Translations under genes and position numbers: made by a program | The notes under the pieces: generated by a model | Database searches by the model: none | Seen by the model: the letters and a program-made list of their open reading frames with translations, nothing else | What the model was told of the DNA's origin: nothing | Shown: positions 1 to 64,000 of the stretch, piece by piece | How positions within the stretch are numbered: the stretch's first letter is position 1 | Layout of the letters: each line of letters starts with the position of its first letter | Assembly: GCF_009455635.1 (NCBI RefSeq) | Contig: NZ_QPER01000001.1 | Location: 62,001 to 126,000, forward strand | Direction of reading: 5' to 3' | DNA from: Paraburkholderia agricolaris | GTDB taxonomy: Bacteria > Pseudomonadota > Gammaproteobacteria > Burkholderiales > Burkholderiaceae | Length of the DNA stretch: 64,000 nucleotides

Positions 1-165
1 AAAACTGGCGATCAACAGCACCGGCAGGGCGATGCCTACCAGCAGCAGATCTTGCCCGTCAGGTACCCGGGAGATCGACCGCCAGTAAAATAGTGCGATC
101 CCCCACACCAGGACGAACACCGTGGCCACAGCAGCCACGTTGCGTAACGTCGAACGCTGGCTCAT
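1..165 (-). CDS. Putative membrane protein, N-terminal part only
   Basis: The first 55 codons of a minus-strand gene that runs off the window edge. After a short basic leader it shows one clear hydrophobic segment (about residues 10-27) and a second starting near residue 40, so it is an inner-membrane protein or has a membrane anchor. It starts 30 bp downstream of the PAAR gene on the same strand and probably shares its transcript, which suggests a T6SS-linked role such as immunity or accessory protein. I do not recognise the family from this fragment. Confidence 0.6.
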   Translation of the reverse strand, partial: MSQRSTLRNVAAVATVFVLVWGIALFYWRSISRVPDGQDLLLVGIALPVLLIASF

Positions 166-195
166 GCATTTTCCCCGTTCATCGTTCTTTTATTT

Positions 196-384
196 TCAGC
201 CTGCGCCTTCAATAACAACCGTATCGTTGCCGTCCGCAATTTGATTAGCGCTGTTAATGGGATACGGGACCCTGCCGTGGCGGCGCGCAATACCTTTGCC
301 GGCTGTCGCCGCAATTGTCGAGGCGTTAGTAACCGCGCCGTCGCGACTGTGTTTGCCGCCTAATGCGATAAATGGACGTGTCAT
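196..384 (-). CDS. Minimal PAAR-domain T6SS spike protein
   Basis: A 62-aa protein starting at the ATG at 384 (an in-frame ATG at 471 would add 29 unrelated residues). Beginning MTRPFIALGGKHSRDGAVTN and continuing through GKGIARRHGRV to a C-terminal IADGNDTVVIEGAG, it matches the PAAR pattern: a proline/glycine-rich start, a GKGIAR-type turn and an [ED]G-x-x-x-V-I-x-G end. PAAR proteins cap the VgrG tip of the T6SS needle. This one is only the PAAR fold, with no effector extension, and lacks the usual CPxHG-type central cysteine/histidine. It is followed by the membrane protein at 1-165. The 243 bp to the divergent operon at 628 presumably holds both promoters; I see no clear boxes there. Confidence 0.7.
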   Translation of the reverse strand: MTRPFIALGGKHSRDGAVTNASTIAATAGKGIARRHGRVPYPINSANQIADGNDTVVIEGAG

Positions 385-627
385 TACCGGTCTTCCCCGC
401 GGGCAGCAATAGTAAATGAACCAGGCGAAACTCGACAGGCTGCGCCACCGTATTCCTATGGTAAATTCCATCGCAGATTCTACTGAGGATTAGCGTGGAT
501 TTCATCTGAATACGCTCCGATCCGGCTGAAACTGACGGCAATTGGTGAGTAAATATTTCCGCAACCGGATCATCCGTTGCCGCATCGCAGGTAAATAAAA
601 CACGCTCGAATAGGTAACGGGACCCGC

Positions 628-801
628 ATGGACGCTATTTCCCAGTTAACAGCCACGCGGCTAACAACATTAATTCAGCAAGCATTCGTCGGCACGGACC
701 AGATGCAAACGCCCCTTCCCCAATTTCCAGAGAAAGTCCGCGTCTCGTGCCTGTTGCTCGCGATGCAGTCGGATAGCCCTCTGGTCACCAAGCTCGCGTG
801 A
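628..801 (+). CDS. 57-aa ORF translationally coupled to the DUF4123 gene
   Basis: ATG at 628, TGA at 799-801, and the TGA overlaps the GTG start of the next gene by 4 bp. The same 4-bp NTGA overlap is used at every later junction of this operon, which is the main reason to believe the ORF is translated. The product is a short soluble peptide rich in Gln, Thr and Leu, with no signal peptide or recognised domain. In comparable loci vgrG sits at this position, so it could be a small coupling ORF or the rebuilt end of a deleted gene. The Shine-Dalgarno region is weak. Confidence 0.45.
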   Translation: MDAISQLTATRLTTLIQQAFVGTDQMQTPLPQFPEKVRVSCLLLAMQSDSPLVTKLA

Positions 802-1637
802 TCGTGGACGCTACCGATTGGATTGATCCGTATCCGGATGACGCGCTGGAGCAGCTGCGCAAAGCGTTCAACGAAGCGCCGTTGGGCAACGGGCGGTACT
901 ACGCCTTGTTCGATATGGGCTTCCTGCCGTCGTTGCGTGATGAGTTGCCGTCGCTAGGTTTGGGCAGCACTGTTGTGACGCTTTACGAGGGGACGTACGA
1001 AGGCGAAGACCTGATGCAGATATCGCCTTGCCTCATGCAGCTACCTGAGTTGGCGGAGCAACGCGATGCGGTCTGTTCGGCGTTGCTGCAGCGAACCAAT
1101 GGGCGGCCGATGTTCAGTATGTTGCGCCCGACGACGTATCGGCTCGCGGAGTTGGCGTCGCATTTGCGTCGGCAACTGGAAGCGCGGACTGAAGACGGTG
1201 AGGCCTTTCTTGTGCGTTTTGCCGATACACGATGCCTGCCTGTGTGGACCAATGTGTTGACTGCGGCCCAGCGTGCGCGTTTTTTTGCTGGGATCGATGC
1301 GTGGTGGTTTTTTGATCGTAAGGGAGCACTGGTGCCGGTTGAGGCGCTGGCTTCTGTTCAAGGTGATGGGCAAGCCCATGAGTCGACTATCGCTGAAGAA
1401 AAACCCTACCAGGTGGACGCGTCGCAATTGGAGCCGCTCAAGCTGGCAGCGAAAGTCGACACGCTGATTTTTCATATTCGACAGCGACCGGAGAGTTTCG
1501 GGCAGTTCACGGCGTCACCGTCGCGAGTCCATGAGTGTGTCAGCGCGGCAATGGCGGGTGAGCTGCCATCGCCTGCGGCTGCTTCGCGGGTTGCTTTGCA
1601 GGCGCTTGAGGCGGCTGGATTGCTGGCTGAGGTTTGA
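798..1637 (+). CDS. DUF4123 T6SS effector adaptor/chaperone (Tap/Tec-like)
   Basis: 279 aa from a GTG at 798 that overlaps the preceding stop. The segment around residues 105-175 has the DUF4123 signature: a helix ending LAxHLRRQLE, then a strand with LVRFADTRCLPVW, then a Q-RARFFAGIDAWWFFDRKG block. Proteins of this family bind a T6SS effector and load it on its cognate VgrG or PAAR. Its position upstream of the Tle1 effector fits that job. No vgrG is beside it in this window, so the cognate spike must be supplied elsewhere or be the PAAR at 196-384. The stop overlaps the TTG start of the next gene. Confidence 0.85.
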   Translation: MIVDATDWIDPYPDDALEQLRKAFNEAPLGNGRYYALFDMGFLPSLRDELPSLGLGSTVVTLYEGTYEGEDLMQISPCLMQLPELAEQRDAVCSALLQRTNGRPMFSMLRPTTYRLAELASHLRRQLEARTEDGEAFLVRFADTRCLPVWTNVLTAAQRARFFAGIDAWWFFDRKGALVPVEALASVQGDGQAHESTIAEEKPYQVDASQLEPLKLAAKVDTLIFHIRQRPESFGQFTASPSRVHECVSAAMAGELPSPAAASRVALQALEAAGLLAEV

Positions 1638-2245
1638 ACGTGGAGCACGCGCTGGGTGTGAGGCGGTTGGCGGTGGTGAGAGCGGCTGCGTCGCTGGGGT
1701 TGGTTGTGGTTTTGCTACGCGTGGTCGTGGGGTGTTCGCGGGGGACGGGATCGGATTCGGCCGCGAAATCGGATGCGGCTTCTGCGGAACACGAGTCGAT
1801 GGGGCTCAAGCTTAATGGGCTGAATTACACGGAAGTTCCGATCGGGGATTTTTACGTTGACGGAACTTGGGGCGCGGCGATTCCCAGTCGCATCGGGAGT
1901 TGGGGAAGCAAGTTCATCTGTTGCGCCTCATTGCCTCACGAATGGCATCCTGGGCTGACGGTCACAGTGAAGTGGCAAGACGACAACTTGTATAAAAAGG
2001 ATCCAAATGCAATGGCGAGCCGCGAGGTACCCGTCGAGAAGTATGAGTACTTTTCCGATGGATTTTTGTGGGTGCTGTTTTTTCCGAATGACAGGATCAG
2101 GGTTTATGCATCGCTATGGATGCCGGGGTTTCCTGATTTTCCGGAGGGTCTGCAAGAGCCTGGAGAATCCTGCGCCGATCACTTCACGCTGAAGAACAGT
2201 GATCCGCATTGTCCGGCACCTGATAAGAGAATGAAGCCATCATGA
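1634..2245 (+). CDS. DUF3304 lipoprotein, copy 1 (probable Tle1 immunity)
   Basis: 203 aa from a TTG at 1634 in a TTGA overlap with the DUF4123 stop; GTG at 1640 is an alternative start. The basic, hydrophobic leader ends in VVVGC, a lipobox, so the mature protein is likely anchored in the periplasmic leaflet. The conserved body follows: LNGLNYTEVPIGDFYVDG, a CC pair, W-PGLTVTVKW, YEYFSDGFLWVLFFPND and a C-terminal CxxHFTLKNSDPHCP. This is the DUF3304 pattern. In Burkholderia Tle1 modules, DUF3304 lipoproteins next to the phospholipase act as periplasmic immunity proteins; that function is inferred here from context. Confidence 0.8.
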   Translation: MNVEHALGVRRLAVVRAAASLGLVVVLLRVVVGCSRGTGSDSAAKSDAASAEHESMGLKLNGLNYTEVPIGDFYVDGTWGAAIPSRIGSWGSKFICCASLPHEWHPGLTVTVKWQDDNLYKKDPNAMASREVPVEKYEYFSDGFLWVLFFPNDRIRVYASLWMPGFPDFPEGLQEPGESCADHFTLKNSDPHCPAPDKRMKPS

Positions 2246-2811
2246 ATCTCCGCGTGATGATGCGTGACATCGCTCGATGGCTGGTTCCGTTGATGGTTGC
2301 AACGTTGGCTATCTCGGCATGCTCGAGAACGACCGATTCGTCTGAGACGAAAGCGGAAGACGAGACGATGGACCTGAAGCTGAATGCGTTGAACTACACC
2401 GACATTCCTATAGGTGTGTTCTACGTGGATGGCAAGTCAGGTGCCAATGTTTCGAGTCGGATCGGTAGTGGCGGTGGAACCATTATCTGTTGCGTTTCTG
2501 TACCTAGAAAATGGTACCCCGGATTGACCGTCACCGTGCAATGGCAGGATGACAATTTGTACCAGAAAGACCCGAAGGCGATGGCGAGCCGCGAGGTACC
2601 CGTCGAGCGCTACGAATACTTCTCGGATGGATTTTTATGGGTACTGTTTTTTCCCGACGACAAGATCAGGATTTATGCGTCACCGTGGATGCCAGGGTTT
2701 CCTGCATTTCCTGAAGGCTTGCAAGCACCTAATGAAGCGTGTCCTGACCACTTCACCCTATTGAACAGCGATCCTCGTTGTCCGAAGCCCGATCCGAGGA
2801 TCAAGTCATGA
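2242..2811 (+). CDS. DUF3304 lipoprotein, copy 2
   Basis: 189 aa; its ATG lies in an ATGA overlap with copy 1. The signal sequence ends ATLAISAC, a lipobox. The body keeps the family landmarks (LNALNYTDIPIGVFYVDG, ICC, PGLTVTVQWQDDNLY, EYFSDGFLWVLFFPDDKI) but is the most diverged of the four in the glycine-rich segment before the CC pair (ANVSSRIGSGGGTI). It probably binds and neutralises a phospholipase in the periplasm; divergence among copies would widen or shift the range of effectors recognised. Confidence 0.8.
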   Translation: MNLRVMMRDIARWLVPLMVATLAISACSRTTDSSETKAEDETMDLKLNALNYTDIPIGVFYVDGKSGANVSSRIGSGGGTIICCVSVPRKWYPGLTVTVQWQDDNLYQKDPKAMASREVPVERYEYFSDGFLWVLFFPDDKIRIYASPWMPGFPAFPEGLQAPNEACPDHFTLLNSDPRCPKPDPRIKS

Positions 2812-3377
2812 ACTCTCGGTTGACGATGGCGAGTATCGCTCGATGGCTAGTGATGCTGCTGGTTGTGCCGCTAGCTGTTTCAGCATGCTCACGAGCGACG
2901 GATTCGTCTGAGACGAAAGTGGAAGACCAGACGATGGGTTTGAAGCTGGTTGGCTTGAACTACACGGAGATACCGATTGGAGATTTCTATACGGACGGCA
3001 CGTGGGGAGCAGCTATTCCCAGCCGTATCGGTAGCTGGAGTGGGACGATCATCTGTTGTGTTTCGTTGCCGAAGAAGTGGCATCCAGGATTGACCGTCAC
3101 CGTGCAATGGCAGGATGACAATCTGTACAAGAAAGATCCGAACGCGCTGGCAGGGCGGCAGGTGCCAGTTGAGCACTATGAATACTTTTCGGACGGATTT
3201 TTATATGTGCTCTTTTTCCCCAATGACAAGATCAAGGTATATGCATCGCCCTGGCTGCCGGGATTTCCTGATTTCCCCGAAGGATTGCAACAACCGGGAG
3301 AGTCCTGCCCTGATCACTTCACCCTGAAGAACAGCGATCCGCGCTGCCCGGCACCTGATAAGAGAATGAAGTCATGA
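2808..3377 (+). CDS. DUF3304 lipoprotein, copy 3
   Basis: 189 aa from the ATG at 2808 (ATGA overlap with copy 2); an in-frame ATG at 2778 would lie inside the upstream gene and is unlikely. Lipobox VSAC near residue 25. The mature part is very like copies 1 and 4: LVGLNYTEIPIGDFYTDGTW, the ICC pair, KKWHPGLTVTVQW and a C-terminal CPDHFTLKNSDPRCP. Same predicted role as its neighbours, a periplasmic lipoprotein partner of the Tle1 effector. Confidence 0.8.
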   Translation: MNSRLTMASIARWLVMLLVVPLAVSACSRATDSSETKVEDQTMGLKLVGLNYTEIPIGDFYTDGTWGAAIPSRIGSWSGTIICCVSLPKKWHPGLTVTVQWQDDNLYKKDPNALAGRQVPVEHYEYFSDGFLYVLFFPNDKIKVYASPWLPGFPDFPEGLQQPGESCPDHFTLKNSDPRCPAPDKRMKS

Positions 3378-3961
3378 ATTTACGTTTTCCGATGGCAAAG
3401 ATCTCGCGATGGCTGGCTCCACTTGTGATCGTATTGCTGGTCCTTCCGGCATGCTCGCGAGCAACAGATTCGCCCTCTTCTGACTCGCAAAATGCAGCGC
3501 AAGTAAAAGACGACACAATGGGGCTCAAGCTGGTTGGTTTGAACTACACAGAGATACCGATCGGGGATTTTTACACCAACGGTACTTGGGGGGCAGACAT
3601 TCCTAGCCGCATCGGTAGCTGGAGTGGGACCATTATCTGTTGCGTTTCGTTACCGAAGAGGTGGCATCCCGGCCTGACTGTTACGGTTCAATGGCGAAAC
3701 GACGAAATGTATAAGAAAGATCCTGAGTCGCTGGCAAGCCGCGTAGTACCTGTAGAACCCTATCAACCTTTTTTTGATGGTTCTCTCTGGGTAATGTTTT
3801 TTCCAGGCGACAAGATCAAGGTATATGCCTCACAGTGGTCACCAGGGTTCCCAGGCTTTCCGGAAGGCCTGCAAGAGCCGGGGGCTGCCTGTCCAAATCA
3901 TTTTACTTTGAAGAACGACGATCCCCATTGTCCTTTGCCCGATAAGAGGATTAAGCCATGA
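3374..3961 (+). CDS. DUF3304 lipoprotein, copy 4 (next to the effector)
   Basis: 195 aa, ATGA overlap with copy 3 and again with the effector gene. Signal peptide ending VLPAC (lipobox), then a short polar linker with an insertion SSDSQNAAQ absent from the other copies, then the conserved DUF3304 body. In this copy YEYFSDGF has changed to YQPFFDGS, and the CC and HFTLKN landmarks are kept. Being immediately upstream of and coupled to the effector, it is the best candidate for the cognate immunity protein; the other three may protect against related effectors from other strains. Confidence 0.82.
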   Translation: MNLRFPMAKISRWLAPLVIVLLVLPACSRATDSPSSDSQNAAQVKDDTMGLKLVGLNYTEIPIGDFYTNGTWGADIPSRIGSWSGTIICCVSLPKRWHPGLTVTVQWRNDEMYKKDPESLASRVVPVEPYQPFFDGSLWVMFFPGDKIKVYASQWSPGFPGFPEGLQEPGAACPNHFTLKNDDPHCPLPDKRIKP

Positions 3962-6309
3962 GTTTCCGTTTTGCATCGGCCGAGCGGCCCGATATTGGTG
4001 TGTCGACAAAGGATGAACAGTCAGCAATTCTGCGCCGTCTAGCTGAGGACGATGGTATGAGTTGCTGCAAAACTCTGCATATCGGTTTCTTCTTTGATGG
4101 CACGCGGAACAATGCGGACAAAGATAGTGCCGGTCATAAGCATAGTAACGTAGCCCGGCTATTGGCTACCCATCCGCTTGATCAATATAATCGGCGTATC
4201 TACGTCGCGGGTGTCGGTACACCGTTCACCAGTGAGATCGGTGACTATGGTGCGGGATTGCAAGCAGCAGCCGGCGCCGCAACTGGCTGGGCCGGGGAAG
4301 GTAGAATTAATTGGGCGTTGCTACAACTACATAATACTTTGCATAATTATGTTTATGGTGCTTCGCTAAGTTCTGTCACGCAAAAAACCGACAAAGACAT
4401 CGTAAAAGCCATGAGCGCCGACATGAATTTCGTCGGCATGGGCCTCGGCAATAACCCACCTACCCCCGGTTCCATTCGTGACATCAATGCTCGCGCCAGT
4501 GCCAGCTCGGGCGCTCTGACGTTGATGGTTTCCGAACACACCGGCACCGAGTTGCGCTGGGACAGGGACACGTTGTGGGCGCAACTATGGAAAGACACGG
4601 CCAATTCCGAAAATTGGAAACAGGCGCTGCAAGTATGGGATCAAAACCGGCGCAAGATATTGGCCGAGCGTCGTGCGCAACTGAACGCACGTGTCGGAAA
4701 TAAATTAACCACAGGCAAACCGAAACTGCAGCGCATACGCCTGTCGGTGTTCGGATTTTCGCGCGGCTCCGCAGAGGCGCGCACGTTCTGCAACTGGCTG
4801 GTCGATGCGTTGGACGATGGCTTCACGCTGTGCGGTGTGCCCGTCACGGTCGATTTTCTCGGCCTCTTCGACACAGTAGCGTCGGTGGGCATCGCCCAAG
4901 GTGCCTCCGCCACCTTGTTCGATGGACATGGCGGCTGGGGGCGTGCCGAGAACATGGCCGTGCCGCTACATGTTCGCCGCTGCGTCCACATGGTCGCGGC
5001 GCATGAGCCGCGCGGATCATTTCCGCTGGACCTGATCGATCACGCTACGGGCGACCGCGAGGAAATCGTCTATCCCGGCGTGCACTCCGATGTCGGCGGC
5101 GGCTACGGACCTGCTGAGCAAGGGCGCGGTCAAAGTGATTCCGATAAGTTGTCGCAGGTGCCGTTGCTAGATATGTATCGTGAAGCGCGTAAGGCTGGCG
5201 TGCCGCTCGCTATCAAAGGGCCGGGTATAACCGCGGAAGCTGTTGACGCCTTCAAAATTTCGACCGGTCTGAAACAGGCTTTCTCCGCCTACGTCAACGC
5301 TAGTCCCAGCGATTCCTCCGTGATGGAAAATGGCACGCCGGGCTTGATGCGAGCACATTACGGCCTCTACCTGCGCTGGCGCAAGCAACGGCTCACAGAC
5401 CTCAAAGCGCAGCCGAGTTTCAAGGCCGCACAAGCTGGCTATCCTCAGGACGCCGTGGACCTCGACAGTGCGAACGAGGAGCTTAGGGCGGAATGGCAAG
5501 ATCTGCTTGAAAGCGAGAAAGAAGGCGGCCCGAGTTTGGCACGCTACGCGGTGAAAGGTGCTGACGATTTCGCTCGCAGCCACCCGAAGATCGTCGCTAC
5601 GCTCGCGCCTGTCATCTTGCCCCTAACTGTCGCCGCCGGAGCATTGGCGTCTCCGTTTGAATCTACGGCGATAACAGCCGCCGAAGCCTTGCTAAACGAA
5701 AAATGGCAGCAGTGGCTGGAAGTACGTACCGATTGGAACATGGGCGCGCCGGAGAAGCCGATTAGCGCGCTTTATGACAATTACATGCACGATTCACGCG
5801 CCTGGTTCAAGCCGTTCGGCGCGGATGACGACGTATGGAATTACGAACAGATCAAGGCGCTGAAAGACAAGCAGGCCGCGTTCGAGCGCCAGCATGCCGC
5901 ATGGCAGACGCAGTCTAAAGTGGTGATGCCCGCGAATTATTCAGGCTATCCGGCTGTAACGGCTGGCCCGGAACCCAAATCGCCTCTCACCGCTCAGGAA
6001 ACGGACCAGTTGAAGCGCTACGATTCGGCCATGCAGTCGGCACAAACGGCGCGTCAGGCGAAAGACCCGTCGGCGCCTAATGACAGCGCCGTATTGACCG
6101 ACCCCAAAGTGAGCAAAGGATTGGCCTACCAGAAAAGCGGCCGCGAGTTCTATTTCATGTGGGGCTACTTGCGTTGGCGCACGGTGTACATCAATGGCGT
6201 ACGTTGGGATGCACCGCATGTGAAGACGGTAGAGGAAACGCAGGAGGATGGGCGGAGAGCTGCGCAGCAAATAGTTAACATGCAAGGCTTGAGCGCGCTC
6301 TCTCATTGA
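3958..6309 (+). CDS. Tle1-family T6SS phospholipase effector (DUF2235)
   Basis: 783 aa. The N-terminal two thirds are a DUF2235 alpha/beta hydrolase: HIGFFFDGTRNN near residue 40, the nucleophile elbow GFSRGS with Ser at about 268, GLFDTVAS with Asp at about 305, and GVHSDVGGGY with His at about 376. These are the hallmarks of Tle1, a phospholipase delivered by the T6SS that degrades membrane phospholipids of competitors. The C-terminal part is mostly helical with a hydrophobic stretch (about 545-570, ATLAPVILPLTVAAGALAS) that may associate with membrane. The DUF4123 adaptor and DUF3304 lipoproteins upstream support the assignment. The stop is followed at once by an IS66 remnant, so the natural 3' neighbour may be lost. 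Confidence 0.9.
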   Translation: MSFRFASAERPDIGVSTKDEQSAILRRLAEDDGMSCCKTLHIGFFFDGTRNNADKDSAGHKHSNVARLLATHPLDQYNRRIYVAGVGTPFTSEIGDYGAGLQAAAGAATGWAGEGRINWALLQLHNTLHNYVYGASLSSVTQKTDKDIVKAMSADMNFVGMGLGNNPPTPGSIRDINARASASSGALTLMVSEHTGTELRWDRDTLWAQLWKDTANSENWKQALQVWDQNRRKILAERRAQLNARVGNKLTTGKPKLQRIRLSVFGFSRGSAEARTFCNWLVDALDDGFTLCGVPVTVDFLGLFDTVASVGIAQGASATLFDGHGGWGRAENMAVPLHVRRCVHMVAAHEPRGSFPLDLIDHATGDREEIVYPGVHSDVGGGYGPAEQGRGQSDSDKLSQVPLLDMYREARKAGVPLAIKGPGITAEAVDAFKISTGLKQAFSAYVNASPSDSSVMENGTPGLMRAHYGLYLRWRKQRLTDLKAQPSFKAAQAGYPQDAVDLDSANEELRAEWQDLLESEKEGGPSLARYAVKGADDFARSHPKIVATLAPVILPLTVAAGALASPFESTAITAAEALLNEKWQQWLEVRTDWNMGAPEKPISALYDNYMHDSRAWFKPFGADDDVWNYEQIKALKDKQAAFERQHAAWQTQSKVVMPANYSGYPAVTAGPEPKSPLTAQETDQLKRYDSAMQSAQTARQAKDPSAPNDSAVLTDPKVSKGLAYQKSGREFYFMWGYLRWRTVYINGVRWDAPHVKTVEETQEDGRRAAQQIVNMQGLSALSH

Positions 6310-6545
6310 GTGGTTGGCTTTGTTTATCTGGATAGACGGCTCGGCGCCGACGCGTGCGGACGTGCCTTGCTGCCTGTCACCGTAAATGAGGCCAGTGACG
6401 GCGGTGTGGCCGAACCGGCTGCATCTACGCCTTCGGCACCGGCACCCGGCACGATCCGGATCCGGCTGCCACGAGGTGAGGTACGCGTTGAAGGGAGCGT
6501 CGATCCCGATACGCTGCGCGTGGTGATCCACTTCGCCGCGACCAT
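6310..6545 (+). pseudogene. IS66-family TnpA remnant (C-terminal part)
   Basis: The reading frame right after the Tle1 stop encodes ALLPVTVNEASDGG, a short Pro/Ala linker, then GTIRIRLPRGEVRVEGSVDP and DTLRVVIHFAA. This is the typical end of the small IS66 accessory protein TnpA (LLPV-V, then IRI-LPRG--VEG-VDP--LR-V). The helix-turn-helix front half and the tnpB and tnpC genes are absent, so this is a scar, not a working element. The in-frame GTG at 6310 is probably a coincidence. Confidence 0.7.
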
Positions 6546-6992
6546 CGCTCCTGTTTCAATATCAATGTAATGCTCCAGTATCCAACGCTGTGTTTCATTG
6601 AAAAGTCCCGCTGGTTCCCGGTGCGCAATGTGGATAGTTATCGACGGCTCATAACCGCTATCTATCGCAGCCTTTTCCAACTGTGGCGCAGCGAAGACCG
6701 ACGCCGAATTCCTTAAGCGTTCGGACAGTGGCTATTCTGATGCGGTGTGCTCGGAGGCCAGCATGCCAGGCGCATGAGATGTGCAAATCGAACAGTGATT
6801 CTGGCTTCATCGCGAATCGATCGCCGGATGAACTCCTCAGGAACAACGGAGCATGCCACTCGAATATGGCCAAAGCGCCAGACACGTGTCGCCGGCTGAT
6901 ATTCTGAGGAGATCATCGCAGAGCACGGCGGCGATAAAATTGCCTCAATCGTAAACGTTAGTTTGAAACGAATGGGGTGTACAGGTGAACCC
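6546..6992. other. Intergenic debris between the IS66 scar and the next gene
   Basis: No intact gene here. The minus strand from about 6714 to 6546 reads open as protein-like sequence (ASVFAAPQLEKAAIDSGYEP, later FNETQRWILEHYIDIETG) but lacks a start and is cut by an in-frame stop (TAG near 6722) on one side and the IS66 remnant on the other. A second minus-strand frame (about 6885-6720) carries other protein-like sequence. Together they look like a frameshifted, IS-truncated gene that I cannot identify. Confidence 0.4.
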
Positions 6993-7787
6993 ATGGAAAA
7001 AGCAGTACCGCTGAATACCCCGAAGCGCGACATCAAGAGGCGTTACCTTATCTTGCTCGCTCTCGTGCTTCTTGCCGCGATAGGGTTCGGTCTGGATCGG
7101 AGTCGGCGCATGCCGCTGATTTATGTGATTCCGGAGAGCTATGTCGGTCCGGTGGCCGCGTTGTTCGATCAACCCGATGGCATTGAACCGGTTCATACGA
7201 AGGATGGGCTGGAGGTACGTGTTCCTGAGAACGGCATTATCAAAATCAAAGGCAATCCTAAGCTTGGAAATTCTCGGACCTTTCCAAAAAGTACGGTGGT
7301 ATTCGAACTGGAGAAACGTGACGGTAGCCGCGACGTTCTCTCGGAAGCGATCAACCCGTGGCAAGACTACGACCAGAATGACAATCCACACTGGAAAGTT
7401 GGCATTCGCGACGTACAGGGAAATCTGCGCACCATTGCCGTTTCCGACAAGAAAGAAGGTTTTGTATTTGACGATTTTCCTGAGGTAGACAGAAGCAGGA
7501 CCATGATTTTCTGGCACGAGTCCTGTCAGGACCGCGTGTTTGGTCCGGAGTCGGAGGCTTATCTTGCAGGCGAAAAGACCGCCGAGGAGTTGCATGTCCC
7601 ACCCTGCGGCGAGTTCGTCGTCGGAAGCTTCAACCATATCCGGCAATGGCCCGAATGGATGTTCTTGAGAGGAAAAGGCAAGCAGGAAAAGATGCACGTA
7701 AGAAATCCGACCTATAGCTCCATCCAGGAATTGGTCGACGAGGCCAACGCTCGCGCGGTCAAAAAGAAGGCTGACGGCATCAATTGA
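6993..7787 (+). CDS. Membrane-anchored protein with a DUF6843-like segment
   Basis: 264 aa from the ATG at 6993, chosen because AGGTGA lies just upstream; ATG 6972 and TTG 6963 are alternatives. A basic N-terminus is followed by one transmembrane helix (about residues 18-35, LILLALVLLAAIGFGLD), so most of the protein is periplasmic. It opens with LIYVIPESYVGPVAALFDQP and VRVPENGIIKIKGNP, which resembles the DUF6843 pattern (Y-IP-GYVGPV ... NGI--). Function unknown. Its place between a T6SS effector and another putative T6SS-linked membrane protein suggests immunity or accessory, which is inference. Confidence 0.65.
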   Translation: MEKAVPLNTPKRDIKRRYLILLALVLLAAIGFGLDRSRRMPLIYVIPESYVGPVAALFDQPDGIEPVHTKDGLEVRVPENGIIKIKGNPKLGNSRTFPKSTVVFELEKRDGSRDVLSEAINPWQDYDQNDNPHWKVGIRDVQGNLRTIAVSDKKEGFVFDDFPEVDRSRTMIFWHESCQDRVFGPESEAYLAGEKTAEELHVPPCGEFVVGSFNHIRQWPEWMFLRGKGKQEKMHVRNPTYSSIQELVDEANARAVKKKADGIN

Positions 7788-7907
7788 TTGATCCTGTATC
7801 GATCTGCCCCGAGCACCGAAGAAACACAGAAAGCCGAAAGACAAGTTTCTTTGCGGGTGGCTTTTTTTCGTAACATACCGTGACTGTCTCTCAAAGCAGG
7901 TTGCCAT

Positions 7908-8543
7908 ATGAGTCGAAATAGTCCTGAAAGAAAAGCATGGCGCAAGAGCGTGATTGAAGCCAAAGCGCTCGAGGCTGCGGCTGCGCCTCCGGTAATTACA
8001 GCAAAACTAAGGGGTATGGTACGCAGTACACCCATACGGACTCTCCTTGCGTTGATCGTCACGGCGGTGTGTGCATACCTCCTGCTTAAAGCACTGGTTT
8101 GGGGAGCGAATCGCCTCGGCGTGATGACGTGGGTCCACTATGACTACCCTGTTACGCGCACTGTCTATCTGAATCACAGTCCGTACCTGACGTCCATAAG
8201 CAGCGAATACACGTTGAGCTGGCAACTGCTTGCGCTGCTGTCCCTCGTGCTGGCTTCTTTTGTGGGACGTTGCGTTTGGTACGGCGACTTTCGTGCGGCG
8301 TTCACGCGGCGCGCGCGCTGGCTCATGGTTGGCTGGATACTGGGCCTCGGCTTGCTGATCGCCGAGATGGAACTGGCGTTGAGAGGCGATATACCGCTAG
8401 CCACGCGCATCACCGGGTGGAAGATGGATGTATTCGTGGTCGCGTGGATGCTGTCCGGCAGCTATTTCTGTGGATTCTGGAGCTGGCTGATGCGCCGGTT
8501 GGGCGTTCCGAAAGAAGACGTGTTCACCAGCGATATGCGGTAA
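7908..8543 (+). CDS. Multi-pass membrane protein, unknown
   Basis: 211 aa with four predicted membrane segments: about 44-65 (LLALIVTAVCAYLLLKALVWG), 104-122 (WQLLALLSLVLASFVG), 140-158 (LMVGWILGLGLLIAEMELA) and 176-196 (FVVAWMLSGSYFCGFWSWL). The first 40 residues are charged and cytoplasmic. It lies in line with its two neighbours, 120 bp after one and 66 bp before the next, so the three may be cotranscribed. I do not recognise a family. Confidence 0.6.
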   Translation: MSRNSPERKAWRKSVIEAKALEAAAAPPVITAKLRGMVRSTPIRTLLALIVTAVCAYLLLKALVWGANRLGVMTWVHYDYPVTRTVYLNHSPYLTSISSEYTLSWQLLALLSLVLASFVGRCVWYGDFRAAFTRRARWLMVGWILGLGLLIAEMELALRGDIPLATRITGWKMDVFVVAWMLSGSYFCGFWSWLMRRLGVPKEDVFTSDMR

Positions 8544-8609
8544 AGGGTAGTGTCATATCTCCGGTGGAAAAAACAACGGTGTTAATAGATGAATGCGTAA
8601 CTAAGCTCT

Positions 8610-9290
8610 TTGAGCGGGAAAGTGTCCAACCTGCGATATTCGCTGGAGGAGCGCCAATCGAAGGCGCGGGAGTTCGAGCGGAAAGCCGCGCTGCTATCTC
8701 CCATCCTGCTCGCACTGAGTGGCAATGGCGGACTGGCCGTAGGCAATATGGCGGTCAACTACGGCATGTCGAATGCCAGGGGCAAGGCTTACTGGGTCGA
8801 GTTCGACGTGGACGGGAGGGCACTAAAGGGGTGGCTCGGCGGCGTCTATTTCAAAGACGGCGATGCGGTTGATGTCGTGGTGGAACGGAACGAAACTTTG
8901 TTGGCTGTGAGCAGCGCTGAAGAACGGGTCATCGCCATTTTGCCGCCGTGCGGCAGTAGCCCAAAAATGATCTATAAATACATCCGTTATACGTTCATTG
9001 GAATTTTTCTATTCCTTTTCCTGTTTCTCGGCGTAGGCTTTTTCTTTGTTGCCGCCCGAGAAGATCTCGCCGAGCTGATCTCCATTGCCTTCCCCTGCGC
9101 GATTGCTGTGGCATTGTTTGTTGCGGTCGGTGCGAACTGGCGCGAGTTGCTTCATGCCGTGCGTACAAGAAAAATTCTGACGGCGCTGGAACTGCCAGAA
9201 GCGGACTCTCTCGATTTACCGACAAGGTCCTACGAGCTTCTCGGCAAGGGCAAGGTACAGGGCAGTGTGGGCACGGTGTATCGCTATTGA
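8610..9290 (+). CDS. Small membrane protein of the kind found beside T6SS effector loci
   Basis: 226 aa from a TTG at 8610 (GTG at 8622 is also possible; an in-frame stop at 8598 excludes anything longer). Residues 1-55 form a charged helix followed by a glycine-rich segment; then comes a beta-rich part with YWVEFDVDGRALKGWLGGVY and DGDAVDVVVE. Two transmembrane helices follow (about 130-152 and 160-180), and a cytoplasmic tail. The W-EFD-DG---GWL pattern recalls proteins annotated as putative T6SS effectors in enterics and Burkholderia. I treat that as a weak resemblance. Confidence 0.6.
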   Translation: MSGKVSNLRYSLEERQSKAREFERKAALLSPILLALSGNGGLAVGNMAVNYGMSNARGKAYWVEFDVDGRALKGWLGGVYFKDGDAVDVVVERNETLLAVSSAEERVIAILPPCGSSPKMIYKYIRYTFIGIFLFLFLFLGVGFFFVAAREDLAELISIAFPCAIAVALFVAVGANWRELLHAVRTRKILTALELPEADSLDLPTRSYELLGKGKVQGSVGTVYRY

Positions 9291-9363
9291 CGGTCCTCTT
9301 CCAAATCGAGGAGGTTCCGCTATCGAAAGTCGACCTCGCTACTAGCGACACCTTGGTCGTCGA

Positions 9364-10707
9364 TTAAGAATCAAGATTCCACACGATCCGATCGAAGATC
9401 GCTTTTAACTTCTCTCCTCTGGCCGCATTCAGCATTGCAGCATGCGCAACGCGACCTGCCAGGTGCGCCCGAAAATCCGCATGCCTCTCGCGATTCTGCG
9501 AGCCCGGTCCGTGCCTCACGCAATTTGTGAGCACCGCTTTCAAAGTATCAAACTCCGGCCGCGCAAGATTCGGATGGCTGTTCACCACAACCCCGGCCAG
9601 ATGCTGTCTTGCGCCACGCCGCATCACCCGCGTCTTTCTTAGATTGACTGCAAACCCTTCCTCAATAGCGATCGCCGCCACGCGAATCTCAACCCGCTGA
9701 GCCATCCGCGCGAGGTCATCGCCACCGGAAAACGCCAGATCATCGGCATACCGCGTATACGTCGCACCGAGAGACCGCGCCAGCCCAGCCAGCCTCAGGT
9801 CCAGTCGAAACGCACACAAATTCGCCAGCGCCGGCGAACTGGGCGCCCCTTGCGGCAAATGCCGGTTTCGATACCGCTGCCGCTCCTGCCAATCGACCCC
9901 GTCCCGCACATCCGGCGCCAGCAGGCGGCCACTCGGCACCCGATTGGTACACAGCGCAGTTAATGCCCGGGCAACTCCCAGTGGATAACCCAAAGCACGT
10001 ATCGTGGAGTAAACGCGTCCTTCGTGGACAGACGCAAAGAAATCCGTCAGATCGAAGCGGATCACAACCGCTTTCCCGGCATGTGGCGCCGCGAACGTAA
10101 CCGCATTCCGTCCACGTCGAAAACCGTGCACTGCATCGTGAGCAGGAACCCGATCGAGTAAGCCATGAAGCACTTTCCGCTGCAAAGCCCGCAAACGCGA
10201 TTTGGGCACCTCGATAATCCGACACCGACCGTCGCGTTTCTCGATCACTTTGTACGAATAGTGATGAAGCGGCGTCCCCGCATTTCGAGCGGGTACACGC
10301 CAGCGATCGGCAAACCAGTCCAGCTCGTCCGGTGCAATTTCCAGCCACACGGCCAGATCACCGAGCGTCGGCAACTGCGGTAGCGCCACGTCATGCAACC
10401 AGGGCGGAGGTGGCCGCTGAAAAGGCGGCCGGCGCAAAACACGCAAAACCCTCGGCCGGTTGTCACCCCTCCACGCCGAGACAAACCCCGTGGTCTCAGC
10501 AATGACCTTCGACAGCTCTTTGCTTTCAACGCTGTCCCAGCGCGAGCCAAATCGCTTCGCAACCCTTCCCGCCAACCGATTCATCCAATCCGCGGGGCCG
10601 CCCAACACAAGCGTCATCCGCGCGACCATCGCCGTTGGCTCGGGCGTCCCGGCCAACATGGCATCGGCGATCGCGTAAGTGACAAACTGCAGAGAAGTTG
10701 ACGGCAT
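9364..10707 (-). CDS. Retron-type reverse transcriptase with long N-terminal extension
   Basis: 447 aa from the ATG at 10707; ATG 10764 and TTG 10779 would add 19 or 24 Arg/Pro-rich residues, and none has a good ribosome site. Residues 1 to about 110 are an extension with no known domain, then a Pro-rich hinge. The RT proper has VIRFDLTDFFASV (about 215-227), LPQGAPSSPALANL (284-297) and the catalytic YTRYADDLAFSG (317-328). Layout and motif order resemble the myxobacterial retron RTs that also carry such an extension. Two retron hallmarks are diverged: FAAPH where NAxxH is expected and LAGVVVN where VTGLVVN is expected. A candidate msr-msd RNA lies immediately upstream at 10790-11015. No nuclease, toxin or other effector gene is adjacent. 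Catalysis is predicted; a defence role is inference from the retron class. Confidence 0.88.
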   Translation of the reverse strand: MPSTSLQFVTYAIADAMLAGTPEPTAMVARMTLVLGGPADWMNRLAGRVAKRFGSRWDSVESKELSKVIAETTGFVSAWRGDNRPRVLRVLRRPPFQRPPPPWLHDVALPQLPTLGDLAVWLEIAPDELDWFADRWRVPARNAGTPLHHYSYKVIEKRDGRCRIIEVPKSRLRALQRKVLHGLLDRVPAHDAVHGFRRGRNAVTFAAPHAGKAVVIRFDLTDFFASVHEGRVYSTIRALGYPLGVARALTALCTNRVPSGRLLAPDVRDGVDWQERQRYRNRHLPQGAPSSPALANLCAFRLDLRLAGLARSLGATYTRYADDLAFSGGDDLARMAQRVEIRVAAIAIEEGFAVNLRKTRVMRRGARQHLAGVVVNSHPNLARPEFDTLKAVLTNCVRHGPGSQNRERHADFRAHLAGRVAHAAMLNAARGEKLKAIFDRIVWNLDS

Positions 10708-10752
10708 AGAGCAAAGAGAGGGGCGGGGCGGCCAGTCAACGCGTCTTGTGCT

Positions 10753-10791
10753 GCGTGAGCTCATTTGCGCAACGCGCAAGTCGGCTCATGC
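10753..10791 (-). promoter_or_regulatory. Two-part hairpin over the RT translation start
   Basis: On the RT strand the outer arms GCATGAGC (10791-10784) and GCTCACGC (10760-10753) pair with one mismatch around an inner perfect TTGCGC-GTT-GCGCAA hairpin (10779-10765). It abuts the proposed a2 arm of the ncRNA and contains two of the three possible RT starts (10779, 10764). It could hide the start or mark the border between ncRNA and mRNA. Confidence 0.5.
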
Positions 10792-11015
10792 GACGAACTG
10801 CGGAGGTCTTTCTGATCCACGGGGTAGCCCCGTAGCGCCCGGAACGAATACTGCCTGTACCCTGGCAAGCTTGACCAGCCGTCCCGCGGATCGAAGATAA
10901 GCGACGCAGCCAAGCGTTGTCAACGCATTGGCAGTACGAAACAATCTTTCTCGACAAAGTTTCACACAAGTGTCGATCGAACGACACGTGCACAAACATC
11001 CCCTCCGTTTGTCGC
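10790..11015 (-). ncRNA. Candidate retron msr-msd ncRNA
   Basis: Read 5' to 3' on the RT strand. a1: GCGACAAACGGAGG (11015-11002) pairs with a2: CCTCC-GCA-GTTCGTCGC (10806-10790), 13 pairs, one A-C mismatch and a 3-nt bulge. Next come three hairpins of an msr-like part: GTGTCG-TTCGAT-CGACAC (10987-10970), CTTT-GTCGAG-AAAG inside GAAAC/GTTTC, and GCCAA-T-GCGTT-GAC-AACGC-TTGGC (10932-10909). The msd-like stem is GATCCGCGGG (10892-10883) with CCCGTGGATC (10823-10814), ten contiguous pairs including one G-U. It is prolonged by TCTTC with A-bulged GAAAGA, and its base touches a2. Total length 226 nt with an msd near 91 nt is typical of retrons. A competing hairpin ACGGGG-CTA-CCCCGT sits inside. 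By-eye folding only. Confidence 0.6.
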
Positions 11016-11060
11016 CGGGTCATAACAGGCGACCCAAGCCACCGGCAAGGAGCCACCCAC

Positions 11061-11069
11061 TTATCCACA
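11061..11069 (+). promoter_or_regulatory. DnaA box (perfect consensus)
   Basis: TTATCCACA, the strong DnaA-binding 9-mer, in the gap upstream of the reverse transcriptase. Binding is predicted from sequence only. Confidence 0.5.
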
Positions 11070-11244
11070 ACCCCCTCTGGACAACTTTTGTACAAGACAC
11101 CGGACACGTTGTGGGCGAAACCTTGATAAATCCGCGATCTCGCCAGGTCAGTCAGAAGTTTTCCCTGGCTCCGCCTGCCTGTTCGCACGCGCTCCGCAGG
11201 GTTATCGATTTCGCAGCCCCTTGATCCGTAAACGAAGATTCAAG

Positions 11245-11253
11245 TTATCCACA
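11245..11253 (+). promoter_or_regulatory. DnaA box (perfect consensus), second copy
   Basis: TTATCCACA again, same strand, 184 bp from the first copy. Two perfect boxes in one short gap is more than chance would usually give. Confidence 0.5.
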
Positions 11254-11385
11254 GCCAGGCGGGGTGCTTGTTAACTATTACTACGTATACATATACAAAG
11301 ACTATAAAAACCAGAGAGGCATCCGGGAAGCACGCTGCGTAAACATGCACAAAGCAGGCAGAACAAACAGGACCAGGCCAAGCCA

Positions 11386-12252
11386 TCAAACCAGCGGCAA
11401 ACAAATCTCCGTCAGCAACTCAGCAGGCGCAGTCTCCTTCGGGCTATTCAGATACTCCTCGAACACCGGCGCATCCGCAGCCTCACGCCCCGATTGCACG
11501 AGCCAAGTCCCATACAACCACTCATAAGCCGCACGCATATCGCTGTACGGTCCCTTATGCCGCAACACCGCGTACTCCCCACCCTTCACATGCGCCACCG
11601 AAACTGGCGGACTCACCGTCACCGAAGCCTGCACCGGATGCGGCAACAACACCCCAGCCTTCGAGCGCAACTCATCCTCCGCAACCACACCCGGATCGTC
11701 GTAGTAAATCCCGATCATGCGCATCTGGCCCATTAGCAAATTGTGTTTTGCCAACCAGCCGAACAAGCCGTCGAACGCCTTGCCGATCTGCATATACGAC
11801 CCCACGTGATCCACCGACAAAATCTCCATCGGCTCAACGTGGCGAATTACCACTTCACGTATCGTCATTTGATCGTCTCCTGAAAGCGCCGGACGAAACC
11901 GGCTATGGGTTCCCTGCTTGCGGTACTGCGCCGGCGGAATGCCGAACACGGCGCGAAAAGTGCGGGAGAAAGACTGCAAACTGCTATAGCCCGAACGCTC
12001 GGCAATTTCCGCGATCGGCATCGAGCCATTCGCCAGATATCCCGCCGCGCGATGCAGTCGCAAGCGCCGCACGGTTGTCGCGACCGTTTCGCCATACATC
12101 GCCTGATAGATGCGATGCCAGTGATACGGCGACATGCAGGCAATCTCCGCCAACCGTTCGATATCCAGCGGTTCGTCGAGATGATCGTAAATATGGTCGA
12201 GCACGCGGCTCAACCGGGTTTCGTAGCGCGCCCGATTATCCGATGGGTTCAT
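11386..12252 (-). CDS. AraC-type regulator with GyrI-like effector-binding domain
   Basis: 288 aa from the ATG at 12252; the frame is open 47 codons further up but that part is not conserved-looking. Residues about 12-110 are an AraC double helix-turn-helix (YIYDHLDEPLDIERLAEIAC, then IAEIAERSGYSSLQSFSRTF and GIPPAQYR). Residues about 130-288 form a GyrI/SbmC-like small-molecule domain (IRHVEPMEILSVDHVGSY ... YAVLRHKGPYSDMRAAYEWLYGTWL). This architecture, DNA binding first and GyrI second, is that of Rob/BmrR-like sensors that respond to amphipathic or cationic compounds. The target is unknown. It may regulate itself; no obvious partner gene is next to it. Confidence 0.85.
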   Translation of the reverse strand: MNPSDNRARYETRLSRVLDHIYDHLDEPLDIERLAEIACMSPYHWHRIYQAMYGETVATTVRRLRLHRAAGYLANGSMPIAEIAERSGYSSLQSFSRTFRAVFGIPPAQYRKQGTHSRFRPALSGDDQMTIREVVIRHVEPMEILSVDHVGSYMQIGKAFDGLFGWLAKHNLLMGQMRMIGIYYDDPGVVAEDELRSKAGVLLPHPVQASVTVSPPVSVAHVKGGEYAVLRHKGPYSDMRAAYEWLYGTWLVQSGREAADAPVFEEYLNSPKETAPAELLTEICLPLV

Positions 12253-12440
12253 GAGTGAGTAGAGTGGCGTGGCTAACCACCAGAAGATTGCCGAAGGAAT
12301 GCGGACAAAAGTACCACGTCCCCGTTTACCAAATCCTGCGAACTTCACATAGCGCAAGCAAATGGAGTTAAACATTCGCTGATACGCGCGCATCCCGAAC
12401 TTTGCCGAGTTTCGATGACACCTCTAATAATGGCTCACGA

Positions 12441-12836
12441 CTAAGCGTCCACTCGCTCTACCGGATGGGTGTCTAGCCACGCGTTTTCATCGTCTTCGAA
12501 GAGTCGCGAGCGCGTGAGAAAACGCAACCCGCTCGGCCGCTCCAGAGAAAACATGCCGCCATTGCCCGGCACCACGTCGATGATCAATTGCGTGTGCTGC
12601 CAGTACTCGAACTGCGATTCACTCATGTAGAACGGCACGCCGGCAATCGTGCCGAGTTTCACATCGGACGAGCCGACCATGAACTCGCTCTGCGGGAACA
12701 TCATCGGCGCGCTACCGTCGCAGCATCCACCGGATTGGTGAAACAGCACGGCACCGTGTTCGGCACATAGCTTATCGATCAATTCGATCGCGGCTGGCGT
12801 GGCGATCACGCGGGCCACTTGCTTCTCGTCAGCCAT
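12441..12836 (-). CDS. DUF779 protein partnered with aldehyde dehydrogenase
   Basis: 131 aa from the ATG at 12836 with AGGG upstream; an ATG at 12872 would extend into the terminator region. It contains HGAVLFHQSGGCCDGSAPMM near residue 32, with a CC pair, and GVPFYMSESQFEYWQHTQLIIDVVPG; these are typical of DUF779. Such genes almost always follow an acetaldehyde-type aldehyde dehydrogenase, as here, so it is probably an accessory factor for it; its biochemistry is not known. The gap between the two genes contains a strong terminator hairpin, so its expression is likely lower than that of the dehydrogenase. Confidence 0.85.
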   Translation of the reverse strand: MADEKQVARVIATPAAIELIDKLCAEHGAVLFHQSGGCCDGSAPMMFPQSEFMVGSSDVKLGTIAGVPFYMSESQFEYWQHTQLIIDVVPGNGGMFSLERPSGLRFLTRSRLFEDDENAWLDTHPVERVDA

Positions 12837-12851
12837 CACATACCCTCGCTG

Positions 12852-12882
12852 AAAAAAGAGCGAGCCGCACAATGCGGCTCGC
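12852..12882 (-). terminator. Intrinsic terminator between aldehyde dehydrogenase and DUF779 genes
   Basis: On the minus strand GCGAGCCGCA-TTG-TGCGGCTCGC, a perfect 10-bp stem, is followed by CTCTTTTTT. It lies inside the two-gene unit and should attenuate read-through into the DUF779 gene. Confidence 0.8.
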
Positions 12883-12902
12883 CCGGACAGGAGACGTTAC
12901 GC

Positions 12903-14423
12903 TCAGAAGAAGCCGAGCGGCTTATCGCTATAGCTGACGAGCAGGTTCTTGGTCTGTTGATAGTGGTTGAGCATCATCTTGTGATTCTCGCGGCCGATGC
13001 CCGATTGCTTGTAGCCACCAAACGCAGCATGGGCCGGATACGCGTGATAGCAGTTGGTCCACACGCGGCCAGCCTGGATTTGCCGGCCGAAGCGATAGGC
13101 GCGCGTACCGTCGCGCGTCCACACGCCGGCGCCCAGACCATAGAGCGTATCGTTGGCGATCTCGAGCGCTTCGTCTTCGTTCCTGAAGGTGGTCACGGAA
13201 ACGACCGGCCCGAAGATTTCTTCCTGGAAGATGCGCATCTTGTTGTGGCCACGGAATACGGTCGGCTTCACGTAATAGCCTTTGCTAAGTTCGCCGCCGA
13301 GCGTATTGCGCTCACCGCCGATCAGACACTCGGCGCCTTCCTGTTTGCCAAGGTCGACGTACGAGAGGATTTTTTCCAGCTGTTCCTGTGAGGCTTGCGC
13401 GCCGATCATCGTCTTCGTGTCGAGCGGATGGCCTTGCGTGATCGCGGCCACGCGTTTCAATGCGCGCTCCATGAAGCGGTCGTAAATCTTTTCGTCGATC
13501 AGCACACGCGACGGACACGTGCACACTTCGCCCTGATTCAGCGCGAACATCGTGAAGCCTTCGAGCGCCTTGTCGAAATAGCTGTCGTCTTCGTTCATCA
13601 CGTCGGCGAAGAAAATGTTCGGGCTTTTGCCGCCGAGTTCGAGCGTGACCGGAATGATGTTCTGGCTTGCGTACTGCATGATCAGGCGACCGGTGGTCGT
13701 CTCACCTGTAAACGCGATCTTCGCGATGCGCTTGCTCGACGCGAGCGGCTTGCCGGCGTCGAGGCCAAACCCGTTCACCACGTTTAAGACACCCGGCGGC
13801 AGCAGATCGTGGATCAGTTCGAGCAGGACAAGAATCGACGCAGGCGTTTGCTCGGCCGGCTTCAGTACGACGCAGTTGCCGGCAGCCAATGCGGGGGCGA
13901 GTTTCCACACCGCCATCAGGATCGGGAAATTCCACGGAATGATCTGACCGACCACGCCGAGCGGTTCGTGAAAGTGATAGGCAACGGTATCGTGGTCGAT
14001 CTCGGAGATCGAGCCTTCCTGCGCACGCACGGCGCCGGCGAAATAGCGGAAATGATCGATGGCGAGCGGGATATCGGCGGCCATTGTTTCGCGCAACGGC
14101 TTGCCGTTGTCGATCGTTTCAGCCACGGCGATGCGTTGCAGATTCGCTTCCATCCGGTCGGCGATGCGGTTCAGTATGTTCGCGCGTTCGGTCGTCGACG
14201 TTTTACCCCACGCTGCCTTTGCACGATGCGCGGCGTCGAGGGCGAGTTCGATGTCGGCTTCGCGTGAGCGCGGGATCGATGTAAACGGCTCACCGGTGAT
14301 CGGCGACACGTTGTCGAAGTACTCGCCCCCCACCGGCTTTACCCATTCGCCGCCGATAAAATTCGCATACTGTTTTTTGTACGGAAATTCGGTAGTCAGA
14401 AACTGCATCTCTGCGTGATTCAT
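12903..14423 (-). CDS. NAD-dependent aldehyde dehydrogenase (acetaldehyde type, ExaC/AcoD-like)
   Basis: 506 aa from the ATG at 14423, which has GAGGAG about 8 nt upstream. It oxidises an aliphatic aldehyde, probably acetaldehyde, to the acid with NAD+. Visible landmarks: [20 protein letters not shown], the cofactor-site FTGETTTGR, the general-base glutamate in [12 protein letters not shown], the catalytic cysteine in [14 protein letters not shown] and EIFGPVVSV. Length is normal for the family. The DUF779 gene follows it. The promoter region carries a sigma-54-type -24/-12 element and a long inverted repeat, so an enhancer-binding activator such as AcoR is expected; no such gene is in the window. 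Confidence 0.93.
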
Positions 14424-14492
14424 CTGTGTGCTCCTCACATGATTGAATGGGCTATATTCGGCGCGATATTTCGCTTGGCCGCGAGAGCTTAG

Positions 14493-14508
14493 AGCCAGAA
14501 CTGTGCCA
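14493..14508 (-). promoter_or_regulatory. Sigma-54 (-24/-12) promoter for aldehyde dehydrogenase
   Basis: The minus strand reads TGGCACAGTTCTGGCT. GG and GC are separated by exactly 10 nt as in the TGGCAC-N5-TTGCW consensus; only the -12 half (TGGCT) departs slightly. It lies about 70 bp upstream of the start codon. Confidence 0.65.
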
Positions 14509-14596
14509 ACGCACCGCAGCCACGCCCGCGAAGCGCGAGTGCGTGGTCTGGTTCACCTTGCCGGGAATTGAACGTGGCGTTTCTGATCAGTGTGCG

Positions 14597-14633
14597 CAGC
14601 GCTGTTCAGGAATTGAACAATTGAACAGCGCTG
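14597..14633. promoter_or_regulatory. 12-bp inverted repeat, probable enhancer site
   Basis: Perfect arms CAGCGCTGTTCA and TGAACAGCGCTG with a 13-bp centre that itself holds another TTGAACA. It is about 100 bp upstream of the sigma-54-type element, the usual place for an enhancer-binding protein. The end of the convergent-side gene (cadA) lies at 14701. Confidence 0.6.
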
Positions 14634-14700
14634 GGCACCTGCGGGGAAGATCGAAGCAACGGCGGGCAGCCTGGAATGCCCACGCGCGGGTGCGGGGAGA

Positions 14701-17199
14701 TTACTTGCGCAACAGCCTCAGACCGTTCGCCACTACCAGCAGGCTCGCGCCCACATCCGCGAACACGGCCATCCACATCGTGCCCAGACCCATCATCGTC
14801 AGCACGAGAAACACGCTCTTGATACCCAGCGCCAGCGTAATGTTCTGCACCAGCACCGAATGCGTTGCCTTCGACAGACGGATGAACTGCGGAATCTTGC
14901 GCAGATCGTCGTCCATCAAGGCGACGTCGGCGGTTTCGATCGCGGTGTCGGTGCCCATTGCGCCCATTGCGAAACCAATATCGGCACGCGCGAGAGCGGG
15001 AGCGTCGTTGATGCCGTCGCCAACCATGCCGACCGTCGCGCCGTCTTTCGACCAGCCGTCCACGGCGTTCAGCTTGTCCTCGGGCAACTGATTGCCGCGC
15101 GCTTCGTCGATGCCGACTTGCTGCGCGATCGCGGCAGCCGTGTGCGGGTTGTCACCGGTGAGCATGGCGGCATGCACACCGAGGCGCTGCAATTCGGCAA
15201 TGGCGGCGCGGCTCGTGTCCTTCACCGTGTCCGCGACGGCAAACAGCGCGAGCACGCGTTCAGAGTCCACTAGCATCACGACGGTTTTGCCTTGCCCTTC
15301 GAGCGTGTCCAGCCGCGCTTCGAGCGACGCCGAACAGCGCCCGAGTTCTTCGACCAGCCGATGATTGCCGAGCCAGTACGGCAAGCCATCGATTTCGCCT
15401 CGCACGCCGCGGCCTGCCAGTGCCTCGAAGGCATCGACCGTGGCACTGGTGACGCTGTCGTTTTTTGCCGCTGCGGCGATTGCCATCGACACCGGGTGAT
15501 CCGAACGACCCGCCAGGCTGGCGGCGAGTGTCCGGCAACGCACGATCTCGACGTCGGCCAGGATCTCGAACTCGGTTTGCACGGGTTTGCCGTGCGTGAG
15601 CGTGCCGGTTTTGTCGAGCGCGAGCCGGCTCAGCTTGCGGCCCTGTTCAAGGTAGGCGCCGCCTTTGATCAGGATGCCCTTACGCGCGGCAGCCGCGAGG
15701 CCGCTGACGATCGTGACCGGTGTCGAGATCACCAGCGCGCACGGACAGGCGATCACCAGCATCACGAGTGCCTTGTAGACCCATTCGTGCCACTGTCCGC
15801 CGAACAGCAGCGGCGGCAACACTGCTACCGCGAGTGCGGCCGCGAATACGATCGGCGTATAGACGCGGGCGAACTGATCGACGAAACGCTGGGTCGGCGC
15901 CTTGGTGCCTTGCGCTTCCTCGACCGCGTGAATGATGCGTGCGAGCGTCGTGTTGCTGGCGGCGGCCGTGACGCGATAGTCGAACGAGCCGGCCTGGTTG
16001 ATCGTGCCGGCGAACACCGCGTCGCCCACGGTCTTGTCGACCGGCAGGCTTTCGCCGGTGATCGGCGCCTGATCGATGCTCGAACGGCCCGCGACGATTT
16101 CACCATCGAGCGCAATCCGCTCACCCGGCTTCACGCGTACCACTGCGCCGAGCGCGATCGACTTGAGGTCCGCGAGCTGCCAGCTGCCGTCGGCCTGTTG
16201 CACGCTGGCCTGTTCCGGCGTGAGTTGCATCAGCCCCTGGATGGCGTTGCGGGCGCGGTCGAGCGATTTCGCTTCGATCAGTTCGGCAATCGTGAAGAGC
16301 ACCATCACCATGGCGGCTTCCGGCCATTGCTGGAGGACCAGCGCGCCGGTCACCGCAATGCTCATCAACGCGTTGATGTTCAGGTTGCCGTTGCGGATCG
16401 CAACCCAGCCCTTTCTGTACGTTGTGAGGCCGCAGGCGGCGATTGCGAGGATCGCCAGACCCGCAGCCAGCCAGGTGGAGGCGCCAAGCCAGCTGGCCGC
16501 CTCTGAGCCTACCGCGGCGACGCCGGCGAGCGCCAGTGGCCACCACGGCTTGGCCGGCGCTTCAAGGGCGGCGGCTGCCGCGTCCAGGTTCGCGTCCGCC
16601 AGTTCAGGCGTGAAGTCGAGCGAACGGATCGCGGCGAGGATCGACTCGAGCGCGTCCGGCGCGTGGACGACGGTCAACACGCGCTGCATCAGGTTGAAGT
16701 CCATGCTGCGCACCTGCGGCATGCGGCTGAATTTCTTGCGGATTAGCGCTTCTTCGGTCGGGCAATCCATCTGCATGATGCGGATCGCGGTGCGCAAGTC
16801 GTTGCCGACGGCTTCCGATTGCGGCAGCTTGACCGGCGCGGCTGCGACATGCGTCGTTCCGCAACAGCCTGCTTCGGCGTGACGGTGGGCTTGGTGGGTG
16901 TGCGCATGGCCATGGTCGTGCGCTTTGTGGTCGTGGCCGTCGCTTCCGCCTTGGGCATGATCGTCATGCTGGTCATGGTCGTGCGTTTCGTGACCGTGGC
17001 TGCAGCTTTCGCCGTGCTCATGAGCGTGTACGTGGTCCGGCTCATGTGTCCCCGTTTTGTTGCCGTGAGCGCAGTTTTCACCATGCCCGTGGCTGTGAGC
17101 ATCGTCATGCGCATGCTCGTGGGCATGCCCTTCGTGCCCGTGGGCACGGGCTTTGGCTTGTTCCGGGCGATCTGCTTCGGCGAGGTCGGCGTGTGGCAT
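14701..17199 (-). CDS. cadA: Heavy-metal efflux P1B-type ATPase (Cd/Zn/Pb) with His-rich N-terminus
   Basis: 832 aa. It exports soft divalent metals from the cytoplasm. The first 110 residues are extremely His/Asp/Gly-rich (repeated HGH, HEH, HDH) and include an AGCCGTTH motif, so they likely bind metal. A ferredoxin-like metal-binding domain follows, with MDCPTEE instead of the CxxC motif. Then come membrane helices, TGES (actuator), the ion-site VIACPCALVIS, DKTGTLTHGK with the phosphorylated Asp, and VGDGINDAPAL. The divergent MerR gene and its 19-bp-spacer promoter at 17229-17259 show metal-inducible control. Substrate within the Cd/Zn/Pb group cannot be fixed from sequence. Confidence 0.93.
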   Translation of the reverse strand: MPHADLAEADRPEQAKARAHGHEGHAHEHAHDDAHSHGHGENCAHGNKTGTHEPDHVHAHEHGESCSHGHETHDHDQHDDHAQGGSDGHDHKAHDHGHAHTHQAHRHAEAGCCGTTHVAAAPVKLPQSEAVGNDLRTAIRIMQMDCPTEEALIRKKFSRMPQVRSMDFNLMQRVLTVVHAPDALESILAAIRSLDFTPELADANLDAAAAALEAPAKPWWPLALAGVAAVGSEAASWLGASTWLAAGLAILAIAACGLTTYRKGWVAIRNGNLNINALMSIAVTGALVLQQWPEAAMVMVLFTIAELIEAKSLDRARNAIQGLMQLTPEQASVQQADGSWQLADLKSIALGAVVRVKPGERIALDGEIVAGRSSIDQAPITGESLPVDKTVGDAVFAGTINQAGSFDYRVTAAASNTTLARIIHAVEEAQGTKAPTQRFVDQFARVYTPIVFAAALAVAVLPPLLFGGQWHEWVYKALVMLVIACPCALVISTPVTIVSGLAAAARKGILIKGGAYLEQGRKLSRLALDKTGTLTHGKPVQTEFEILADVEIVRCRTLAASLAGRSDHPVSMAIAAAAKNDSVTSATVDAFEALAGRGVRGEIDGLPYWLGNHRLVEELGRCSASLEARLDTLEGQGKTVVMLVDSERVLALFAVADTVKDTSRAAIAELQRLGVHAAMLTGDNPHTAAAIAQQVGIDEARGNQLPEDKLNAVDGWSKDGATVGMVGDGINDAPALARADIGFAMGAMGTDTAIETADVALMDDDLRKIPQFIRLSKATHSVLVQNITLALGIKSVFLVLTMMGLGTMWMAVFADVGASLLVVANGLRLLRK

Positions 17200-17228
17200 G
17201 GCTGGCTTCCTGGTTCGATTTGTGGTCT

Positions 17229-17259
17229 AGTAAACACCTTGAAGCCACTACAAGGTCAA
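17229..17259 (-). promoter_or_regulatory. MerR-type cadA promoter with 19-bp spacer
   Basis: On the minus strand TTGACC (-35, 17259-17254) and TTTACT (-10, 17234-17229) are 19 bp apart, the over-long spacing that MerR regulators correct by twisting DNA. The spacer contains the dyad CTTGTAGTGGCTTCAAG. The dyad lies between cadA and the regulator gene. Confidence 0.85.
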
Positions 17260-17280
17260 GGCCGCAATCCGGGAGGGTCC

Positions 17281-17712
17281 ATGAAAATCGGCGAACTGGC
17301 GAAAATCGCCCATTGCACGACCGAAACCATCCGTTTCTACGAAAAAGAGGGCCTGTTGCCCGAAGCGGAGCGCACCGAGGCCAATTACCGCAGCTATACG
17401 GCGAAGCACGTCGAACGCCTGCGCTTCATCCGCAATTGCCGCGCGCTCGACATGACCCACGACGAAATCCGTGCATTGCTGCGTCTGACGGACGCACCGG
17501 CGGATGGCTGCGGCAGCATCAATGCCTTGATCGACGAGCACATTGCGCACGTCGACACGCGTATCGAAGAACTGAAGCAACTGAAAGTGCAACTGACCAC
17601 GCTGCGCGAGCAATGCCACGGCGAACAGGCTGTTGAAGACTGCGGCATCGTCCAGGGTCTCAACGAGATGGACGTGAGCGCAACGCGGGTGCGGCATACG
17701 CATCTGGGTTGA
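17281..17712 (+). CDS. cadR: MerR-family metal sensor (CadR/PbrR-like)
   Basis: 143 aa from the ATG at 17281 with GGAGGG just upstream. The N-terminus MKIGELAKIAHCTTETIRFY is the MerR winged-helix start; a long dimerisation helix follows (about 80-112). Cysteines at 77, 112 and 121 match the three-Cys metal site of CadR/PbrR sensors, and the tail ends in a His-containing RHTHLG. It activates the divergent efflux ATPase when Cd, Pb or Zn binds and probably represses itself from the shared dyad. Confidence 0.9.
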   Translation: MKIGELAKIAHCTTETIRFYEKEGLLPEAERTEANYRSYTAKHVERLRFIRNCRALDMTHDEIRALLRLTDAPADGCGSINALIDEHIAHVDTRIEELKQLKVQLTTLREQCHGEQAVEDCGIVQGLNEMDVSATRVRHTHLG

Positions 17713-17823
17713 AGCGCTCGGCCTGTACTGACGGCGGCGCCGACCATGGCAGTGACGGCATTCACGGTTGGGCCATTGATCCGGCTCGCCCAATAAACAA
17801 TCGAATCCTGTTGGAGAATCAAC

Positions 17824-18024
17824 GTGTTTACCTGTAGAAACCAGCCCTGCGGCGAGCAGTGGGAAATGTCGGACGTCGTCATCAAGAATGAAGGACAGGG
17901 ACTTCTGTTCCGTTGCCCGATGTGCGGCGCGCGCAATTACGTCGAACGTTTCGACGGGGAAGATGGCTCGGTGCTGTACGAGCAGATCGAAGGCCGGCCC
18001 GCCACCGGCCCGATGGCCGAATAG
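17824..18024 (+). CDS. 66-aa zinc-ribbon-like protein
   Basis: GTG start at 17824 with GGAG 8 nt upstream. Two cysteine pairs, C4-x4-C9 and C31-x2-C34 (FRCPMCGARN), could bind one zinc ion as a ribbon; the C-terminus is acidic. It ends 53 bp before the dbpA start and may be cotranscribed with it. No function is known to me; nucleic-acid or protein contact is possible for such ribbons. Confidence 0.65.
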   Translation: MFTCRNQPCGEQWEMSDVVIKNEGQGLLFRCPMCGARNYVERFDGEDGSVLYEQIEGRPATGPMAE

Positions 18025-18077
18025 TCCCTGGCCTTCGGTCCCTTCAGCCTCTTCAGTCGATAGCGAGCCCTCACCCT

Positions 18078-19481
18078 ATGAACACTCCCACTCAAGCCGG
18101 CGCGCCGTTTAGCCAGCTACCGCTACCGCCCGCGACGCTCGCCAATCTGACGCAGCTCGGCTACGTCGAGATGACGCCGATTCAGGCCGCAAGCCTGCCG
18201 ATCGCGCTGGCCGGCAACGATCTGATCGCTCAGGCGAAAACCGGCAGCGGCAAGACCGCGGCGTTTTCGCTGGCGCTGCTCAACCGCCTCGACGTGCGCA
18301 ATTTCGCCGTGCAAGCGATGGTGCTGTGCCCGACACGCGAACTCGCCGATCAGGTCACGCAGGAAATCCGCCGTTTGGCGCGCGCCGAGGAAAACATCAA
18401 GGTGCTGACGCTGTGCGGCGGTACGCCGATGCGTCCGCAAACCGCCAGCCTCGAACACGGTGCGCACATCGTGGTCGGCACGCCGGGCCGGATCATGGAT
18501 CACCTGGAGCGTGGCAGCCTGCCGTTGCAATCGCTCAATACGCTGGTGCTGGACGAAGCGGACCGCATGCTCGACATGGGTTTCTTCGACGATATCGCGA
18601 CCGTCGTGAAGCAATGCCCGAAAGAGCGGCAAACGCTGCTGTTTTCCGCCACCTACCCCGACGGCATCGTCAAGCTGAGCCAGCAATTCCTGCGTAATCC
18701 GAAGGAAGTGAAACTCGCCGAGCGGCACGACAACACCAAGATTCGTCAGCGCTTTTATGAAGTCACTGAAGATCAGCGTCTGCATGCGGTGGGTTTGTTG
18801 CTGAACCACTATCGTCCGGTGAGCACGCTGGCGTTCTGCAATACCAAGCAGCAGTGCCGCGATCTGCTCGACGTGCTGCGTGCGCAGGGTTTTCATGCGC
18901 TCGCGCTGCACGGCGAACTCGATCAGCGTGAACGCGATCAGGTGCTGATCCAGTTCGCAAACCGCAGTTGCTCAGTGCTGGTCGCCACCGACGTCGCCTC
19001 GCGCGGCCTCGACATTGCGGAGCTCGAAGCGGTGATCAACGTCGACGTGACGCCGGACCCGGAAGTCCATGTGCACCGCATTGGCCGCACGGGGCGCGCC
19101 GATCAGGAAGGCTGGGCGCTCAGTCTCGCCAGCATGAATGAGATGGGGCGCGTGGGCAGTCTCGAACAGGCGCAAAAGCGTGAAGTCGAGTGGCACAAGC
19201 TGGCCGATCTCAAGCCTGCGAGCAATGAACGCCTGCTGCCGCCGATGGAAACGCTGCAGATTCTCGGCGGCCGCAAGGAAAAGATCCGTCCCGGCGACGT
19301 GCTCGGCGCGCTAACCGGCGAAGCCGGCTTCGCCGGTTCGCAGATCGGCAAGATCAACGTGACCGAAATGTCGACCTATGTGGCCGTGGAGCGCAGCATC
19401 GCGCGCGACGCGCTGCGCAAGCTCAGCGCCGGCAAGGTGAAGGGCAAGAAGGTCAAAGTCCGCATGATGGACGACGCCTGA
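18078..19481 (+). CDS. dbpA: ATP-dependent RNA helicase DbpA (DEAD-box)
   Basis: 467 aa from the ATG at 18078. A longer frame to 17913 overlaps the zinc-ribbon gene and is not used. All DEAD-box motifs are visible: Q motif MTPIQAASLP, AKTGSGKT (I), PTRELA (Ia), TPGR (Ib), LDEADRMLDMGF (II), SAT (III), RGLD (V) and HRIGRTGR (VI). The last about 75 residues (GDVLGALTGEAGFAGSQIGK ... KGKKVKVRMMDD) are the DbpA-type RNA-binding domain that recognises hairpin 92 of 23S rRNA. It therefore acts late in large-subunit ribosome assembly. Confidence 0.92.
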   Translation: MNTPTQAGAPFSQLPLPPATLANLTQLGYVEMTPIQAASLPIALAGNDLIAQAKTGSGKTAAFSLALLNRLDVRNFAVQAMVLCPTRELADQVTQEIRRLARAEENIKVLTLCGGTPMRPQTASLEHGAHIVVGTPGRIMDHLERGSLPLQSLNTLVLDEADRMLDMGFFDDIATVVKQCPKERQTLLFSATYPDGIVKLSQQFLRNPKEVKLAERHDNTKIRQRFYEVTEDQRLHAVGLLLNHYRPVSTLAFCNTKQQCRDLLDVLRAQGFHALALHGELDQRERDQVLIQFANRSCSVLVATDVASRGLDIAELEAVINVDVTPDPEVHVHRIGRTGRADQEGWALSLASMNEMGRVGSLEQAQKREVEWHKLADLKPASNERLLPPMETLQILGGRKEKIRPGDVLGALTGEAGFAGSQIGKINVTEMSTYVAVERSIARDALRKLSAGKVKGKKVKVRMMDDA

Positions 19482-19751
19482 GCGTCGGTTAGTCAGCTAG
19501 CCGGCTGCGATCGCCCGGTCGCAGCCGTCCCCCTCGCATCACATTACGTCATACCTCGGCTGTTTTGCGCGCTCCCTGCGCGCTGCATTTTCTTCCGCTA
19601 AACCCCCGAATTCATTGCCTTAGGCCGCCCCAGCGCGGCATTGCGCGAGCCATGACGTAAACGCATGCCGCGCATGACAAAGTTTCGATTGTGACGGTTC
19701 TTTGGCTGATGCCTAATCCATCAAACCGGATTGAGAAAGGGAGAACGCATT

Positions 19752-20906
19752 ATGCAGAGCGCCATGCAAGCCCGCTCGAAATTGCCTGACGTAGGCACAA
19801 CGATTTTTACCGTGATTGGCCAACTGGCCGCACAGCACGATGCGCTGAACCTGTCGCAAGGCGCACCGAATTTCGCGCCCGACGCAAAATTGATCGAAGG
19901 TGTCGCGCAAGCCATGCGCGCCGGTCATAACCAGTACGCGCCGATGGCCGGCATCGCCGCGTTGCGCGAAGCGCTCGCTGACAAAGTCGAGACGCTGTAC
20001 GGCGTGCGCTACGACCCGTCGAGCGAAGTCACCGTGATCGCCAGCGCCAGCGAGGGCCTGTATTCCACGATCAGCGCATTGGTGCATCCCGGCGACGAAG
20101 TGATTTACTTCGAACCCTCATTCGACAGCTACGGCCCGATCGTTCGCCTGCAAGGCGCGACGCCGATTGCGATCAAACTGTCGCTCACCGATTTTCGCGT
20201 GAACTGGGACGAGGTGGCCGCCGCGATCACGCCGAAAACGCGCATGATCATCATCAACACGCCGCACAACCCGACCGCGACCGTGTTCAGCGAAGCCGAC
20301 ATCGCGCGCCTGAAGGCGGTGACGCGCAATACCGATATCGTGATTCTTGCCGACGAGGTCTACGAACACGTGGTGTTCGACGGCGCCAAACATCAAAGCA
20401 TGGCGTGCGATGCCGAACTCGCGGAGCGCAGCGTAATCGTGTCGTCGTTCGGCAAGTCGTATCACGTGACCGGCTGGCGCGTCGGCTATTGTCTTGCCCC
20501 GGCGGCACTCATGGATGAAATTCGCAAAGTCCATCAGTTCATGGTGTTTTCTGCCGATACACCGATGCAGTACGCGTTCGTCGATGCGCTGGCCAATCGC
20601 GAGAGCTATCTCGGCCTGTCCGCGTTCTATCAGAAGAAGCGCGATCTGCTCGCCCATGCGCTGCGTGAATCGCGCTTCGAGTTGTTGCCGAGTGAAGGCA
20701 GCTTCTTCATGCTGGCGCGTTTTCGCGGCTTCTCCGACGAAAGCGATAGCGATTTCGTGCTGCGCCTGATTCGCGACGCGCGGGTCGCGACGATTCCGCT
20801 GTCGGCGTTCTATACCGACGGCACGGATTCCGGCCTGATCCGCCTGAGCTTCTCGAAAGATGACGCGACCTTGATCGAAGGCGCGCGGCGCTTGTGTGAA
20901 ATCTGA
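19752..20906 (+). CDS. Class I/II aminotransferase (methionine/aromatic type, YbdL-like)
   Basis: 384 aa from the ATG at 19752 with GGGAGA upstream. A PLP-dependent fold-type I enzyme: NLSQGAPNFAPD, NQYAPMAGIAALREAL, the PLP-contact NTPHNPTATVF and DEVYEHVVFDG, and the Schiff-base lysine in SSFGKSYHVTGWRVGY. The GKSYHVTGWR-GY block and length fit methionine or kynurenine-type aminotransferases such as YbdL. The gene is 25 bp upstream of a periplasmic amino-acid-binding protein, so the two probably form an operon for uptake and transamination of one amino acid. Confidence 0.88.
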   Translation: MQSAMQARSKLPDVGTTIFTVIGQLAAQHDALNLSQGAPNFAPDAKLIEGVAQAMRAGHNQYAPMAGIAALREALADKVETLYGVRYDPSSEVTVIASASEGLYSTISALVHPGDEVIYFEPSFDSYGPIVRLQGATPIAIKLSLTDFRVNWDEVAAAITPKTRMIIINTPHNPTATVFSEADIARLKAVTRNTDIVILADEVYEHVVFDGAKHQSMACDAELAERSVIVSSFGKSYHVTGWRVGYCLAPAALMDEIRKVHQFMVFSADTPMQYAFVDALANRESYLGLSAFYQKKRDLLAHALRESRFELLPSEGSFFMLARFRGFSDESDSDFVLRLIRDARVATIPLSAFYTDGTDSGLIRLSFSKDDATLIEGARRLCEI

Positions 20907-20931
20907 TCTATCGAAGAAAAAGGGAGCTGTT

Positions 20932-21726
20932 ATGAATGTGCTCAAACCTCTATTGGCGCTGGTCTGCGTATTGACCGCGAGCGCCGCATCGTCGGCTGCT
21001 TTCGCCGCGGACACATCGACGCTGCGTTTCGGGCTCGAAGCGCAGTATCCGCCGTTCGAATCGAAAGGGCCGAATGGTGGACTGCAAGGTCTCGACATCG
21101 ACGTCGGCACTGCCGTGTGCGCCGCGGCGCATATGACGTGCAAATGGGTCGAAACCTCATTCGACGGTCTGATTCCCGCGCTGCAGGGACGCAAGTTCGA
21201 CGCGATCAATTCGGCGATGAACGCCACCGAGCAGCGCCGCCAGGCGATCGATTTCACCACCGTCGTGTATCGCGTGCCGACGCAACTGATCGCGAAACGC
21301 GACAGCGGTTTGCTGCCGACGCCGGCGTCGTTGAAGGGCAAACGCGTCGGCGTGTTGCAGGCGTCGATCCAGGAAACCTTCGCGAAGACACATTGGGAGC
21401 CGGCCGGCGTCACCGTCGTGCCGTATCAGGATCAGAACCAGGTGTACACGGATCTCGTGGCGGGCCGGCTCGATGCAACGCTCGTTCTCGCGCCGGCTGG
21501 ACAGACGGGTTTTCTGTCGAAGCCTAATGGCAAGGACTACGCATTTGTCGGTCAACCGGTGCGCGACGACAAGATCCTCGGCAGCGGTATTGCCTACGGG
21601 ATTCGCAAGGGCGACACCGCGCTGCGCGAGCAACTGAACGCGGCGATTGCGAAAGTCCAGGCCGACGGTACGGTGAAGACGCTGGCAGCGAAATATCTCG
21701 GCAATATCGACGTGAGCGCGAAGTAA
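20932..21726 (+). CDS. Periplasmic amino-acid ABC transporter substrate-binding protein
   Basis: 264 aa from the ATG at 20932 (AGGGAG upstream). A Sec signal peptide (residues 1-25, ending AFAAD) is followed by a class 3 binding-protein fold: LRFGLEAQYPPFESKGPNGG, GLDIDVGTAVC, SFDGLIPALQGRKFDAINSA and DFTTVVYRVPTQL. It resembles the Lys/Arg/ornithine and His binders. No permease or ATPase gene is adjacent, so it must work with components coded elsewhere. It probably belongs with the aminotransferase just upstream. Confidence 0.88.
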   Translation: MNVLKPLLALVCVLTASAASSAAFAADTSTLRFGLEAQYPPFESKGPNGGLQGLDIDVGTAVCAAAHMTCKWVETSFDGLIPALQGRKFDAINSAMNATEQRRQAIDFTTVVYRVPTQLIAKRDSGLLPTPASLKGKRVGVLQASIQETFAKTHWEPAGVTVVPYQDQNQVYTDLVAGRLDATLVLAPAGQTGFLSKPNGKDYAFVGQPVRDDKILGSGIAYGIRKGDTALREQLNAAIAKVQADGTVKTLAAKYLGNIDVSAK

Positions 21727-21739
21727 CAGATTGACCGTG

Positions 21740-23116
21740 TTACTGACCGGGCGCGGCTGCCGCCGCGTCGCGATCGTGACGATCGACGCCGCGAAATTCA
21801 TTCTCGGCGTCGATCATGCGGCGCTTGAGCATCGGCACATTGTTCACCACGCGCAAGGTGGTGCGCATCGCACTCAGCGCCATTCGTCCGACCACCGGCC
21901 GATGCAGCGCGCCACTCGCGTCGAACTGCTTGCGCGATTCCGCGACCGCGTGGAAGCCGTAGCGGCGCATCTCTTCTTCGTAACCCGCGACCGCGTCGTG
22001 CCCCGACAGCTTGCCCTGTTGCGCATCGGCCAGACGTGAGGCGAGCAGCGCGGCATCGCGCAGCGCGGTGTTCGCGCCCACGCCGCGGCCCGGCGTCATC
22101 AGATGTACCGCATCGCCCAGCACGGTGACATTGGTGGTCGGCCATGCGTCCACGGGAACCGAGGTGCGCACATCGACACTGAACGCGGTAGACGGATCCG
22201 ATGCGCGAATCAGCGCGCGCAGATTGGGATGCCAGCCGTCGGTGATCTGCGTCGCGAGCGCGAGTAGCGCGGCTTGTCCGAGCGATTTGGGATCGGCCGG
22301 CAAGTTGTGCAATGCGCCCCAGACCCCCCACATCAGATAATCGCGCGTGTTGTCGTAGAGCAGTCCGGGCCAACGCGAAAGCAGTTCGGCGTCGTTGCTG
22401 CCGATGCCTTCCTTCATTCCGCTGCCGTCCGCGCGCCACGGAAATTCCATCACGTGCACGATGCCGCCGTAACCCTTCGGCGCGTTGATCAGCGTAATGC
22501 CGTCGAGAACCTTGGGCGGCAGCAGCGCGCGTGACGCTTCGTCCATCGGCACCTTGGCGCCAACGCTGACGATGCCGGTGTTCTCCAGCCGCGCGTGCGG
22601 CAGTAACTGGCGGCGCACCTTCGAGCGCGCGCCGTCCGCGCCGATCAGCAGGTCTGCCGTGACGTGGGTGCCGTCCGCGAAATGCGCGGTCACGCTGCCG
22701 TCGGCATGCTGTTCGTACGACGTGAAAGTCTTGTCGAAATGCACGTGCGCTTCGAGGCCCGTGAGCAGCACTTGCCGGAGTGTCATCCGGCTGACCGATT
22801 TGCCGCCGCTCATCGACTCGTCTTCGAGCGGCACCGTGAGCAGTTCGGTCATTCGCTCGGTCAGGATGTTGAAGTGGCCGGGCGTGCGCGCGCAAGTCGC
22901 GAGGAAGGTCGCGTAAAGTTCCGGCGGCAGGCAGGCTTCCAGCGACGCCAGTCCGTGCGGATTGATGCCGACCCGATAGCCCTGCAAACCGTCCGCGCGA
23001 GTGCGATCGCGTTCGTAGACATTCACATTGATACCAGCGCGCTTCAATCCGTGTGCCAGACAGAGACCGCCCGTGCCGGCCCCGATCACGATCACTTCCA
23101 TGGGTTCGCGACTCAT
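21740..23116 (-). CDS. FAD-dependent monooxygenase (PHBH/TetX-like)
   Basis: 458 aa. N-terminal Rossmann motif VIVIGAGTGGLCLAHGL, then DG-type DLLIGADGARSKVRRQL near residue 155, and the second FAD motif VTVLGDAVHLMTPGRGVGAN near residue 320. This is the group A flavin monooxygenase layout, hydroxylating an aromatic or polyketide-like substrate with NAD(P)H. The substrate cannot be read from sequence. It overlaps the PadR regulator by 4 bp (ATGA), so the two are coexpressed and the regulator probably senses the same compound. It ends 13 bp from the convergent binding-protein gene. Confidence 0.88.
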   Translation of the reverse strand: MSREPMEVIVIGAGTGGLCLAHGLKRAGINVNVYERDRTRADGLQGYRVGINPHGLASLEACLPPELYATFLATCARTPGHFNILTERMTELLTVPLEDESMSGGKSVSRMTLRQVLLTGLEAHVHFDKTFTSYEQHADGSVTAHFADGTHVTADLLIGADGARSKVRRQLLPHARLENTGIVSVGAKVPMDEASRALLPPKVLDGITLINAPKGYGGIVHVMEFPWRADGSGMKEGIGSNDAELLSRWPGLLYDNTRDYLMWGVWGALHNLPADPKSLGQAALLALATQITDGWHPNLRALIRASDPSTAFSVDVRTSVPVDAWPTTNVTVLGDAVHLMTPGRGVGANTALRDAALLASRLADAQQGKLSGHDAVAGYEEEMRRYGFHAVAESRKQFDASGALHRPVVGRMALSAMRTTLRVVNNVPMLKRRMIDAENEFRGVDRHDRDAAAAAPGQ

Positions 23117-23787
23117 GACTTCGTCCCCTTCTTTGCGGCAGGTTGGATCGGCCGGTACCTGGTTTCGCCGGCCGGCAGTATGAAACGTTGAGCGATCTCT
23201 TCAAGCCATTCCGGACTCCAGGTCAACGTGCCGGCTTTCAGATCGGCCACTACGCTGCGAACCCAGTCCAGTTCGACCACCAGTTGTGCGCGCATCAGTT
23301 CGCCTTCGAGCAGAAAAAGCCGCGGTACTTGTATCTCGGTGGACTGGCGCGTGGTCTCGTCGAAGCGGATCAATTCCCGTTCGAGAGCGCCGATGCGGGT
23401 AACGAGTTGACGGCACACGTCGTCGGGCGAGAGCAGCGGCAGGAAGGAGAGCGCGGCCGGAAAGGCCGGGAAATCCCGGGCCGGTTGCGCGAGCTGTTCG
23501 CGCAGCCACAGACGGCCGGTGTCGCGGCCGGCTTCGGCAATTTCATAGACGGTGCGCTCCGGGAACGCGCCGTCGCGTTCCGTTTCGCGGATGGCGATCA
23601 GATCGCCGCGCAACAGGCGATCGATCGTCTGGTACAGGCTGTTGCGCTGACCGACGTTGATGACTTCGTCCTTGCCGCGTGCCTTGATGAGCTGCTGCAT
23701 CCGGTACGGATGCATCGGCGCTTCAGTCAGCATGGCGAGGACGGCGAGGGCAAGCGGAGAGTGACGGACCATTGGCGGAGTCGGCAT
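23113..23787 (-). CDS. PadR-family transcriptional regulator
   Basis: 224 aa. The N-terminal winged helix LALAVLAMLTEAPMHPYRMQ with LYQTIDRLLRGDLI is the PadR signature; a long C-terminal region with helices (about 115-190) forms the dimerisation and ligand part. It is first gene of a two-gene unit with the monooxygenase. An ACTAG-N11-CTAGT repeat lies within the first 25 bp upstream, so it likely represses its own operon and releases on a phenolic-type inducer. Confidence 0.88.
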   Translation of the reverse strand: MPTPPMVRHSPLALAVLAMLTEAPMHPYRMQQLIKARGKDEVINVGQRNSLYQTIDRLLRGDLIAIRETERDGAFPERTVYEIAEAGRDTGRLWLREQLAQPARDFPAFPAALSFLPLLSPDDVCRQLVTRIGALERELIRFDETTRQSTEIQVPRLFLLEGELMRAQLVVELDWVRSVVADLKAGTLTWSPEWLEEIAQRFILPAGETRYRPIQPAAKKGTKS

Positions 23788-23789
23788 AA

Positions 23790-23810
23790 ACTAGTCTTTG
23801 TGTGTCTAGT
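23790..23810. promoter_or_regulatory. Candidate PadR operator
   Basis: Inverted repeat ACTAG-N11-CTAGT directly upstream of the padR start, just ahead of an AT-rich -10-like TATATTATG on the minus strand. Binding here would block transcription. Confidence 0.5.
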
Positions 23811-23965
23811 CATAATATAACTATGTTATTGAGATTGGCAAGCGTGGAATGCCGAAATTTCTGTGCCCGCGGCGGATTGCACCGTTACGATGTGGTTCGC
23901 GCTAACGTGCTTAGGCACGGGCCGAAGACTGTGATGGAACAAAGCGCATGACCGAGGAGCAGGCG

Positions 23966-24811
23966 ATGAGCGGGACGAACGACTGGAGTGAGTCAGCGGT
24001 GGCGGCTGCGGCGCCGAAGTTCTGGCGCGATGAAGCGTTGCCGTTCATCGAGGCGCGTTCCATCGAAGATGGCCGCGAGGTCTGCTATGCCAAACACTCG
24101 CACGAGACGTTCTCGATAGGCGCGGTGACCGGCGGCCATAGCGTGTATGTGAATCGCCACGCGAGTGAATGGATCGGCGCCGGCGCGGTGGTGATGATGA
24201 ATCCGGACGACGTGCACGCGTGTAACCCGGTTGCCGACGAGCGCTGGTCGTATCGGATGCTGCACGTCGAAGTCGATTGGCTCACGGGGCTGCAACACGA
24301 CCTGGGTTTCAGCGACAACCACGCGTTTCGCGCTTTCTCGCAGACCATGACGACGGACCCGGCGTTGTTCGATGGTTTGAACCGTCTATACGCGATCCTC
24401 GTGGACGACGATAGCGAACTCATGCGCAAGGAAAGCGCCGCCGTTACCTTCTTCTCCGAAGTGCAACAGAAGTTGAATCCGGCACCCTTGCCGGATGACG
24501 ACGCGAGCGGTCAACTCGCGCGAGCTGCGGAATTCATCGCCGAAAACTGTACCCGTCCGCTGAAGCTGGAGGACGTTTGCAAGGCGGCCGGGCTTTCCGC
24601 CTCGCATCTGATCCGCGCGTTCAAACAGCGCTATGGCATGACGCCGCATGCGTATCTGATCAACCGGCGCATCCAGTTCAGCCGCGCGCAGTTGCGGCGT
24701 GGCTATCCGATAGCGGACGTGGCGCTCGATGCGGGCTTTGCCGATCAGGCGCATCTGCAGCGGACCTTCAAGCGGCTGGTTGCTGCCACGCCGGGGCAGT
24801 ATCGCAGTTGA
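23966..24811 (+). CDS. AraC-family transcriptional regulator
   Basis: 281 aa from the ATG at 23966, preferred over ATG 23948 because GAGGAG is then about 6 nt upstream. The N-terminal half is a cupin-like sensor (HSHETFSIGAVTGGHSVYVN, GAGAVVMMNPDDVHACNP). The C-terminal half is the double helix-turn-helix (LEDVCKAAGLSASHLIRAFK, IADVALDAGFADQAHLQRTFKRLVAATPGQYR). It faces a LysE-type exporter gene tail to tail, an arrangement often seen for regulator and exporter of an amino acid; the link is inference. Confidence 0.88.
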   Translation: MSGTNDWSESAVAAAAPKFWRDEALPFIEARSIEDGREVCYAKHSHETFSIGAVTGGHSVYVNRHASEWIGAGAVVMMNPDDVHACNPVADERWSYRMLHVEVDWLTGLQHDLGFSDNHAFRAFSQTMTTDPALFDGLNRLYAILVDDDSELMRKESAAVTFFSEVQQKLNPAPLPDDDASGQLARAAEFIAENCTRPLKLEDVCKAAGLSASHLIRAFKQRYGMTPHAYLINRRIQFSRAQLRRGYPIADVALDAGFADQAHLQRTFKRLVAATPGQYRS

Positions 24812-24832
24812 ATGGCGGAGGTGTGACCCGTG

Positions 24833-25420
24833 TCACGCGATCAGCAGATACAGCGCGCTAGCCGCGAGCAGCGCTGCCATCGCGCGATTGAATAGCCTCA
24901 CGCGCTTCGGCTCCTGCAAGTATCGACGCAGGAAGGTGCCGGCATACGCCCAACTGGCAATCGACAGATAGCAAACCACGAAGTACACGACTGTGAATTG
25001 CCAGACGAGCCGGCCGTCGCCATCTGCCGCGTAGGCGCCCATGCCGGCTAATGACGCGAGCCAGGCTTTCGGATTGAGCCACTGCATTGCGGCGCCGTAG
25101 GCGAAGGATGGTCCTCGAGTGGGCTTGTCTGCGCCGAGCTTGCCATCATCGACGGCGAGTTTGTAGGCCATGTAAAGCAGAAAGCCAATCCCGGCCCATT
25201 TGACGACGTCGATCAGATTGGGGAAATACGCGAGCAACTCATGCAGCCCCAGGCCGATGAGCAACAGCAGCAACGTGAACCCGACGGTTGCGCCGGTCAC
25301 ATGCCGCATGCTTGCGTTGAAGCCATGTTGCGCGCCGGCGCTGAGCGCAACGACGTTGACCGGACCGGGAGAAATCGACGAGGCCAGCGCGAACGCGGCC
25401 ATGGAGAGTAAGACGGTCAT
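24833..25420 (-). CDS. LysE/RhtB-family amino-acid exporter
   Basis: 195 aa, about six transmembrane segments. The family start is clear: FALASSISPGPVNVVALSAGAQHG, with the conserved SPGP, followed by NPKAWLASLAGMGAY in the middle. These proteins export amino acids or homoserine lactones across the inner membrane with proton exchange. The convergent AraC gene ends 21 bp away and is its probable regulator. Substrate not determinable. Confidence 0.88.
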   Translation of the reverse strand: MTVLLSMAAFALASSISPGPVNVVALSAGAQHGFNASMRHVTGATVGFTLLLLLIGLGLHELLAYFPNLIDVVKWAGIGFLLYMAYKLAVDDGKLGADKPTRGPSFAYGAAMQWLNPKAWLASLAGMGAYAADGDGRLVWQFTVVYFVVCYLSIASWAYAGTFLRRYLQEPKRVRLFNRAMAALLAASALYLLIA

Positions 25421-25506
25421 CTGATGCCTCGATACGTGAGTGCGCGGGATTTGCGACGCTCAACGGTATCGGGCAGTGGGCAGAGGTGTATTGAAGGAAA
25501 TTGCTT

Positions 25507-26219
25507 TCAGTGAAGTTCCGCCGCGGCGCCGCAGCATTTTTTGAATTTCTTGCCGCTGCCGCAAGGACATGGATCGTTGCGGCGAGCTTCCGTTCATGGA
25601 CAGCCTGGCGGTGGGGGAGCCAGAAGCGATAGATCGCGGCGATGCTAGCGGGAATCTGTTTGGTGAGGGCTTCGCGCTGTTCGGCCGTGGCGATCAACTG
25701 CAACTCTTCAGGCGTCAGCCCGTCTGAACCCATCAGGTGTAGCGGATTCAGCCATGTCTGGCCCTGCTCGCTATCGAACAGCGCTTGCCAATCTGCCCGA
25801 ACCAGCGCGAGGCCCTGCATGAAGCCGAAAGCCCACGCTTCGCCGTCGATGTATTCGCGTTCGCTGTCGTCGACGCGGCTGAAGCCGAACACCGGTTCGA
25901 ATTCATCGGGGTTATCTTCCAGACTAATGACGATGCCGTTCATGTTCCGCAAGATCAATCCGAGAATGTGCTGCGCCTGATCCATTGTTTCGAATGCAGG
26001 AGCGTCATCCTCACTCGGCCCCCAGACTCCCGGCAGCCAGTAGCTGGGCGGTACGGTAGTCGGCCCGATGGCCATCGCGGTCAGGTATCCGTCGAGCCCC
26101 TCGATCGTTAGCGTTTCTTCCGACGTCAGATCGGAAACCAGAAATTCATCGAGTTCGTCGAATTCTTTTTCAGAAAGCGGAATGCCCAGATCGCCCGGGC
26201 TCAACTTAGACTTGGACAT
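25507..26219 (-). pseudogene. YecA/UPF0149-like SEC-C protein, frameshifted
   Basis: From ATG 26219 the frame codes a UPF0149/YecA domain (LTIEGLDGYLTAMAIGPTTV, WAFGFMQGLALVRADWQALF, then YRFWLPHRQAVHERK). The expected C-terminal SEC-C zinc motif RNDPCPCGSGKKFKKCCGAA is present but in a different frame, starting near 25580 and ending at the TGA at 25507-25509. The slip lies near 25589-25593, where GAACGGAAG may have lost one base (GAACGCGAAG would restore the frame). Without correction the frame runs on, unrelated, into the exporter gene region to 25239. Either a real loss of the SEC-C tail or a sequencing error. Confidence 0.8.
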
Positions 26220-26422
26220 AGCGATGAGGCTCCGCAACTACGAATCGTGGGTCCCGATGGCATGTCGGGGGAATGAGGAGGCGGCATTTTTATACCGCGC
26301 CTGCTTTGCAACGAAGCTTATTTTACGGTAGTGAATGCTTGCCGGCTGAGATGTATTCCAGGCGTGTCTGAGAATTGGACTTGCCTTGTGTTCTTTATCC
26401 ACGCTCTCATGAAAGGAGTGCC

Positions 26423-27505
26423 ATGAGTAGAAGGCCCGCGGGTGAGCTTCGGGATAGTCAAACCGCCGTTCAGATATTCAATGTCAGGACGGAATGGTCC
26501 TCTGCGATATCACTGATGTTAGCGACGTATCAAAATCCAATATACGGAAAAGTCAGGGTAGCGGTACACGACGTTCGCCGGGCGTTAGCATTGATGGCGT
26601 TGGTTTCCATGTTGCTTTTCGGCTTGACAGAAATGGCGAGCGGTAAAAATCCCTCCGACTCTTTCGTGATTCGTAGTGGACCAGGTACGATCAACCCCGC
26701 TCCGCCGATGCTAATCAGCGTCGAGGGCGGCAAGATCTCGTACTACGCGCGCGGACGCGACGTTAGCGTCTTACCCGCAACCACATACACGGGCATCGGC
26801 AAATACGTACTGGCTGTCGACAAGGCAACCGGGCAACAGATCGACACGTTGAAGGAGGCTTTGAGCAGCCGCGTCTTTGCTCCCGTGCACGGCATGACTG
26901 GCCGTCCCGTGCTGGCCTTTTCGTTCGACAAGGACGGGCGACACTATGAGGGCGAATACGACTATAAGGTCGGCGAAGCGTTCAACACCCGGCTCGATCC
27001 GTTCTTTGAGGTTGCCGGCAAGGCCTTGAAAAACGGCCAACCGGAGATCAATCTCCATCCACTCTTCACCGCGCATTCGGGCGGCGACGGCTTCGTTCTC
27101 GAACTGACGTTCGGCAATGACGGGCAGAAGGACATCAGCATCGCGGGACCTGACACGTGGTCGCCTGACCTCGCGCGTCCCGACCTGCTGAACGTGCGAA
27201 TCGGCGCGATCAATAGCGCCGGCACTGACTTCGACGTTCGACTTGTCAGCAAGTATCTGAATGAAGCTTCGCGACGCTATGCCAAAGAGATCACGGTGAA
27301 GCCCGGCGCGCCGGTCACCTTGGTATTCCGGGTTCCGTACTCCGCCGTTACTTTCAGCAACGCCTCTGCTTCGCGTCGAGTCACGCCAGGAAAGTACCGG
27401 TTCATCGGTGAGATGACAGTCGACGTTCTCGCGCCGGGTGAGATGCAAGGAAAGATCTACACCCCAATGAACGACGTGCAGTCGATTGAGCTACAGGCGC
27501 AGTGA
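26423..27505 (+). CDS. Secreted/anchored protein of unknown function
   Basis: 360 aa from the ATG at 26423, which has AAAGGAG upstream; ATG 26516 is a later possibility. A hydrophobic segment (about residues 58-76, LALMALVSMLLFGLTEMASG) anchors or exports the rest. The mature part is beta-rich with polar loops and no cysteine, containing GKISYYARGRDVSVLPATTY and a C-terminal PGKYRFIGEMTVDVLAPGEM, an immunoglobulin-like end. I do not recognise the family. It sits 180 bp upstream of a DUF6708-like gene that is commonly T6SS-linked, so it may be part of an effector/immunity pair. Confidence 0.6.
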   Translation: MSRRPAGELRDSQTAVQIFNVRTEWSSAISLMLATYQNPIYGKVRVAVHDVRRALALMALVSMLLFGLTEMASGKNPSDSFVIRSGPGTINPAPPMLISVEGGKISYYARGRDVSVLPATTYTGIGKYVLAVDKATGQQIDTLKEALSSRVFAPVHGMTGRPVLAFSFDKDGRHYEGEYDYKVGEAFNTRLDPFFEVAGKALKNGQPEINLHPLFTAHSGGDGFVLELTFGNDGQKDISIAGPDTWSPDLARPDLLNVRIGAINSAGTDFDVRLVSKYLNEASRRYAKEITVKPGAPVTLVFRVPYSAVTFSNASASRRVTPGKYRFIGEMTVDVLAPGEMQGKIYTPMNDVQSIELQAQ

Positions 27506-27684
27506 TATCTCGTGGCGAACCGTCCCATACCAGCGATTCCGATGCGTCGTGATGACGCTGCTGGTCAACAACAAGATTCAGGATTGGCTGGAGTGGACGG
27601 ACTGAGGAACGCAAAGAATCGAGAACTCAAGCATCAGACTCTGGAGATAGAAATGCAGCAACCGAACGTGGCAACGAAAGGTTA

Positions 27685-28635
27685 ATGATGGAGTACACCG
27701 GCCTCATCAATAAGTACAAAATCAATCGCCCGCTTACGGACGAAGAACGTCAGAACCGTCTCGATCCCGCGAAGCGCCTGGACGTTTCCCCAAATTATTT
27801 CAGCTCCACTATCAGGGTGAATAGCCGGTACCTGGAGGTTGCGGATAAGTATTACGGCTGGAAAGGCGCGCTGACATGCGTGATGGGAATCCTGACCGTG
27901 ATCTGCCTGTTCATAGCGGGAGTCGGCGCGGACATTTTCTTTGTCGATGGATTGCTGGGTAATCCAGACGAACGGTCTGGAAATCTTGTCTTCGGCGCGA
28001 TTCCGTTGCTGCTAGGGATCTGTCTGGTTGCGGTTCTGCTCTGGCTTATTTGCAGGGAGTGTTTCCGGTATACGCACTACCCGATTCGTCTCGACCGGGA
28101 GCGTAGGGTAGTGCATGTGTTCCGGTTAGATGGGACCGTGCTGTCCGTTCCATGGGATAAGGTTTTTTTCGCCCTGGGCCGGGGTAATCGACCGTTTGGC
28201 ATTCAAACATGGGATGTACGCGGACATGTCCTTGCCGATGATGGCGTGACCGTGGTCGAGACATTCTGTTTTGCGCTGGCGTGGCCGGTAAAAGAAGAGC
28301 TTTACCGGTATTGGGAATACGTCCGGCGATATATGGAGGACGGTGCGGCGGCGATCATACCGTGCACGCCGGCGTATCTGCCCATTTCCGATCGGCGCGA
28401 GACATGGCGGTTTGGTTTGTTGCGACTCGCCCTGAATTTGCCCGGTCAAACTTTTGCGCAACTGCTGTTGTCGCCGGCCCTTCTGCTGTTTTCCTTTGCG
28501 CGATGGTTTGCGATGCGCAGTTGCAGAATTCCGGTCTGGCCACAAAACATAGAGGAAATGTGCGCAGTCGATCCTGGCGATCCTTGTGCAAAGGATGCTC
28601 GTTCGAATCCTCCGAACCTCTGGAAAACGATGTAA
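27685..28635 (+). CDS. DUF6708-like membrane protein, T6SS-associated type
   Basis: 316 aa from the ATG at 27685 (or the next codon ATG). Two transmembrane helices near residues 56-80 and 98-122 are followed by a cytoplasmic beta-rich domain: YPIRLDRERRVVHVFRLDGT, LSVPWDKVFFALGRG, WDVRGHVLADDG and EYVRRYMEDG. This order resembles DUF6708 proteins found near T6SS effector genes in Burkholderia. The role, perhaps immunity or assembly, is not established. A hydrophobic segment near 250-270 may re-enter the membrane. Confidence 0.68.
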   Translation: MMEYTGLINKYKINRPLTDEERQNRLDPAKRLDVSPNYFSSTIRVNSRYLEVADKYYGWKGALTCVMGILTVICLFIAGVGADIFFVDGLLGNPDERSGNLVFGAIPLLLGICLVAVLLWLICRECFRYTHYPIRLDRERRVVHVFRLDGTVLSVPWDKVFFALGRGNRPFGIQTWDVRGHVLADDGVTVVETFCFALAWPVKEELYRYWEYVRRYMEDGAAAIIPCTPAYLPISDRRETWRFGLLRLALNLPGQTFAQLLLSPALLLFSFARWFAMRSCRIPVWPQNIEEMCAVDPGDPCAKDARSNPPNLWKTM

Positions 28636-29430
28636 CACGACCGTCATCACGCGATGCGCGTGACCAGTTGGATCGGGGAAAAAGTGCGCGTATCAACGGT
28701 TTAAAGAAATACCGCATGGCGCGCGCAGCAGCGTTTTCTTTTGTCCTGTGGTTTAGAGCTTGCGGCTGAAAGGCCAGCGGGCGTTGGCGAGGCGGAGGCC
28801 GGGAATGGATCTGAGAAACGCATAAAAGCCGCAAAGCTTTCGCTAGCGATCATGAACGGAGCCGGTTTCGTGGACAGTACCTGACGACCCATAACCTCGC
28901 TCACGGCGCTATCGCCCCTTCGCTTTGTGAGTCCTTCGCCGTGTACGGGCGATTGTCGTAGATCACTTCGTGCGCATCGATCGACGTCGTTTCGCTCATT
29001 CGGTCGACCGTCTTGGTGAGCAAGCCAGATCCATCGAAACGCTCATGTCTTCGGCGAACAAGGAGAAGATCAACCGCGCCATGAAGTGGTTCATATTGTG
29101 ATGGCAGTCTTCCGAGGCTCAGTCCGGTTTTTCCGCCATCTGTTTCAGGTACAAGTTGGTCAGGCGGCCGGTGGCCTGAATGTCGATCGTACTGTCCTTG
29201 ATTTCTTTGATGGGGAAATATTGGCTAAGGGCAGGAAGACGACGAAATGACCCGTGAACCTTGGAAGATTTCTCAAGGGACATGCGGGCGGGACTTAAAG
29301 TATGAGCCAGCAACCTGAAGGCTGGACGGGCTTCATGTACGCCGGGCCGTGCAGTGTTGGGAGCGTTGATCCGCATGGAAGCATGCGGACCTAAAATACC
29401 TACATGGCATCTACACGAAATCCTGAAAGC
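28636..29430. other. Long non-coding stretch with decayed coding fragments
   Basis: No intact gene. On the minus strand at about 28825-28751 the frame reads GFYAFLRSIPGLRLANARWP then FSRKL and a stop, a clear gene end whose upstream part is interrupted by a stop. On the plus strand 28931-29101 is open and ends SSANKEKINRAMKWFIL-stop without a start. A CCGCATG-GAAG-CATGCGG hairpin lies near 29371-29388. This is probably a graveyard of accessory genes beside the tRNA. Confidence 0.45.
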
Positions 29431-29457
29431 AAAAAGCCCAGTCACGAGGACTGGGCT
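29431..29457 (-). terminator. Terminator of tRNA-Lys
   Basis: On the minus strand AGCCCAGTC-CTCGT-GACTGGGCT is followed by TTTTT. Perfect 9-bp stem, 17 nt downstream of the tRNA. Confidence 0.85.
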
Positions 29458-29473
29458 AAGTGCCTGAATTTCT

Positions 29474-29549
29474 TGGTGGGGCGTGAGTGACTCGAACACT
29501 CGACCTACGGATTAAGAGTCCGCTGCTCTACCAACTGAGCTAACGCCCC
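29474..29549 (-). tRNA. tRNA-Lys(CTT)
   Basis: 76 nt including an encoded CCA. Acceptor GGGGCGT/ACGCCCC, D arm GCTC-AGTTGGTA-GAGC, anticodon loop CTCTTAA (anticodon CTT, reads AAG), T arm GAGTG-TTCGAGT-CACTC. All stems pair, with one G-U at 27-43. The accessory debris at 28636-29430 lies on its 3' side, which is where integrating elements insert; I see no direct repeat of the tRNA end. Confidence 0.96.
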
Positions 29550-29750
29550 CAACAGAAGCGAAATTATGCCGAAACTTTCCGAGATTGCCAAGCCCCTTTA
29601 GCAGATTTCTTAAAAAATCTGGAGTCGGGCTCCCGGTGCCCGCAGCTCGCTGCCGTCAGGCACCGGAAAGGCGCATGGATCACCGTCCCGGTATCATGTC
29701 GCGGACACCTGCCGCGCGAAGCCTCGCGCGGCGTTCGACCGGGGACCGCC

Positions 29751-30155
29751 ATGGATGACAAAGAAATTAACGAGCTGCTCGACCGCATCCTCGCGCCCTG
29801 GGTCCGTGCGCTCACGCTGACCCCGGTAAAGGTCGACGAAGAAAGCGCGACCTTGCGCCTGCCGTTTTCCGGCGGCTTGCGTCATTCGGGCGGTGTGATC
29901 TGCGGGCAAGTCTTCATGGCGGCTGCCGATACGGCAATGATCGTCGCCATCTCGGCCGCGCTCGGCGGCTTCAAGCCGATGAGCACGGTGTCGCTCAACA
30001 TCAGTTTCATGCGTGCGGTCCGCAACGGCGACGTCCTGATTACCGCGCGCGTGTTGCGCATGGGCCGCAATCTCGTGTTCGGTGAAGTCGAGTTATTCGA
30101 CGAAGCCGGCAACATGGCCGTCCACGCCACCACCACTTACGCGCTGCTCGACTGA
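29751..30155 (+). CDS. PaaI-type hotdog thioesterase
   Basis: 134 aa. The hotdog fold pattern is plain: LRHSGGVICGQVFMAAADTA, with the HxGG turn and the catalytic-site acidic residue on the following helix, then GFKPMSTVSLNISFMRAVR. It should hydrolyse an acyl-CoA thioester; the acyl group is not predictable. It lies 44 bp upstream of a patatin-like hydrolase on the same strand, so lipid or acyl turnover is a plausible common theme. Confidence 0.85.
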   Translation: MDDKEINELLDRILAPWVRALTLTPVKVDEESATLRLPFSGGLRHSGGVICGQVFMAAADTAMIVAISAALGGFKPMSTVSLNISFMRAVRNGDVLITARVLRMGRNLVFGEVELFDEAGNMAVHATTTYALLD

Positions 30156-30199
30156 GGCCCAAAACGGGCTCGCAAGCTGTATTAGAGGAAAAAGCCAAG

Positions 30200-31075
30200 A
30201 TGTTCGATCAGGTCGTATTCGCTGGCGGCGGCAATCGCTGCTGGTGGCAGGCGGGGTTCTGGGACGTGGTGCAGCCGAAGCTAGCGATCCGCCCGCGCGT
30301 CATCGCCGGCATTTCGGCCGGCGCGGCTACCGCGTGCATGCTCTATACGCGCGATTCCGACTGGGTTATGCGCTATTACGAAGAGGCGTTACGCCACAAC
30401 ACCCGCAACGCGTACTGGGGCAATCTGCTGCGCGGCCAATCGGTTTTTCCGCATTACCGGATCTACCGGCAGGCGCTACTCGACATCTACAGCGACAAAT
30501 TCTCCACGCTTGCCGACGCTCCCGAAATCCGCATCGGCGTGTCGCACCTGCCTCGCTGGCTCGGCGCACGAAGCGCGGTCGCCGCGGGCCTGATTGCGTA
30601 CAACATCGAGAAATACGTGCGGAAAACGCTGCATCCGACGCTGGGTCAGACGCTCGGCTTTCATCCGGAATTCGTGCGCGCGCAGGATTGCGCGACAGTC
30701 GAGGATCTCGCCGATCTGATTCTGCAATCCTCGAGTACGCCACCGTTCACGCCGGTTTTGCGACGCAATGGCCGGCCGGTGCTGGATGGCGGAATGGTCG
30801 ACAACGTGCCGGTCGGCGCGCTCGACGCGGAAGCGCCCGGCAACGTACTGGTCATGGTCACGCGTCTTTACCCGCGGCCACAGATGTTCGTCGTGTCGCA
30901 CGGCGTGCAGCAACGGTTGTACGTGCAGCCGTCGCGCAAGGTACCGATTTCGAGTTGGGATTACACGAGCCCGTCGCAGATGGTGCACGCGTACAACCTC
31001 GGCCGAACCGATGGCGAGACCTTTCTGGCACGCATGCCCGATCTGCTGGAAGCCGGCGCGCACGAAGCGCGCTGA
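30200..31075 (+). CDS. Patatin-like phospholipase
   Basis: 291 aa. The oxyanion GGGNRCWWQAGF near residue 10, the nucleophile elbow GISAGAAT with Ser about 40, and the DGG catalytic Asp in LDGGMVDNVPVGAL near residue 197 give the Ser-Asp dyad of patatins. No signal peptide, so it acts in the cytoplasm or is exported by another route. Its stop codon lies in the first unit of a pentanucleotide repeat. Confidence 0.87.
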   Translation: MFDQVVFAGGGNRCWWQAGFWDVVQPKLAIRPRVIAGISAGAATACMLYTRDSDWVMRYYEEALRHNTRNAYWGNLLRGQSVFPHYRIYRQALLDIYSDKFSTLADAPEIRIGVSHLPRWLGARSAVAAGLIAYNIEKYVRKTLHPTLGQTLGFHPEFVRAQDCATVEDLADLILQSSSTPPFTPVLRRNGRPVLDGGMVDNVPVGALDAEAPGNVLVMVTRLYPRPQMFVVSHGVQQRLYVQPSRKVPISSWDYTSPSQMVHAYNLGRTDGETFLARMPDLLEAGAHEAR

Positions 31076-31105
31076 GCTGAGAGGAGTTGAGTTGAGCTGA
31101 GTTGA
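31071..31105 (+). repeat. Pentanucleotide tandem repeat
   Basis: Seven 5-bp units in phase: GCTGA, GCTGA, GAGGA, GTTGA, GTTGA, GCTGA, GTTGA. It starts at the end of the patatin gene and could vary in copy number. Confidence 0.8.
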
Positions 31106-31129
31106 GCAAGGGCGCCGCGGCGCTGAAAA

Positions 31130-32143
31130 TTACCGCCGACGCCCGCCCTGCAAGGCTTCCGGATTCGCGACGCTGGACGTATCGCCGGCATCGAAAGCCA
31201 GAATGTTCTGGAATGCCGCGGTGAAATACAACTCGTAGCTCTCGCGTTCCACGTACCCAATGTGCGGTGTGCAGATCACATTTTCCATGCGCAGCAGGCT
31301 GTAGCCCTGCAGAATCGGCTCGCTTTCGTAGACATCGATCGCCACCATCCCCGGACGGTTGTGCGACAGCGCGTTCACCAGCGCGTTTTCGTCGAGTAGT
31401 TCGGCCCGGCTGGTGTTCACGAGCAATGCGGTCGGCTTCATCCGCATCAGATCTTCCTGCTTGACGATGCCGCGGGTGTCGTCGTGCAGACGCAGGTGCA
31501 GCGACAACACGTCGCTCTGCTCGAACAGCGCCTCGCGGCTCTCGGCCACGTTATATCCGTCCGCGCGCGCCGCTTCGCGCGAATGCTCGCGACCCCAGAT
31601 CAGCACGTTCATACCGAATGCCTTGCCGTACCCGGCAAGCAGGCGGCCGATCTTGCCGTAACCCCAAATTCCCAGCGTCTGGCCCCGCAACACCTGGCCC
31701 AAACCGAAGTTCGGCGGCAGCGCCGACGTCTTCAAACCAGACTGCTGCCAGGCCCCTTGCTTAAGGTTTGCTACGTATTGCGGAATCCGTCGCTGAGCCG
31801 CCATGATGAGTGCCCAGGTCAACTCGGCCGGCGCGATCGGCGAGCCGCTGCCTTCCAGCACGGCGATGCCGCGCTCGGTACAGGCCGCCAGATCGATATG
31901 GCTGGAGACTTTGCCAGTCTGACTGATCATGCGCAAACGCGGCAACTTGTCGAGTAGTTGCGAGCTGATGCGTGTGCGTTCGCGAATCAGGACAAGGGCG
32001 TCGACTTCGGAAAGACGGCTCGCCAGTTGGCCCAGACCGCGGACCGTGTTGTTGAAAACCTTGACCTCATGGTCGGCCAGCAGTTGAAAGCAGTCGAGCT
32101 TGCGGACGGCGTCCTGGTAATCGTCGAGGATGGCAATCTTCAT
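31130..32143 (-). CDS. D-2-hydroxyacid dehydrogenase family protein
   Basis: 337 aa from the ATG at 32143. The NAD-binding GLGQVLRGQTLGIWGYGKIG is a GxGxxG Rossmann entry near residue 145; the catalytic Arg lies in LLVNTSRAEL, Glu in DVYESEPI and His in CTPHIGYVERES. It is the phosphoglycerate/formate-dehydrogenase-like family reducing a 2-keto acid or oxidising a D-2-hydroxy acid. The substrate is not predictable. It is divergent from pckG, and a CRP-type palindrome lies 62 bp upstream of its start. Confidence 0.88.
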   Translation of the reverse strand: MKIAILDDYQDAVRKLDCFQLLADHEVKVFNNTVRGLGQLASRLSEVDALVLIRERTRISSQLLDKLPRLRMISQTGKVSSHIDLAACTERGIAVLEGSGSPIAPAELTWALIMAAQRRIPQYVANLKQGAWQQSGLKTSALPPNFGLGQVLRGQTLGIWGYGKIGRLLAGYGKAFGMNVLIWGREHSREAARADGYNVAESREALFEQSDVLSLHLRLHDDTRGIVKQEDLMRMKPTALLVNTSRAELLDENALVNALSHNRPGMVAIDVYESEPILQGYSLLRMENVICTPHIGYVERESYELYFTAAFQNILAFDAGDTSSVANPEALQGGRRR

Positions 32144-32204
32144 GGTATGTGTCTTGCGGCGCACCATAGCGGTGCGGAACGGAGTGTTATGCTGACTGTC
32201 CCAC

Positions 32205-32224
32205 CATGTGACCCAGGTCACATG
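32205..32224. promoter_or_regulatory. CRP-type palindromic operator
   Basis: CATGTGACC-CA-GGTCACATG, a perfect 20-bp palindrome that contains TGTGA-N6-TCACA, the CRP/Vfr consensus. It sits in the 389-bp gap between the 2-hydroxyacid dehydrogenase gene and pckG, nearer the former. The rest of the gap has no gene. Confidence 0.65.
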
Positions 32225-32532
32225 CCGGTCTGGCTGAATGCCTTACTGTAGAAGCTGCCGCAAAGAACGGTAGCGCCACGGCAAGGCCGATTGACATCGT
32301 TTTTAACAGTTTGTTGCGTGTTGAGGCAAGCCGCTTTACAGACGGTTGCAGACAAACCGTCGGCAAGACGGTGGATCGGCGCCTCCGCGCAACAGGTTGT
32401 GTGGCCCACGATGACCTGCACAATAACGCGTCGGTTTGTAGAAATGTCGGCGCGGTGAATTGAACGCCTCTCGCATGCAGCGTCTCTGGGCTTGTACCGT
32501 TTTTCTATTGCTTTCAAAACGGAGACAAGTCG

Positions 32533-34401
32533 ATGAATCATCCCTCATTCGAAGGACAGCCCAACGTCGAGGTGTCCGCAGCGGCGCCCACGTGGGTCAA
32601 ACACCGAAAACTGATCGAATGGGTCCAGCGCGTTGCCGCCCTGACCAGGCCCGATCGGATCGTCTGGTGCGATGGTTCACAGGAAGAATACGACCGCCTC
32701 TGTGCCCAGATGGTCGAAGCCGGCACCCTCAAGAAGCTTAATCCCGCCAAACGTCCCAACTCCTATCTGGCATGGTCCGATCCGTCGGACGTGGCGCGCG
32801 TCGAAAACCGCACGTTTATCTGCTCGAAACGCCGGGAAGATGCCGGGCCAACCAATAACTGGATCGAACCCGCGGAGATGCGCTCGACGCTCGACGGCCT
32901 CTTCGAGGGCGCCATGCGCGGCCGGACCATGTACGTGGTGCCGTTTTCGATGGGGCCGCTCGGTTCGCCGATTGCGCACATCGGCATCGAGTTGAGCGAC
33001 AGCCCGTACGTGGCGACCAACATGCGCATCATGACCCGCATGGGGCGCAAAGTGTACGACGTGCTGGGCGAGGACGGCGAATTCGTGCCGTGCGTGCATT
33101 CGGTCGGCGCACCGCTCGCGGCGGGCGAAAAAGACGTGTCGTGGCCGTGCAACGACACCAAATACATCGTCCATTTCCCTGAGTCGCGCGAAATCTGGAG
33201 CTACGGCTCGGGCTACGGCGGCAATGCGCTGCTCGGCAAGAAGTGCTTCGCGCTGCGCATCGCATCCACCATGGGCCGCGCCGAAGGTTGGCTCGCCGAA
33301 CACATGCTGATTCTCGGCGTGACGTCGCCGGAAGGGCGCAAACATCACGTCGCGGCGGCGTTTCCGTCGGCTTGCGGCAAGACCAACTTCGCGATGCTGA
33401 TCCCGCCGGAAGGCCTGAACGGCTGGAAAATCTCCACGATCGGCGACGATATCGCGTGGATCAAGCCAGGTAAGGACGGTCGTTTGTACGCGATCAATCC
33501 GGAGGCGGGCTATTTCGGCGTCGCCCCGGGCACGAGCGAGAAAACAAACTTCAACGCGATGGCCACGCTGAAGGAAAACGTCATCTTCACGAACGTCGCG
33601 CTGACGGACGACGGCGACGTGTGGTGGGAAGGCATGACCGATGAGCCGCCCGCGCACCTGATCGACTGGCAGGGCAAGGACTGGACGCCGGCCAGCGCGA
33701 AGGAAAGCGGGCGCAAGGCCGCCCACCCGAATGCGCGCTTCACGGCGCCGGCCTCGCAGTGTCCGTCGATCGATGCCGACTGGGAGAACCCGGCGGGTGT
33801 CGCGATCGACGCGTTCATCTTCGGCGGCCGTCGCTCGACCACCGTGCCGCTCGTCACCGAAGCGCGCAACTGGGTCGAAGGCGTCTACATGGCGGCGACC
33901 ATGGGCTCGGAAACCACCGCGGCGGCGGCGGGGCAGCAAGGCGTGGTGCGCCGCGACCCGTTCGCGATGCTGCCGTTCTGTGGTTACAACATGAGCGAGT
34001 ACTTCGGACACTGGCTGAAAACCGGCGAGCGTCTCGAGCAACTGAACGCCAGGCTGCCGAAAATCTTCTGCGTCAACTGGTTCCGCAAGGGTCCTGACGG
34101 CAAGTTCGTCTGGCCGGGCTTCGGCGAGAACATGCGGGTGTTGAGCTGGATGGTCGGACGTATCGAAGGCAACGCGCAAGGCGAAGAACACGCGTTCGGC
34201 GTGTCGCCGCACTATGAAGACATCGACTGGAGCGGCCTGGATTTCAGCCGCGAGCAATTCCAGCAGGTGATCTCGGTCGACGACGCGGCTTGGCGCGACG
34301 AACTCGAACTGCATGCCGAACTGTTTGACACGTTGCAGCAAGGTCTGCCGCCGGCTTTGACCGAGGCAAAACGTGCGCTTGAAGGAAAACTTGCGGCTTG
34401 A
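32533..34401 (+). CDS. pckG: Phosphoenolpyruvate carboxykinase (GTP)
   Basis: 622 aa, ATG at 32533 with GGAG upstream. It converts oxaloacetate and GTP to phosphoenolpyruvate, the entry step of gluconeogenesis. GTP-class landmarks: the kinase P-loop [12 protein letters not shown], the metal-site [23 protein letters not shown] and the [12 protein letters not shown] arginine block. Full length. The gap upstream contains a CRP-type palindrome, which would suit a carbon-regulated gene, though it is 310 bp away. A terminator follows at 34428. Confidence 0.96.
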
Positions 34402-34427
34402 ATATGTGAGTATTCACTTCGCATAAG

Positions 34428-34449
34428 AACCGCCTTCGGGCGGTTTTTC
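34428..34449 (+). terminator. Terminator of pckG
   Basis: AACCGCC-TTCG-GGCGGTT followed by TTTCTTT; the UUCG tetraloop is typical. Confidence 0.9.
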
Positions 34450-34743
34450 TTTGCCGTATCGCTCCTGCATCTCGATTTTTTCTGATTTCACGATGCCGGG
34501 GTGACCTTTGCATCTGTTCGAACAAAAAAGACAGTGCAAGCTGCGGTGCAGCAGATTGTTTCCATTGTCGGAACAATCGCGACTCATGCCCCACACTGGG
34601 GAGCACAGTGGCACAAATATCGACAATATTTCCGCTTTGACGGGCAACTTCTGCACGATTTCGCGAGTCGTAGGAGAATTCCAAGTTCGCTTCACTGGTT
34701 TTCACTAATTGTCAGGAAGCTGTAACACGGCAGGAGTTGTCCC

Positions 34744-35844
34744 ATGGATCATTTGCAGTCGATGCGAGTTTTCGTCAAAGTGGCGGATCTCGGCAGTTTT
34801 GCCCGCGCTGCGAGCGCGATGGATATTTCCAACGCAGTTGCCACCCGTCACGTTGCGGATCTCGAAGGCCGTCTTGGTACACGGCTGCTCAATCGCACAA
34901 CCCGCAGCTTGTCCCTGACCGAATCCGGTCAGGTTTATCTTGAGCGTGCCCGCCAGATTCTCGACGAACTGGAAGACGTCGAGCAGATGGTCGTCGCGCG
35001 CAATCACGAACCCGTCGGCACGTTGCGAATCGTCGCTCCGGTCGTGTTCGGGTTACATAACCTTGCGCCCGTGCTGCAGACATACGCGGAGCGCTATCCG
35101 AAAGTCATTCCCGATGTCACGCTGGTCGACCGTCAGGTCGATCTGGTCGAAGAAGGTTTCGACGTGGGCGTGGTGGTCACGCGGCAGATGCGCAGCGCAA
35201 GCATTGTCACGCGGCGTTTGACCACGGGTTGTATGACGGTGTGTGCGACGCCCGCTTATCTGGAGAAGCACGGCACGCCGACGCGTCCCGAGCATCTGCT
35301 TGAGCATCCGTGCCTGAGTTTGCCGTCCGAGTATTGGGGCGACGAGCGTGTGTTCACGGGTTCGGAAGGCGAAGTGCGTGTGCGTCCGTCTAACGTGATC
35401 GTGGCGAACAACACGGAAATGCTGCGGCAGTTTGCGTTGCTCGGCATGGGGATCGCGATTTTGCCGAGCTATCTGATCGGTCGCGACATGACGCGCGGCA
35501 GGCTCGTGCGCTTGCTCGGCGATTTCCGTTTGCCGCAGGTCGAGATCAACATTGCGTATCCGAGCCGCCGTCACTTGCCGGCCAAGGTGCGTACGTTCAT
35601 CGATCATCTGGTCGAGCATTTCAGCCAGACGCCGAACAGTCTGCTCGGCGAGCAGTGGATCAAGGACGGCCTTGAGAGGCCTGCCACGTCCACCGCGCTC
35701 GATGCCGCGGATCACATGCCGCCGGAAGCGTTCGACGGCGCTGAGCCGCTGTCACGGCTGCTGGATAGCGAACTGTCGCCGATGCCGAAGACGTTGGCAA
35801 AGACGACGAACCGACCACGGCCTACCGCTATATCGCCGCTGTAA
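34744..35844 (+). CDS. LysR-family transcriptional regulator
   Basis: 366 aa. N-terminal winged helix MDHLQSMRVFVKVADLGSFA with LEGRLGTRLLNRTTRSLSLT is the LysR start. The effector domain follows (GTLRIVAPVVFGLHNLAPVL ... GIAILPSYLIGRDM). It has an extra tail of about 60 residues after the usual end. It is isolated between terminators, so its target is not indicated by context. Confidence 0.9.
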   Translation: MDHLQSMRVFVKVADLGSFARAASAMDISNAVATRHVADLEGRLGTRLLNRTTRSLSLTESGQVYLERARQILDELEDVEQMVVARNHEPVGTLRIVAPVVFGLHNLAPVLQTYAERYPKVIPDVTLVDRQVDLVEEGFDVGVVVTRQMRSASIVTRRLTTGCMTVCATPAYLEKHGTPTRPEHLLEHPCLSLPSEYWGDERVFTGSEGEVRVRPSNVIVANNTEMLRQFALLGMGIAILPSYLIGRDMTRGRLVRLLGDFRLPQVEINIAYPSRRHLPAKVRTFIDHLVEHFSQTPNSLLGEQWIKDGLERPATSTALDAADHMPPEAFDGAEPLSRLLDSELSPMPKTLAKTTNRPRPTAISPL

Positions 35845-35862
35845 CTTATTTGGCCGACAAAT

Positions 35863-35899
35863 AAAAAGGCGCAGTCACGGAAGTGACTGCGCCTTTTTT
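35863..35899. terminator. Bidirectional terminator between LysR gene and topB
   Basis: AAAAAGGCGCAGTCAC-GGAA-GTGACTGCGCCTTTTTT: an 11-bp G/C-rich stem flanked by A and T runs, serving the two convergent genes. Confidence 0.92.
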
Positions 35900-35958
35900 A
35901 CTGGCAATTTCGGAACTGACCGGAAGCTCGGCGTGCTTCCGGTCACACACCCTAAGAA

Positions 35959-38637
35959 TTACGACCCGGTCTTGCGGGCTGCCGTTTTCTTCGCGGGTGC
36001 TTTTTTGGCCGCTGCGGTCTTTGTAGCGGCGGTCTTGGCCGCGGGCGCTTTCTTCGCTGCTGCCTTCTTGGTGGCAGGCACAGCCTTCACTGCGACCGCT
36101 GTATCTTCGTCATCCGACTCCGGCGCCGCCTTTGCTGCTGCCTTGGCCGCTGCGGTCTTCGCAGCTGTTTTGGCCGAAGGTTCTTTCTTCTCGAATTCGA
36201 AGCCGATCTTGCCGTCGTTCTGCTTGACGAGGAATGCCTTGAAGTTACGGCCGGTGCGCGACGACTTGAAGTTCGTCAGCAGATCAGTGCGTCCTTCTTC
36301 GAGCAATTTCGCCATCTGCTCGCGCGCGATTTCCTGCTGCAGAATCACCTTGCCTGAGCGGAAGTCGCAAGTCTTCGGATTGGCAACCGAGTTCTCGCAG
36401 ACATAGCTCATGCCGTGTTCGAACACGCGACCCTTGCACTTCGGGCATGCGCCGACCGCTTGCTGATCGGAGAAGTCAGGCGGTTCACCGTCCTCACCGC
36501 CCGAATCCTGACCGAAGTCGAATTCGAGCTTGTAGTTCTTGATCTCGTCGTCGAGCGAGAGCTTCAGGATCGCGGAGAACGGACGGCCCATCTTGCTGCG
36601 GAAACCCGACAGCGGTCCGATCGTCTTGTTCTGCAAAAGCTCTTCAACTTCCGGGATTTCGAACTGACGTCCGCCCGGAATCTTGGAGATTGAGAACTCG
36701 CATTTCGAGCACGCGAAGCGCCGGTAGTTTTCCTTCACCTGGCCGCCGCAATTCGGACACGGCGTCTGCAACGTCGCGTAATCGCCCGGGATCGTGTCGG
36801 AATCGTATTCCTTTGCGCGCTTGACGATGGTCTGCGTCATGCGGGCGATTTCCTGCATGAACGCGTCGCGCGGCAGGTTGCCCCGCTCCATTTGCGAGAG
36901 CTTGTATTCCCACTCGCCGGTCAATTCCGGCGCGGTCAATTCCTTCACGCCGAGGCCGCGCAACAGCGTCATCAACTGGAATGCCTTGGCGGTCGGGATC
37001 AGATCGCGGCCTTCGCGGATCAGATACTTTTCGCCGAGCAGCCCTTCGATAATGGCGGCGCGCGTGGCCGGCGTACCGAGCCCCTTGGCCGCCATGGCTT
37101 CGCGCAATTCGTCGTCTTCGACCAGCTTGCCCGCGCCTTCCATGGCCGACAGCAAGGTTGCTTCGTTGTAACGCGCGGGCGGTTTCGTCACCAGTTGCTG
37201 CGCGGCGATCTTGTCCGTCTTGACCTTCTCGTTCGCCTGCACCGGCACGAGGTTCGCATCTTCACCGCCGATTTCGCGGCCATAGATCTGCAACCAGCCC
37301 GGCTCAACCAGCACCTTGCCTTCGGTCTTGAAGTGATGGCCGACCACTTCCGTGATGCGCGTCGTCACCCGGAATTCGGCAGCAGGGAAGAATACCGACA
37401 GGAAGCGCTTCACCACCAGGTCGTAGAGCTTCTGTTCCGGTTCGGACAGATTCTTCGGCGCCTGCAGCGTGGGGATAATTGCAAAGTGGTCGCTGATCTT
37501 CGAGTTGTCGAAGATGCGCTTGTTCGGCTTCACCCAGCCCTTGTCCAACACCTGCTTCGCAAACGGCAGATAGTTGTTGCTCTCCTTGAGCATGCCGAGC
37601 GTCTGCTTGACCGTATCCATATAGTCTTCCGGCAACGCACGTGCGTCGGTCCGGGGATAGGTCAGCACCTTGTGCTTTTCGTACAGCGCCTGAGCAAGAC
37701 CGAGCGTGTTCTTGGCCGAGAAGCCGAAGCGGCCGTTGGCTTCCCGCTGCAAGCTGGTCAAGTCAAAGAGAGCCGGCGACAGTTGCGTGGACGGCTTCGA
37801 TTCTTCCGTCACCGTGCCGATCTGGCCACGGCAGGCCGCGACGATCGTTTCAGCCGCGGGCAGTGCCCACAGGCGCGAATCGCGTTTTTCCGGATCGAAC
37901 TCGTCGCGCTTGAATTTCGGGTCGAACCAGCGGCCTTCGTAGAAACCGGCCGCGCAGACGAACTCCGCCTTCACTTCCCAGTAATCGCGCGGCACGAAGC
38001 GGCGAATCTTTTCTTCGCGCTCGACCACGATCGACAGCGTGGGGGTCTGCACCCGCCCGACCGTGGTCAGGAAGAAGCCGCCGCCCTTGCTGTTGAACGC
38101 GGTCATGGCTCGCGTGCCGTTGATGCCGACCAGCCAGTCCGCTTCGGAGCGGCAGCGTGCCGCATCGGCGAGCGGCTGCATTTCTTCGTCGCTACGCAGA
38201 CGGGCAAAGCCGTCGCGGATCGCGCCCGACGTCATGGATTGCAGCCACAGGCGCTGCACCGGCTGCTTGGCTTTTGCGTGCTGCGCGATCAGACGGAAAA
38301 TCAGCTCGCCCTCGCGCCCCGCGTCACATGCGTTGATCAGGCGATCGATATCTTTACGCTTGAGCAGCTTGGTCAGCACCTTCAGGCGCGACTCGCTCTT
38401 GGCGATCGGATTCAGATCGAAATGCGGCGGAATGACGGGCAGATTGGCGAAGCTCCACTTGCCGCGTTTGACTTCATAGTCTTCGGGCGCGGCGATTTCC
38501 AGCAAGTGGCCGACTGCCGAGGAAAGGACGTAGTCGTCGCTTTCGTAGTATTCGTCATGCTTGGTAAAACCGCCCAAAGCGCGCGCGATGTCGTTCGCGA
38601 CGGAAGGCTTTTCGGCGATGATCAGTGCTTTGGACAT
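35959..38637 (-). CDS. topB: DNA topoisomerase III
   Basis: 892 aa. Type IA enzyme, removes negative supercoils and decatenates. Visible: TOPRIM start ALIIAEKPSVANDIARALGG and DAGREGELIFRL; the active-site tyrosine in LTYPRTDARALPEDY near residue 340; C4 zinc motifs CPNCGG...CSKC near 610 and CPKCKG...CDF near 735. The last about 75 residues are a Lys/Ala-rich, histone H1-like tail (repeats of KKAPA, TAAAK), common in Burkholderia topoisomerases and probably DNA-binding. Its position next to dprA is typical. Confidence 0.94.
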   Translation of the reverse strand: MSKALIIAEKPSVANDIARALGGFTKHDEYYESDDYVLSSAVGHLLEIAAPEDYEVKRGKWSFANLPVIPPHFDLNPIAKSESRLKVLTKLLKRKDIDRLINACDAGREGELIFRLIAQHAKAKQPVQRLWLQSMTSGAIRDGFARLRSDEEMQPLADAARCRSEADWLVGINGTRAMTAFNSKGGGFFLTTVGRVQTPTLSIVVEREEKIRRFVPRDYWEVKAEFVCAAGFYEGRWFDPKFKRDEFDPEKRDSRLWALPAAETIVAACRGQIGTVTEESKPSTQLSPALFDLTSLQREANGRFGFSAKNTLGLAQALYEKHKVLTYPRTDARALPEDYMDTVKQTLGMLKESNNYLPFAKQVLDKGWVKPNKRIFDNSKISDHFAIIPTLQAPKNLSEPEQKLYDLVVKRFLSVFFPAAEFRVTTRITEVVGHHFKTEGKVLVEPGWLQIYGREIGGEDANLVPVQANEKVKTDKIAAQQLVTKPPARYNEATLLSAMEGAGKLVEDDELREAMAAKGLGTPATRAAIIEGLLGEKYLIREGRDLIPTAKAFQLMTLLRGLGVKELTAPELTGEWEYKLSQMERGNLPRDAFMQEIARMTQTIVKRAKEYDSDTIPGDYATLQTPCPNCGGQVKENYRRFACSKCEFSISKIPGGRQFEIPEVEELLQNKTIGPLSGFRSKMGRPFSAILKLSLDDEIKNYKLEFDFGQDSGGEDGEPPDFSDQQAVGACPKCKGRVFEHGMSYVCENSVANPKTCDFRSGKVILQQEIAREQMAKLLEEGRTDLLTNFKSSRTGRNFKAFLVKQNDGKIGFEFEKKEPSAKTAAKTAAAKAAAKAAPESDDEDTAVAVKAVPATKKAAAKKAPAAKTAATKTAAAKKAPAKKTAARKTGS

Positions 38638-38887
38638 GACTCGATGTGAGGTTGGTAGATCCGGGTTGATGGCCTTGAGTGCGCTTTTGCCAGCGCGACC
38701 CTCGTTTGCGACCTTTGCGACCCAATAACGACCGCTTTATAGCACACGGCGCGAGAGCGGCGTGTCAAGTGCCATAAAAAGCGCGCCATGATAATTGCGC
38801 GCTCAGTAACCGTGCAAGCTGCGGAAAACGCGCCGTGTACCGCTCGCAACGCCCGTGCCGCAAGGTTCAGCGGCCGGCGGGCCACAT

Positions 38888-39265
38888 TCACGCGACAGTC
38901 AGCGCGGGCCGCAGTTTGGGCGCGCCGCTGATGCCCGGCACAGCCGTCAGGTCGGACAACATCCGCTCCACAATTGCCGCCTGCGGCAAAACCGTGCCAA
39001 AAAAACGTGTCGTTACTGAGTCTTCGATCAGGATGGTCGGGAAATTCTCGACGTCCAGATCGTCGAAGCGGTCCGCATGGGTTTCGATGTCGATCCATGC
39101 GAAACAGATATCCGGATGTTTATCCGCCAGGCGGTTGAAGGCTTCCCGATAGTCACGGCAGGTTCCGCACCACTCCGCGCACAGGCAGGCGACGAACAGC
39201 GTGTCGGGTTCGTTGACGCGCTCGGCAATCCGGTCTTGGTCGGTGTCGAGATTCAGCGCGGGCAT
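38888..39265 (-). CDS. Thioredoxin-family protein
   Basis: 125 aa from the ATG at 39265, with AAGGAA upstream; a 24-codon extension is unlikely. The active site is CAEWCGTC (Cys33, Cys36), Thr in place of the usual Pro, and FPTILI has the cis-Pro. No signal peptide, so cytoplasmic. Probably reduces disulfides or acts as a thiol chaperone. The WCGTC site should have a different redox potential from thioredoxin. It lies between topB and dprA. Confidence 0.82.
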   Translation of the reverse strand: MPALNLDTDQDRIAERVNEPDTLFVACLCAEWCGTCRDYREAFNRLADKHPDICFAWIDIETHADRFDDLDVENFPTILIEDSVTTRFFGTVLPQAAIVERMLSDLTAVPGISGAPKLRPALTVA

Positions 39266-39354
39266 GGTGGTTCCTTGCGTACTTTTATCAGGTGCTTTGG
39301 CGCGAATGTAGCATGGCCGATCCCAAATCGCGGTCAACCCTGGTCAATGCGGGG

Positions 39355-40614
39355 TCAGCCATGGGTTGATCGTGCAAAGCGGCCGCCGGGCAGCGCGGTT
39401 ACGTGGCCGGCGAGTTCGAGTTGCAGCAGCGTGTTTTGTAATGCTGCGTCTCCCATCTCGGTGCGGGTGGCAAGAATTTCAAGCGTGGCGGGGGCGTGAC
39501 CGAGTGCGTCGAGGAGTTGCAGCGCTTCGGCGCTCATAGTTGGCTGTGTCTCTACTGACGATGCGGGCGCCGTAGCTGCCCCGTGCTGGATCGCCATTGA
39601 GTGCGCCGTTGTCAAATCCTGCTGAACACCTTCCGCCGTAGGCGTTTTGGGCGATTCAGGCGTGCCCGCGCCGTTCCAGAGAGCCGTCAGCCGGCCGACG
39701 GCCTTCGCTGCCACATGCTTGCCGAAGCCCAGTTCCTCCAGCACTTCGTCCGGTGTCTCCACCAGCTTCGCGCCCTGCTTGATAATCCGATGACAACCGC
39801 GCGACAACGGCGCATGGATCGAGCCCGGCAACGCGAAGATATCGCGCCCCATTTCATTGGCGAGACGAGCTGTGATCAGCGAACCGGAGCGCATTGCGGC
39901 CTCGACGATTACAACCCCGCTGACCAGGCCAGCGATCAAGCGGTTACGTTGCGGAAAATTGGCGGCGCGCGCGGGCGTGCCGAGCGGCCACTCCGAAAGG
40001 ATCGCGCCTTGCGCCGCAATCTGCCGCGCCAGCGCATGATGCGCGGCTGGATACACGAGATCCGCGCCGGTGCCGATCACGGCCACGGTGCTACCGACAC
40101 CTTCGAGGCCGCCCCGGTGCGCGGCGCCGTCGATACCCAGCGCCAGCCCCGACACGATAGTGACGCCCGCTTGTGAAAGCTCACGCGCGAAGCGTTCGGC
40201 GTCTTCGGCGCCCTGTGGGGTCGCGCTGCGGCTCCCCACCAGCGCGACCGCTCTTGTGTGCAGCAGATTCAACCGGCCCTTTATATATAGTAGCGGCGGC
40301 GGATCAGGCATGGTGAGTAACGCGGGCGGGTAGGCAGGATCATCGAGGGTCACCACATGGTTGCCGGACAGCTCGCGCCACGCGATTACCGCATCGAGTT
40401 GCGCGTCGAAGTCCGGGCTGGACGGTGCCAGTACAGCACGCGCCGCAGCCTCGCCTGCAATCCCGGCAAGGGCCTCGAGCGGCTGATTAAAAATCGCTTC
40501 CGGCAGTCCAAAAGCGCTCAGCAGCAGACGCAGCGCGGCGGGTTTCAGCCCTGGCGCGAGCGAAAGCCGCAGCCAGGCGGCGAGTTCAATATGGGTTGCG
40601 GGCAAGGTACGCAT
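39355..40614 (-). CDS. dprA: DNA processing protein DprA
   Basis: 419 aa. SAM-like N-terminal helices, then the Rossmann-like DprA core (ALVGSRSATPQGAEDAERFA, GGTIVSGLALGIDGAAHRGG-type block, FPQRNRLIAGLVSGVVIVEA, GRDIFALPGS). It ends in a C-terminal winged-helix-like segment (about 355-419). It loads RecA on incoming single-stranded DNA in transformation. It sits divergent from def, a common betaproteobacterial arrangement. The Ala/Thr-rich linker (about 320-355) is longer than usual. Confidence 0.92.
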   Translation of the reverse strand: MRTLPATHIELAAWLRLSLAPGLKPAALRLLLSAFGLPEAIFNQPLEALAGIAGEAAARAVLAPSSPDFDAQLDAVIAWRELSGNHVVTLDDPAYPPALLTMPDPPPLLYIKGRLNLLHTRAVALVGSRSATPQGAEDAERFARELSQAGVTIVSGLALGIDGAAHRGGLEGVGSTVAVIGTGADLVYPAAHHALARQIAAQGAILSEWPLGTPARAANFPQRNRLIAGLVSGVVIVEAAMRSGSLITARLANEMGRDIFALPGSIHAPLSRGCHRIIKQGAKLVETPDEVLEELGFGKHVAAKAVGRLTALWNGAGTPESPKTPTAEGVQQDLTTAHSMAIQHGAATAPASSVETQPTMSAEALQLLDALGHAPATLEILATRTEMGDAALQNTLLQLELAGHVTALPGGRFARSTHG

Positions 40615-40858
40615 TGAGAGTCGATCCTCTTACAGGGCCAGCGGGCAGGCGGGCGCCATGCTAAAATTTTCATCATCCGAAATAACTGCAGCGCCGCGCC
40701 CACCCGCGCGGGCTCGTCGTTTAGCGCACGTGGCGCGTTGAATCGAACCGGTTCGACACCATCTATCGTCTGCGTAACGCGATGCGTCCACAACCTGGCC
40801 GAATGGCCAACGCTAGCCTTCCACCGGGCAGCGGCGCCTATAAAACACACTCAAGATC

Positions 40859-41362
40859 ATGGCTTTACTGAACATCCTCAATTACCCGGACAAGCGGCTG
40901 CACAAGATTGCGAAGCCGGTCGAAGTGGTCAACGACCGCATCCGCCGGCTCGTCGCCGACATGGCCGAAACGATGTACGCCGCGCCGGGCGTCGGCCTCG
41001 CGGCGACCCAGGTGGACGTGCATGAACGCGTGGTCGTGATCGACGTGTCGGAAACGCACGACGAACTGCTCGCCTTCATCAACCCGGAAATCATCTGGTC
41101 GAGTAACGAGAAGAAGCTCTCGGAAGAGGGCTGCCTCTCGGTGCCGGGCATTTATGACAACGTCGAGCGCGCTGAGAAAGTGCGCGTGCGGGCGCAGAAC
41201 GAGAAGGGCGAAACCTTCGAGATCGATTGCGAAGGCTTGCTGGCTGTGTGTATTCAGCACGAAATGGATCACCTGATGGGCCGCGTGTTCGTCGAGTACC
41301 TGTCGTCGCTGAAGCAGACGCGCATCAAGAGCAAGATGAAGAAGCTCGCCCACGCGATGTAA
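40859..41362 (+). CDS. def: Peptide deformylase
   Basis: 167 aa. Removes the formyl group from nascent N-terminal Met with a divalent metal. All three motifs are present: GVGLAATQ (I), EEGCLSVPG with a metal Cys (II) and QHEMDHLMG with two metal His and the catalytic Glu (III). It is followed after 31 bp by fmt, whose product makes the formylated initiator; the two form one operon. The 244-bp gap to dprA has AT-rich TAAAAT at about 40663 that may be its -10. Confidence 0.95.
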
Positions 41363-41393
41363 TGCGCGTCCACCTCGCCTACCGCACCCGTTC

Positions 41394-42380
41394 ATGAGTC
41401 ATTCGTTGCGCGTCATCTTTGCCGGCACGCCGGAGTTCGCCGCGGCCGCGCTGGCCGCGATCCACAGCGCCGGCTTTCCGGTGCCGCTCGTGCTGACCCG
41501 GCAGGATCAACCTGCGGGACGCGGGATGAAATTACAGGCGAGCCCGGTCAAACGCTACGCGCAGGAGCATGGTATTGCCGTCGCGCAGCCGCCATCGCTG
41601 CGCCGCGCCGGCAAATATCCGGCTGAAGCCACCGCTGCGATCGATCAACTGCGCGCCACGCCTCACGACGTGATGGTGGTGGCCGCCTATGGTCTGATCC
41701 TGCCGCAGGAAGTGCTCGATATTCCGCCGCTAGGCTGCATCAACATTCACGCATCGTTGTTGCCGCGTTGGCGCGGCGCCGCGCCGATCCATCGGGCGAT
41801 CGAAGCGGGCGACGCCGAAACCGGCATCACCCTGATGCAGATGGACGCCGGCCTCGATACCGGCGCGATGATCTCCGAAGCGCGCACGCCGATTTCCGAC
41901 AACGACACCACGGCCCTCCTGCATGACCGTCTCGCGCAAGACGGTGCCAGGCTGATCGTCGAAGCGCTGATCGAACTCGAGCGCAGCGGCAAGCTGACGG
42001 CAACGCCGCAACCGGCGGACGGCGTCACCTACGCGGAAAAGATCGGCAAGCACGAGGCTGCGCTCGACTGGCGTAAGCCGGCTGCGGTTCTCGCCCGCCA
42101 GGTGCGCGCGTTCGATCCGTTTCCCGGTGGCGTGGGTACGCTGGAAGACGGCACGTCGATCAAGATATGGGCGGCAGTCCCGGTCGAGGCGCAAGGCAGC
42201 AGCGCGCCCGGTGTGATCGTGGACGTATCTCCAGAGGGCGTCGTGGTTGCCTGTGGCGAGGGCGCACTGCGTCTCACGCAACTGCAAAAGCCCGGTGGCA
42301 AGCGCTTGCCGGTGCGCGAATTCCTGGCCGGTGCAACGCTGGCGGCCGGTCAGCGTTTCCAGCTTCCCGAAGCAAAATAA
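41394..42380 (+). CDS. fmt: Methionyl-tRNA formyltransferase
   Basis: 328 aa. Formylates Met-tRNA(fMet) using 10-formyl-tetrahydrofolate. The catalytic [20 protein letters not shown] motif is at about residue 117, with the active Asp in [11 protein letters not shown]. The C-terminal domain (about 210-328) has the beta-barrel tRNA-binding fold. Second gene of the def-fmt operon. Confidence 0.96.
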
Positions 42381-42504
42381 CCGAGTTGAACCTACCTTGA
42401 ACATCGTCCGTTCGGCCGATGTTCAGGAGTCCCGCCGGGAGCCTGTGGCGCGTTAGAATCCTCTATGCAACGGGCCGTGAACAGGCCGTGTTTAGAGGAT
42501 CCCC

Positions 42505-43146
42505 ATGTTTGGCATCACCCATTTCGAGTTTTTCGTCGTCGCGGTCTTTCTGCTGAACGTGACGCCCGGTCCCGATACGGCCTACATCGTAGGGCGCAGC
42601 GTCGCCCAAGGGCGTGGCGCAGGCTTGATGTCCGCGCTCGGCATCTCCGCCGGTTGCTGCGTTCATTCGCTGGCTTGCGCGTTTGGCTTGACGGCGCTGC
42701 TGGCCGCGTCGGCCACCGCGTTCACGGTCATCAAGTTCGTCGGCGCTATTTATCTGATCTATCTCGGCGTGCGGCTGGTTTTCGCCAAGCCGGCGGCTGA
42801 CCAGGCCGTGGGCGAAGCGCGCGGGGCCGGGGCGCCGAAATCGCTGCGTCAGCTGTTCCTGCAAGGCTTCTGGACCAATGTGCTGAACCCCAAGGTCGTA
42901 CTGTTCTTCGTATCGTTTTTTCCGCAATTCGTCACAACCGGCAGCGACCATAAGGCGCTGGCGTTCCTCATGCTCGGCGTGGTCTTCGTCGTGATGAGCA
43001 TGATCTGGAACAGTTTTGTCGCGTGGATTGCCGGCAGCGTGACCCGTCGTTTCTCCGGCAAGCCGTCGGTGAAGAAATGGCTGGACCGCGGCGTCGGCAG
43101 CGCATTCGTTGGCTTGGGCCTCAAGCTCGCCACTGCATCAAGATGA
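42505..43146 (+). CDS. LysE/RhtB-family exporter
   Basis: 213 aa, six predicted membrane segments. Family start with the conserved NVTPGPDTAYIVGRSVAQGR, then NVLNPKVVLFFVSFFPQFV. Exports amino acids or related compounds; substrate unknown. It has its own gap of 124 bp after fmt. The other LysE family member at 24833 is only distantly similar. Confidence 0.88.
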   Translation: MFGITHFEFFVVAVFLLNVTPGPDTAYIVGRSVAQGRGAGLMSALGISAGCCVHSLACAFGLTALLAASATAFTVIKFVGAIYLIYLGVRLVFAKPAADQAVGEARGAGAPKSLRQLFLQGFWTNVLNPKVVLFFVSFFPQFVTTGSDHKALAFLMLGVVFVVMSMIWNSFVAWIAGSVTRRFSGKPSVKKWLDRGVGSAFVGLGLKLATASR

Positions 43147-43249
43147 TTGAATTTTCCTCGCGCACCCATATCTAACAATTAGCTTACAATCAGTCGCCGC
43201 GATCATGCGGTGCAGATATGAACCCGTGTTAGGGCAAGGAGTTGCAGAC

Positions 43250-44107
43250 ATGTTCAATTGGGTCAAAACCGCGATGTTGATGGCCGCGATCACGGCCCTT
43301 TTCATCGTGATCGGCGGGATGATCGGCGGGTCGCGCGGCATGATGATCGCGCTCGTGATCGCCCTTGGGATGAATTTCTTTTCGTACTGGTTCTCGGACA
43401 AGATGGTCCTGCGCATGTACAACGCGCAGGAAGTGGACGAAAACAGTGCGCCGCAGTTCTACCGCATGGTGCGCGAACTCGCCACCCGCGCGAATCTGCC
43501 GATGCCGCGCGTCTACCTGATCAACGAAGACGCGCCGAACGCGTTCGCCACGGGCCGCAATCCGGAGCATGCGGCTGTTGCCGCCACTACCGGCATCTTG
43601 CGCGTGCTGTCCGAGCGCGAAATGCGCGGCGTGATGGCGCACGAACTGGCGCACGTGAAGCACCGCGACATCCTGATCTCCACGGTGTCGGCAACCATGG
43701 CGGGTGCCATTTCCGCGCTGGCGAACTTCGCGATGTTCTTTGGCAGCCGGGACGAAAACGGTCGTCCGACCAACCCGATTGCGGGCATCGCTGTTGCGTT
43801 GCTCGCGCCGATCGCCGGCGCGCTGATTCAGATGGCGATTTCGCGTGCCCGCGAATTCGAGGCGGACCGTGGCGGCGCGCAGATTTCCGGCGATCCTCAG
43901 GCGCTCGCCTCGGCACTCGACAAGATCCATCGCTACGCGAGCGGAATCCCGTTCCCCACGGCCGAGCAGCATCCGGCCACCGCGCAGATGATGATCATGA
44001 ATCCGCTGGCGGGCGGCGGCATTGCAAATCTGTTCTCCACGCACCCGGCTACCGAGGAACGTATCGCACGGTTGATGGAAATGGCGCGTACGGGGCGCTT
44101 CGAGTAA
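43250..44107 (+). CDS. htpX: Membrane zinc protease HtpX
   Basis: 285 aa from the ATG at 43250 with AGGAG upstream. Four membrane helices (two at the N-terminus, two in the middle at about 150-195) and the zinc site [10 protein letters not shown] (HExxH) at about 130. The third ligand, Glu, lies in [15 protein letters not shown]. It degrades misfolded inner-membrane proteins, and is usually controlled by envelope stress. No SoxR/Cpx box was recognised. Confidence 0.95.
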
Positions 44108-44131
44108 CGGGTTCACTGACCCGGCGTGACG

Positions 44132-44160
44132 AAAGGCGAGTCTGCGGGCTCGCCTTTTTG
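44132..44160 (+). terminator. Terminator of htpX
   Basis: AAAGGCGAG-TCTGCGGG-CTCGCCTTTTTG: a 9-bp stem with a T run. Confidence 0.85.
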
Positions 44161-44269
44161 TTTGAGCCCTCACACCCCCGGTCCGCGCTCGGCGGTCCCC
44201 GTCCCGCACCACGCTACAATGTGTGCTGTTTGGGTTGCGCGCACCGCGCGGCCTGCCTTTGCCTCTTTC

Positions 44270-45709
44270 ATGACTCCAAAGCCTTCTTCGCGTTCTGCTA
44301 CTCCCTCGGCGCGTCCGCGCGAATCCCGTCTGTCGATGCTGCACCTCGCGCCCGAATCGCTCGGTTTTGCGCTCGATTGCGCGGGCCAGTCCATCGGCGC
44401 CGTGCGCCTCGGCGCGGCTTTGCCCGCCGCGCTGCAATCCGTATTCGTGTCCGCGCCTGAAGGCAGCGTTGCGGCCGCGCGCGGAGCCGTGCAGGATATC
44501 GCGTACCGCACCATGCGGCGTCTGGGGACCGCCGAGTGGCTGATCGCGAAGCTGGTGAAGAAGGCGCCGCCGCCGCACGTCGGCCATGTGCTTGCCTGTG
44601 CGCTCGCCTTGCTGATCGATGATGAAGCGAATGCCGCCTACGCGCCGTTCACTGTCGTCGATCAGGCTGTGAGCGCCATCGCCGCGCGCCGTGAGTTCTC
44701 GTTTGCGAAGGGTCTTGTCAACGCTGTGCTGCGCAGTTTCCTTCGCGAGCGCGAGACGCTGTTGAGCGCGGCGCAAGCCGACGAAGTTGCGCGCTGGAAC
44801 TACCCGGTGTGGTGGATCGATGCCGTCAGAGCCGCGTGGCCCGACGCATGGCAAGCCGTGCTCGCTGCCGGCAATACGCAGGGCCCGCTGACGTTGCGCG
44901 TGAACGCACGCCGCTCGACAGTCGATGCGTATCTGCAAGTGCTGCACGACCATCATATTCCCGCGAGCCGGGCCGGTGAGTACGCCGTCAAGCTCGCCAC
45001 GCCAATGCCGGTTGACCGCATTCCCGGCTTTAGCGACGGCGTGGTATCCGTGCAGGACGCCGCCGCGCAGCTCGCCGCACAACTGCTTGGCGTGCGTGAC
45101 GGCATGCGCGTACTCGACGCGTGCGCGGCGCCTGGCGGCAAGACCGGCCATCTGCTCGAACTCGCCAACGTGCAACTGGTGGCGCTCGAAAGTGACGCAT
45201 CGCGCGCGCGGCGGATCGGTGAAAACTTGCTGCGGCTCAAGCTCGAAGCGGAAGTGCGTATCGGCGACGCGGGCGCACCGGCAAAATGGCATGACGACAT
45301 TGACCAGCCGTTCGACCGCATCCTGGCGGACGTCCCGTGTTCGGCCTCGGGCATCGTGCGGCGGCATCCGGATATTCGCTGGCTGCGCCGCGCGTCGGAT
45401 ATTCCCGCGCTGGTCGCCGAGCAGCGCCGCATTCTCGACGCGCTTTGGCCGCTTGTGAAGCCAGGCGGCGAGTTGCTCTATGTTACGTGTTCGATCTTCC
45501 CTGAAGAAGGCGAGTTGCAGGCACAGTGGTTTGGAAACAAGTATCAGGATGCGGTACGATTGGACGCGCCGGGGCAACTTTTACCCTCAGTTGCCCGCGC
45601 GCCCGCCGACACATCGGCCGGGTCCCATGCCGGAGATGCCGCTGAAGATAGCGCCGGCTCGAACTCAGACCACGACGGATTTTTCTACGCGCGCTTTCAG
45701 AAACGGTGA
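44270..45709 (+). CDS. rsmB: 16S rRNA m5C967 methyltransferase RsmB
   Basis: 479 aa from the ATG at 44270 (other ATG at about 44336). A NusB-like RNA-binding helical domain (about 40-175) with VDQAVSAIAARREFSFAKGL and NAVLRSFLRE; then the Rossmann methyltransferase: LDACAAPGGKTGHLLEL (SAM loop), DVPCSASGIVRRHPDIRW (first catalytic Cys), LLYVTCSIFPEEGE (second Cys). Makes m5C967 in 16S rRNA. It is the first gene of the rsmB-DUF4390-ntrYX unit and overlaps the next by GTGA. Confidence 0.95.
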   Translation: MTPKPSSRSATPSARPRESRLSMLHLAPESLGFALDCAGQSIGAVRLGAALPAALQSVFVSAPEGSVAAARGAVQDIAYRTMRRLGTAEWLIAKLVKKAPPPHVGHVLACALALLIDDEANAAYAPFTVVDQAVSAIAARREFSFAKGLVNAVLRSFLRERETLLSAAQADEVARWNYPVWWIDAVRAAWPDAWQAVLAAGNTQGPLTLRVNARRSTVDAYLQVLHDHHIPASRAGEYAVKLATPMPVDRIPGFSDGVVSVQDAAAQLAAQLLGVRDGMRVLDACAAPGGKTGHLLELANVQLVALESDASRARRIGENLLRLKLEAEVRIGDAGAPAKWHDDIDQPFDRILADVPCSASGIVRRHPDIRWLRRASDIPALVAEQRRILDALWPLVKPGGELLYVTCSIFPEEGELQAQWFGNKYQDAVRLDAPGQLLPSVARAPADTSAGSHAGDAAEDSAGSNSDHDGFFYARFQKR

Positions 45710-46305
45710 CCATCAAACGCTTCTTCCCGCTTCGGCTCGCTGCCGTGCTCTGGATCGCGCTGGCCGTCTGGCTTGCCGTGCCGGGCGCGGCGTATGCCGA
45801 TTCGATTGCGGTCCAGCGCGCCTCGCTGCAATCGGACAACACTGGCTGGAACCTCGACGCGCGTTTCGACTTCGACCTGAACAGCAATCTCGAAGACGCC
45901 GTCAACAAGGGGATTCCGCTGTATTTCACGACCGACTTCGAACTCAGCCGGCCACGCTGGTACTGGTTCGACGAGCAGCCAGTCAGCGTGTCGCAGAGCA
46001 TTCGCCTGTCGTTCCAGCCGCTCACGCGTGAGTATCGTGTGTCGAGCGTGTCGTCGGGCGGGTTGCAACTCGGCTTCACCACGCTCAAGGATGCGCTCGC
46101 CGTGATCAAGCACATCACGTCGTGGCATGTGATCGACCGCAGTCAGGTGCGTGTCGGGGAAACCTACAACGCGTCGGTGCGCATGCAGCTCGACATCGCG
46201 CTGATGCCCAAGCCGTTCCAGATCGACGCGGTGAATAACCGCGACTGGAGCCTTTCGTCGGATTGGAAGCGCTTTACCTTCACGGTGACCGAACGTGCTA
46301 AATAG
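45706..46305 (+). CDS. DUF4390 protein
   Basis: 199 aa from a GTG in a GTGA overlap with rsmB. A Sec signal or anchor (residues 1-31, LRLAAVLWIALAVWLAVPGAAYAD). The mature part is the DUF4390 pattern (DNTGWNLDARFDFDLNSNLE, FELSRPRWYWFDEQ). Likely periplasmic. These proteins are nearly always upstream of a NtrY-type sensor kinase, so it is a candidate sensor input to NtrY; that role is inferred from context. Confidence 0.88.
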   Translation: MTIKRFFPLRLAAVLWIALAVWLAVPGAAYADSIAVQRASLQSDNTGWNLDARFDFDLNSNLEDAVNKGIPLYFTTDFELSRPRWYWFDEQPVSVSQSIRLSFQPLTREYRVSSVSSGGLQLGFTTLKDALAVIKHITSWHVIDRSQVRVGETYNASVRMQLDIALMPKPFQIDAVNNRDWSLSSDWKRFTFTVTERAK

Positions 46306-48709
46306 AGTGCGCCGCGCCACCAGTGTCAGCAGCATCGTCGTGCGCGTGCTGGTGTCCACGGTCGCCGTGACGGCCGTGCTGCTGCTCGTGCTGCTTGCAG
46401 CGGCGAGCGCGAATACCGAATTTTTCGACCGCTATTACCAGTGGCTGTACGCGGCCAACCTCGTGGTCGCGATGATCTTTTTGCTGGTGGTGGCGACGCT
46501 CGTCATCATCATCATTGCGCGGCTCAGGAAAGGTAAGTTCGGTACGCGGCTTTTAGCCAAACTCGCGTTTTTCATGGCGCTGGTCGGCGTGGTGCCGGGC
46601 GGCATCATTTACGTCGTCTCGTACCAGTTCGTGTCTCGCAGTATCGAGTCGTGGTTCGACGTGAACGTCGAAACCGCGTTGACCTCGGGTCTGAATCTCG
46701 GCCGCGGCATGCTCGACGCGTCGCTGTCCGATCTGCAGACCAAGGGCCGCTTGATGTCCGAGCAGTTGGCGAGCGCGGACGCCGCCGGCACGACACTCAC
46801 GCTGCTGCGCCTGCGCGATCAGTTCGGCGTGCAGGACGCGACGATCGTCGAACCCACGCGCAGCATGTCGGGCGCGACGCCGGAGATGCACGTGGTCGCG
46901 CAGGCATCCGGCAATTACGCGACGCTCGTGTCGAACGACTTGCCCACGCCGCTGATGATCGATCAGGCGCGTGGCCGCGGCTATGCGGCGATCGAGGGTG
47001 AAGTCGACGGCGATCCGAACGCGCATGGCGGCAAGGGTGCGCTGCGGCTACGCGTCGTGCAGCGCATTCCCGATTCGAACGCGTCGCTGCTGCAGCCCGC
47101 CGAGCGCTTCCTGCAACTCACTCAGCCGGTGTCGCCCACGCTCGCGCGCAATGCCGACGCGGTGCAGCGGGCCTATCGCGAGTATCAGGAGAAGGCGCTG
47201 GGCCGCACCGGCTTGCGCAAGATGTATATCGGCACGCTGACGCTCGCGCTGTTCCTCGCCACCTTCATCGCGATGATGCTGGCGCTCGCGCTCGGTAATC
47301 AGCTGGCCCGGCCGTTGTTTCTGCTCGCGCAGGGCACCAAGGAAGTGACCGAAGGCGACTACACGCCAAAGCGCGAAATCAAATCGCGCGACGAACTGGG
47401 TTTTCTCACGCAGTCGTTCAATGCGATGACGCGGCAGTTGTCCGAGGCACGCGCGGCGGTCGAGAACAACCGCATCGCGCTCGAGCATTCCAAGGCCTAT
47501 CTGGAAAGCATTCTCGCGAATTTGACGGCGGGCGTGTTCGTGTTCGACCGGCAGTTCCGCCTCACCACGGCGAACCGTGGCGCTGAGCGGATTTTCCGCC
47601 AGCAGTTCCAGGAAGTGCTGGGCTCGGCACTTGAACAGATCGGCGTGTTGAGCGAATTTGGCGGCATGGTGCGCAAGGCGTTTGCCGATCGTGAAGCCGC
47701 AAGCGGTGACGGTCACGACGATCGCGGCCACTGGCAGCAGCAGTTCTCGGTACAGGTGCCGGGCGAAACCGAGCCGCTCACGCTGCTTGTGCGTGGCGCG
47801 CGCCTCGTGTCCGCCACGGATCGCGACGCGGAAGACATGCAGACCTCCGGCTACGTCGTCGTGTTCGACGATATTTCGGATGTGATCTCGGCGCAGCGCT
47901 CGATCGCCTGGGGCGAAGTGGCGCGGCGTCTCGCGCACGAGATCAAGAATCCGCTCACGCCGATTCAGCTTTCCGCCGAGCGTTTGCAGATGAAGCTTGC
48001 CGACAAGCTGTCGCCGTCGGATGCCGACGTGCTGAAGCGCGGCGCCACCACGATCGTCAACCAGGTCGCGGCGATGAAGCAGATGGTCGACAATTTCCGC
48101 GACTACGCGCGTACGCCGCCGGCGGTGCTCGCCCACCTGCAGTTAAACGAACTGGTCAGCGAAGTGCTGACGTTGTACGGTATCGAAGAAGGCAAGGGCG
48201 CGATTCAGGTGGAACTCGCAGACTTGCCGGCGATTCGCGGCGACGCGACGCAATTGCGCCAGGTGATTCACAACCTGCTGCAGAATGCACAGGACGCCGT
48301 GGCCGACGCCGAACAGCCGCATGTGTTGCTCGAGACGAGGACAGTAGAATACGGAGACCCCGACGCGGAAGGCAAGGTACGCGTCGCGGTGCGTCTGACA
48401 GTGTCGGATAACGGACCGGGCTTCCCAGCGCGTATCCTCACACGTGCATTCGAACCTTACGTGACGACCAAGGCCAAAGGTACAGGTCTGGGTCTTGCGA
48501 TGGTCAAGAAGATCGTCGACGAACACGGCGCGCGCATCGACATTCGCAACCGCATGAAAGCGGGCGATGTGATCGAAGGCGCGCAGATATCGATCCTCTT
48601 CCTTCAACTGGCAGACGATGCCGCGGCACCTGGAGCAGGGCTGCGGCCGGCGCATGGCAATGCGTCGCAGGGAACGACAAAAGCAACAGTGCAGACAAGG
48701 GCAGCGTAA
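46295..48709 (+). CDS. ntrY: NtrY-type sensor histidine kinase
   Basis: 804 aa from a GTG at 46295, overlapping the DUF4390 gene by 11 bp. Two N-terminal membrane helices (about 15-38 and 48-75) and another near 90-108 and 307-330 bound a periplasmic loop. A HAMP (GNQLARPLFLLAQGTKEVTE), a PAS, the phosphoacceptor LAHEIKNPLTPIQLS (H-box), NLLQNAQDAV (N-box) and GTGLGLAMVKKIVDEHGA (G2-box) follow. It phosphorylates the response regulator directly downstream. In other bacteria NtrY senses nitrogen or redox state. Confidence 0.93.
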   Translation: MLNRVRRATSVSSIVVRVLVSTVAVTAVLLLVLLAAASANTEFFDRYYQWLYAANLVVAMIFLLVVATLVIIIIARLRKGKFGTRLLAKLAFFMALVGVVPGGIIYVVSYQFVSRSIESWFDVNVETALTSGLNLGRGMLDASLSDLQTKGRLMSEQLASADAAGTTLTLLRLRDQFGVQDATIVEPTRSMSGATPEMHVVAQASGNYATLVSNDLPTPLMIDQARGRGYAAIEGEVDGDPNAHGGKGALRLRVVQRIPDSNASLLQPAERFLQLTQPVSPTLARNADAVQRAYREYQEKALGRTGLRKMYIGTLTLALFLATFIAMMLALALGNQLARPLFLLAQGTKEVTEGDYTPKREIKSRDELGFLTQSFNAMTRQLSEARAAVENNRIALEHSKAYLESILANLTAGVFVFDRQFRLTTANRGAERIFRQQFQEVLGSALEQIGVLSEFGGMVRKAFADREAASGDGHDDRGHWQQQFSVQVPGETEPLTLLVRGARLVSATDRDAEDMQTSGYVVVFDDISDVISAQRSIAWGEVARRLAHEIKNPLTPIQLSAERLQMKLADKLSPSDADVLKRGATTIVNQVAAMKQMVDNFRDYARTPPAVLAHLQLNELVSEVLTLYGIEEGKGAIQVELADLPAIRGDATQLRQVIHNLLQNAQDAVADAEQPHVLLETRTVEYGDPDAEGKVRVAVRLTVSDNGPGFPARILTRAFEPYVTTKAKGTGLGLAMVKKIVDEHGARIDIRNRMKAGDVIEGAQISILFLQLADDAAAPGAGLRPAHGNASQGTTKATVQTRAA

Positions 48710-49399
48710 ATGGCAACCATCCTGGTGGTAGATGATGAAATGGGCATCCGGGAATTGCTCTCGGAGATCCTGAGCGACGAGGGGCATGTCGTGGAGGCCG
48801 CGGAAAACGCGCAGGAAGCGCGCGAGTTCCGCTTGCGTCAGGCGCCGGACCTGGTGCTGCTCGACATCTGGATGCCCGATACCGACGGTGTGACCTTGCT
48901 CAAAGAGTGGGCCGCGCAAGGGCAACTGACCATGCCGGTGATCATGATGTCCGGCCATGCAACCATCGATACGGCGGTTGAAGCGACCAAGATCGGCGCA
49001 CTCAATTTCCTTGAGAAGCCGATTGCGTTGCAGAAGCTGCTGAAGGCGGTCGAGCAGGGCCTCGCCCGCGGCAATGCCGCAACTGCGCCGGGCGGCGCGG
49101 TCGCCAAGCAGGCGTTGCCGGTCAGCGCTTCGACCGTGGCATCGGCGGCTGCGTTGCCGATGCTGTCGTCGGATGGCATGGGCAGCGGCGCATTGGCCGC
49201 GCAAACGGCGTCGATTTCGTTCGATATCCCGTTGCGCGACGCGCGCGATGCGTTCGAGCGCGCTTACTTCGAATATCACCTCGCGCGCGAGAATGGCAGC
49301 ATGACGCGCGTCGCGGAGAAGACCGGCCTCGAGCGTACGCACCTGTATCGCAAGCTCAAGCAGCTCGGTGTCGATCTCGGTAAGAACAAAGGGGAGTAA
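48710..49399 (+). CDS. ntrX: NtrX-like response regulator lacking the AAA+ domain
   Basis: 229 aa, starts right after the ntrY stop. The receiver domain has the acidic pair in VVDDE, Asp52 (LLDIWMPDTDG) and Lys103 (FLEKP). An Ala/Ser-rich linker (about 121-165) is followed by a Fis-type helix-turn-helix (MTRVAEKTGLERTHLYRKLKQLG). The sigma-54-interacting ATPase domain of alphaproteobacterial NtrX is absent, so it cannot remodel sigma-54 itself and must regulate by simple DNA binding. The kinase next to it is its partner. Confidence 0.92.
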   Translation: MATILVVDDEMGIRELLSEILSDEGHVVEAAENAQEAREFRLRQAPDLVLLDIWMPDTDGVTLLKEWAAQGQLTMPVIMMSGHATIDTAVEATKIGALNFLEKPIALQKLLKAVEQGLARGNAATAPGGAVAKQALPVSASTVASAAALPMLSSDGMGSGALAAQTASISFDIPLRDARDAFERAYFEYHLARENGSMTRVAEKTGLERTHLYRKLKQLGVDLGKNKGE

Positions 49400-49492
49400 C
49401 GGCTGCGCAATGCGCTGGGTCGGGCAAGCCAGATTTTTTCGAGAGGGGGCTTGCCGTGCTGCTGACCCTTTGATATCATTTCGTTCTTCGTT

Positions 49493-49568
49493 GGCCCGGT
49501 AGCTCAGTTGGTAGAGCAGCGGATTGAAAATCCGCGTGTCGATGGTTCGATTCCGTCCCAGGCCACCA
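49493..49568 (+). tRNA. tRNA-Phe(GAA)
   Basis: 76 nt with encoded CCA. Anticodon loop TTGAAAA. Acceptor GGCCCGG/CCAGGCC has a C5-A68 mismatch; D, anticodon (GCGGA/TCCGC) and T stems pair, with one T-G. A terminator follows. Confidence 0.96.
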
Positions 49569-49575
49569 GGATTCA

Positions 49576-49614
49576 GCCCCAGGAAATCGCAAGATTCCTG
49601 GGGCTTTTCCTTTT
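49576..49614 (+). terminator. Terminator of tRNA-Phe
   Basis: GCCCCAGGAA-ATCGCAAGA-TTCCTGGGGC followed by TTTTCCTTTT; 10-bp stem. Confidence 0.88.
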
Positions 49615-49996
49615 GTGGGCGTTCTCGTGGCGGCGTCGCCCGTTTGGTACTGCGATGGGGCGTGCTCGGCGGCATTGTGCGTCGCGTGATAAAATCGCGC
49701 CAGTTCAAGGACTTGCGTGCGGTCGCACGATTGGCGCGGCACTGCACCAGACATGTCTTTTCGTATCCCGAAGCTGGGCTTTTTTGTGCGCGCTGCTGCG
49801 ACACGGCAACGCCGCAACAGGTGCCGAACCCTTCGCCCGACGATTAACGGTATAAGCGCCCAGCGACTCTGCATGCGGAAGGCGCGGCCTATACTGCTTT
49901 GGGCCGGCAACAGTGCCGGCACGCGTCGCGCCGCGTTGCTTGCATGGCGCACCTCGCGCAGCGCGACGTGGCACTCATCATTCACGGAGTTTCACG
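49615..49996. other. Gap between tRNA-Phe and queC
   Basis: About 380 bp with no gene I can support. A TGATAAAAT near 49689 could be a -10 element for the queuosine genes; no -35 is clear. I looked for and did not see a preQ1 riboswitch. Confidence 0.4.
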
Positions 49997-50728
49997 GTGA
50001 TCCGCAAAGACGCTAAACGTAGCGCTCTGGTGCTGTTTTCCGGCGGCCAGGATTCCGCCACGTGCCTCGCCTGGGCGCTCGAACGTTATGAAACGGTCGA
50101 GACGCTGGGCTTCGATTATGGGCAGCGGCACCGAGTCGAACTCGAATGCCGCGAAGGGTTTCGCAACGCTGTGGCACGGGCCTTCCCGGCGTGGGCCGAG
50201 CGCCTCGGCGAAGATCACATGATCGACCTGTCGGTGCTCGGTTCGATCAGCGATACCGCGATGACGCGCGAGATCGAGATCCACGCCACCGCCAACGGTT
50301 TGCCGAATACGTTCGTGCCGGGCCGCAATCTGATGTTCATGACGATTGCAGGCGCCATCGCGTATCGGCGTGGTTTGCAGGTGCTGGTCGGCGGTATGTG
50401 CGAGACGGACTTCTCGGGCTACCCCGATTGCCGCGACGACACGATGAAGGCCTTGCAGGTCGCGCTGAACCTCGGCATGGACACGCGCTTCCTGCTCGAA
50501 ACGCCGCTAATGTGGCTCGACAAGGCCGACACGTGGCGTCTCGCGCACGAGTTGGGCGGCGAAGAACTGGTCGAGCTGGTACGCGTCGAGACGCATACCT
50601 GTTATGTCGGCGAGCGCGCCGAATTGCATGCATGGGGCTTCGGCTGTGGCGAATGCCCGGCGTGCCGCTTGCGCAAGCGCGGTTATGAAGCATACCTGGC
50701 CGGCGAGAAGGTGACGGAGCCGGTCTGA
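49997..50728 (+). CDS. queC: 7-cyano-7-deazaguanine synthase QueC
   Basis: 243 aa from the GTG at 49997, chosen because GGAG is upstream. ATP pyrophosphatase motif [13 protein letters not shown] near residue 15, PGRNLMFM and the zinc site HTCYVGE...[13 protein letters not shown]. Converts 7-carboxy-7-deazaguanine to preQ0 with ammonia and ATP, in queuosine synthesis. First of three clustered genes. Confidence 0.94.
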
Positions 50729-50813
50729 CGGTCTCACGGCAGTTCTGCGCGCGCGTTGTCGAGGCGTGCGCAGCGCAGGCAATTATTTTCAGGAACACAA
50801 GGCAGACAGCAGC

Positions 50814-51446
50814 ATGACTTACGCGGTCAAGGAAATCTTCTACACATTGCAGGGCGAGGGCGCGAATGCCGGGCGTCCGGCCGTGTTCTGCCGGTTCGCC
50901 GGCTGCAATCTGTGGTCGGGCCGCGAAGAAGATCGTGCGGAAGCTGTGTGCCGCTTCTGCGATACGGACTTTGTCGGCACCGACGGCGAGAACGGTGGCA
51001 AGTACCGTACGCCCGAAGAACTGGTGCAGATGATTGCGTCGCAGTGGCCGGAAGGCGAGGGCGAGCGCTTCGTAGTCTGCACGGGCGGCGAACCGATGCT
51101 GCAGATCGATCAGCCGTTTGTCGATGCACTGCATGCCGCCGGCTTCGAAATCGCCATCGAAACCAACGGCTCGCTGCCGGTGCTCGAGACGATCGACTGG
51201 ATCTGCGTGAGCCCGAAGGCCGACGCGCCGCTCGTCGTCACCAAGGGCAACGAACTGAAGGTCGTGATACCGCAGGACAACCAGCGTTTGTCCGAGTATG
51301 CGAAGCTCGACTTCGAGTATTTCCTCGTCCAGCCGATGGACGGCCCGTCGCGCGACCTCAATACGAAGCTCGCGATCGACTGGTGCAAACGCCATCCGCA
51401 ATGGCGCCTGTCGATGCAGACCCACAAGTATCTGAACATTCCCTGA
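50814..51446 (+). CDS. queE: 7-carboxy-7-deazaguanine synthase QueE (radical SAM)
   Basis: 210 aa from the ATG at 50814. The iron-sulfur cysteines are C31, C46 and C49, a CX14CX2C spacing unlike the usual CX3CX2C; it matches the QueE variant known from Burkholderia. Also TGGEPMLQID and ETNGSLP. Rearranges carboxytetrahydropterin to 7-carboxy-7-deazaguanine. It sits between queC and queD, 6 bp from queD. Confidence 0.94.
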   Translation: MTYAVKEIFYTLQGEGANAGRPAVFCRFAGCNLWSGREEDRAEAVCRFCDTDFVGTDGENGGKYRTPEELVQMIASQWPEGEGERFVVCTGGEPMLQIDQPFVDALHAAGFEIAIETNGSLPVLETIDWICVSPKADAPLVVTKGNELKVVIPQDNQRLSEYAKLDFEYFLVQPMDGPSRDLNTKLAIDWCKRHPQWRLSMQTHKYLNIP

Positions 51447-51452
51447 TTTGCC

Positions 51453-51899
51453 GTGCTGACGATTACACGAAAACTCGAATTCGACGCGGGCCACCGCATC
51501 CCCGATCACCGCAGCCAGTGCCGCAATCTGCACGGCCATCGCTACGTGCTCGAAATTACGCTGCAAGGCGACCTGGTCGACACCGAAGGTGCGCCGGATC
51601 GCGGCATGGTGATGGACTTCGCCGACGTGAAGTCGCTGGCCGTCGAGCATCTGGTCGACAAATGGGACCATGCGTTCCTCGTCTACGAAGGCGATACGCA
51701 GGTGCGCGGCTTTCTGGAAACCATGGCGGGGCACAAGACGGTCGTGCTCGATCGCATCCCCACCGTTGAAAATCTCGCCGCTGTTGCGTTCGATATCCTC
51801 GCGAATGTCTACGACGCGCATTACGGCGTGAATCTGCGTCTGCACAAGGTGCGTCTGTTCGAGACGCCGAACTGCTGGGCCGACGTCGCTCGGGATTAA
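51453..51899 (+). CDS. queD: 6-carboxytetrahydropterin synthase QueD
   Basis: 148 aa from a GTG at 51453. Zinc ligands His14, His28 and His30 (DAGHRIPDH, NLHGHRY), catalytic Cys23, and DKWDHAFLV with the Asp/His pair. It makes CPH4 from dihydroneopterin triphosphate, supplying QueE. Third gene of the queuosine unit. Confidence 0.93.
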   Translation: MLTITRKLEFDAGHRIPDHRSQCRNLHGHRYVLEITLQGDLVDTEGAPDRGMVMDFADVKSLAVEHLVDKWDHAFLVYEGDTQVRGFLETMAGHKTVVLDRIPTVENLAAVAFDILANVYDAHYGVNLRLHKVRLFETPNCWADVARD

Positions 51900-52114
51900 A
51901 TCCGGGGCCGCGCGATTCAGCTTTGCGGCCCAACCCCCGCGTTATTGTCACGGTATGATCGCTCCGATAACCACACGGAGCGAGACATGCTGGTCACCGC
52001 ATTGCGTCGCAGCAAGCAGTCAGGCCGTCAAGGCCCAGGCGTTGGCCGGTTCCGGCACGCCAGCATCCTCAACCGCGCTTCAGGCGATGTGTCCCTTCGC
52101 CGGGGAGCGAGGCA

Positions 52115-52897
52115 ATGAGTACCTTCACGAATCCTCTCAAGCAACGTCTGAAAGAAGCCGATCCGCTGTTCGGCCTATGGCTTTCGCTCGGCAGCGATTC
52201 GGCCGCCGAGGCGCTCGCGCACGCCGGTTTCGACTGGCTGCTGATCGACATGGAGCACGCGCCAAACGATAGCGGCGACGTCACCTCGCAATTGCGCGCC
52301 ATCGCCGCCGCGCATCTGCCGAGCGAGCCGGTCGTACGTGTGCCCGCCAGCGAGGCATGGCTCGTCAAGCGCGTACTGGACGCGGGTGCGCGCACGCTGA
52401 TGTTCCCGAATATCGAAACCGCTGAAGAGGCGGCACAGGCTGTGCGTTTGACGCAGTATCCGACGGCCGCTGCGCTCGACGGTCAGCGTGGCGTCGCCGG
52501 CGTGGTGCGAGCGGCATCGTACGGCATGCGGCGCGACTACGTGCAGAGCGCCAATGCGCAGATCGCGACCATCGTGCAGATCGAGTCGGCGCGAGGTTTG
52601 CAAGAAGTCGAAAAGATCGCGGCGACGCCGGGCGTCGATTGCCTGTTCGTCGGACCGGCGGATCTGGCCGCGAGCCTCGGGCACCTCGGCGATTCGAAGC
52701 ATGCCGACGTGCAGGCGGCGATGGCGCGCATTGTGAGTGCCGCCGACAAGGCCGGCATCGCCAGTGGAATTTTTGCCATGGACGCTGCGGGCGCAAAGCA
52801 GCATCGCGATGCCGGTTTTCGTTTTATCGCTCTGGCCGCCGACGTCATGTGGATGTTGCGCGCGACCCGCCAGGCGCTGCAGGAGGTGAGGACATGA
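52115..52897 (+). CDS. HpcH/HpaI-family aldolase
   Basis: 260 aa from the ATG at 52115 with GGGAGCGAGGC upstream. FDWLLIDMEHAPND and PVVRVPASEAWLVKRVLDAG, RGVAGVVRAASYG, IVQIESARGL with the metal Glu, and LFVGPADLAASLG are those of the metal-dependent class II pyruvate aldolases. It cleaves a 2-keto-4-hydroxy acid. It may serve aromatic or uronate breakdown. Its stop overlaps the start of the Sel1 gene. Confidence 0.88.
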   Translation: MSTFTNPLKQRLKEADPLFGLWLSLGSDSAAEALAHAGFDWLLIDMEHAPNDSGDVTSQLRAIAAAHLPSEPVVRVPASEAWLVKRVLDAGARTLMFPNIETAEEAAQAVRLTQYPTAAALDGQRGVAGVVRAASYGMRRDYVQSANAQIATIVQIESARGLQEVEKIAATPGVDCLFVGPADLAASLGHLGDSKHADVQAAMARIVSAADKAGIASGIFAMDAAGAKQHRDAGFRFIALAADVMWMLRATRQALQEVRT

Positions 52898-53598
52898 AGG
52901 GGATGGTGCAGTGCGTCGCGGTACGTCTGGCGGTCGCGGCGGCGTTGACGGTGAGCGCGACGGCGTATGCGCAGGACAACCGCGTCGCGAAGTCGAACGA
53001 TCCGGAGACGCAAACCGCAGTCGCCGACTACAACGCCGGCAATCTGGGCGCGGCGCTGACCGAGTTCCGTAAAGCGGCGGAGCACGGCAGCCGGCTTGCC
53101 GAGTTCAACTACGCGATGATGCTGCTCAACGGTGAAGGCGCCCCGGCCAACGTCGACGAAGGCAAGAAGTGGCTGCGCAAAGCCGCCGACGCCAACATGT
53201 CGCACGCGCAGTACGTGTACGGCAAGATGTACGACGATGGTGAGTTCGTCGAACGCGATCCGGTCGAGGCGCACCGGTGGTTCCTGAAGGCTGCGCAACA
53301 GGGGCATGTGCAGGCACAACTCGCGCTGGCCAACCAGTTCCTCGATGGCCGCGGCACGACGCGCGATAACCGGCAGGCGTTCGTCTGGTACAAGAAGGCC
53401 GCGCAAGGCGGCGACATGACCGCGCAGTATGTGACCGGTTCGTTCTACGAGCGTGGTGGCGACGGCGTGGACAAGAATCTGAACGTAGCGCGCGCGTACT
53501 ACGCGGCAGCGGCCGTGCAGGGCGATCCGGCGGCGAAACTCAAGTATCAGGAACTGAGCGCGCAATTGCGGGATCAGAAGGAAGTGAAACCGCAGTAA
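52894..53598 (+). CDS. Periplasmic Sel1/TPR-repeat protein
   Basis: 234 aa from the ATG at 52894 (ATGA overlap with the aldolase). Sec signal peptide 1-26 (ending TAYAQD). Then about four Sel1 repeats: FRKAAEHGSRLAEFNYAMML, KKWLRKAADANMSHAQYVYG, HRWFLKAAQQGHVQAQLALA, VWYKKAAQGGDMTAQYVTGS. Such repeats scaffold protein complexes. No specific partner is indicated. The last codons are duplicated by a 14-bp repeat. Confidence 0.87.
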   Translation: MKGMVQCVAVRLAVAAALTVSATAYAQDNRVAKSNDPETQTAVADYNAGNLGAALTEFRKAAEHGSRLAEFNYAMMLLNGEGAPANVDEGKKWLRKAADANMSHAQYVYGKMYDDGEFVERDPVEAHRWFLKAAQQGHVQAQLALANQFLDGRGTTRDNRQAFVWYKKAAQGGDMTAQYVTGSFYERGGDGVDKNLNVARAYYAAAAVQGDPAAKLKYQELSAQLRDQKEVKPQ

Positions 53599-53616
53599 AT
53601 GGAACCGCAGTAAATG
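53588..53616 (+). repeat. 14-bp direct repeat at a gene end
   Basis: AACCGCAGTAAATG at 53588-53601 and again at 53603-53616, one base apart. The first copy holds the stop codon of the Sel1 gene; the repeat is a recent short duplication. Confidence 0.8.
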
Positions 53617-53653
53617 AAAAAGGGGCGCTCCTGAGTGGAGTGCCCCTTTTGTT
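53617..53653. terminator. Bidirectional terminator between sel1 gene and rodA
   Basis: AAAAAGGGGCGCTCC-TGAGT-GGAGTGCCCCTTTTG, an 11-bp stem with one G-T or mismatch, flanked by A and T runs. It serves the Sel1 gene and, in reverse, the rod operon. Confidence 0.85.
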
Positions 53654-53739
53654 TATCCAGGCTTCATTCCGTGGTCTGCGGTGTTTTTTCGCCCTGTGTC
53701 TGTCGGCGTTCACCTCGGCAGCCGGAGCGCCACGCCGCT

Positions 53740-54888
53740 CTAACTCTGCATCAAGCGCTTTTGCCGCGCGATGCTCATGATGAGCCCAATCGCGACCCCC
53801 AGCGTGGTCAGCGCGGTACCGCCGTAGCTCATGAATGGCAACGGCACGCCCACCACCGGCAAGATCCCGCTCACCATGCCGATGTTGACGAACGCATAGG
53901 TGAAGAACGCCATGGTCAGCGATCCGGCCAGCAGCCGCCCAAACAGCGTCGCCCCATTGGCCGCGATATACAGCCCGCGCGCGATCAGCAGCATATAAAG
54001 CGTGAGCAACACGATTCCGCCCGCCAGACCGAACTCTTCGGAAAACACCGCGAAGATGAAGTCAGTGTGCTTCTCAGGAATGAACTCCAGATGCGCCTGG
54101 GTACCCTTGAGCCAACCCTTGCCGAGCGGGCCGCCCGAGCCGATTGCAATCACCGCCTGAATGGTGTGAAAGCCCTTGCCGAGCGGATCGGAGGTTGGAT
54201 CGAGCAGCGTACAGATACGGTGCTTCTGATAATCGTGCATCAGCGGCCATTGCACTTCCGGCTGACAGATCTTGTCCTGGAACGCCGCGATCGACCCGAC
54301 CGCGATCACGCCCGCAATCAGCACCGGCACGATCAGCTTGAAACTGAGCCCCGCGAAGTAAATCACGAAGAAACCGGCCGCGAACACCAGCACGGCGGTG
54401 CCAAGGTCAGGCTGCTTGGCGATCAGACCGACCGGCACGATCAGGATCACGAAGCCGACCAGAAAGTCGTACCAGCGCATCACGCCCTCGCGGCGCTGGT
54501 AGTACCAGGCAAGCATCAGCGGTGTGGCGATCTTCAGGATTTCCGACGGCTGTATCACCACACCGACGTTGATCCAGCGCTTGGCGCCCTTGCGTGTGAG
54601 GCCGAACAGCGCCACCGCCACCAGTAACGCGATCCCGAACGTATAGAGCGGGACCGCGAAGCGCATCAGCGTGGTGGGTGGGACATTGGCCAGCGCCCAC
54701 ATCAGGACGAACGTCAGCAGGATGTTGCGCAACTGGTCTTCCACTCGGCCAGGCATGTCCAGCGTGGCGCTGTACAGCGTGACGATGCCGACGCACAGCA
54801 GCAGAAACACGATCAGGGCGAGCGGCCGGTCGAAACCCACAAACATCCGCTTGATGCGGTCGAGCCAGGCGCGCTTGTCGAATTGCAT
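53740..54888 (-). CDS. rodA: Rod shape-determining glycosyltransferase RodA
   Basis: 382 aa from the ATG at 54888 with AAGGAG upstream. SEDS-family membrane protein, ten predicted membrane segments. Landmarks: QPSEILKIATPLMLAWY, KQPDLGTAVLVFAAGFFV with the catalytic Asp, EKHTDFIFAVFSEEFG and VPLPFMSYGGTALTTLG. Polymerises lipid II for side-wall growth together with PBP2. Last gene of the mreBCD-mrdA-rodA unit, 10 bp after mrdA. Confidence 0.95.
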   Translation of the reverse strand: MQFDKRAWLDRIKRMFVGFDRPLALIVFLLLCVGIVTLYSATLDMPGRVEDQLRNILLTFVLMWALANVPPTTLMRFAVPLYTFGIALLVAVALFGLTRKGAKRWINVGVVIQPSEILKIATPLMLAWYYQRREGVMRWYDFLVGFVILIVPVGLIAKQPDLGTAVLVFAAGFFVIYFAGLSFKLIVPVLIAGVIAVGSIAAFQDKICQPEVQWPLMHDYQKHRICTLLDPTSDPLGKGFHTIQAVIAIGSGGPLGKGWLKGTQAHLEFIPEKHTDFIFAVFSEEFGLAGGIVLLTLYMLLIARGLYIAANGATLFGRLLAGSLTMAFFTYAFVNIGMVSGILPVVGVPLPFMSYGGTALTTLGVAIGLIMSIARQKRLMQS

Positions 54889-54898
54889 GCCTTTCTCC

Positions 54899-57220
54899 TT
54901 ACTCGTCGATGCCGCCGGAAACCGGCTGGTGTGGCGACGTAGGCTGAATACTGTCGTCCCGCGACGGCGCGGCGGCGGTCGGCGTCGGCTCGCTGCCCGG
55001 ACGGGGTTTATGTGGGACACCGGATTTACGCGGCGCAGGATTCTTCGCTGCGGCAGACGCGGATGCGGGCACCGGTGCGCCGGAGGTGCCGGACGCAGAA
55101 GCCGCCGCCGCTGCTGTTGACGATGCTGTCACAGGAGCCGATGCGGCCGCCGCCGCGGAAGCTGCCGCCGCGGCCGAAGCGGCGCCAGGCATCGGCAGTG
55201 CCGTGAAGCCTGCCGCGACCTTGACCGGCTGCGCCGTGTCCTGCGGCGTCGGTGCTCCACCCACTTCAGGCGCGGATGCATCCAGGGTCGCCGAGGCAGC
55301 TGCCGCGACCGCCGCCGCTTCAGCGCCGGGCTTGTTCTTGCCGACCAGGTAGTAATCGAGCACACGGCGCGCGATCGGACCGGCCGCTTCCGCACCCCAG
55401 CCGCCGTTTTCGACGATCAGCGCGACTGCGATTTTCGGTTGTTCGACCGGCGCAAAGGCGATGAACAGCGCGTGGTCGCGTAGATGTTCGGCGATCGCGT
55501 GGCCTTTGTAGTTCGCGCCTTGCAGCGAGTAGACCTGTGCCGTGCCGGTCTTGGCGGCGGCCTGATACTGCGCGCCGATGAACACCTTCGACGCCGTCCC
55601 GTTGGTCACGACGCCTTCCATCGCGTGCTTGATGAAGTCGATGTCCGATTGCTTCACGGCGATCCGGTCGCTCGGATCGCGCACGACCGGGCGCGTCTCT
55701 TTGGTGATCGGGTTTTCGATGTCGCGCACGAGGTGCGGCTTCATCACGATGCCGTTGTTCGCGAGCGTGGCCGTGGCGTGGGCGAGCTGCAGAATGGTGA
55801 ACGAGTTATAGCCCTGGCCGATGCCCAGGCTGATCGTTTCGCCTTCGTACCAGCGCTGCTGTTCGGGCTTGCGGTAGGCCTTGCGCTTCCATTCCGTCGA
55901 CGGCAGGATGCCGCGCGCTTCGCCCGAAATGTCGATGCCGGTGATCTGGCCGAAGCCCCACGGCTTCATGAAGTTCGCGATGTTGTTGACGCCCAGATCG
56001 TGCGCGAGCATGTAGAAATACGTGTCGTTCGACACCACGATCGCGCGGTTCATGTCGACCCAGCCCTGGCCCGAGCGCACGTCGTTGCGGAACGTATGGC
56101 CACCGAACGTGTACGAGCCCGGATCCTGGAAGCCCCAACCCGGCGTGCGCTTGTGCAGCGTCAGCGCGGCGAGGGCCATGAACGGCTTGTAGGTCGAGCC
56201 CGGCGGATAGGTGCCGTGCAGCGGGCGGTTCAGGAGCGGATGGTCGGGCGAGTTGTTGAGCTCGTCCCAGGTCTGTTGATCGATGCCGTCGACGAACGAA
56301 TTCGGATCGAAGCTCGGCGCCGACACGAACGCCAGCACGTCGCCGGTTGCCGGTTCGATCGCGACCAGCGCGCCGCGGCGGCCGGCGAAGGCCTGCTCGG
56401 CAACCTGCTGCAAGCCGATATCGATCGACAGTTCCAGGTTATTGCCCGGCGTTGCCTGGGTGCGCGACAGCGTGCGCACAGGCCGGCCGCCGGCGGTTAC
56501 TTCGACTTCCTCAAAACCGGTCTGGCCGTGCAGCTCCGTCTCGTAGCTCTGCTCGACGCCGATCTTGCCGATGTAGTCGGTGCCCTTGTAGTTGTTCGCG
56601 TCGAGGCGCGGATCGTAATGATCCGGATCGCTATCGTTCTGATCGCTGGCGTCGTCGATACGGTCCTGATCGCGCTGCGAAATCCGGCCGATGTAGCCGA
56701 TCACGTGCGCCGCGGTGGGCCCGAGCGGGTATTGACGGAACAGGCGCGCGCGCACTTCCACGCCCGGAAAGCGGAAGCGTTGCGCGGTGAAGCGCGCGAC
56801 TTCGTCGTCGGTGAGGCGGGTGCGGATCGGCAGGCTCTCGAAGTTCTTCGAGTCTTCCTGCAGCTTCTTGAAGCGGCGCCGGTCGCGCGCGTCGATCGAG
56901 ACCACGGTGGCCAGGTTGTCGATCACGTTTTCGAGCGTGTCGTTCAGCTTCGACGGGGTGATTTCGAGCGTGTACGCCGAGTAGTTCTTGGCCAGCACGA
57001 CCCCGTTACGGTCGGTGATGATGCCCCGGTTCGGCACGATCGGCGCGACCGAGATGCGGTTTTCGTCGGCTTGCAGCGAGTACTTGCTGTAGTGCCAGAC
57101 CTGCAGGACCAGGAAACGGAAACCGATCAGCCCGAAGCAGACGAACACGAACACGCCCGCCGCCGCGACGCGCAGGCGGAACTTCGAGAGCTGTTGCTGA
57201 GTGTCCTTGAATTCGGTCAT
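54899..57220 (-). CDS. mrdA: Penicillin-binding protein 2 with long Ala/Pro-rich tail
   Basis: 773 aa from the ATG at 57220 (a TTG 4 codons earlier is possible). One N-terminal membrane helix (about 20-40), a dimerisation domain, and the transpeptidase with GSTYKPF (active Ser342) and KTGTAQV. It cross-links side-wall peptidoglycan with RodA. The family is normally about 630 aa; here the last about 146 residues are low-complexity Ala/Ser/Pro, rich in tandem AAAAAS, that should extend into the periplasm. Confidence 0.94.
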   Translation of the reverse strand: MTEFKDTQQQLSKFRLRVAAAGVFVFVCFGLIGFRFLVLQVWHYSKYSLQADENRISVAPIVPNRGIITDRNGVVLAKNYSAYTLEITPSKLNDTLENVIDNLATVVSIDARDRRRFKKLQEDSKNFESLPIRTRLTDDEVARFTAQRFRFPGVEVRARLFRQYPLGPTAAHVIGYIGRISQRDQDRIDDASDQNDSDPDHYDPRLDANNYKGTDYIGKIGVEQSYETELHGQTGFEEVEVTAGGRPVRTLSRTQATPGNNLELSIDIGLQQVAEQAFAGRRGALVAIEPATGDVLAFVSAPSFDPNSFVDGIDQQTWDELNNSPDHPLLNRPLHGTYPPGSTYKPFMALAALTLHKRTPGWGFQDPGSYTFGGHTFRNDVRSGQGWVDMNRAIVVSNDTYFYMLAHDLGVNNIANFMKPWGFGQITGIDISGEARGILPSTEWKRKAYRKPEQQRWYEGETISLGIGQGYNSFTILQLAHATATLANNGIVMKPHLVRDIENPITKETRPVVRDPSDRIAVKQSDIDFIKHAMEGVVTNGTASKVFIGAQYQAAAKTGTAQVYSLQGANYKGHAIAEHLRDHALFIAFAPVEQPKIAVALIVENGGWGAEAAGPIARRVLDYYLVGKNKPGAEAAAVAAAASATLDASAPEVGGAPTPQDTAQPVKVAAGFTALPMPGAASAAAAASAAAAASAPVTASSTAAAAASASGTSGAPVPASASAAAKNPAPRKSGVPHKPRPGSEPTPTAAAPSRDDSIQPTSPHQPVSGGIDE

Positions 57221-57354
57221 GCGATTCTGCAAAAGGCCGTGTGACGGCCATCATGAGTGTGCGCCCAAACCGGCCCGAACCGGGAGGCATGAACAGCGAT
57301 GCGCGCCGGGCGGGCCGGGGTTCCATCGGAACGGCCGGCGGGCTCGATGCGTGA

Positions 57355-57867
57355 TTAAATCGGCCGCGTATCGTCCGGATCGGCCGGGCGGCGTTGCGGC
57401 ATCAGCAGCAGGACGCTGGCGATCGGCCACAGCGCCGCTTCGACGAAGCCGTCGATCAGGTAACTCCAGCCCGGAAACGCCGCGCCCGTCAGCAGACGGA
57501 TCACGAACGGCACCAGTTGCGCGACGACCAGCAGCGGCATCACCGCGAAAGTCTGCACGCCGAGCGACATCCACAGCACCCGGCGATGGATCGTAATCGC
57601 GCCATACGACAACAACGTATACGCCAGCGCGTGCTCACCGAGCAGGCTGGCGTTGTGCACGTCCATCAGTAAGCCGAGAAAGAACGCGATGCCCATGCCC
57701 ACTTTGCGCGGCTGGTGCACGTTCCAGAACAGCAGTACGAGCGCCACGAAGTCAGGCACGCCGGCAAGGCGCCCCCACGGCATCAGGTTCAGCAGGAATG
57801 CCGCAGCAAGGCTGAACGCGATGAAATACGGATTGACCGGCTGCAGGATGTATTGCGGACGGTTCAT
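57355..57867 (-). CDS. mreD: Rod shape-determining protein MreD
   Basis: 170 aa, five predicted membrane helices. NPYFIAFSLAAAFLLNLMPW and FFLGLLMDVHNASLLGEHAL are typical of MreD. It links MreC to the membrane elongasome. It overlaps mreC by 4 bp (ATGA) and is 134 bp from mrdA. Confidence 0.9.
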   Translation of the reverse strand: MNRPQYILQPVNPYFIAFSLAAAFLLNLMPWGRLAGVPDFVALVLLFWNVHQPRKVGMGIAFFLGLLMDVHNASLLGEHALAYTLLSYGAITIHRRVLWMSLGVQTFAVMPLLVVAQLVPFVIRLLTGAAFPGWSYLIDGFVEAALWPIASVLLLMPQRRPADPDDTRPI

Positions 57868-58970
57868 GGTTGTGCCCCCGGCGTGGCTGGCGGCTTCGTG
57901 TTCTTTTCAGTCTTTTCAGCGGCTGGTTTCTTTTCGGCGGCGGCTTTCTTCTCCGCGGCAGCGGTTTTGGCCGACGGCTTTTCCGCGGGTTTGGCAGGCG
58001 TGGCCGGCTTTTCCGCAGGCTTCACAGCAGATTTATCCGCCGCGGCCTTGCTGTCGGCAGGCTTGCCGCCCTTCTTCGCTTTCGCGTCTTTCGCGGTCGT
58101 GGCCGCGTCGGGCTCTTCCGCCGGACGCGGCGGCACGTTGTTCTGGTAGTGCAGCACCAGCAACTGACGCGCACCGCGCACGGGCGCAACCGGCAAGCAG
58201 ATCACGCGCGCGAACGCCGTATCGGCCTGTTTGTCGACCCGCACGACCTTGGCGACCGGCAGCCCCGGCGGATAAACGCCGTCGAGCCCGCTGGTGACGA
58301 GTTCGTCGCCGGTTTGCACGTCGGCGCTGATCGGTACGAAGCGCAGATCGAGCGTATCGCCCTTCGGTGTGCCGTAAATCACGCTGCGCAAGCCGGTGCG
58401 CACGATCTGCACGGGCACGGCCTGGTCCTTGTCGGTGAGCAGCGTTACCTCGGCTTGCAGCGGGAATACGCGCGTCACCTGCCCGATCACGCCGTCTTCG
58501 TTGACGACCGGCGAACCGTCCTGGACACCTTGCTGGGCGCCGCGGCCGATCACGACTTTCTGCGTGAACGGATCGCGCGTGTCGTACTGGATTTCAGCCG
58601 GTAGCGATTGGGTGGTCGAGCGCTGCGAGAGTTGCAGCAGCGCGCGCAAATGGGTGTTCTCGGCGGCCAGTTCGGCGGCCGTATTGGCTTGCTGCGCGAG
58701 CTGAAGATCTTTGGCGCGCAGCTTGTCGTTCTCGCTGCGCAACGTGGCGCTGGTCACCGCCAGGTCGGCCGCGCCCATGAAAACGTCGCGCGGCACGAGG
58801 GCTGCGCGTTGCAACGGATAAAGACCCGCGCCGAGCACGCCGCGAACGATTTCGAGCGTTTTGAAGCGTGCATCGGAGATCAGCAGGGCCAGCGCGAGCA
58901 CGACGAAAAACATCAGCCGTGCGAGGGCGGAAGGGCCTTGCTTGAACAGGGGCGGCGGACTGTATTCCAT
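57864..58970 (-). CDS. mreC: Rod shape-determining protein MreC with Lys/Ala-rich tail
   Basis: 368 aa from the ATG at 58970. A membrane anchor at about 18-36, a coiled coil (about 65-110, LRSENDKLRAKDLQLAQQAN), then the beta-barrel pair (SPVVNEDGVIGQVTRVFPLQ, VTSGLDGVYPPGLPVAKVVR). The last 89 residues are a Lys/Ala/Pro-rich, PAEKP-repeating tail. MreC scaffolds PBP2 in the periplasm; a basic tail there may touch the wall. Genes mreB upstream and mreD downstream. Confidence 0.92.
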   Translation of the reverse strand: MEYSPPPLFKQGPSALARLMFFVVLALALLISDARFKTLEIVRGVLGAGLYPLQRAALVPRDVFMGAADLAVTSATLRSENDKLRAKDLQLAQQANTAAELAAENTHLRALLQLSQRSTTQSLPAEIQYDTRDPFTQKVVIGRGAQQGVQDGSPVVNEDGVIGQVTRVFPLQAEVTLLTDKDQAVPVQIVRTGLRSVIYGTPKGDTLDLRFVPISADVQTGDELVTSGLDGVYPPGLPVAKVVRVDKQADTAFARVICLPVAPVRGARQLLVLHYQNNVPPRPAEEPDAATTAKDAKAKKGGKPADSKAAADKSAVKPAEKPATPAKPAEKPSAKTAAAEKKAAAEKKPAAEKTEKNTKPPATPGAQP

Positions 58971-59120
58971 GGTCGCCGGGGGCGTGAGCGGTTGGGTGAG
59001 ACGGCGGCGCGCTAGGGATGCGCGTTCAGCACGCGGAGGCTGGCAGGCCCAGCCAACGGCAAACCGGCCCACATGGGGCCGTTTGCCTGATCCGCGCTAC
59101 TGACATGGAGACGGGCTCGC

Positions 59121-60164
<1,044 letters not shown>

Positions 60165-60544
60165 TCAAAATCCTGTCTCGCTTGGGGCCGGCCCTCACAA
60201 CGTATGCGCAGGGCGGCAGCGGAAAAAATAACAGCTTCAACCGGGCGGAAGCGGCGCCACAGGAACTTGAAGCTGCGAGGGAGTCTACCGGAGGCCGGTG
60301 CAAGGCCAAGACAGAAAAATCCGAACGATCTTTGGGAATTGTTCAGAAAGGCCTTGGTAAGTCGGTCCGGGTTTGGGTCGAACGCGTAATGATACCTTAT
60401 AATTTTGGATGTTTTGAAGGAAACGGACGGCACTTTTTGCCGCCGCTGGCCCCTTTTTTGAGGTCTTCCTCCAGTGTCGTAACCCGCTGTCGCAGCATTG
60501 TTTTTCCCGCGCTGCGGCGGTCCACCACATTTTCCGGTGACAGC
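60165..60544. promoter_or_regulatory. Divergent mreB/gatC promoter region
   Basis: 380 bp with no gene. A clear -10 TATAAT at 60398-60403 reads toward gatC, with TTGGGT 19 bp upstream as a poor -35. Nothing obvious for mreB was seen. Confidence 0.5.
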
Positions 60545-60844
60545 ATGGCTCTGACCCTGACCGATGTTAAACGCATCGCGCATCTCGCGCGGCTCGAACT
60601 GGCTGATGCTGAAGCCGAGCACACGCTTGCCCAGCTCAATGATTTCTTCGGCCTCGTCGAGCAAATGCAGGCGGTCGATACCACCGGCATCGCCCCGCTG
60701 GCCCATCCGATCGAGCAGATCGAAGACGTCGCGCTGCGTCTGCGTAACGACGCGGTGACCGAAGCCGTCGACCGTGAAGCTTTCCAGCGCCCGGCGCCCG
60801 CCGTGCAAGACGGTCTGTACCTCGTGCCGAAGGTGATCGAGTAA
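60545..60844 (+). CDS. gatC: Asp/Glu-tRNA amidotransferase subunit C
   Basis: 99 aa from the ATG at 60545. [40 protein letters not shown] and the [15 protein letters not shown] turn with the C-terminal VPKVIE are typical GatC. It holds GatA and GatB together in the enzyme that makes Gln-tRNA and Asn-tRNA by transamidation. First of gatCAB; gatA begins 43 bp later. Confidence 0.95.
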
Positions 60845-60887
60845 GTGATCGACCAAGACTCGCGAATCAAGCCCAGGATAAAACGCA

Positions 60888-62375
60888 ATGCATGAAAAAA
60901 GCTTGACCGAACTGCGTGCCGCCCTAGCGGCCAAGGAATGCTCCGCAGTGGAATTGGCGCAGCTCTATCTGAAGCGGATCGACGCGGCCAATAGCCTGAA
61001 CGCCTTCATCCAGGTCGACGCCGACCTGACGCTCGCGCAGGCGAAAGCGGCCGACGCGCTGCTTCACACCGGCCACGCGGGCCCGCTGGTCGGCCTGCCG
61101 ATCGCGCACAAAGACGTGTTCGTCACCAAAGGCTGGCGCTCCACGGCCGGCTCGAAGATGCTGTCGAACTACGAGAGCCCGTTCGACGCGACGGTGGTCG
61201 CGCGTCTGCAGAACGCCGGCATGGTGTGCGTGGGCAAGACCAACATGGACGAGTTCGCGATGGGCTCGTCCAACGAGAATTCGTACTTTGGCCCCGTGCA
61301 GAATCCGTGGGATCGTCAGGCTGTGCCGGGCGGTTCGTCGGGCGGCTCGGCGGCGGCCGTAGCAGCGCGCCTCGCGCCCGCTGCCACCGGCACGGATACC
61401 GGCGGCTCGATTCGCCAGCCGGCTTCGTTCTCGGGCATTACCGGCATCAAGCCGACGTATGGCCGTGTGTCGCGCTACGGCATGATCGCGTTTGCCTCGT
61501 CGCTGGATCAGGGCGGCCCGATGGCCCAAACCGCCGCGGATTGTGCGACGCTGCTCAACGCCATGGCCGGTTTCGACGAGCGCGATTCGACCAGCCTCAC
61601 GCGCGAAGATGAAGACTTCACGCGCTACATCGGCAAGACGTGGAAAGAAGACGGCGCGGACAAACCGCTCGCCGGCCTGCGCATCGGCCTGCCGAAAGAG
61701 TATTTCGGCGAAGGTTTGGCTGACGACGTGCGCGCTTCGATCGACGCTGCATTGAAGCAATATGAAGCGTTGGGCGCGACGCTGGTGGAAGTCTCGCTGC
61801 CGAAAACCGAGTTGTCGATCCCGGTGTACTACGTGATCGCACCGGCGGAAGCTTCGTCGAACCTGTCGCGTTTCGACGGTGTGCGCTTCGGCCATCGTGC
61901 CGCGGAGTATCGCGATCTGCTCGATATGTACAAGAAGTCGCGGGCCGAAGGCTTCGGTCCGGAAGTGAAGCGCCGCATTCTGGTGGGCGCCTATGTGCTG
62001 TCGCATGGCTATTACGACGCGTACTACCTGCAAGCGCAGAAGATCCGCCGCATCATTGCGCAGGACTTCCAGGAAGCGTTCAAGCAGTGCGACGTGATCA
62101 TGGGGCCGGTCGCGCCGTCGGTGGCGTGGGACCTCGGCGCGAAGGGCGACGATCCGGTGCAGATGTATCTGGCCGACATCTACACGCTGTCGGTGAGCCT
62201 TGCCGGTTTGCCGGGCATGAGCGTGCCGTGCGGCTTTGGCGCGGGCGCGAATGCACAGCGGCCGGTGGGTCTGCAGATCATCGGCAACTATTTCAATGAA
62301 GCCCGGATGCTGCAAGTGGCCGACGCGTTCCAGCGCGCGACCGACTGGCACCGCAAAGCACCGGCAGGAGTGTGA
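60888..62375 (+). CDS. gatA: Asp/Glu-tRNA amidotransferase subunit A
   Basis: 495 aa. Amidase-signature enzyme releasing ammonia from glutamine. Catalytic Lys in [14 protein letters not shown], the Gly/Ser-rich [16 protein letters not shown] and the nucleophile in [14 protein letters not shown] (Ser-cisSer-Lys). The middle part [10 protein letters not shown] is the usual tail. Full length. gatB starts within 6 bp of its stop. Confidence 0.96.
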
Positions 62376-62380
62376 GCACC

Positions 62381-63856
62381 ATGGCCAAGCAATGGGAAGT
62401 CGTGATCGGTCTGGAGACCCACGCGCAACTGTCGACCCAATCGAAGATTTTCTCGGGCACCGCCACGCAATTCGGCGCCGCGCCGAACACGCAGGCCAGC
62501 CCCGTCGATCTGGCATTGCCGGGCACGCTGCCGGTGATGAACCGCGGCGCCGTGGAGCGTGCGATCCAGTTCGGTCTCGCGATCGGCTCGACGATTGCGC
62601 CGCGCAGCATTTTCGCGCGCAAGAATTACTTTTACCCTGATCTGCCGAAGGGCTATCAGATCAGCCAGTACGAAATCCCCGTGGTGCAGGGCGGCCAGGT
62701 GACGATTCAGGTCCCGGCTAACGAAAAGGCGGGTAAGGAAGCGTACGAAAAGGTCGTCAACCTGACGCGCGCTCACCTTGAAGAAGATGCGGGCAAGTCG
62801 TTGCACGAAGACTTCGCGGGCATGACCGGCATCGACCTGAATCGCGCCGGCACGCCGCTGCTCGAAATCGTCACCGAGCCGGAAATGCGCAGCGCGGCTG
62901 AGGCGGTCGCGTATGCGAAGACGCTGCACACGCTGGTCACCTGGCTCGGCATCTGCGACGGCAACATGCAGGAAGGCTCGTTCCGTTGCGACGCGAACGT
63001 GTCGGTGCGCCCGGTCGGTCAGGCGGAATTCGGCACGCGTGCCGAGATCAAGAACCTGAACTCGTTCCGCTTCCTCGAAGAAGCGATCCAGTACGAAGTG
63101 CGCCGTCAGATCGAATTGATCGAAGACGGCGGCACGGTGGTGCAGGAAACGCGTCTGTACGATCCGGACAAGCGCGAAACGCGCTCGATGCGCAGCAAGG
63201 AAGACGCGCACGATTACCGCTATTTCCCCGATCCCGACCTGATGCCGCTCGTGATCGATGCAGCGTGGGTCGAACGCGTGAAGGGTGAAATGCCGGAACT
63301 GCCGGTCGCGATTCAACAGCGCTTCGTCACGCAATACGGCCTGACGCCGTATGACGCAAACGTGCTGACGTCGAGCAAGGCGATGGCCGCGTACTACGAG
63401 GCGGTTGTGCTCAAGGTCGGTCCGGCGAATGCCAAGGTCGCGGCTAACTGGCTGATGGGCGAAGTGTCGTCGCAATTGAATCGCGAGGGCCTGGACATTG
63501 CTGACAGCCCGGTTTCGTCGGCGCAACTCGCGTTGTTGTTGCAACGTATCGCCGACGGCACGATCTCGAACAAGATCGCGAAGGAAATTTTTGTCGCGAT
63601 CTGGGAAGAGAAGGCCACCGACGAAGCCGCTGCCGATCGCATCATCGAAGCGAAGGGTTTGAAGCAGATTTCAGACACCGGCGCGCTCGAAGCGATTATC
63701 GACGAAGTGCTCGCCGCGAATGCGAAGTCGGTCGAGGAATTCCGCGCCGGCAAGGAAAAGGCGTTCAACGCACTGATCGGTCAGGCGATGAAAGCCACCA
63801 AGGGCAAGGCCAATCCGGCGCAGGTCAACGAACTGCTGAAGAAGAAGCTGTCCTGA
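62381..63856 (+). CDS. gatB: Asp/Glu-tRNA amidotransferase subunit B
   Basis: 491 aa from the ATG at 62381; the GTG at 62372 overlaps the gatA stop (GTGA) and is possible. AGGAG lies 11 nt upstream of the ATG and only 2 nt from the GTG. Cradle-domain landmarks: [61 protein letters not shown]. The C-terminal YqeY-like helical tail binds the tRNA elbow. It transfers the amido group to Glu-tRNA(Gln) or Asp-tRNA(Asn). Confidence 0.96.
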
Positions 63857-63896
63857 GTCGAAGCAATGTGGCCGGTGCGGATGCGCCGGTCATCGC

Positions 63897-63941
63897 GGGC
63901 TGTTGCCGGAAACGAAAGTGGGGCAACGGCCCGTTTCATTT
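63897..63941 (+). terminator. Terminator-like hairpin after gatB
   Basis: GGGCTGTTGCC (63897-63907) pairs with GGCAACGGCCC (63922-63932), 11 pairs including one T-G, followed by GTTTCATTT. Confidence 0.6.
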
Positions 63942-63978
63942 GCGGGCGATGTTTTAACGCAGATCACGGAGTGTGTGA

Positions 63979-64000
63979 ATGGCGAAGCAACCCGAACTCG
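63979..64000 (+). CDS. Start of a gene cut by the window end
   Basis: ATG at 63979 with GGAG 8 nt upstream; the seven visible codons read MAKQPEL. Too short to identify. Confidence 0.4.

Follow-up and report, generated by a model that had tools for sequence, protein, structure and literature searches.

Is the reverse transcriptase (RT) gene of this Paraburkholderia DNA part of a retron and, if so, where does its RNA begin and end, and with what would it act? Retrons of types I–XIII are tripartite and are defined by a linked or fused effector; these types were reportedly defined by Mestre in 2020. The biology of retrons since 2020 has been framed around such linked effectors, and a widely conserved family with a tight RT–RNA bond and without a recognised partner makes the function of effectorless retrons testable in a tractable genus. 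An earlier note on the window, i.e., the whole 64,000-nucleotide stretch analysed here, had proposed an undescribed retron with a 226-nt RNA. From sequence comparison, the reading reached below, a retron with the revised anatomy of Table 1, is given a joint probability of about 0.85.

The reverse transcriptase and its N-terminal domain

The claim of a YADD RT was borne out, as the frame carries the motif and a predicted retron-RT fold: in a structure comparison ranks 1–14 were all retron RTs, with group II, DGR and DRT enzymes behind. The host had likewise been placed correctly among the betaproteobacteria, the nearest named relatives being Paraburkholderia. A longer frame of 471 aa (9364–10779, minus strand) opens at TTG 10779, but several homologues have a stop between that position and the ATG, and for this reason ATG 10707 is probably the start.

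A ten-sequence RT alignment scanned against named genome contigs confirmed at least 577 loci, of which the best 80 were kept. For the comparison of RTs, 56 of these 80 served; of the others, L123 was too short and the rest begin late in the query. Across 57 family RTs the catalytic motif is YADD in 51, YVDD in five and SADD in one. Region Y, where VTG is expected in retron RTs, reads LAG in the window, with VTG in 12 of the 57 and any xTG in 18. Region X (NAXXH) reads FAAPH, and its histidine is present in all 57 RTs, its alanine in 45 and its asparagine in seven; two validated retrons also lack this asparagine, according to PMC6868368. A second, distant RT-like place lies elsewhere in the same genome (G000:C2:714271-715098, plus strand), with pieces of 29% and 23% identity and a 397-aa open frame.

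Ahead of the RT core, a five-helix bundle was predicted with confidence, in agreement with the earlier assignment to the group of N-terminally extended RTs: the predicted helical extension of about 100 residues is conserved in the family. Its sequence is poorly conserved (mean column identity 24% over 52 sequences, with A14, R30 and L45 at 90% or more), and the domain is retained across phyla. A search of PDB structures with it found no convincing relative. Among linked features, it alone is a candidate for an effector or docking module built into the system. At L137, 28 nt separate the end of the RNA from the place matching RT residue 108, which is why the RT of that locus may miss the extension.

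Position and anatomy of the RNA

The earlier note rightly recognised a structured, conserved RNA directly upstream of the RT. Covariance model R1, made from 30 sequences, places it at 10887–10723 (187.9 bits, E 2e-40) and model R2, made from 64 cross-phylum sequences, scores it at 121 bits, the window RNA itself being among the rows of both. Nineteen upstream regions, window included, share a conserved block from the TTGACA box through to the RT start, and the transcript is predicted to start near 10887.

Table 1. Coordinates of the retron features in the window.
Feature	Position	Strand	Basis or detail
-35 box TTGACA, kept in relatives	10918..10923	-	upstream-region comparison
-10-like box TATCTT, 18-nt spacer	10894..10899	-	upstream-region comparison
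msr-msd noncoding RNA, whole element, ~165 nt	10723..10887	-	covariance models, covariation
a1 arm	10871..10887	-	RNAalifold, R1, duplex test
AGC; G10870 = predicted 2'-5' priming guanosine	10869..10871	-	AGC rule, PMC6868368
Signature msr hairpin CTACGGGG-CTA-CCCCGTGG, form GGGG-N3-CCCC	10817..10835	-	99.2% of cells paired across phyla
Predicted msd template	10740..10800	-	a2 start and retron rule
msd two-part stem	10753..10791	-	outer 10791-10784/10760-10753 (one A-C mismatch); inner 10779-10774/10770-10765
a2 arm	10723..10739	-	pairs with a1 at 16 positions in the window, one mismatch
RT, YADD retron-type, uninterrupted	9364..10707	-	447 aa from ATG 10707; YADD = residues 320-323
N-terminal extension, ~100 residues, predicted five-helix bundle	10408..10707	-	helices 6-18, 24-35, 40-59, 62-71, 73-80

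The pattern CGGGG[CT]TACCCCG of the hairpin occurs once in the 64-kb window. The AGC priming rule for retrons is described in PMC6868368; in the window the priming context is AAGC, at the inner end of a1, and among 64 cross-phylum rows it is AAGC in 33, GAGC in three and CAGC in one, the other 27 differing at this site (AAGA 7, GAGT 4, AGGC 3, GAGA 3 and others). By analogy with known retrons, the msDNA would be the complement of 10740–10800, starting opposite 10740 and about 55–65 nt long, its 3′ end being a guess.

An Rfam search of 5000–16000 gave no match at the RNA element at E ≤ 1, and to this extent the word "undescribed" fits; the RT group, for its part, had already been profiled in PADLOC as untyped. 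A sub-threshold Rfam match to Atu_C4 at 12849–12919 (minus strand; 28.9 bits vs. a cut-off of 80) is probably due to chance.

Covariation evidence for the revised structure

The first alignment, A1, has 32 slices, that of the window among them and the others from relatives in the genus and the order. Excluded were L045, which repeats the locus of L001, L034, whose RNA slice is that of L006, and L046 and L047; these two had been caught by the pattern, L047 on the strand other than that of its RT. In L039 and L042 the pattern does not match exactly, but R1 detects the RNA. RNAalifold applied to A1 gave 35 pairs, which make up a long a1/a2 helix, the hairpin and the two-part msd stem, and 14 of them show kept double, i.e., compensatory, changes. 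Of the cells, 98.1% are paired, as compared with 93.1% in shuffles (0 of 500 as high) and 34–44% when the partners are slid by 1–3 columns. In the hairpin 10835–10817 every cell pairs.

The second alignment, A7, was made with MAFFT from 64 cross-phylum sequences: the window, L018 and L019 (both omitted from A3), L046–L048 and 58 of the 80 named loci (best 80 of at least 577). The weak matches L138, L145 and L128 were retained, and the close relatives L075–L078, L080 and L082 were omitted together with several weaker matches. Here RNAalifold gave 26 pairs, 23 of them with double changes, and 93.6% of the cells are paired vs. 76.7% in shuffles (0 of 500 as high) and 35–46% when slid, counts that lean towards the structure, since the rows were chosen by a covariance model already holding it.

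Linkage of the RNA to the RT and distribution of the family

The best 80 of at least 577 loci include members of Pseudomonadota, Planctomycetota, Acidobacteriota, Myxococcota, Gemmatimonadota, Actinomycetota and Verrucomicrobiota, the labels being taken from record titles and tree labels, with many MAGs, such that single assignments may be wrong. At 78 of these 80 the RNA was found, at 77 on the strand of the RT. R1 detected it on that strand at 73 (E ≤ 0.05), and R2 added L128, L089, L142 and the contig-cut L139, L128 being a row from which R2 was built (R1 gave it E 0.056). At L140:5759-5929 (minus strand), from a Solirubrobacterales MAG, the family RNA and the RT are on different strands, and at L106 and L129, where the RT matches begin at a contig end, neither model found an RNA. 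At each of the 77 same-strand loci, the RT match begins only after the RNA has ended. The distance from the RNA to the projected RT start has a median of 14 nt, with 72 of the 77 between -30 and +94 nt; at L131, L137, L142, L144 and L147 the RNA reaches further into the projected N-terminus. At 24 RT loci outside the family R2 gave no match at E ≤ 1, and R1 gave none at the five such loci to which it was applied; L022, which belongs to the family by the tree, was weakly matched (E 0.14 with R1, 0.43 with R2). At the level of sequence, comparison shows the promoter-like boxes, the structure of the RNA and its linkage to the RT.

Within the genus, the RT was found in 34 of 144 genomes (E ≤ 1e-60) and the RNA in 35 (E ≤ 0.01), with one match each and all 34 RT-bearing genomes included; in the extra genome, G197, the RNA lies 377 nt from a contig start. 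The RT match is partial in eight of the 34 (G194, G031, G167, G199, G014, G051, G019, where it sits at contig ends, and G192) and the RT of G047 has an in-frame stop, from which it appears that the element is often lost or broken; in these eight genomes and in G047 the RNA is still found. Most RT matches, 27 of 34, start within 10 kb of a match to the same AraC-type locus (19 within 3 kb), and in the remaining genomes the AraC-type match is on another contig in two and absent in five. In 11 of the 12 compared relatives that lack the RT, long similarity to the window stops at 11053–11061, and in the twelfth, L213, at 10982. One of the eleven, L216 (G065), keeps in addition a short piece of promoter and a1, 82% identical and matching window 10869–10950, which is apparently the remnant of a lost retron. 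Taken together, the AraC-type linkage, the broken copies and the shared end-points of similarity suggest that the address on the chromosome is old and that the element has been lost from it repeatedly.

The patchiness within the genus, the partial RTs beside a persisting RNA and the lack of a recurring partner gene (see below) would also suit an element that makes msDNA and is nonetheless a selfish or neutral retroelement without host function, a reading that concerns the role and not the anatomy. We consider it unlikely in view of the common AraC-type address, the small number of copies on plasmid or phage records, and the retention of both the N-terminal domain and the RNA across phyla.

Search for a partner gene

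ORFs of at least 70 aa within about 6.5 kb were clustered at 100 loci, which hold two genomes twice (L056/L075 and L061/L076), and the 25 largest clusters were listed. Some of the clusters listed are the RT itself, antisense frames of the RT and the shared local context of genus relatives. Of the others, one 13-locus cluster links distant loci, but with scattered positions and on both strands, like a large common protein family, and smaller clusters also link a few distant loci; none of these has a fixed place beside the RT. A same-strand ORF of at least 100 aa follows the RT within 100 bp at 13 of 73 loci (from the best 80 of at least 577, seven of the 80 being without a callable RT frame). 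Among the first downstream ORFs of 69 loci, at most two matched any one of the 92 Pfam families hit, and each of the 21 PADLOC profiles hit was matched by a single ORF; some of these profiles, e.g., PDC-M05B and PDC-S07, are defence candidates. ORFs were called crudely, as the longest open frames, and for genes upstream the clustering was the only search. A linked or fused effector such as defines types I–XIII was recognised neither in the 100-locus clustering nor among the downstream ORFs or the neighbours in the window, and because this search found no partner gene, the RT–RNA family looks solitary.

An effector may nevertheless be linked and have been missed, e.g., if each locus had a different small or fast-evolving protein, ORFs below 70 aa being outside the clustering; this, too, would bear on the role and leave the anatomy as it is. 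The 13 loci with a close same-strand ORF and the single matches to defence profiles would be in keeping with it. On the other side, the next downstream gene in the window (8610–9290, plus strand) converges on the RT, the Pfam families do not recur beyond two of the 69 ORFs, and single downstream ORFs are core genes, e.g., with the domains ACCA, Queuosine_synth, MutS and GMP_synt_C. A missed effector is, on balance, improbable.

Two T6SS-related genes lie beside the retron, at 3958–6309 and 8610–9290 (both plus strand), the pair consisting of a Tle1-like phospholipase domain protein and a putative T6SS effector matching NCBIfam T6SS_Burk_ExIF. Upstream of the retron, two TGTGGATAA words, candidate DnaA boxes by their sequence, are present at 11061–11069 and 11245–11253 (minus strand).

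Proposed mechanism and boundaries of the RNA

By the retron rule, and thus by analogy, the promoter at 10923–10894 would drive an RNA from about 10887 that runs on into the RT gene and folds, with a1 pairing with a2. The RT would bind this RNA, perhaps via the GGGG-N3-CCCC hairpin, prime from the 2′-OH of G10870 and copy the msd upward from 10740, which would result in a short branched msDNA of the length given above. As no linked partner gene was found, the RT–msDNA particle is proposed to act with its own N-terminal helical domain or with a host factor that is not linked to it. As to its role, that of a phage or stress sensor is the most likely, suggested tentatively and at slightly less than even odds; such a sensor would presumably do without a linked toxin. 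A broader proposal, held with still less confidence, is that the family represents an old, mainly chromosomal retron lineage, present in at least seven phyla and working with RT and RNA alone. In such a lineage the N-terminal bundle would itself serve as effector or for docking, and the short msDNA with its double stem would act in sensing or regulation, in a manner different from the toxin-guard scheme of typed retrons.

The RNA ends only 15 nt ahead of the RT start codon in the window, as might a leader that controls translation of the RT, i.e., an attenuator or a protein-binding site rather than a template. Against such a leader stand the order of promoter, a1, AGC, msr hairpin, msd stem and a2, which is that of a retron, and the AAGC at the inner end of a1 in 33 of the 64 cross-phylum rows. 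The leader is therefore regarded as highly improbable, and the RNA is taken to be a template.

The boundaries differ from those drawn earlier. The a1 arm had been placed at 11015–11002, beginning 128 nt upstream of the RNA start and beyond the conserved promoter, and it does pair with the former a2 (10806–10790) in the window, where an ungapped test gave 11 pairs. This pairing does not clearly exceed chance, as stability in the window is matched by 14 of 100 shuffles in the duplex test described next, and the former a1 blocks have 46–61% identity vs. 73–89% inside the RNA (15-nt blocks, 32 relatives). In a duplex test of 32 homologues (L034 among them), where support means that at most 5 of 100 shuffles, keeping single-base composition only, are as stable, the former a1/a2 region was supported in one and the revised a1/a2 in all 32. 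For the former arms, a stretch of about 110 nt ahead of the promoter was free to pair in any way with the former a2 region, and this stretch was longer than that supplied for the revised a1. The earlier note had named homologues without conserved upstream pairing as an outcome that would speak against a retron; pairing is in fact conserved.

The ten-pair msd stem (10892–10883 with 10823–10814) is fully paired in the window (10 of 10). In A1, 77.1% of its cells are paired vs. 76.2% in column shuffles (63 of 500 reach that value), it exceeds slid controls (33–55%), its covariation score is reached by 9 of 500 shuffles, and it competes with the hairpin 10835–10817. Where three msr-like hairpins had been described, one is conserved. 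The compensatory changes that the earlier note had looked for in homologues do occur, in the revised a1/a2 and msd stems, the arms as drawn being unsupported. In spite of its pairing in the window and of the slid controls, the 226-nt architecture can be set aside as almost certainly wrong, given the single supported homologue, an msd stem at the level of shuffles and an a1 arm upstream of the promoter. The length is accordingly revised to about 165 nt, and because the drawn a1/a2 and msd arms are unsupported, the predicted msDNA shifts from 10807–10897 to about 10740–10800, which spares a bench group a search at the wrong place. Covariance models from the family can also help to find such RNAs and to bound them correctly; a use of the short msd in genome editing is speculation.

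Comparison with known retrons

In a tree of 83 RT cores, which is only roughly settled (bootstrap correlation 0.975), the family forms one clade with support 100/99 that includes L022, a long branch, and RTs with RT_XIII as best profile fall outside it. Among PADLOC profiles, RT_other (E 2.8e-149) and RT_outgroup (4e-140) match the window RT best, over residues 21–468 of the 471-aa frame, and RT_XIII ranks third (E 4.5e-88). The same two profiles are the best for the four scanned family RTs, i.e., L128 and L103 (Myxococcota), L151 (Actinomycetota) and L022; both are profiles of RTs only, untyped and without an attached effector type. PADLOC also holds msr-msd covariance models, and the family RNA was set against Rfam only.

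The RTs of retron type XIII, represented by L169, which we take to be Mx162-like, and by L166, presumably Mx65-like (a guess from its length), share with the family an N-terminal extension and an occurrence in myxobacteria. They differ in having RT_XIII as best profile, in lying outside the family clade and in N-termini that read differently, and R2 found no family RNA at either locus. At three other loci with RTs outside the family (L023, L049 and L051) a different upstream RNA-like stretch was seen by eye; it includes a long hairpin, and the word GGATCGCC is shared by all three. L023, the only one of the three scanned, has RT_XIII as its best profile.

Since no linked effector was recognised and the RT stands apart from the RT_XIII-best enzymes, the element is, on sequence grounds, a retron outside types I–XIII that matches the untyped RT group of PADLOC. 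Retrons without clear effector association are mentioned in PMC8867640. Retron-Eco1 (Ec86) works with an effector, according to the title of entry 7v9x, and its structural match to the window RT omits the N-terminal bundle. N-terminal extensions are reported for Mx162, Mx65, Sa163 and Ne144 in PMC6868368. The experimentally validated Retron-Mxa2 (Mx65), as described there, resembles the family in its N-terminal extension, in the replaced asparagine of region X and in its priming site GAGC, which recurs in three of the 64 cross-phylum rows.
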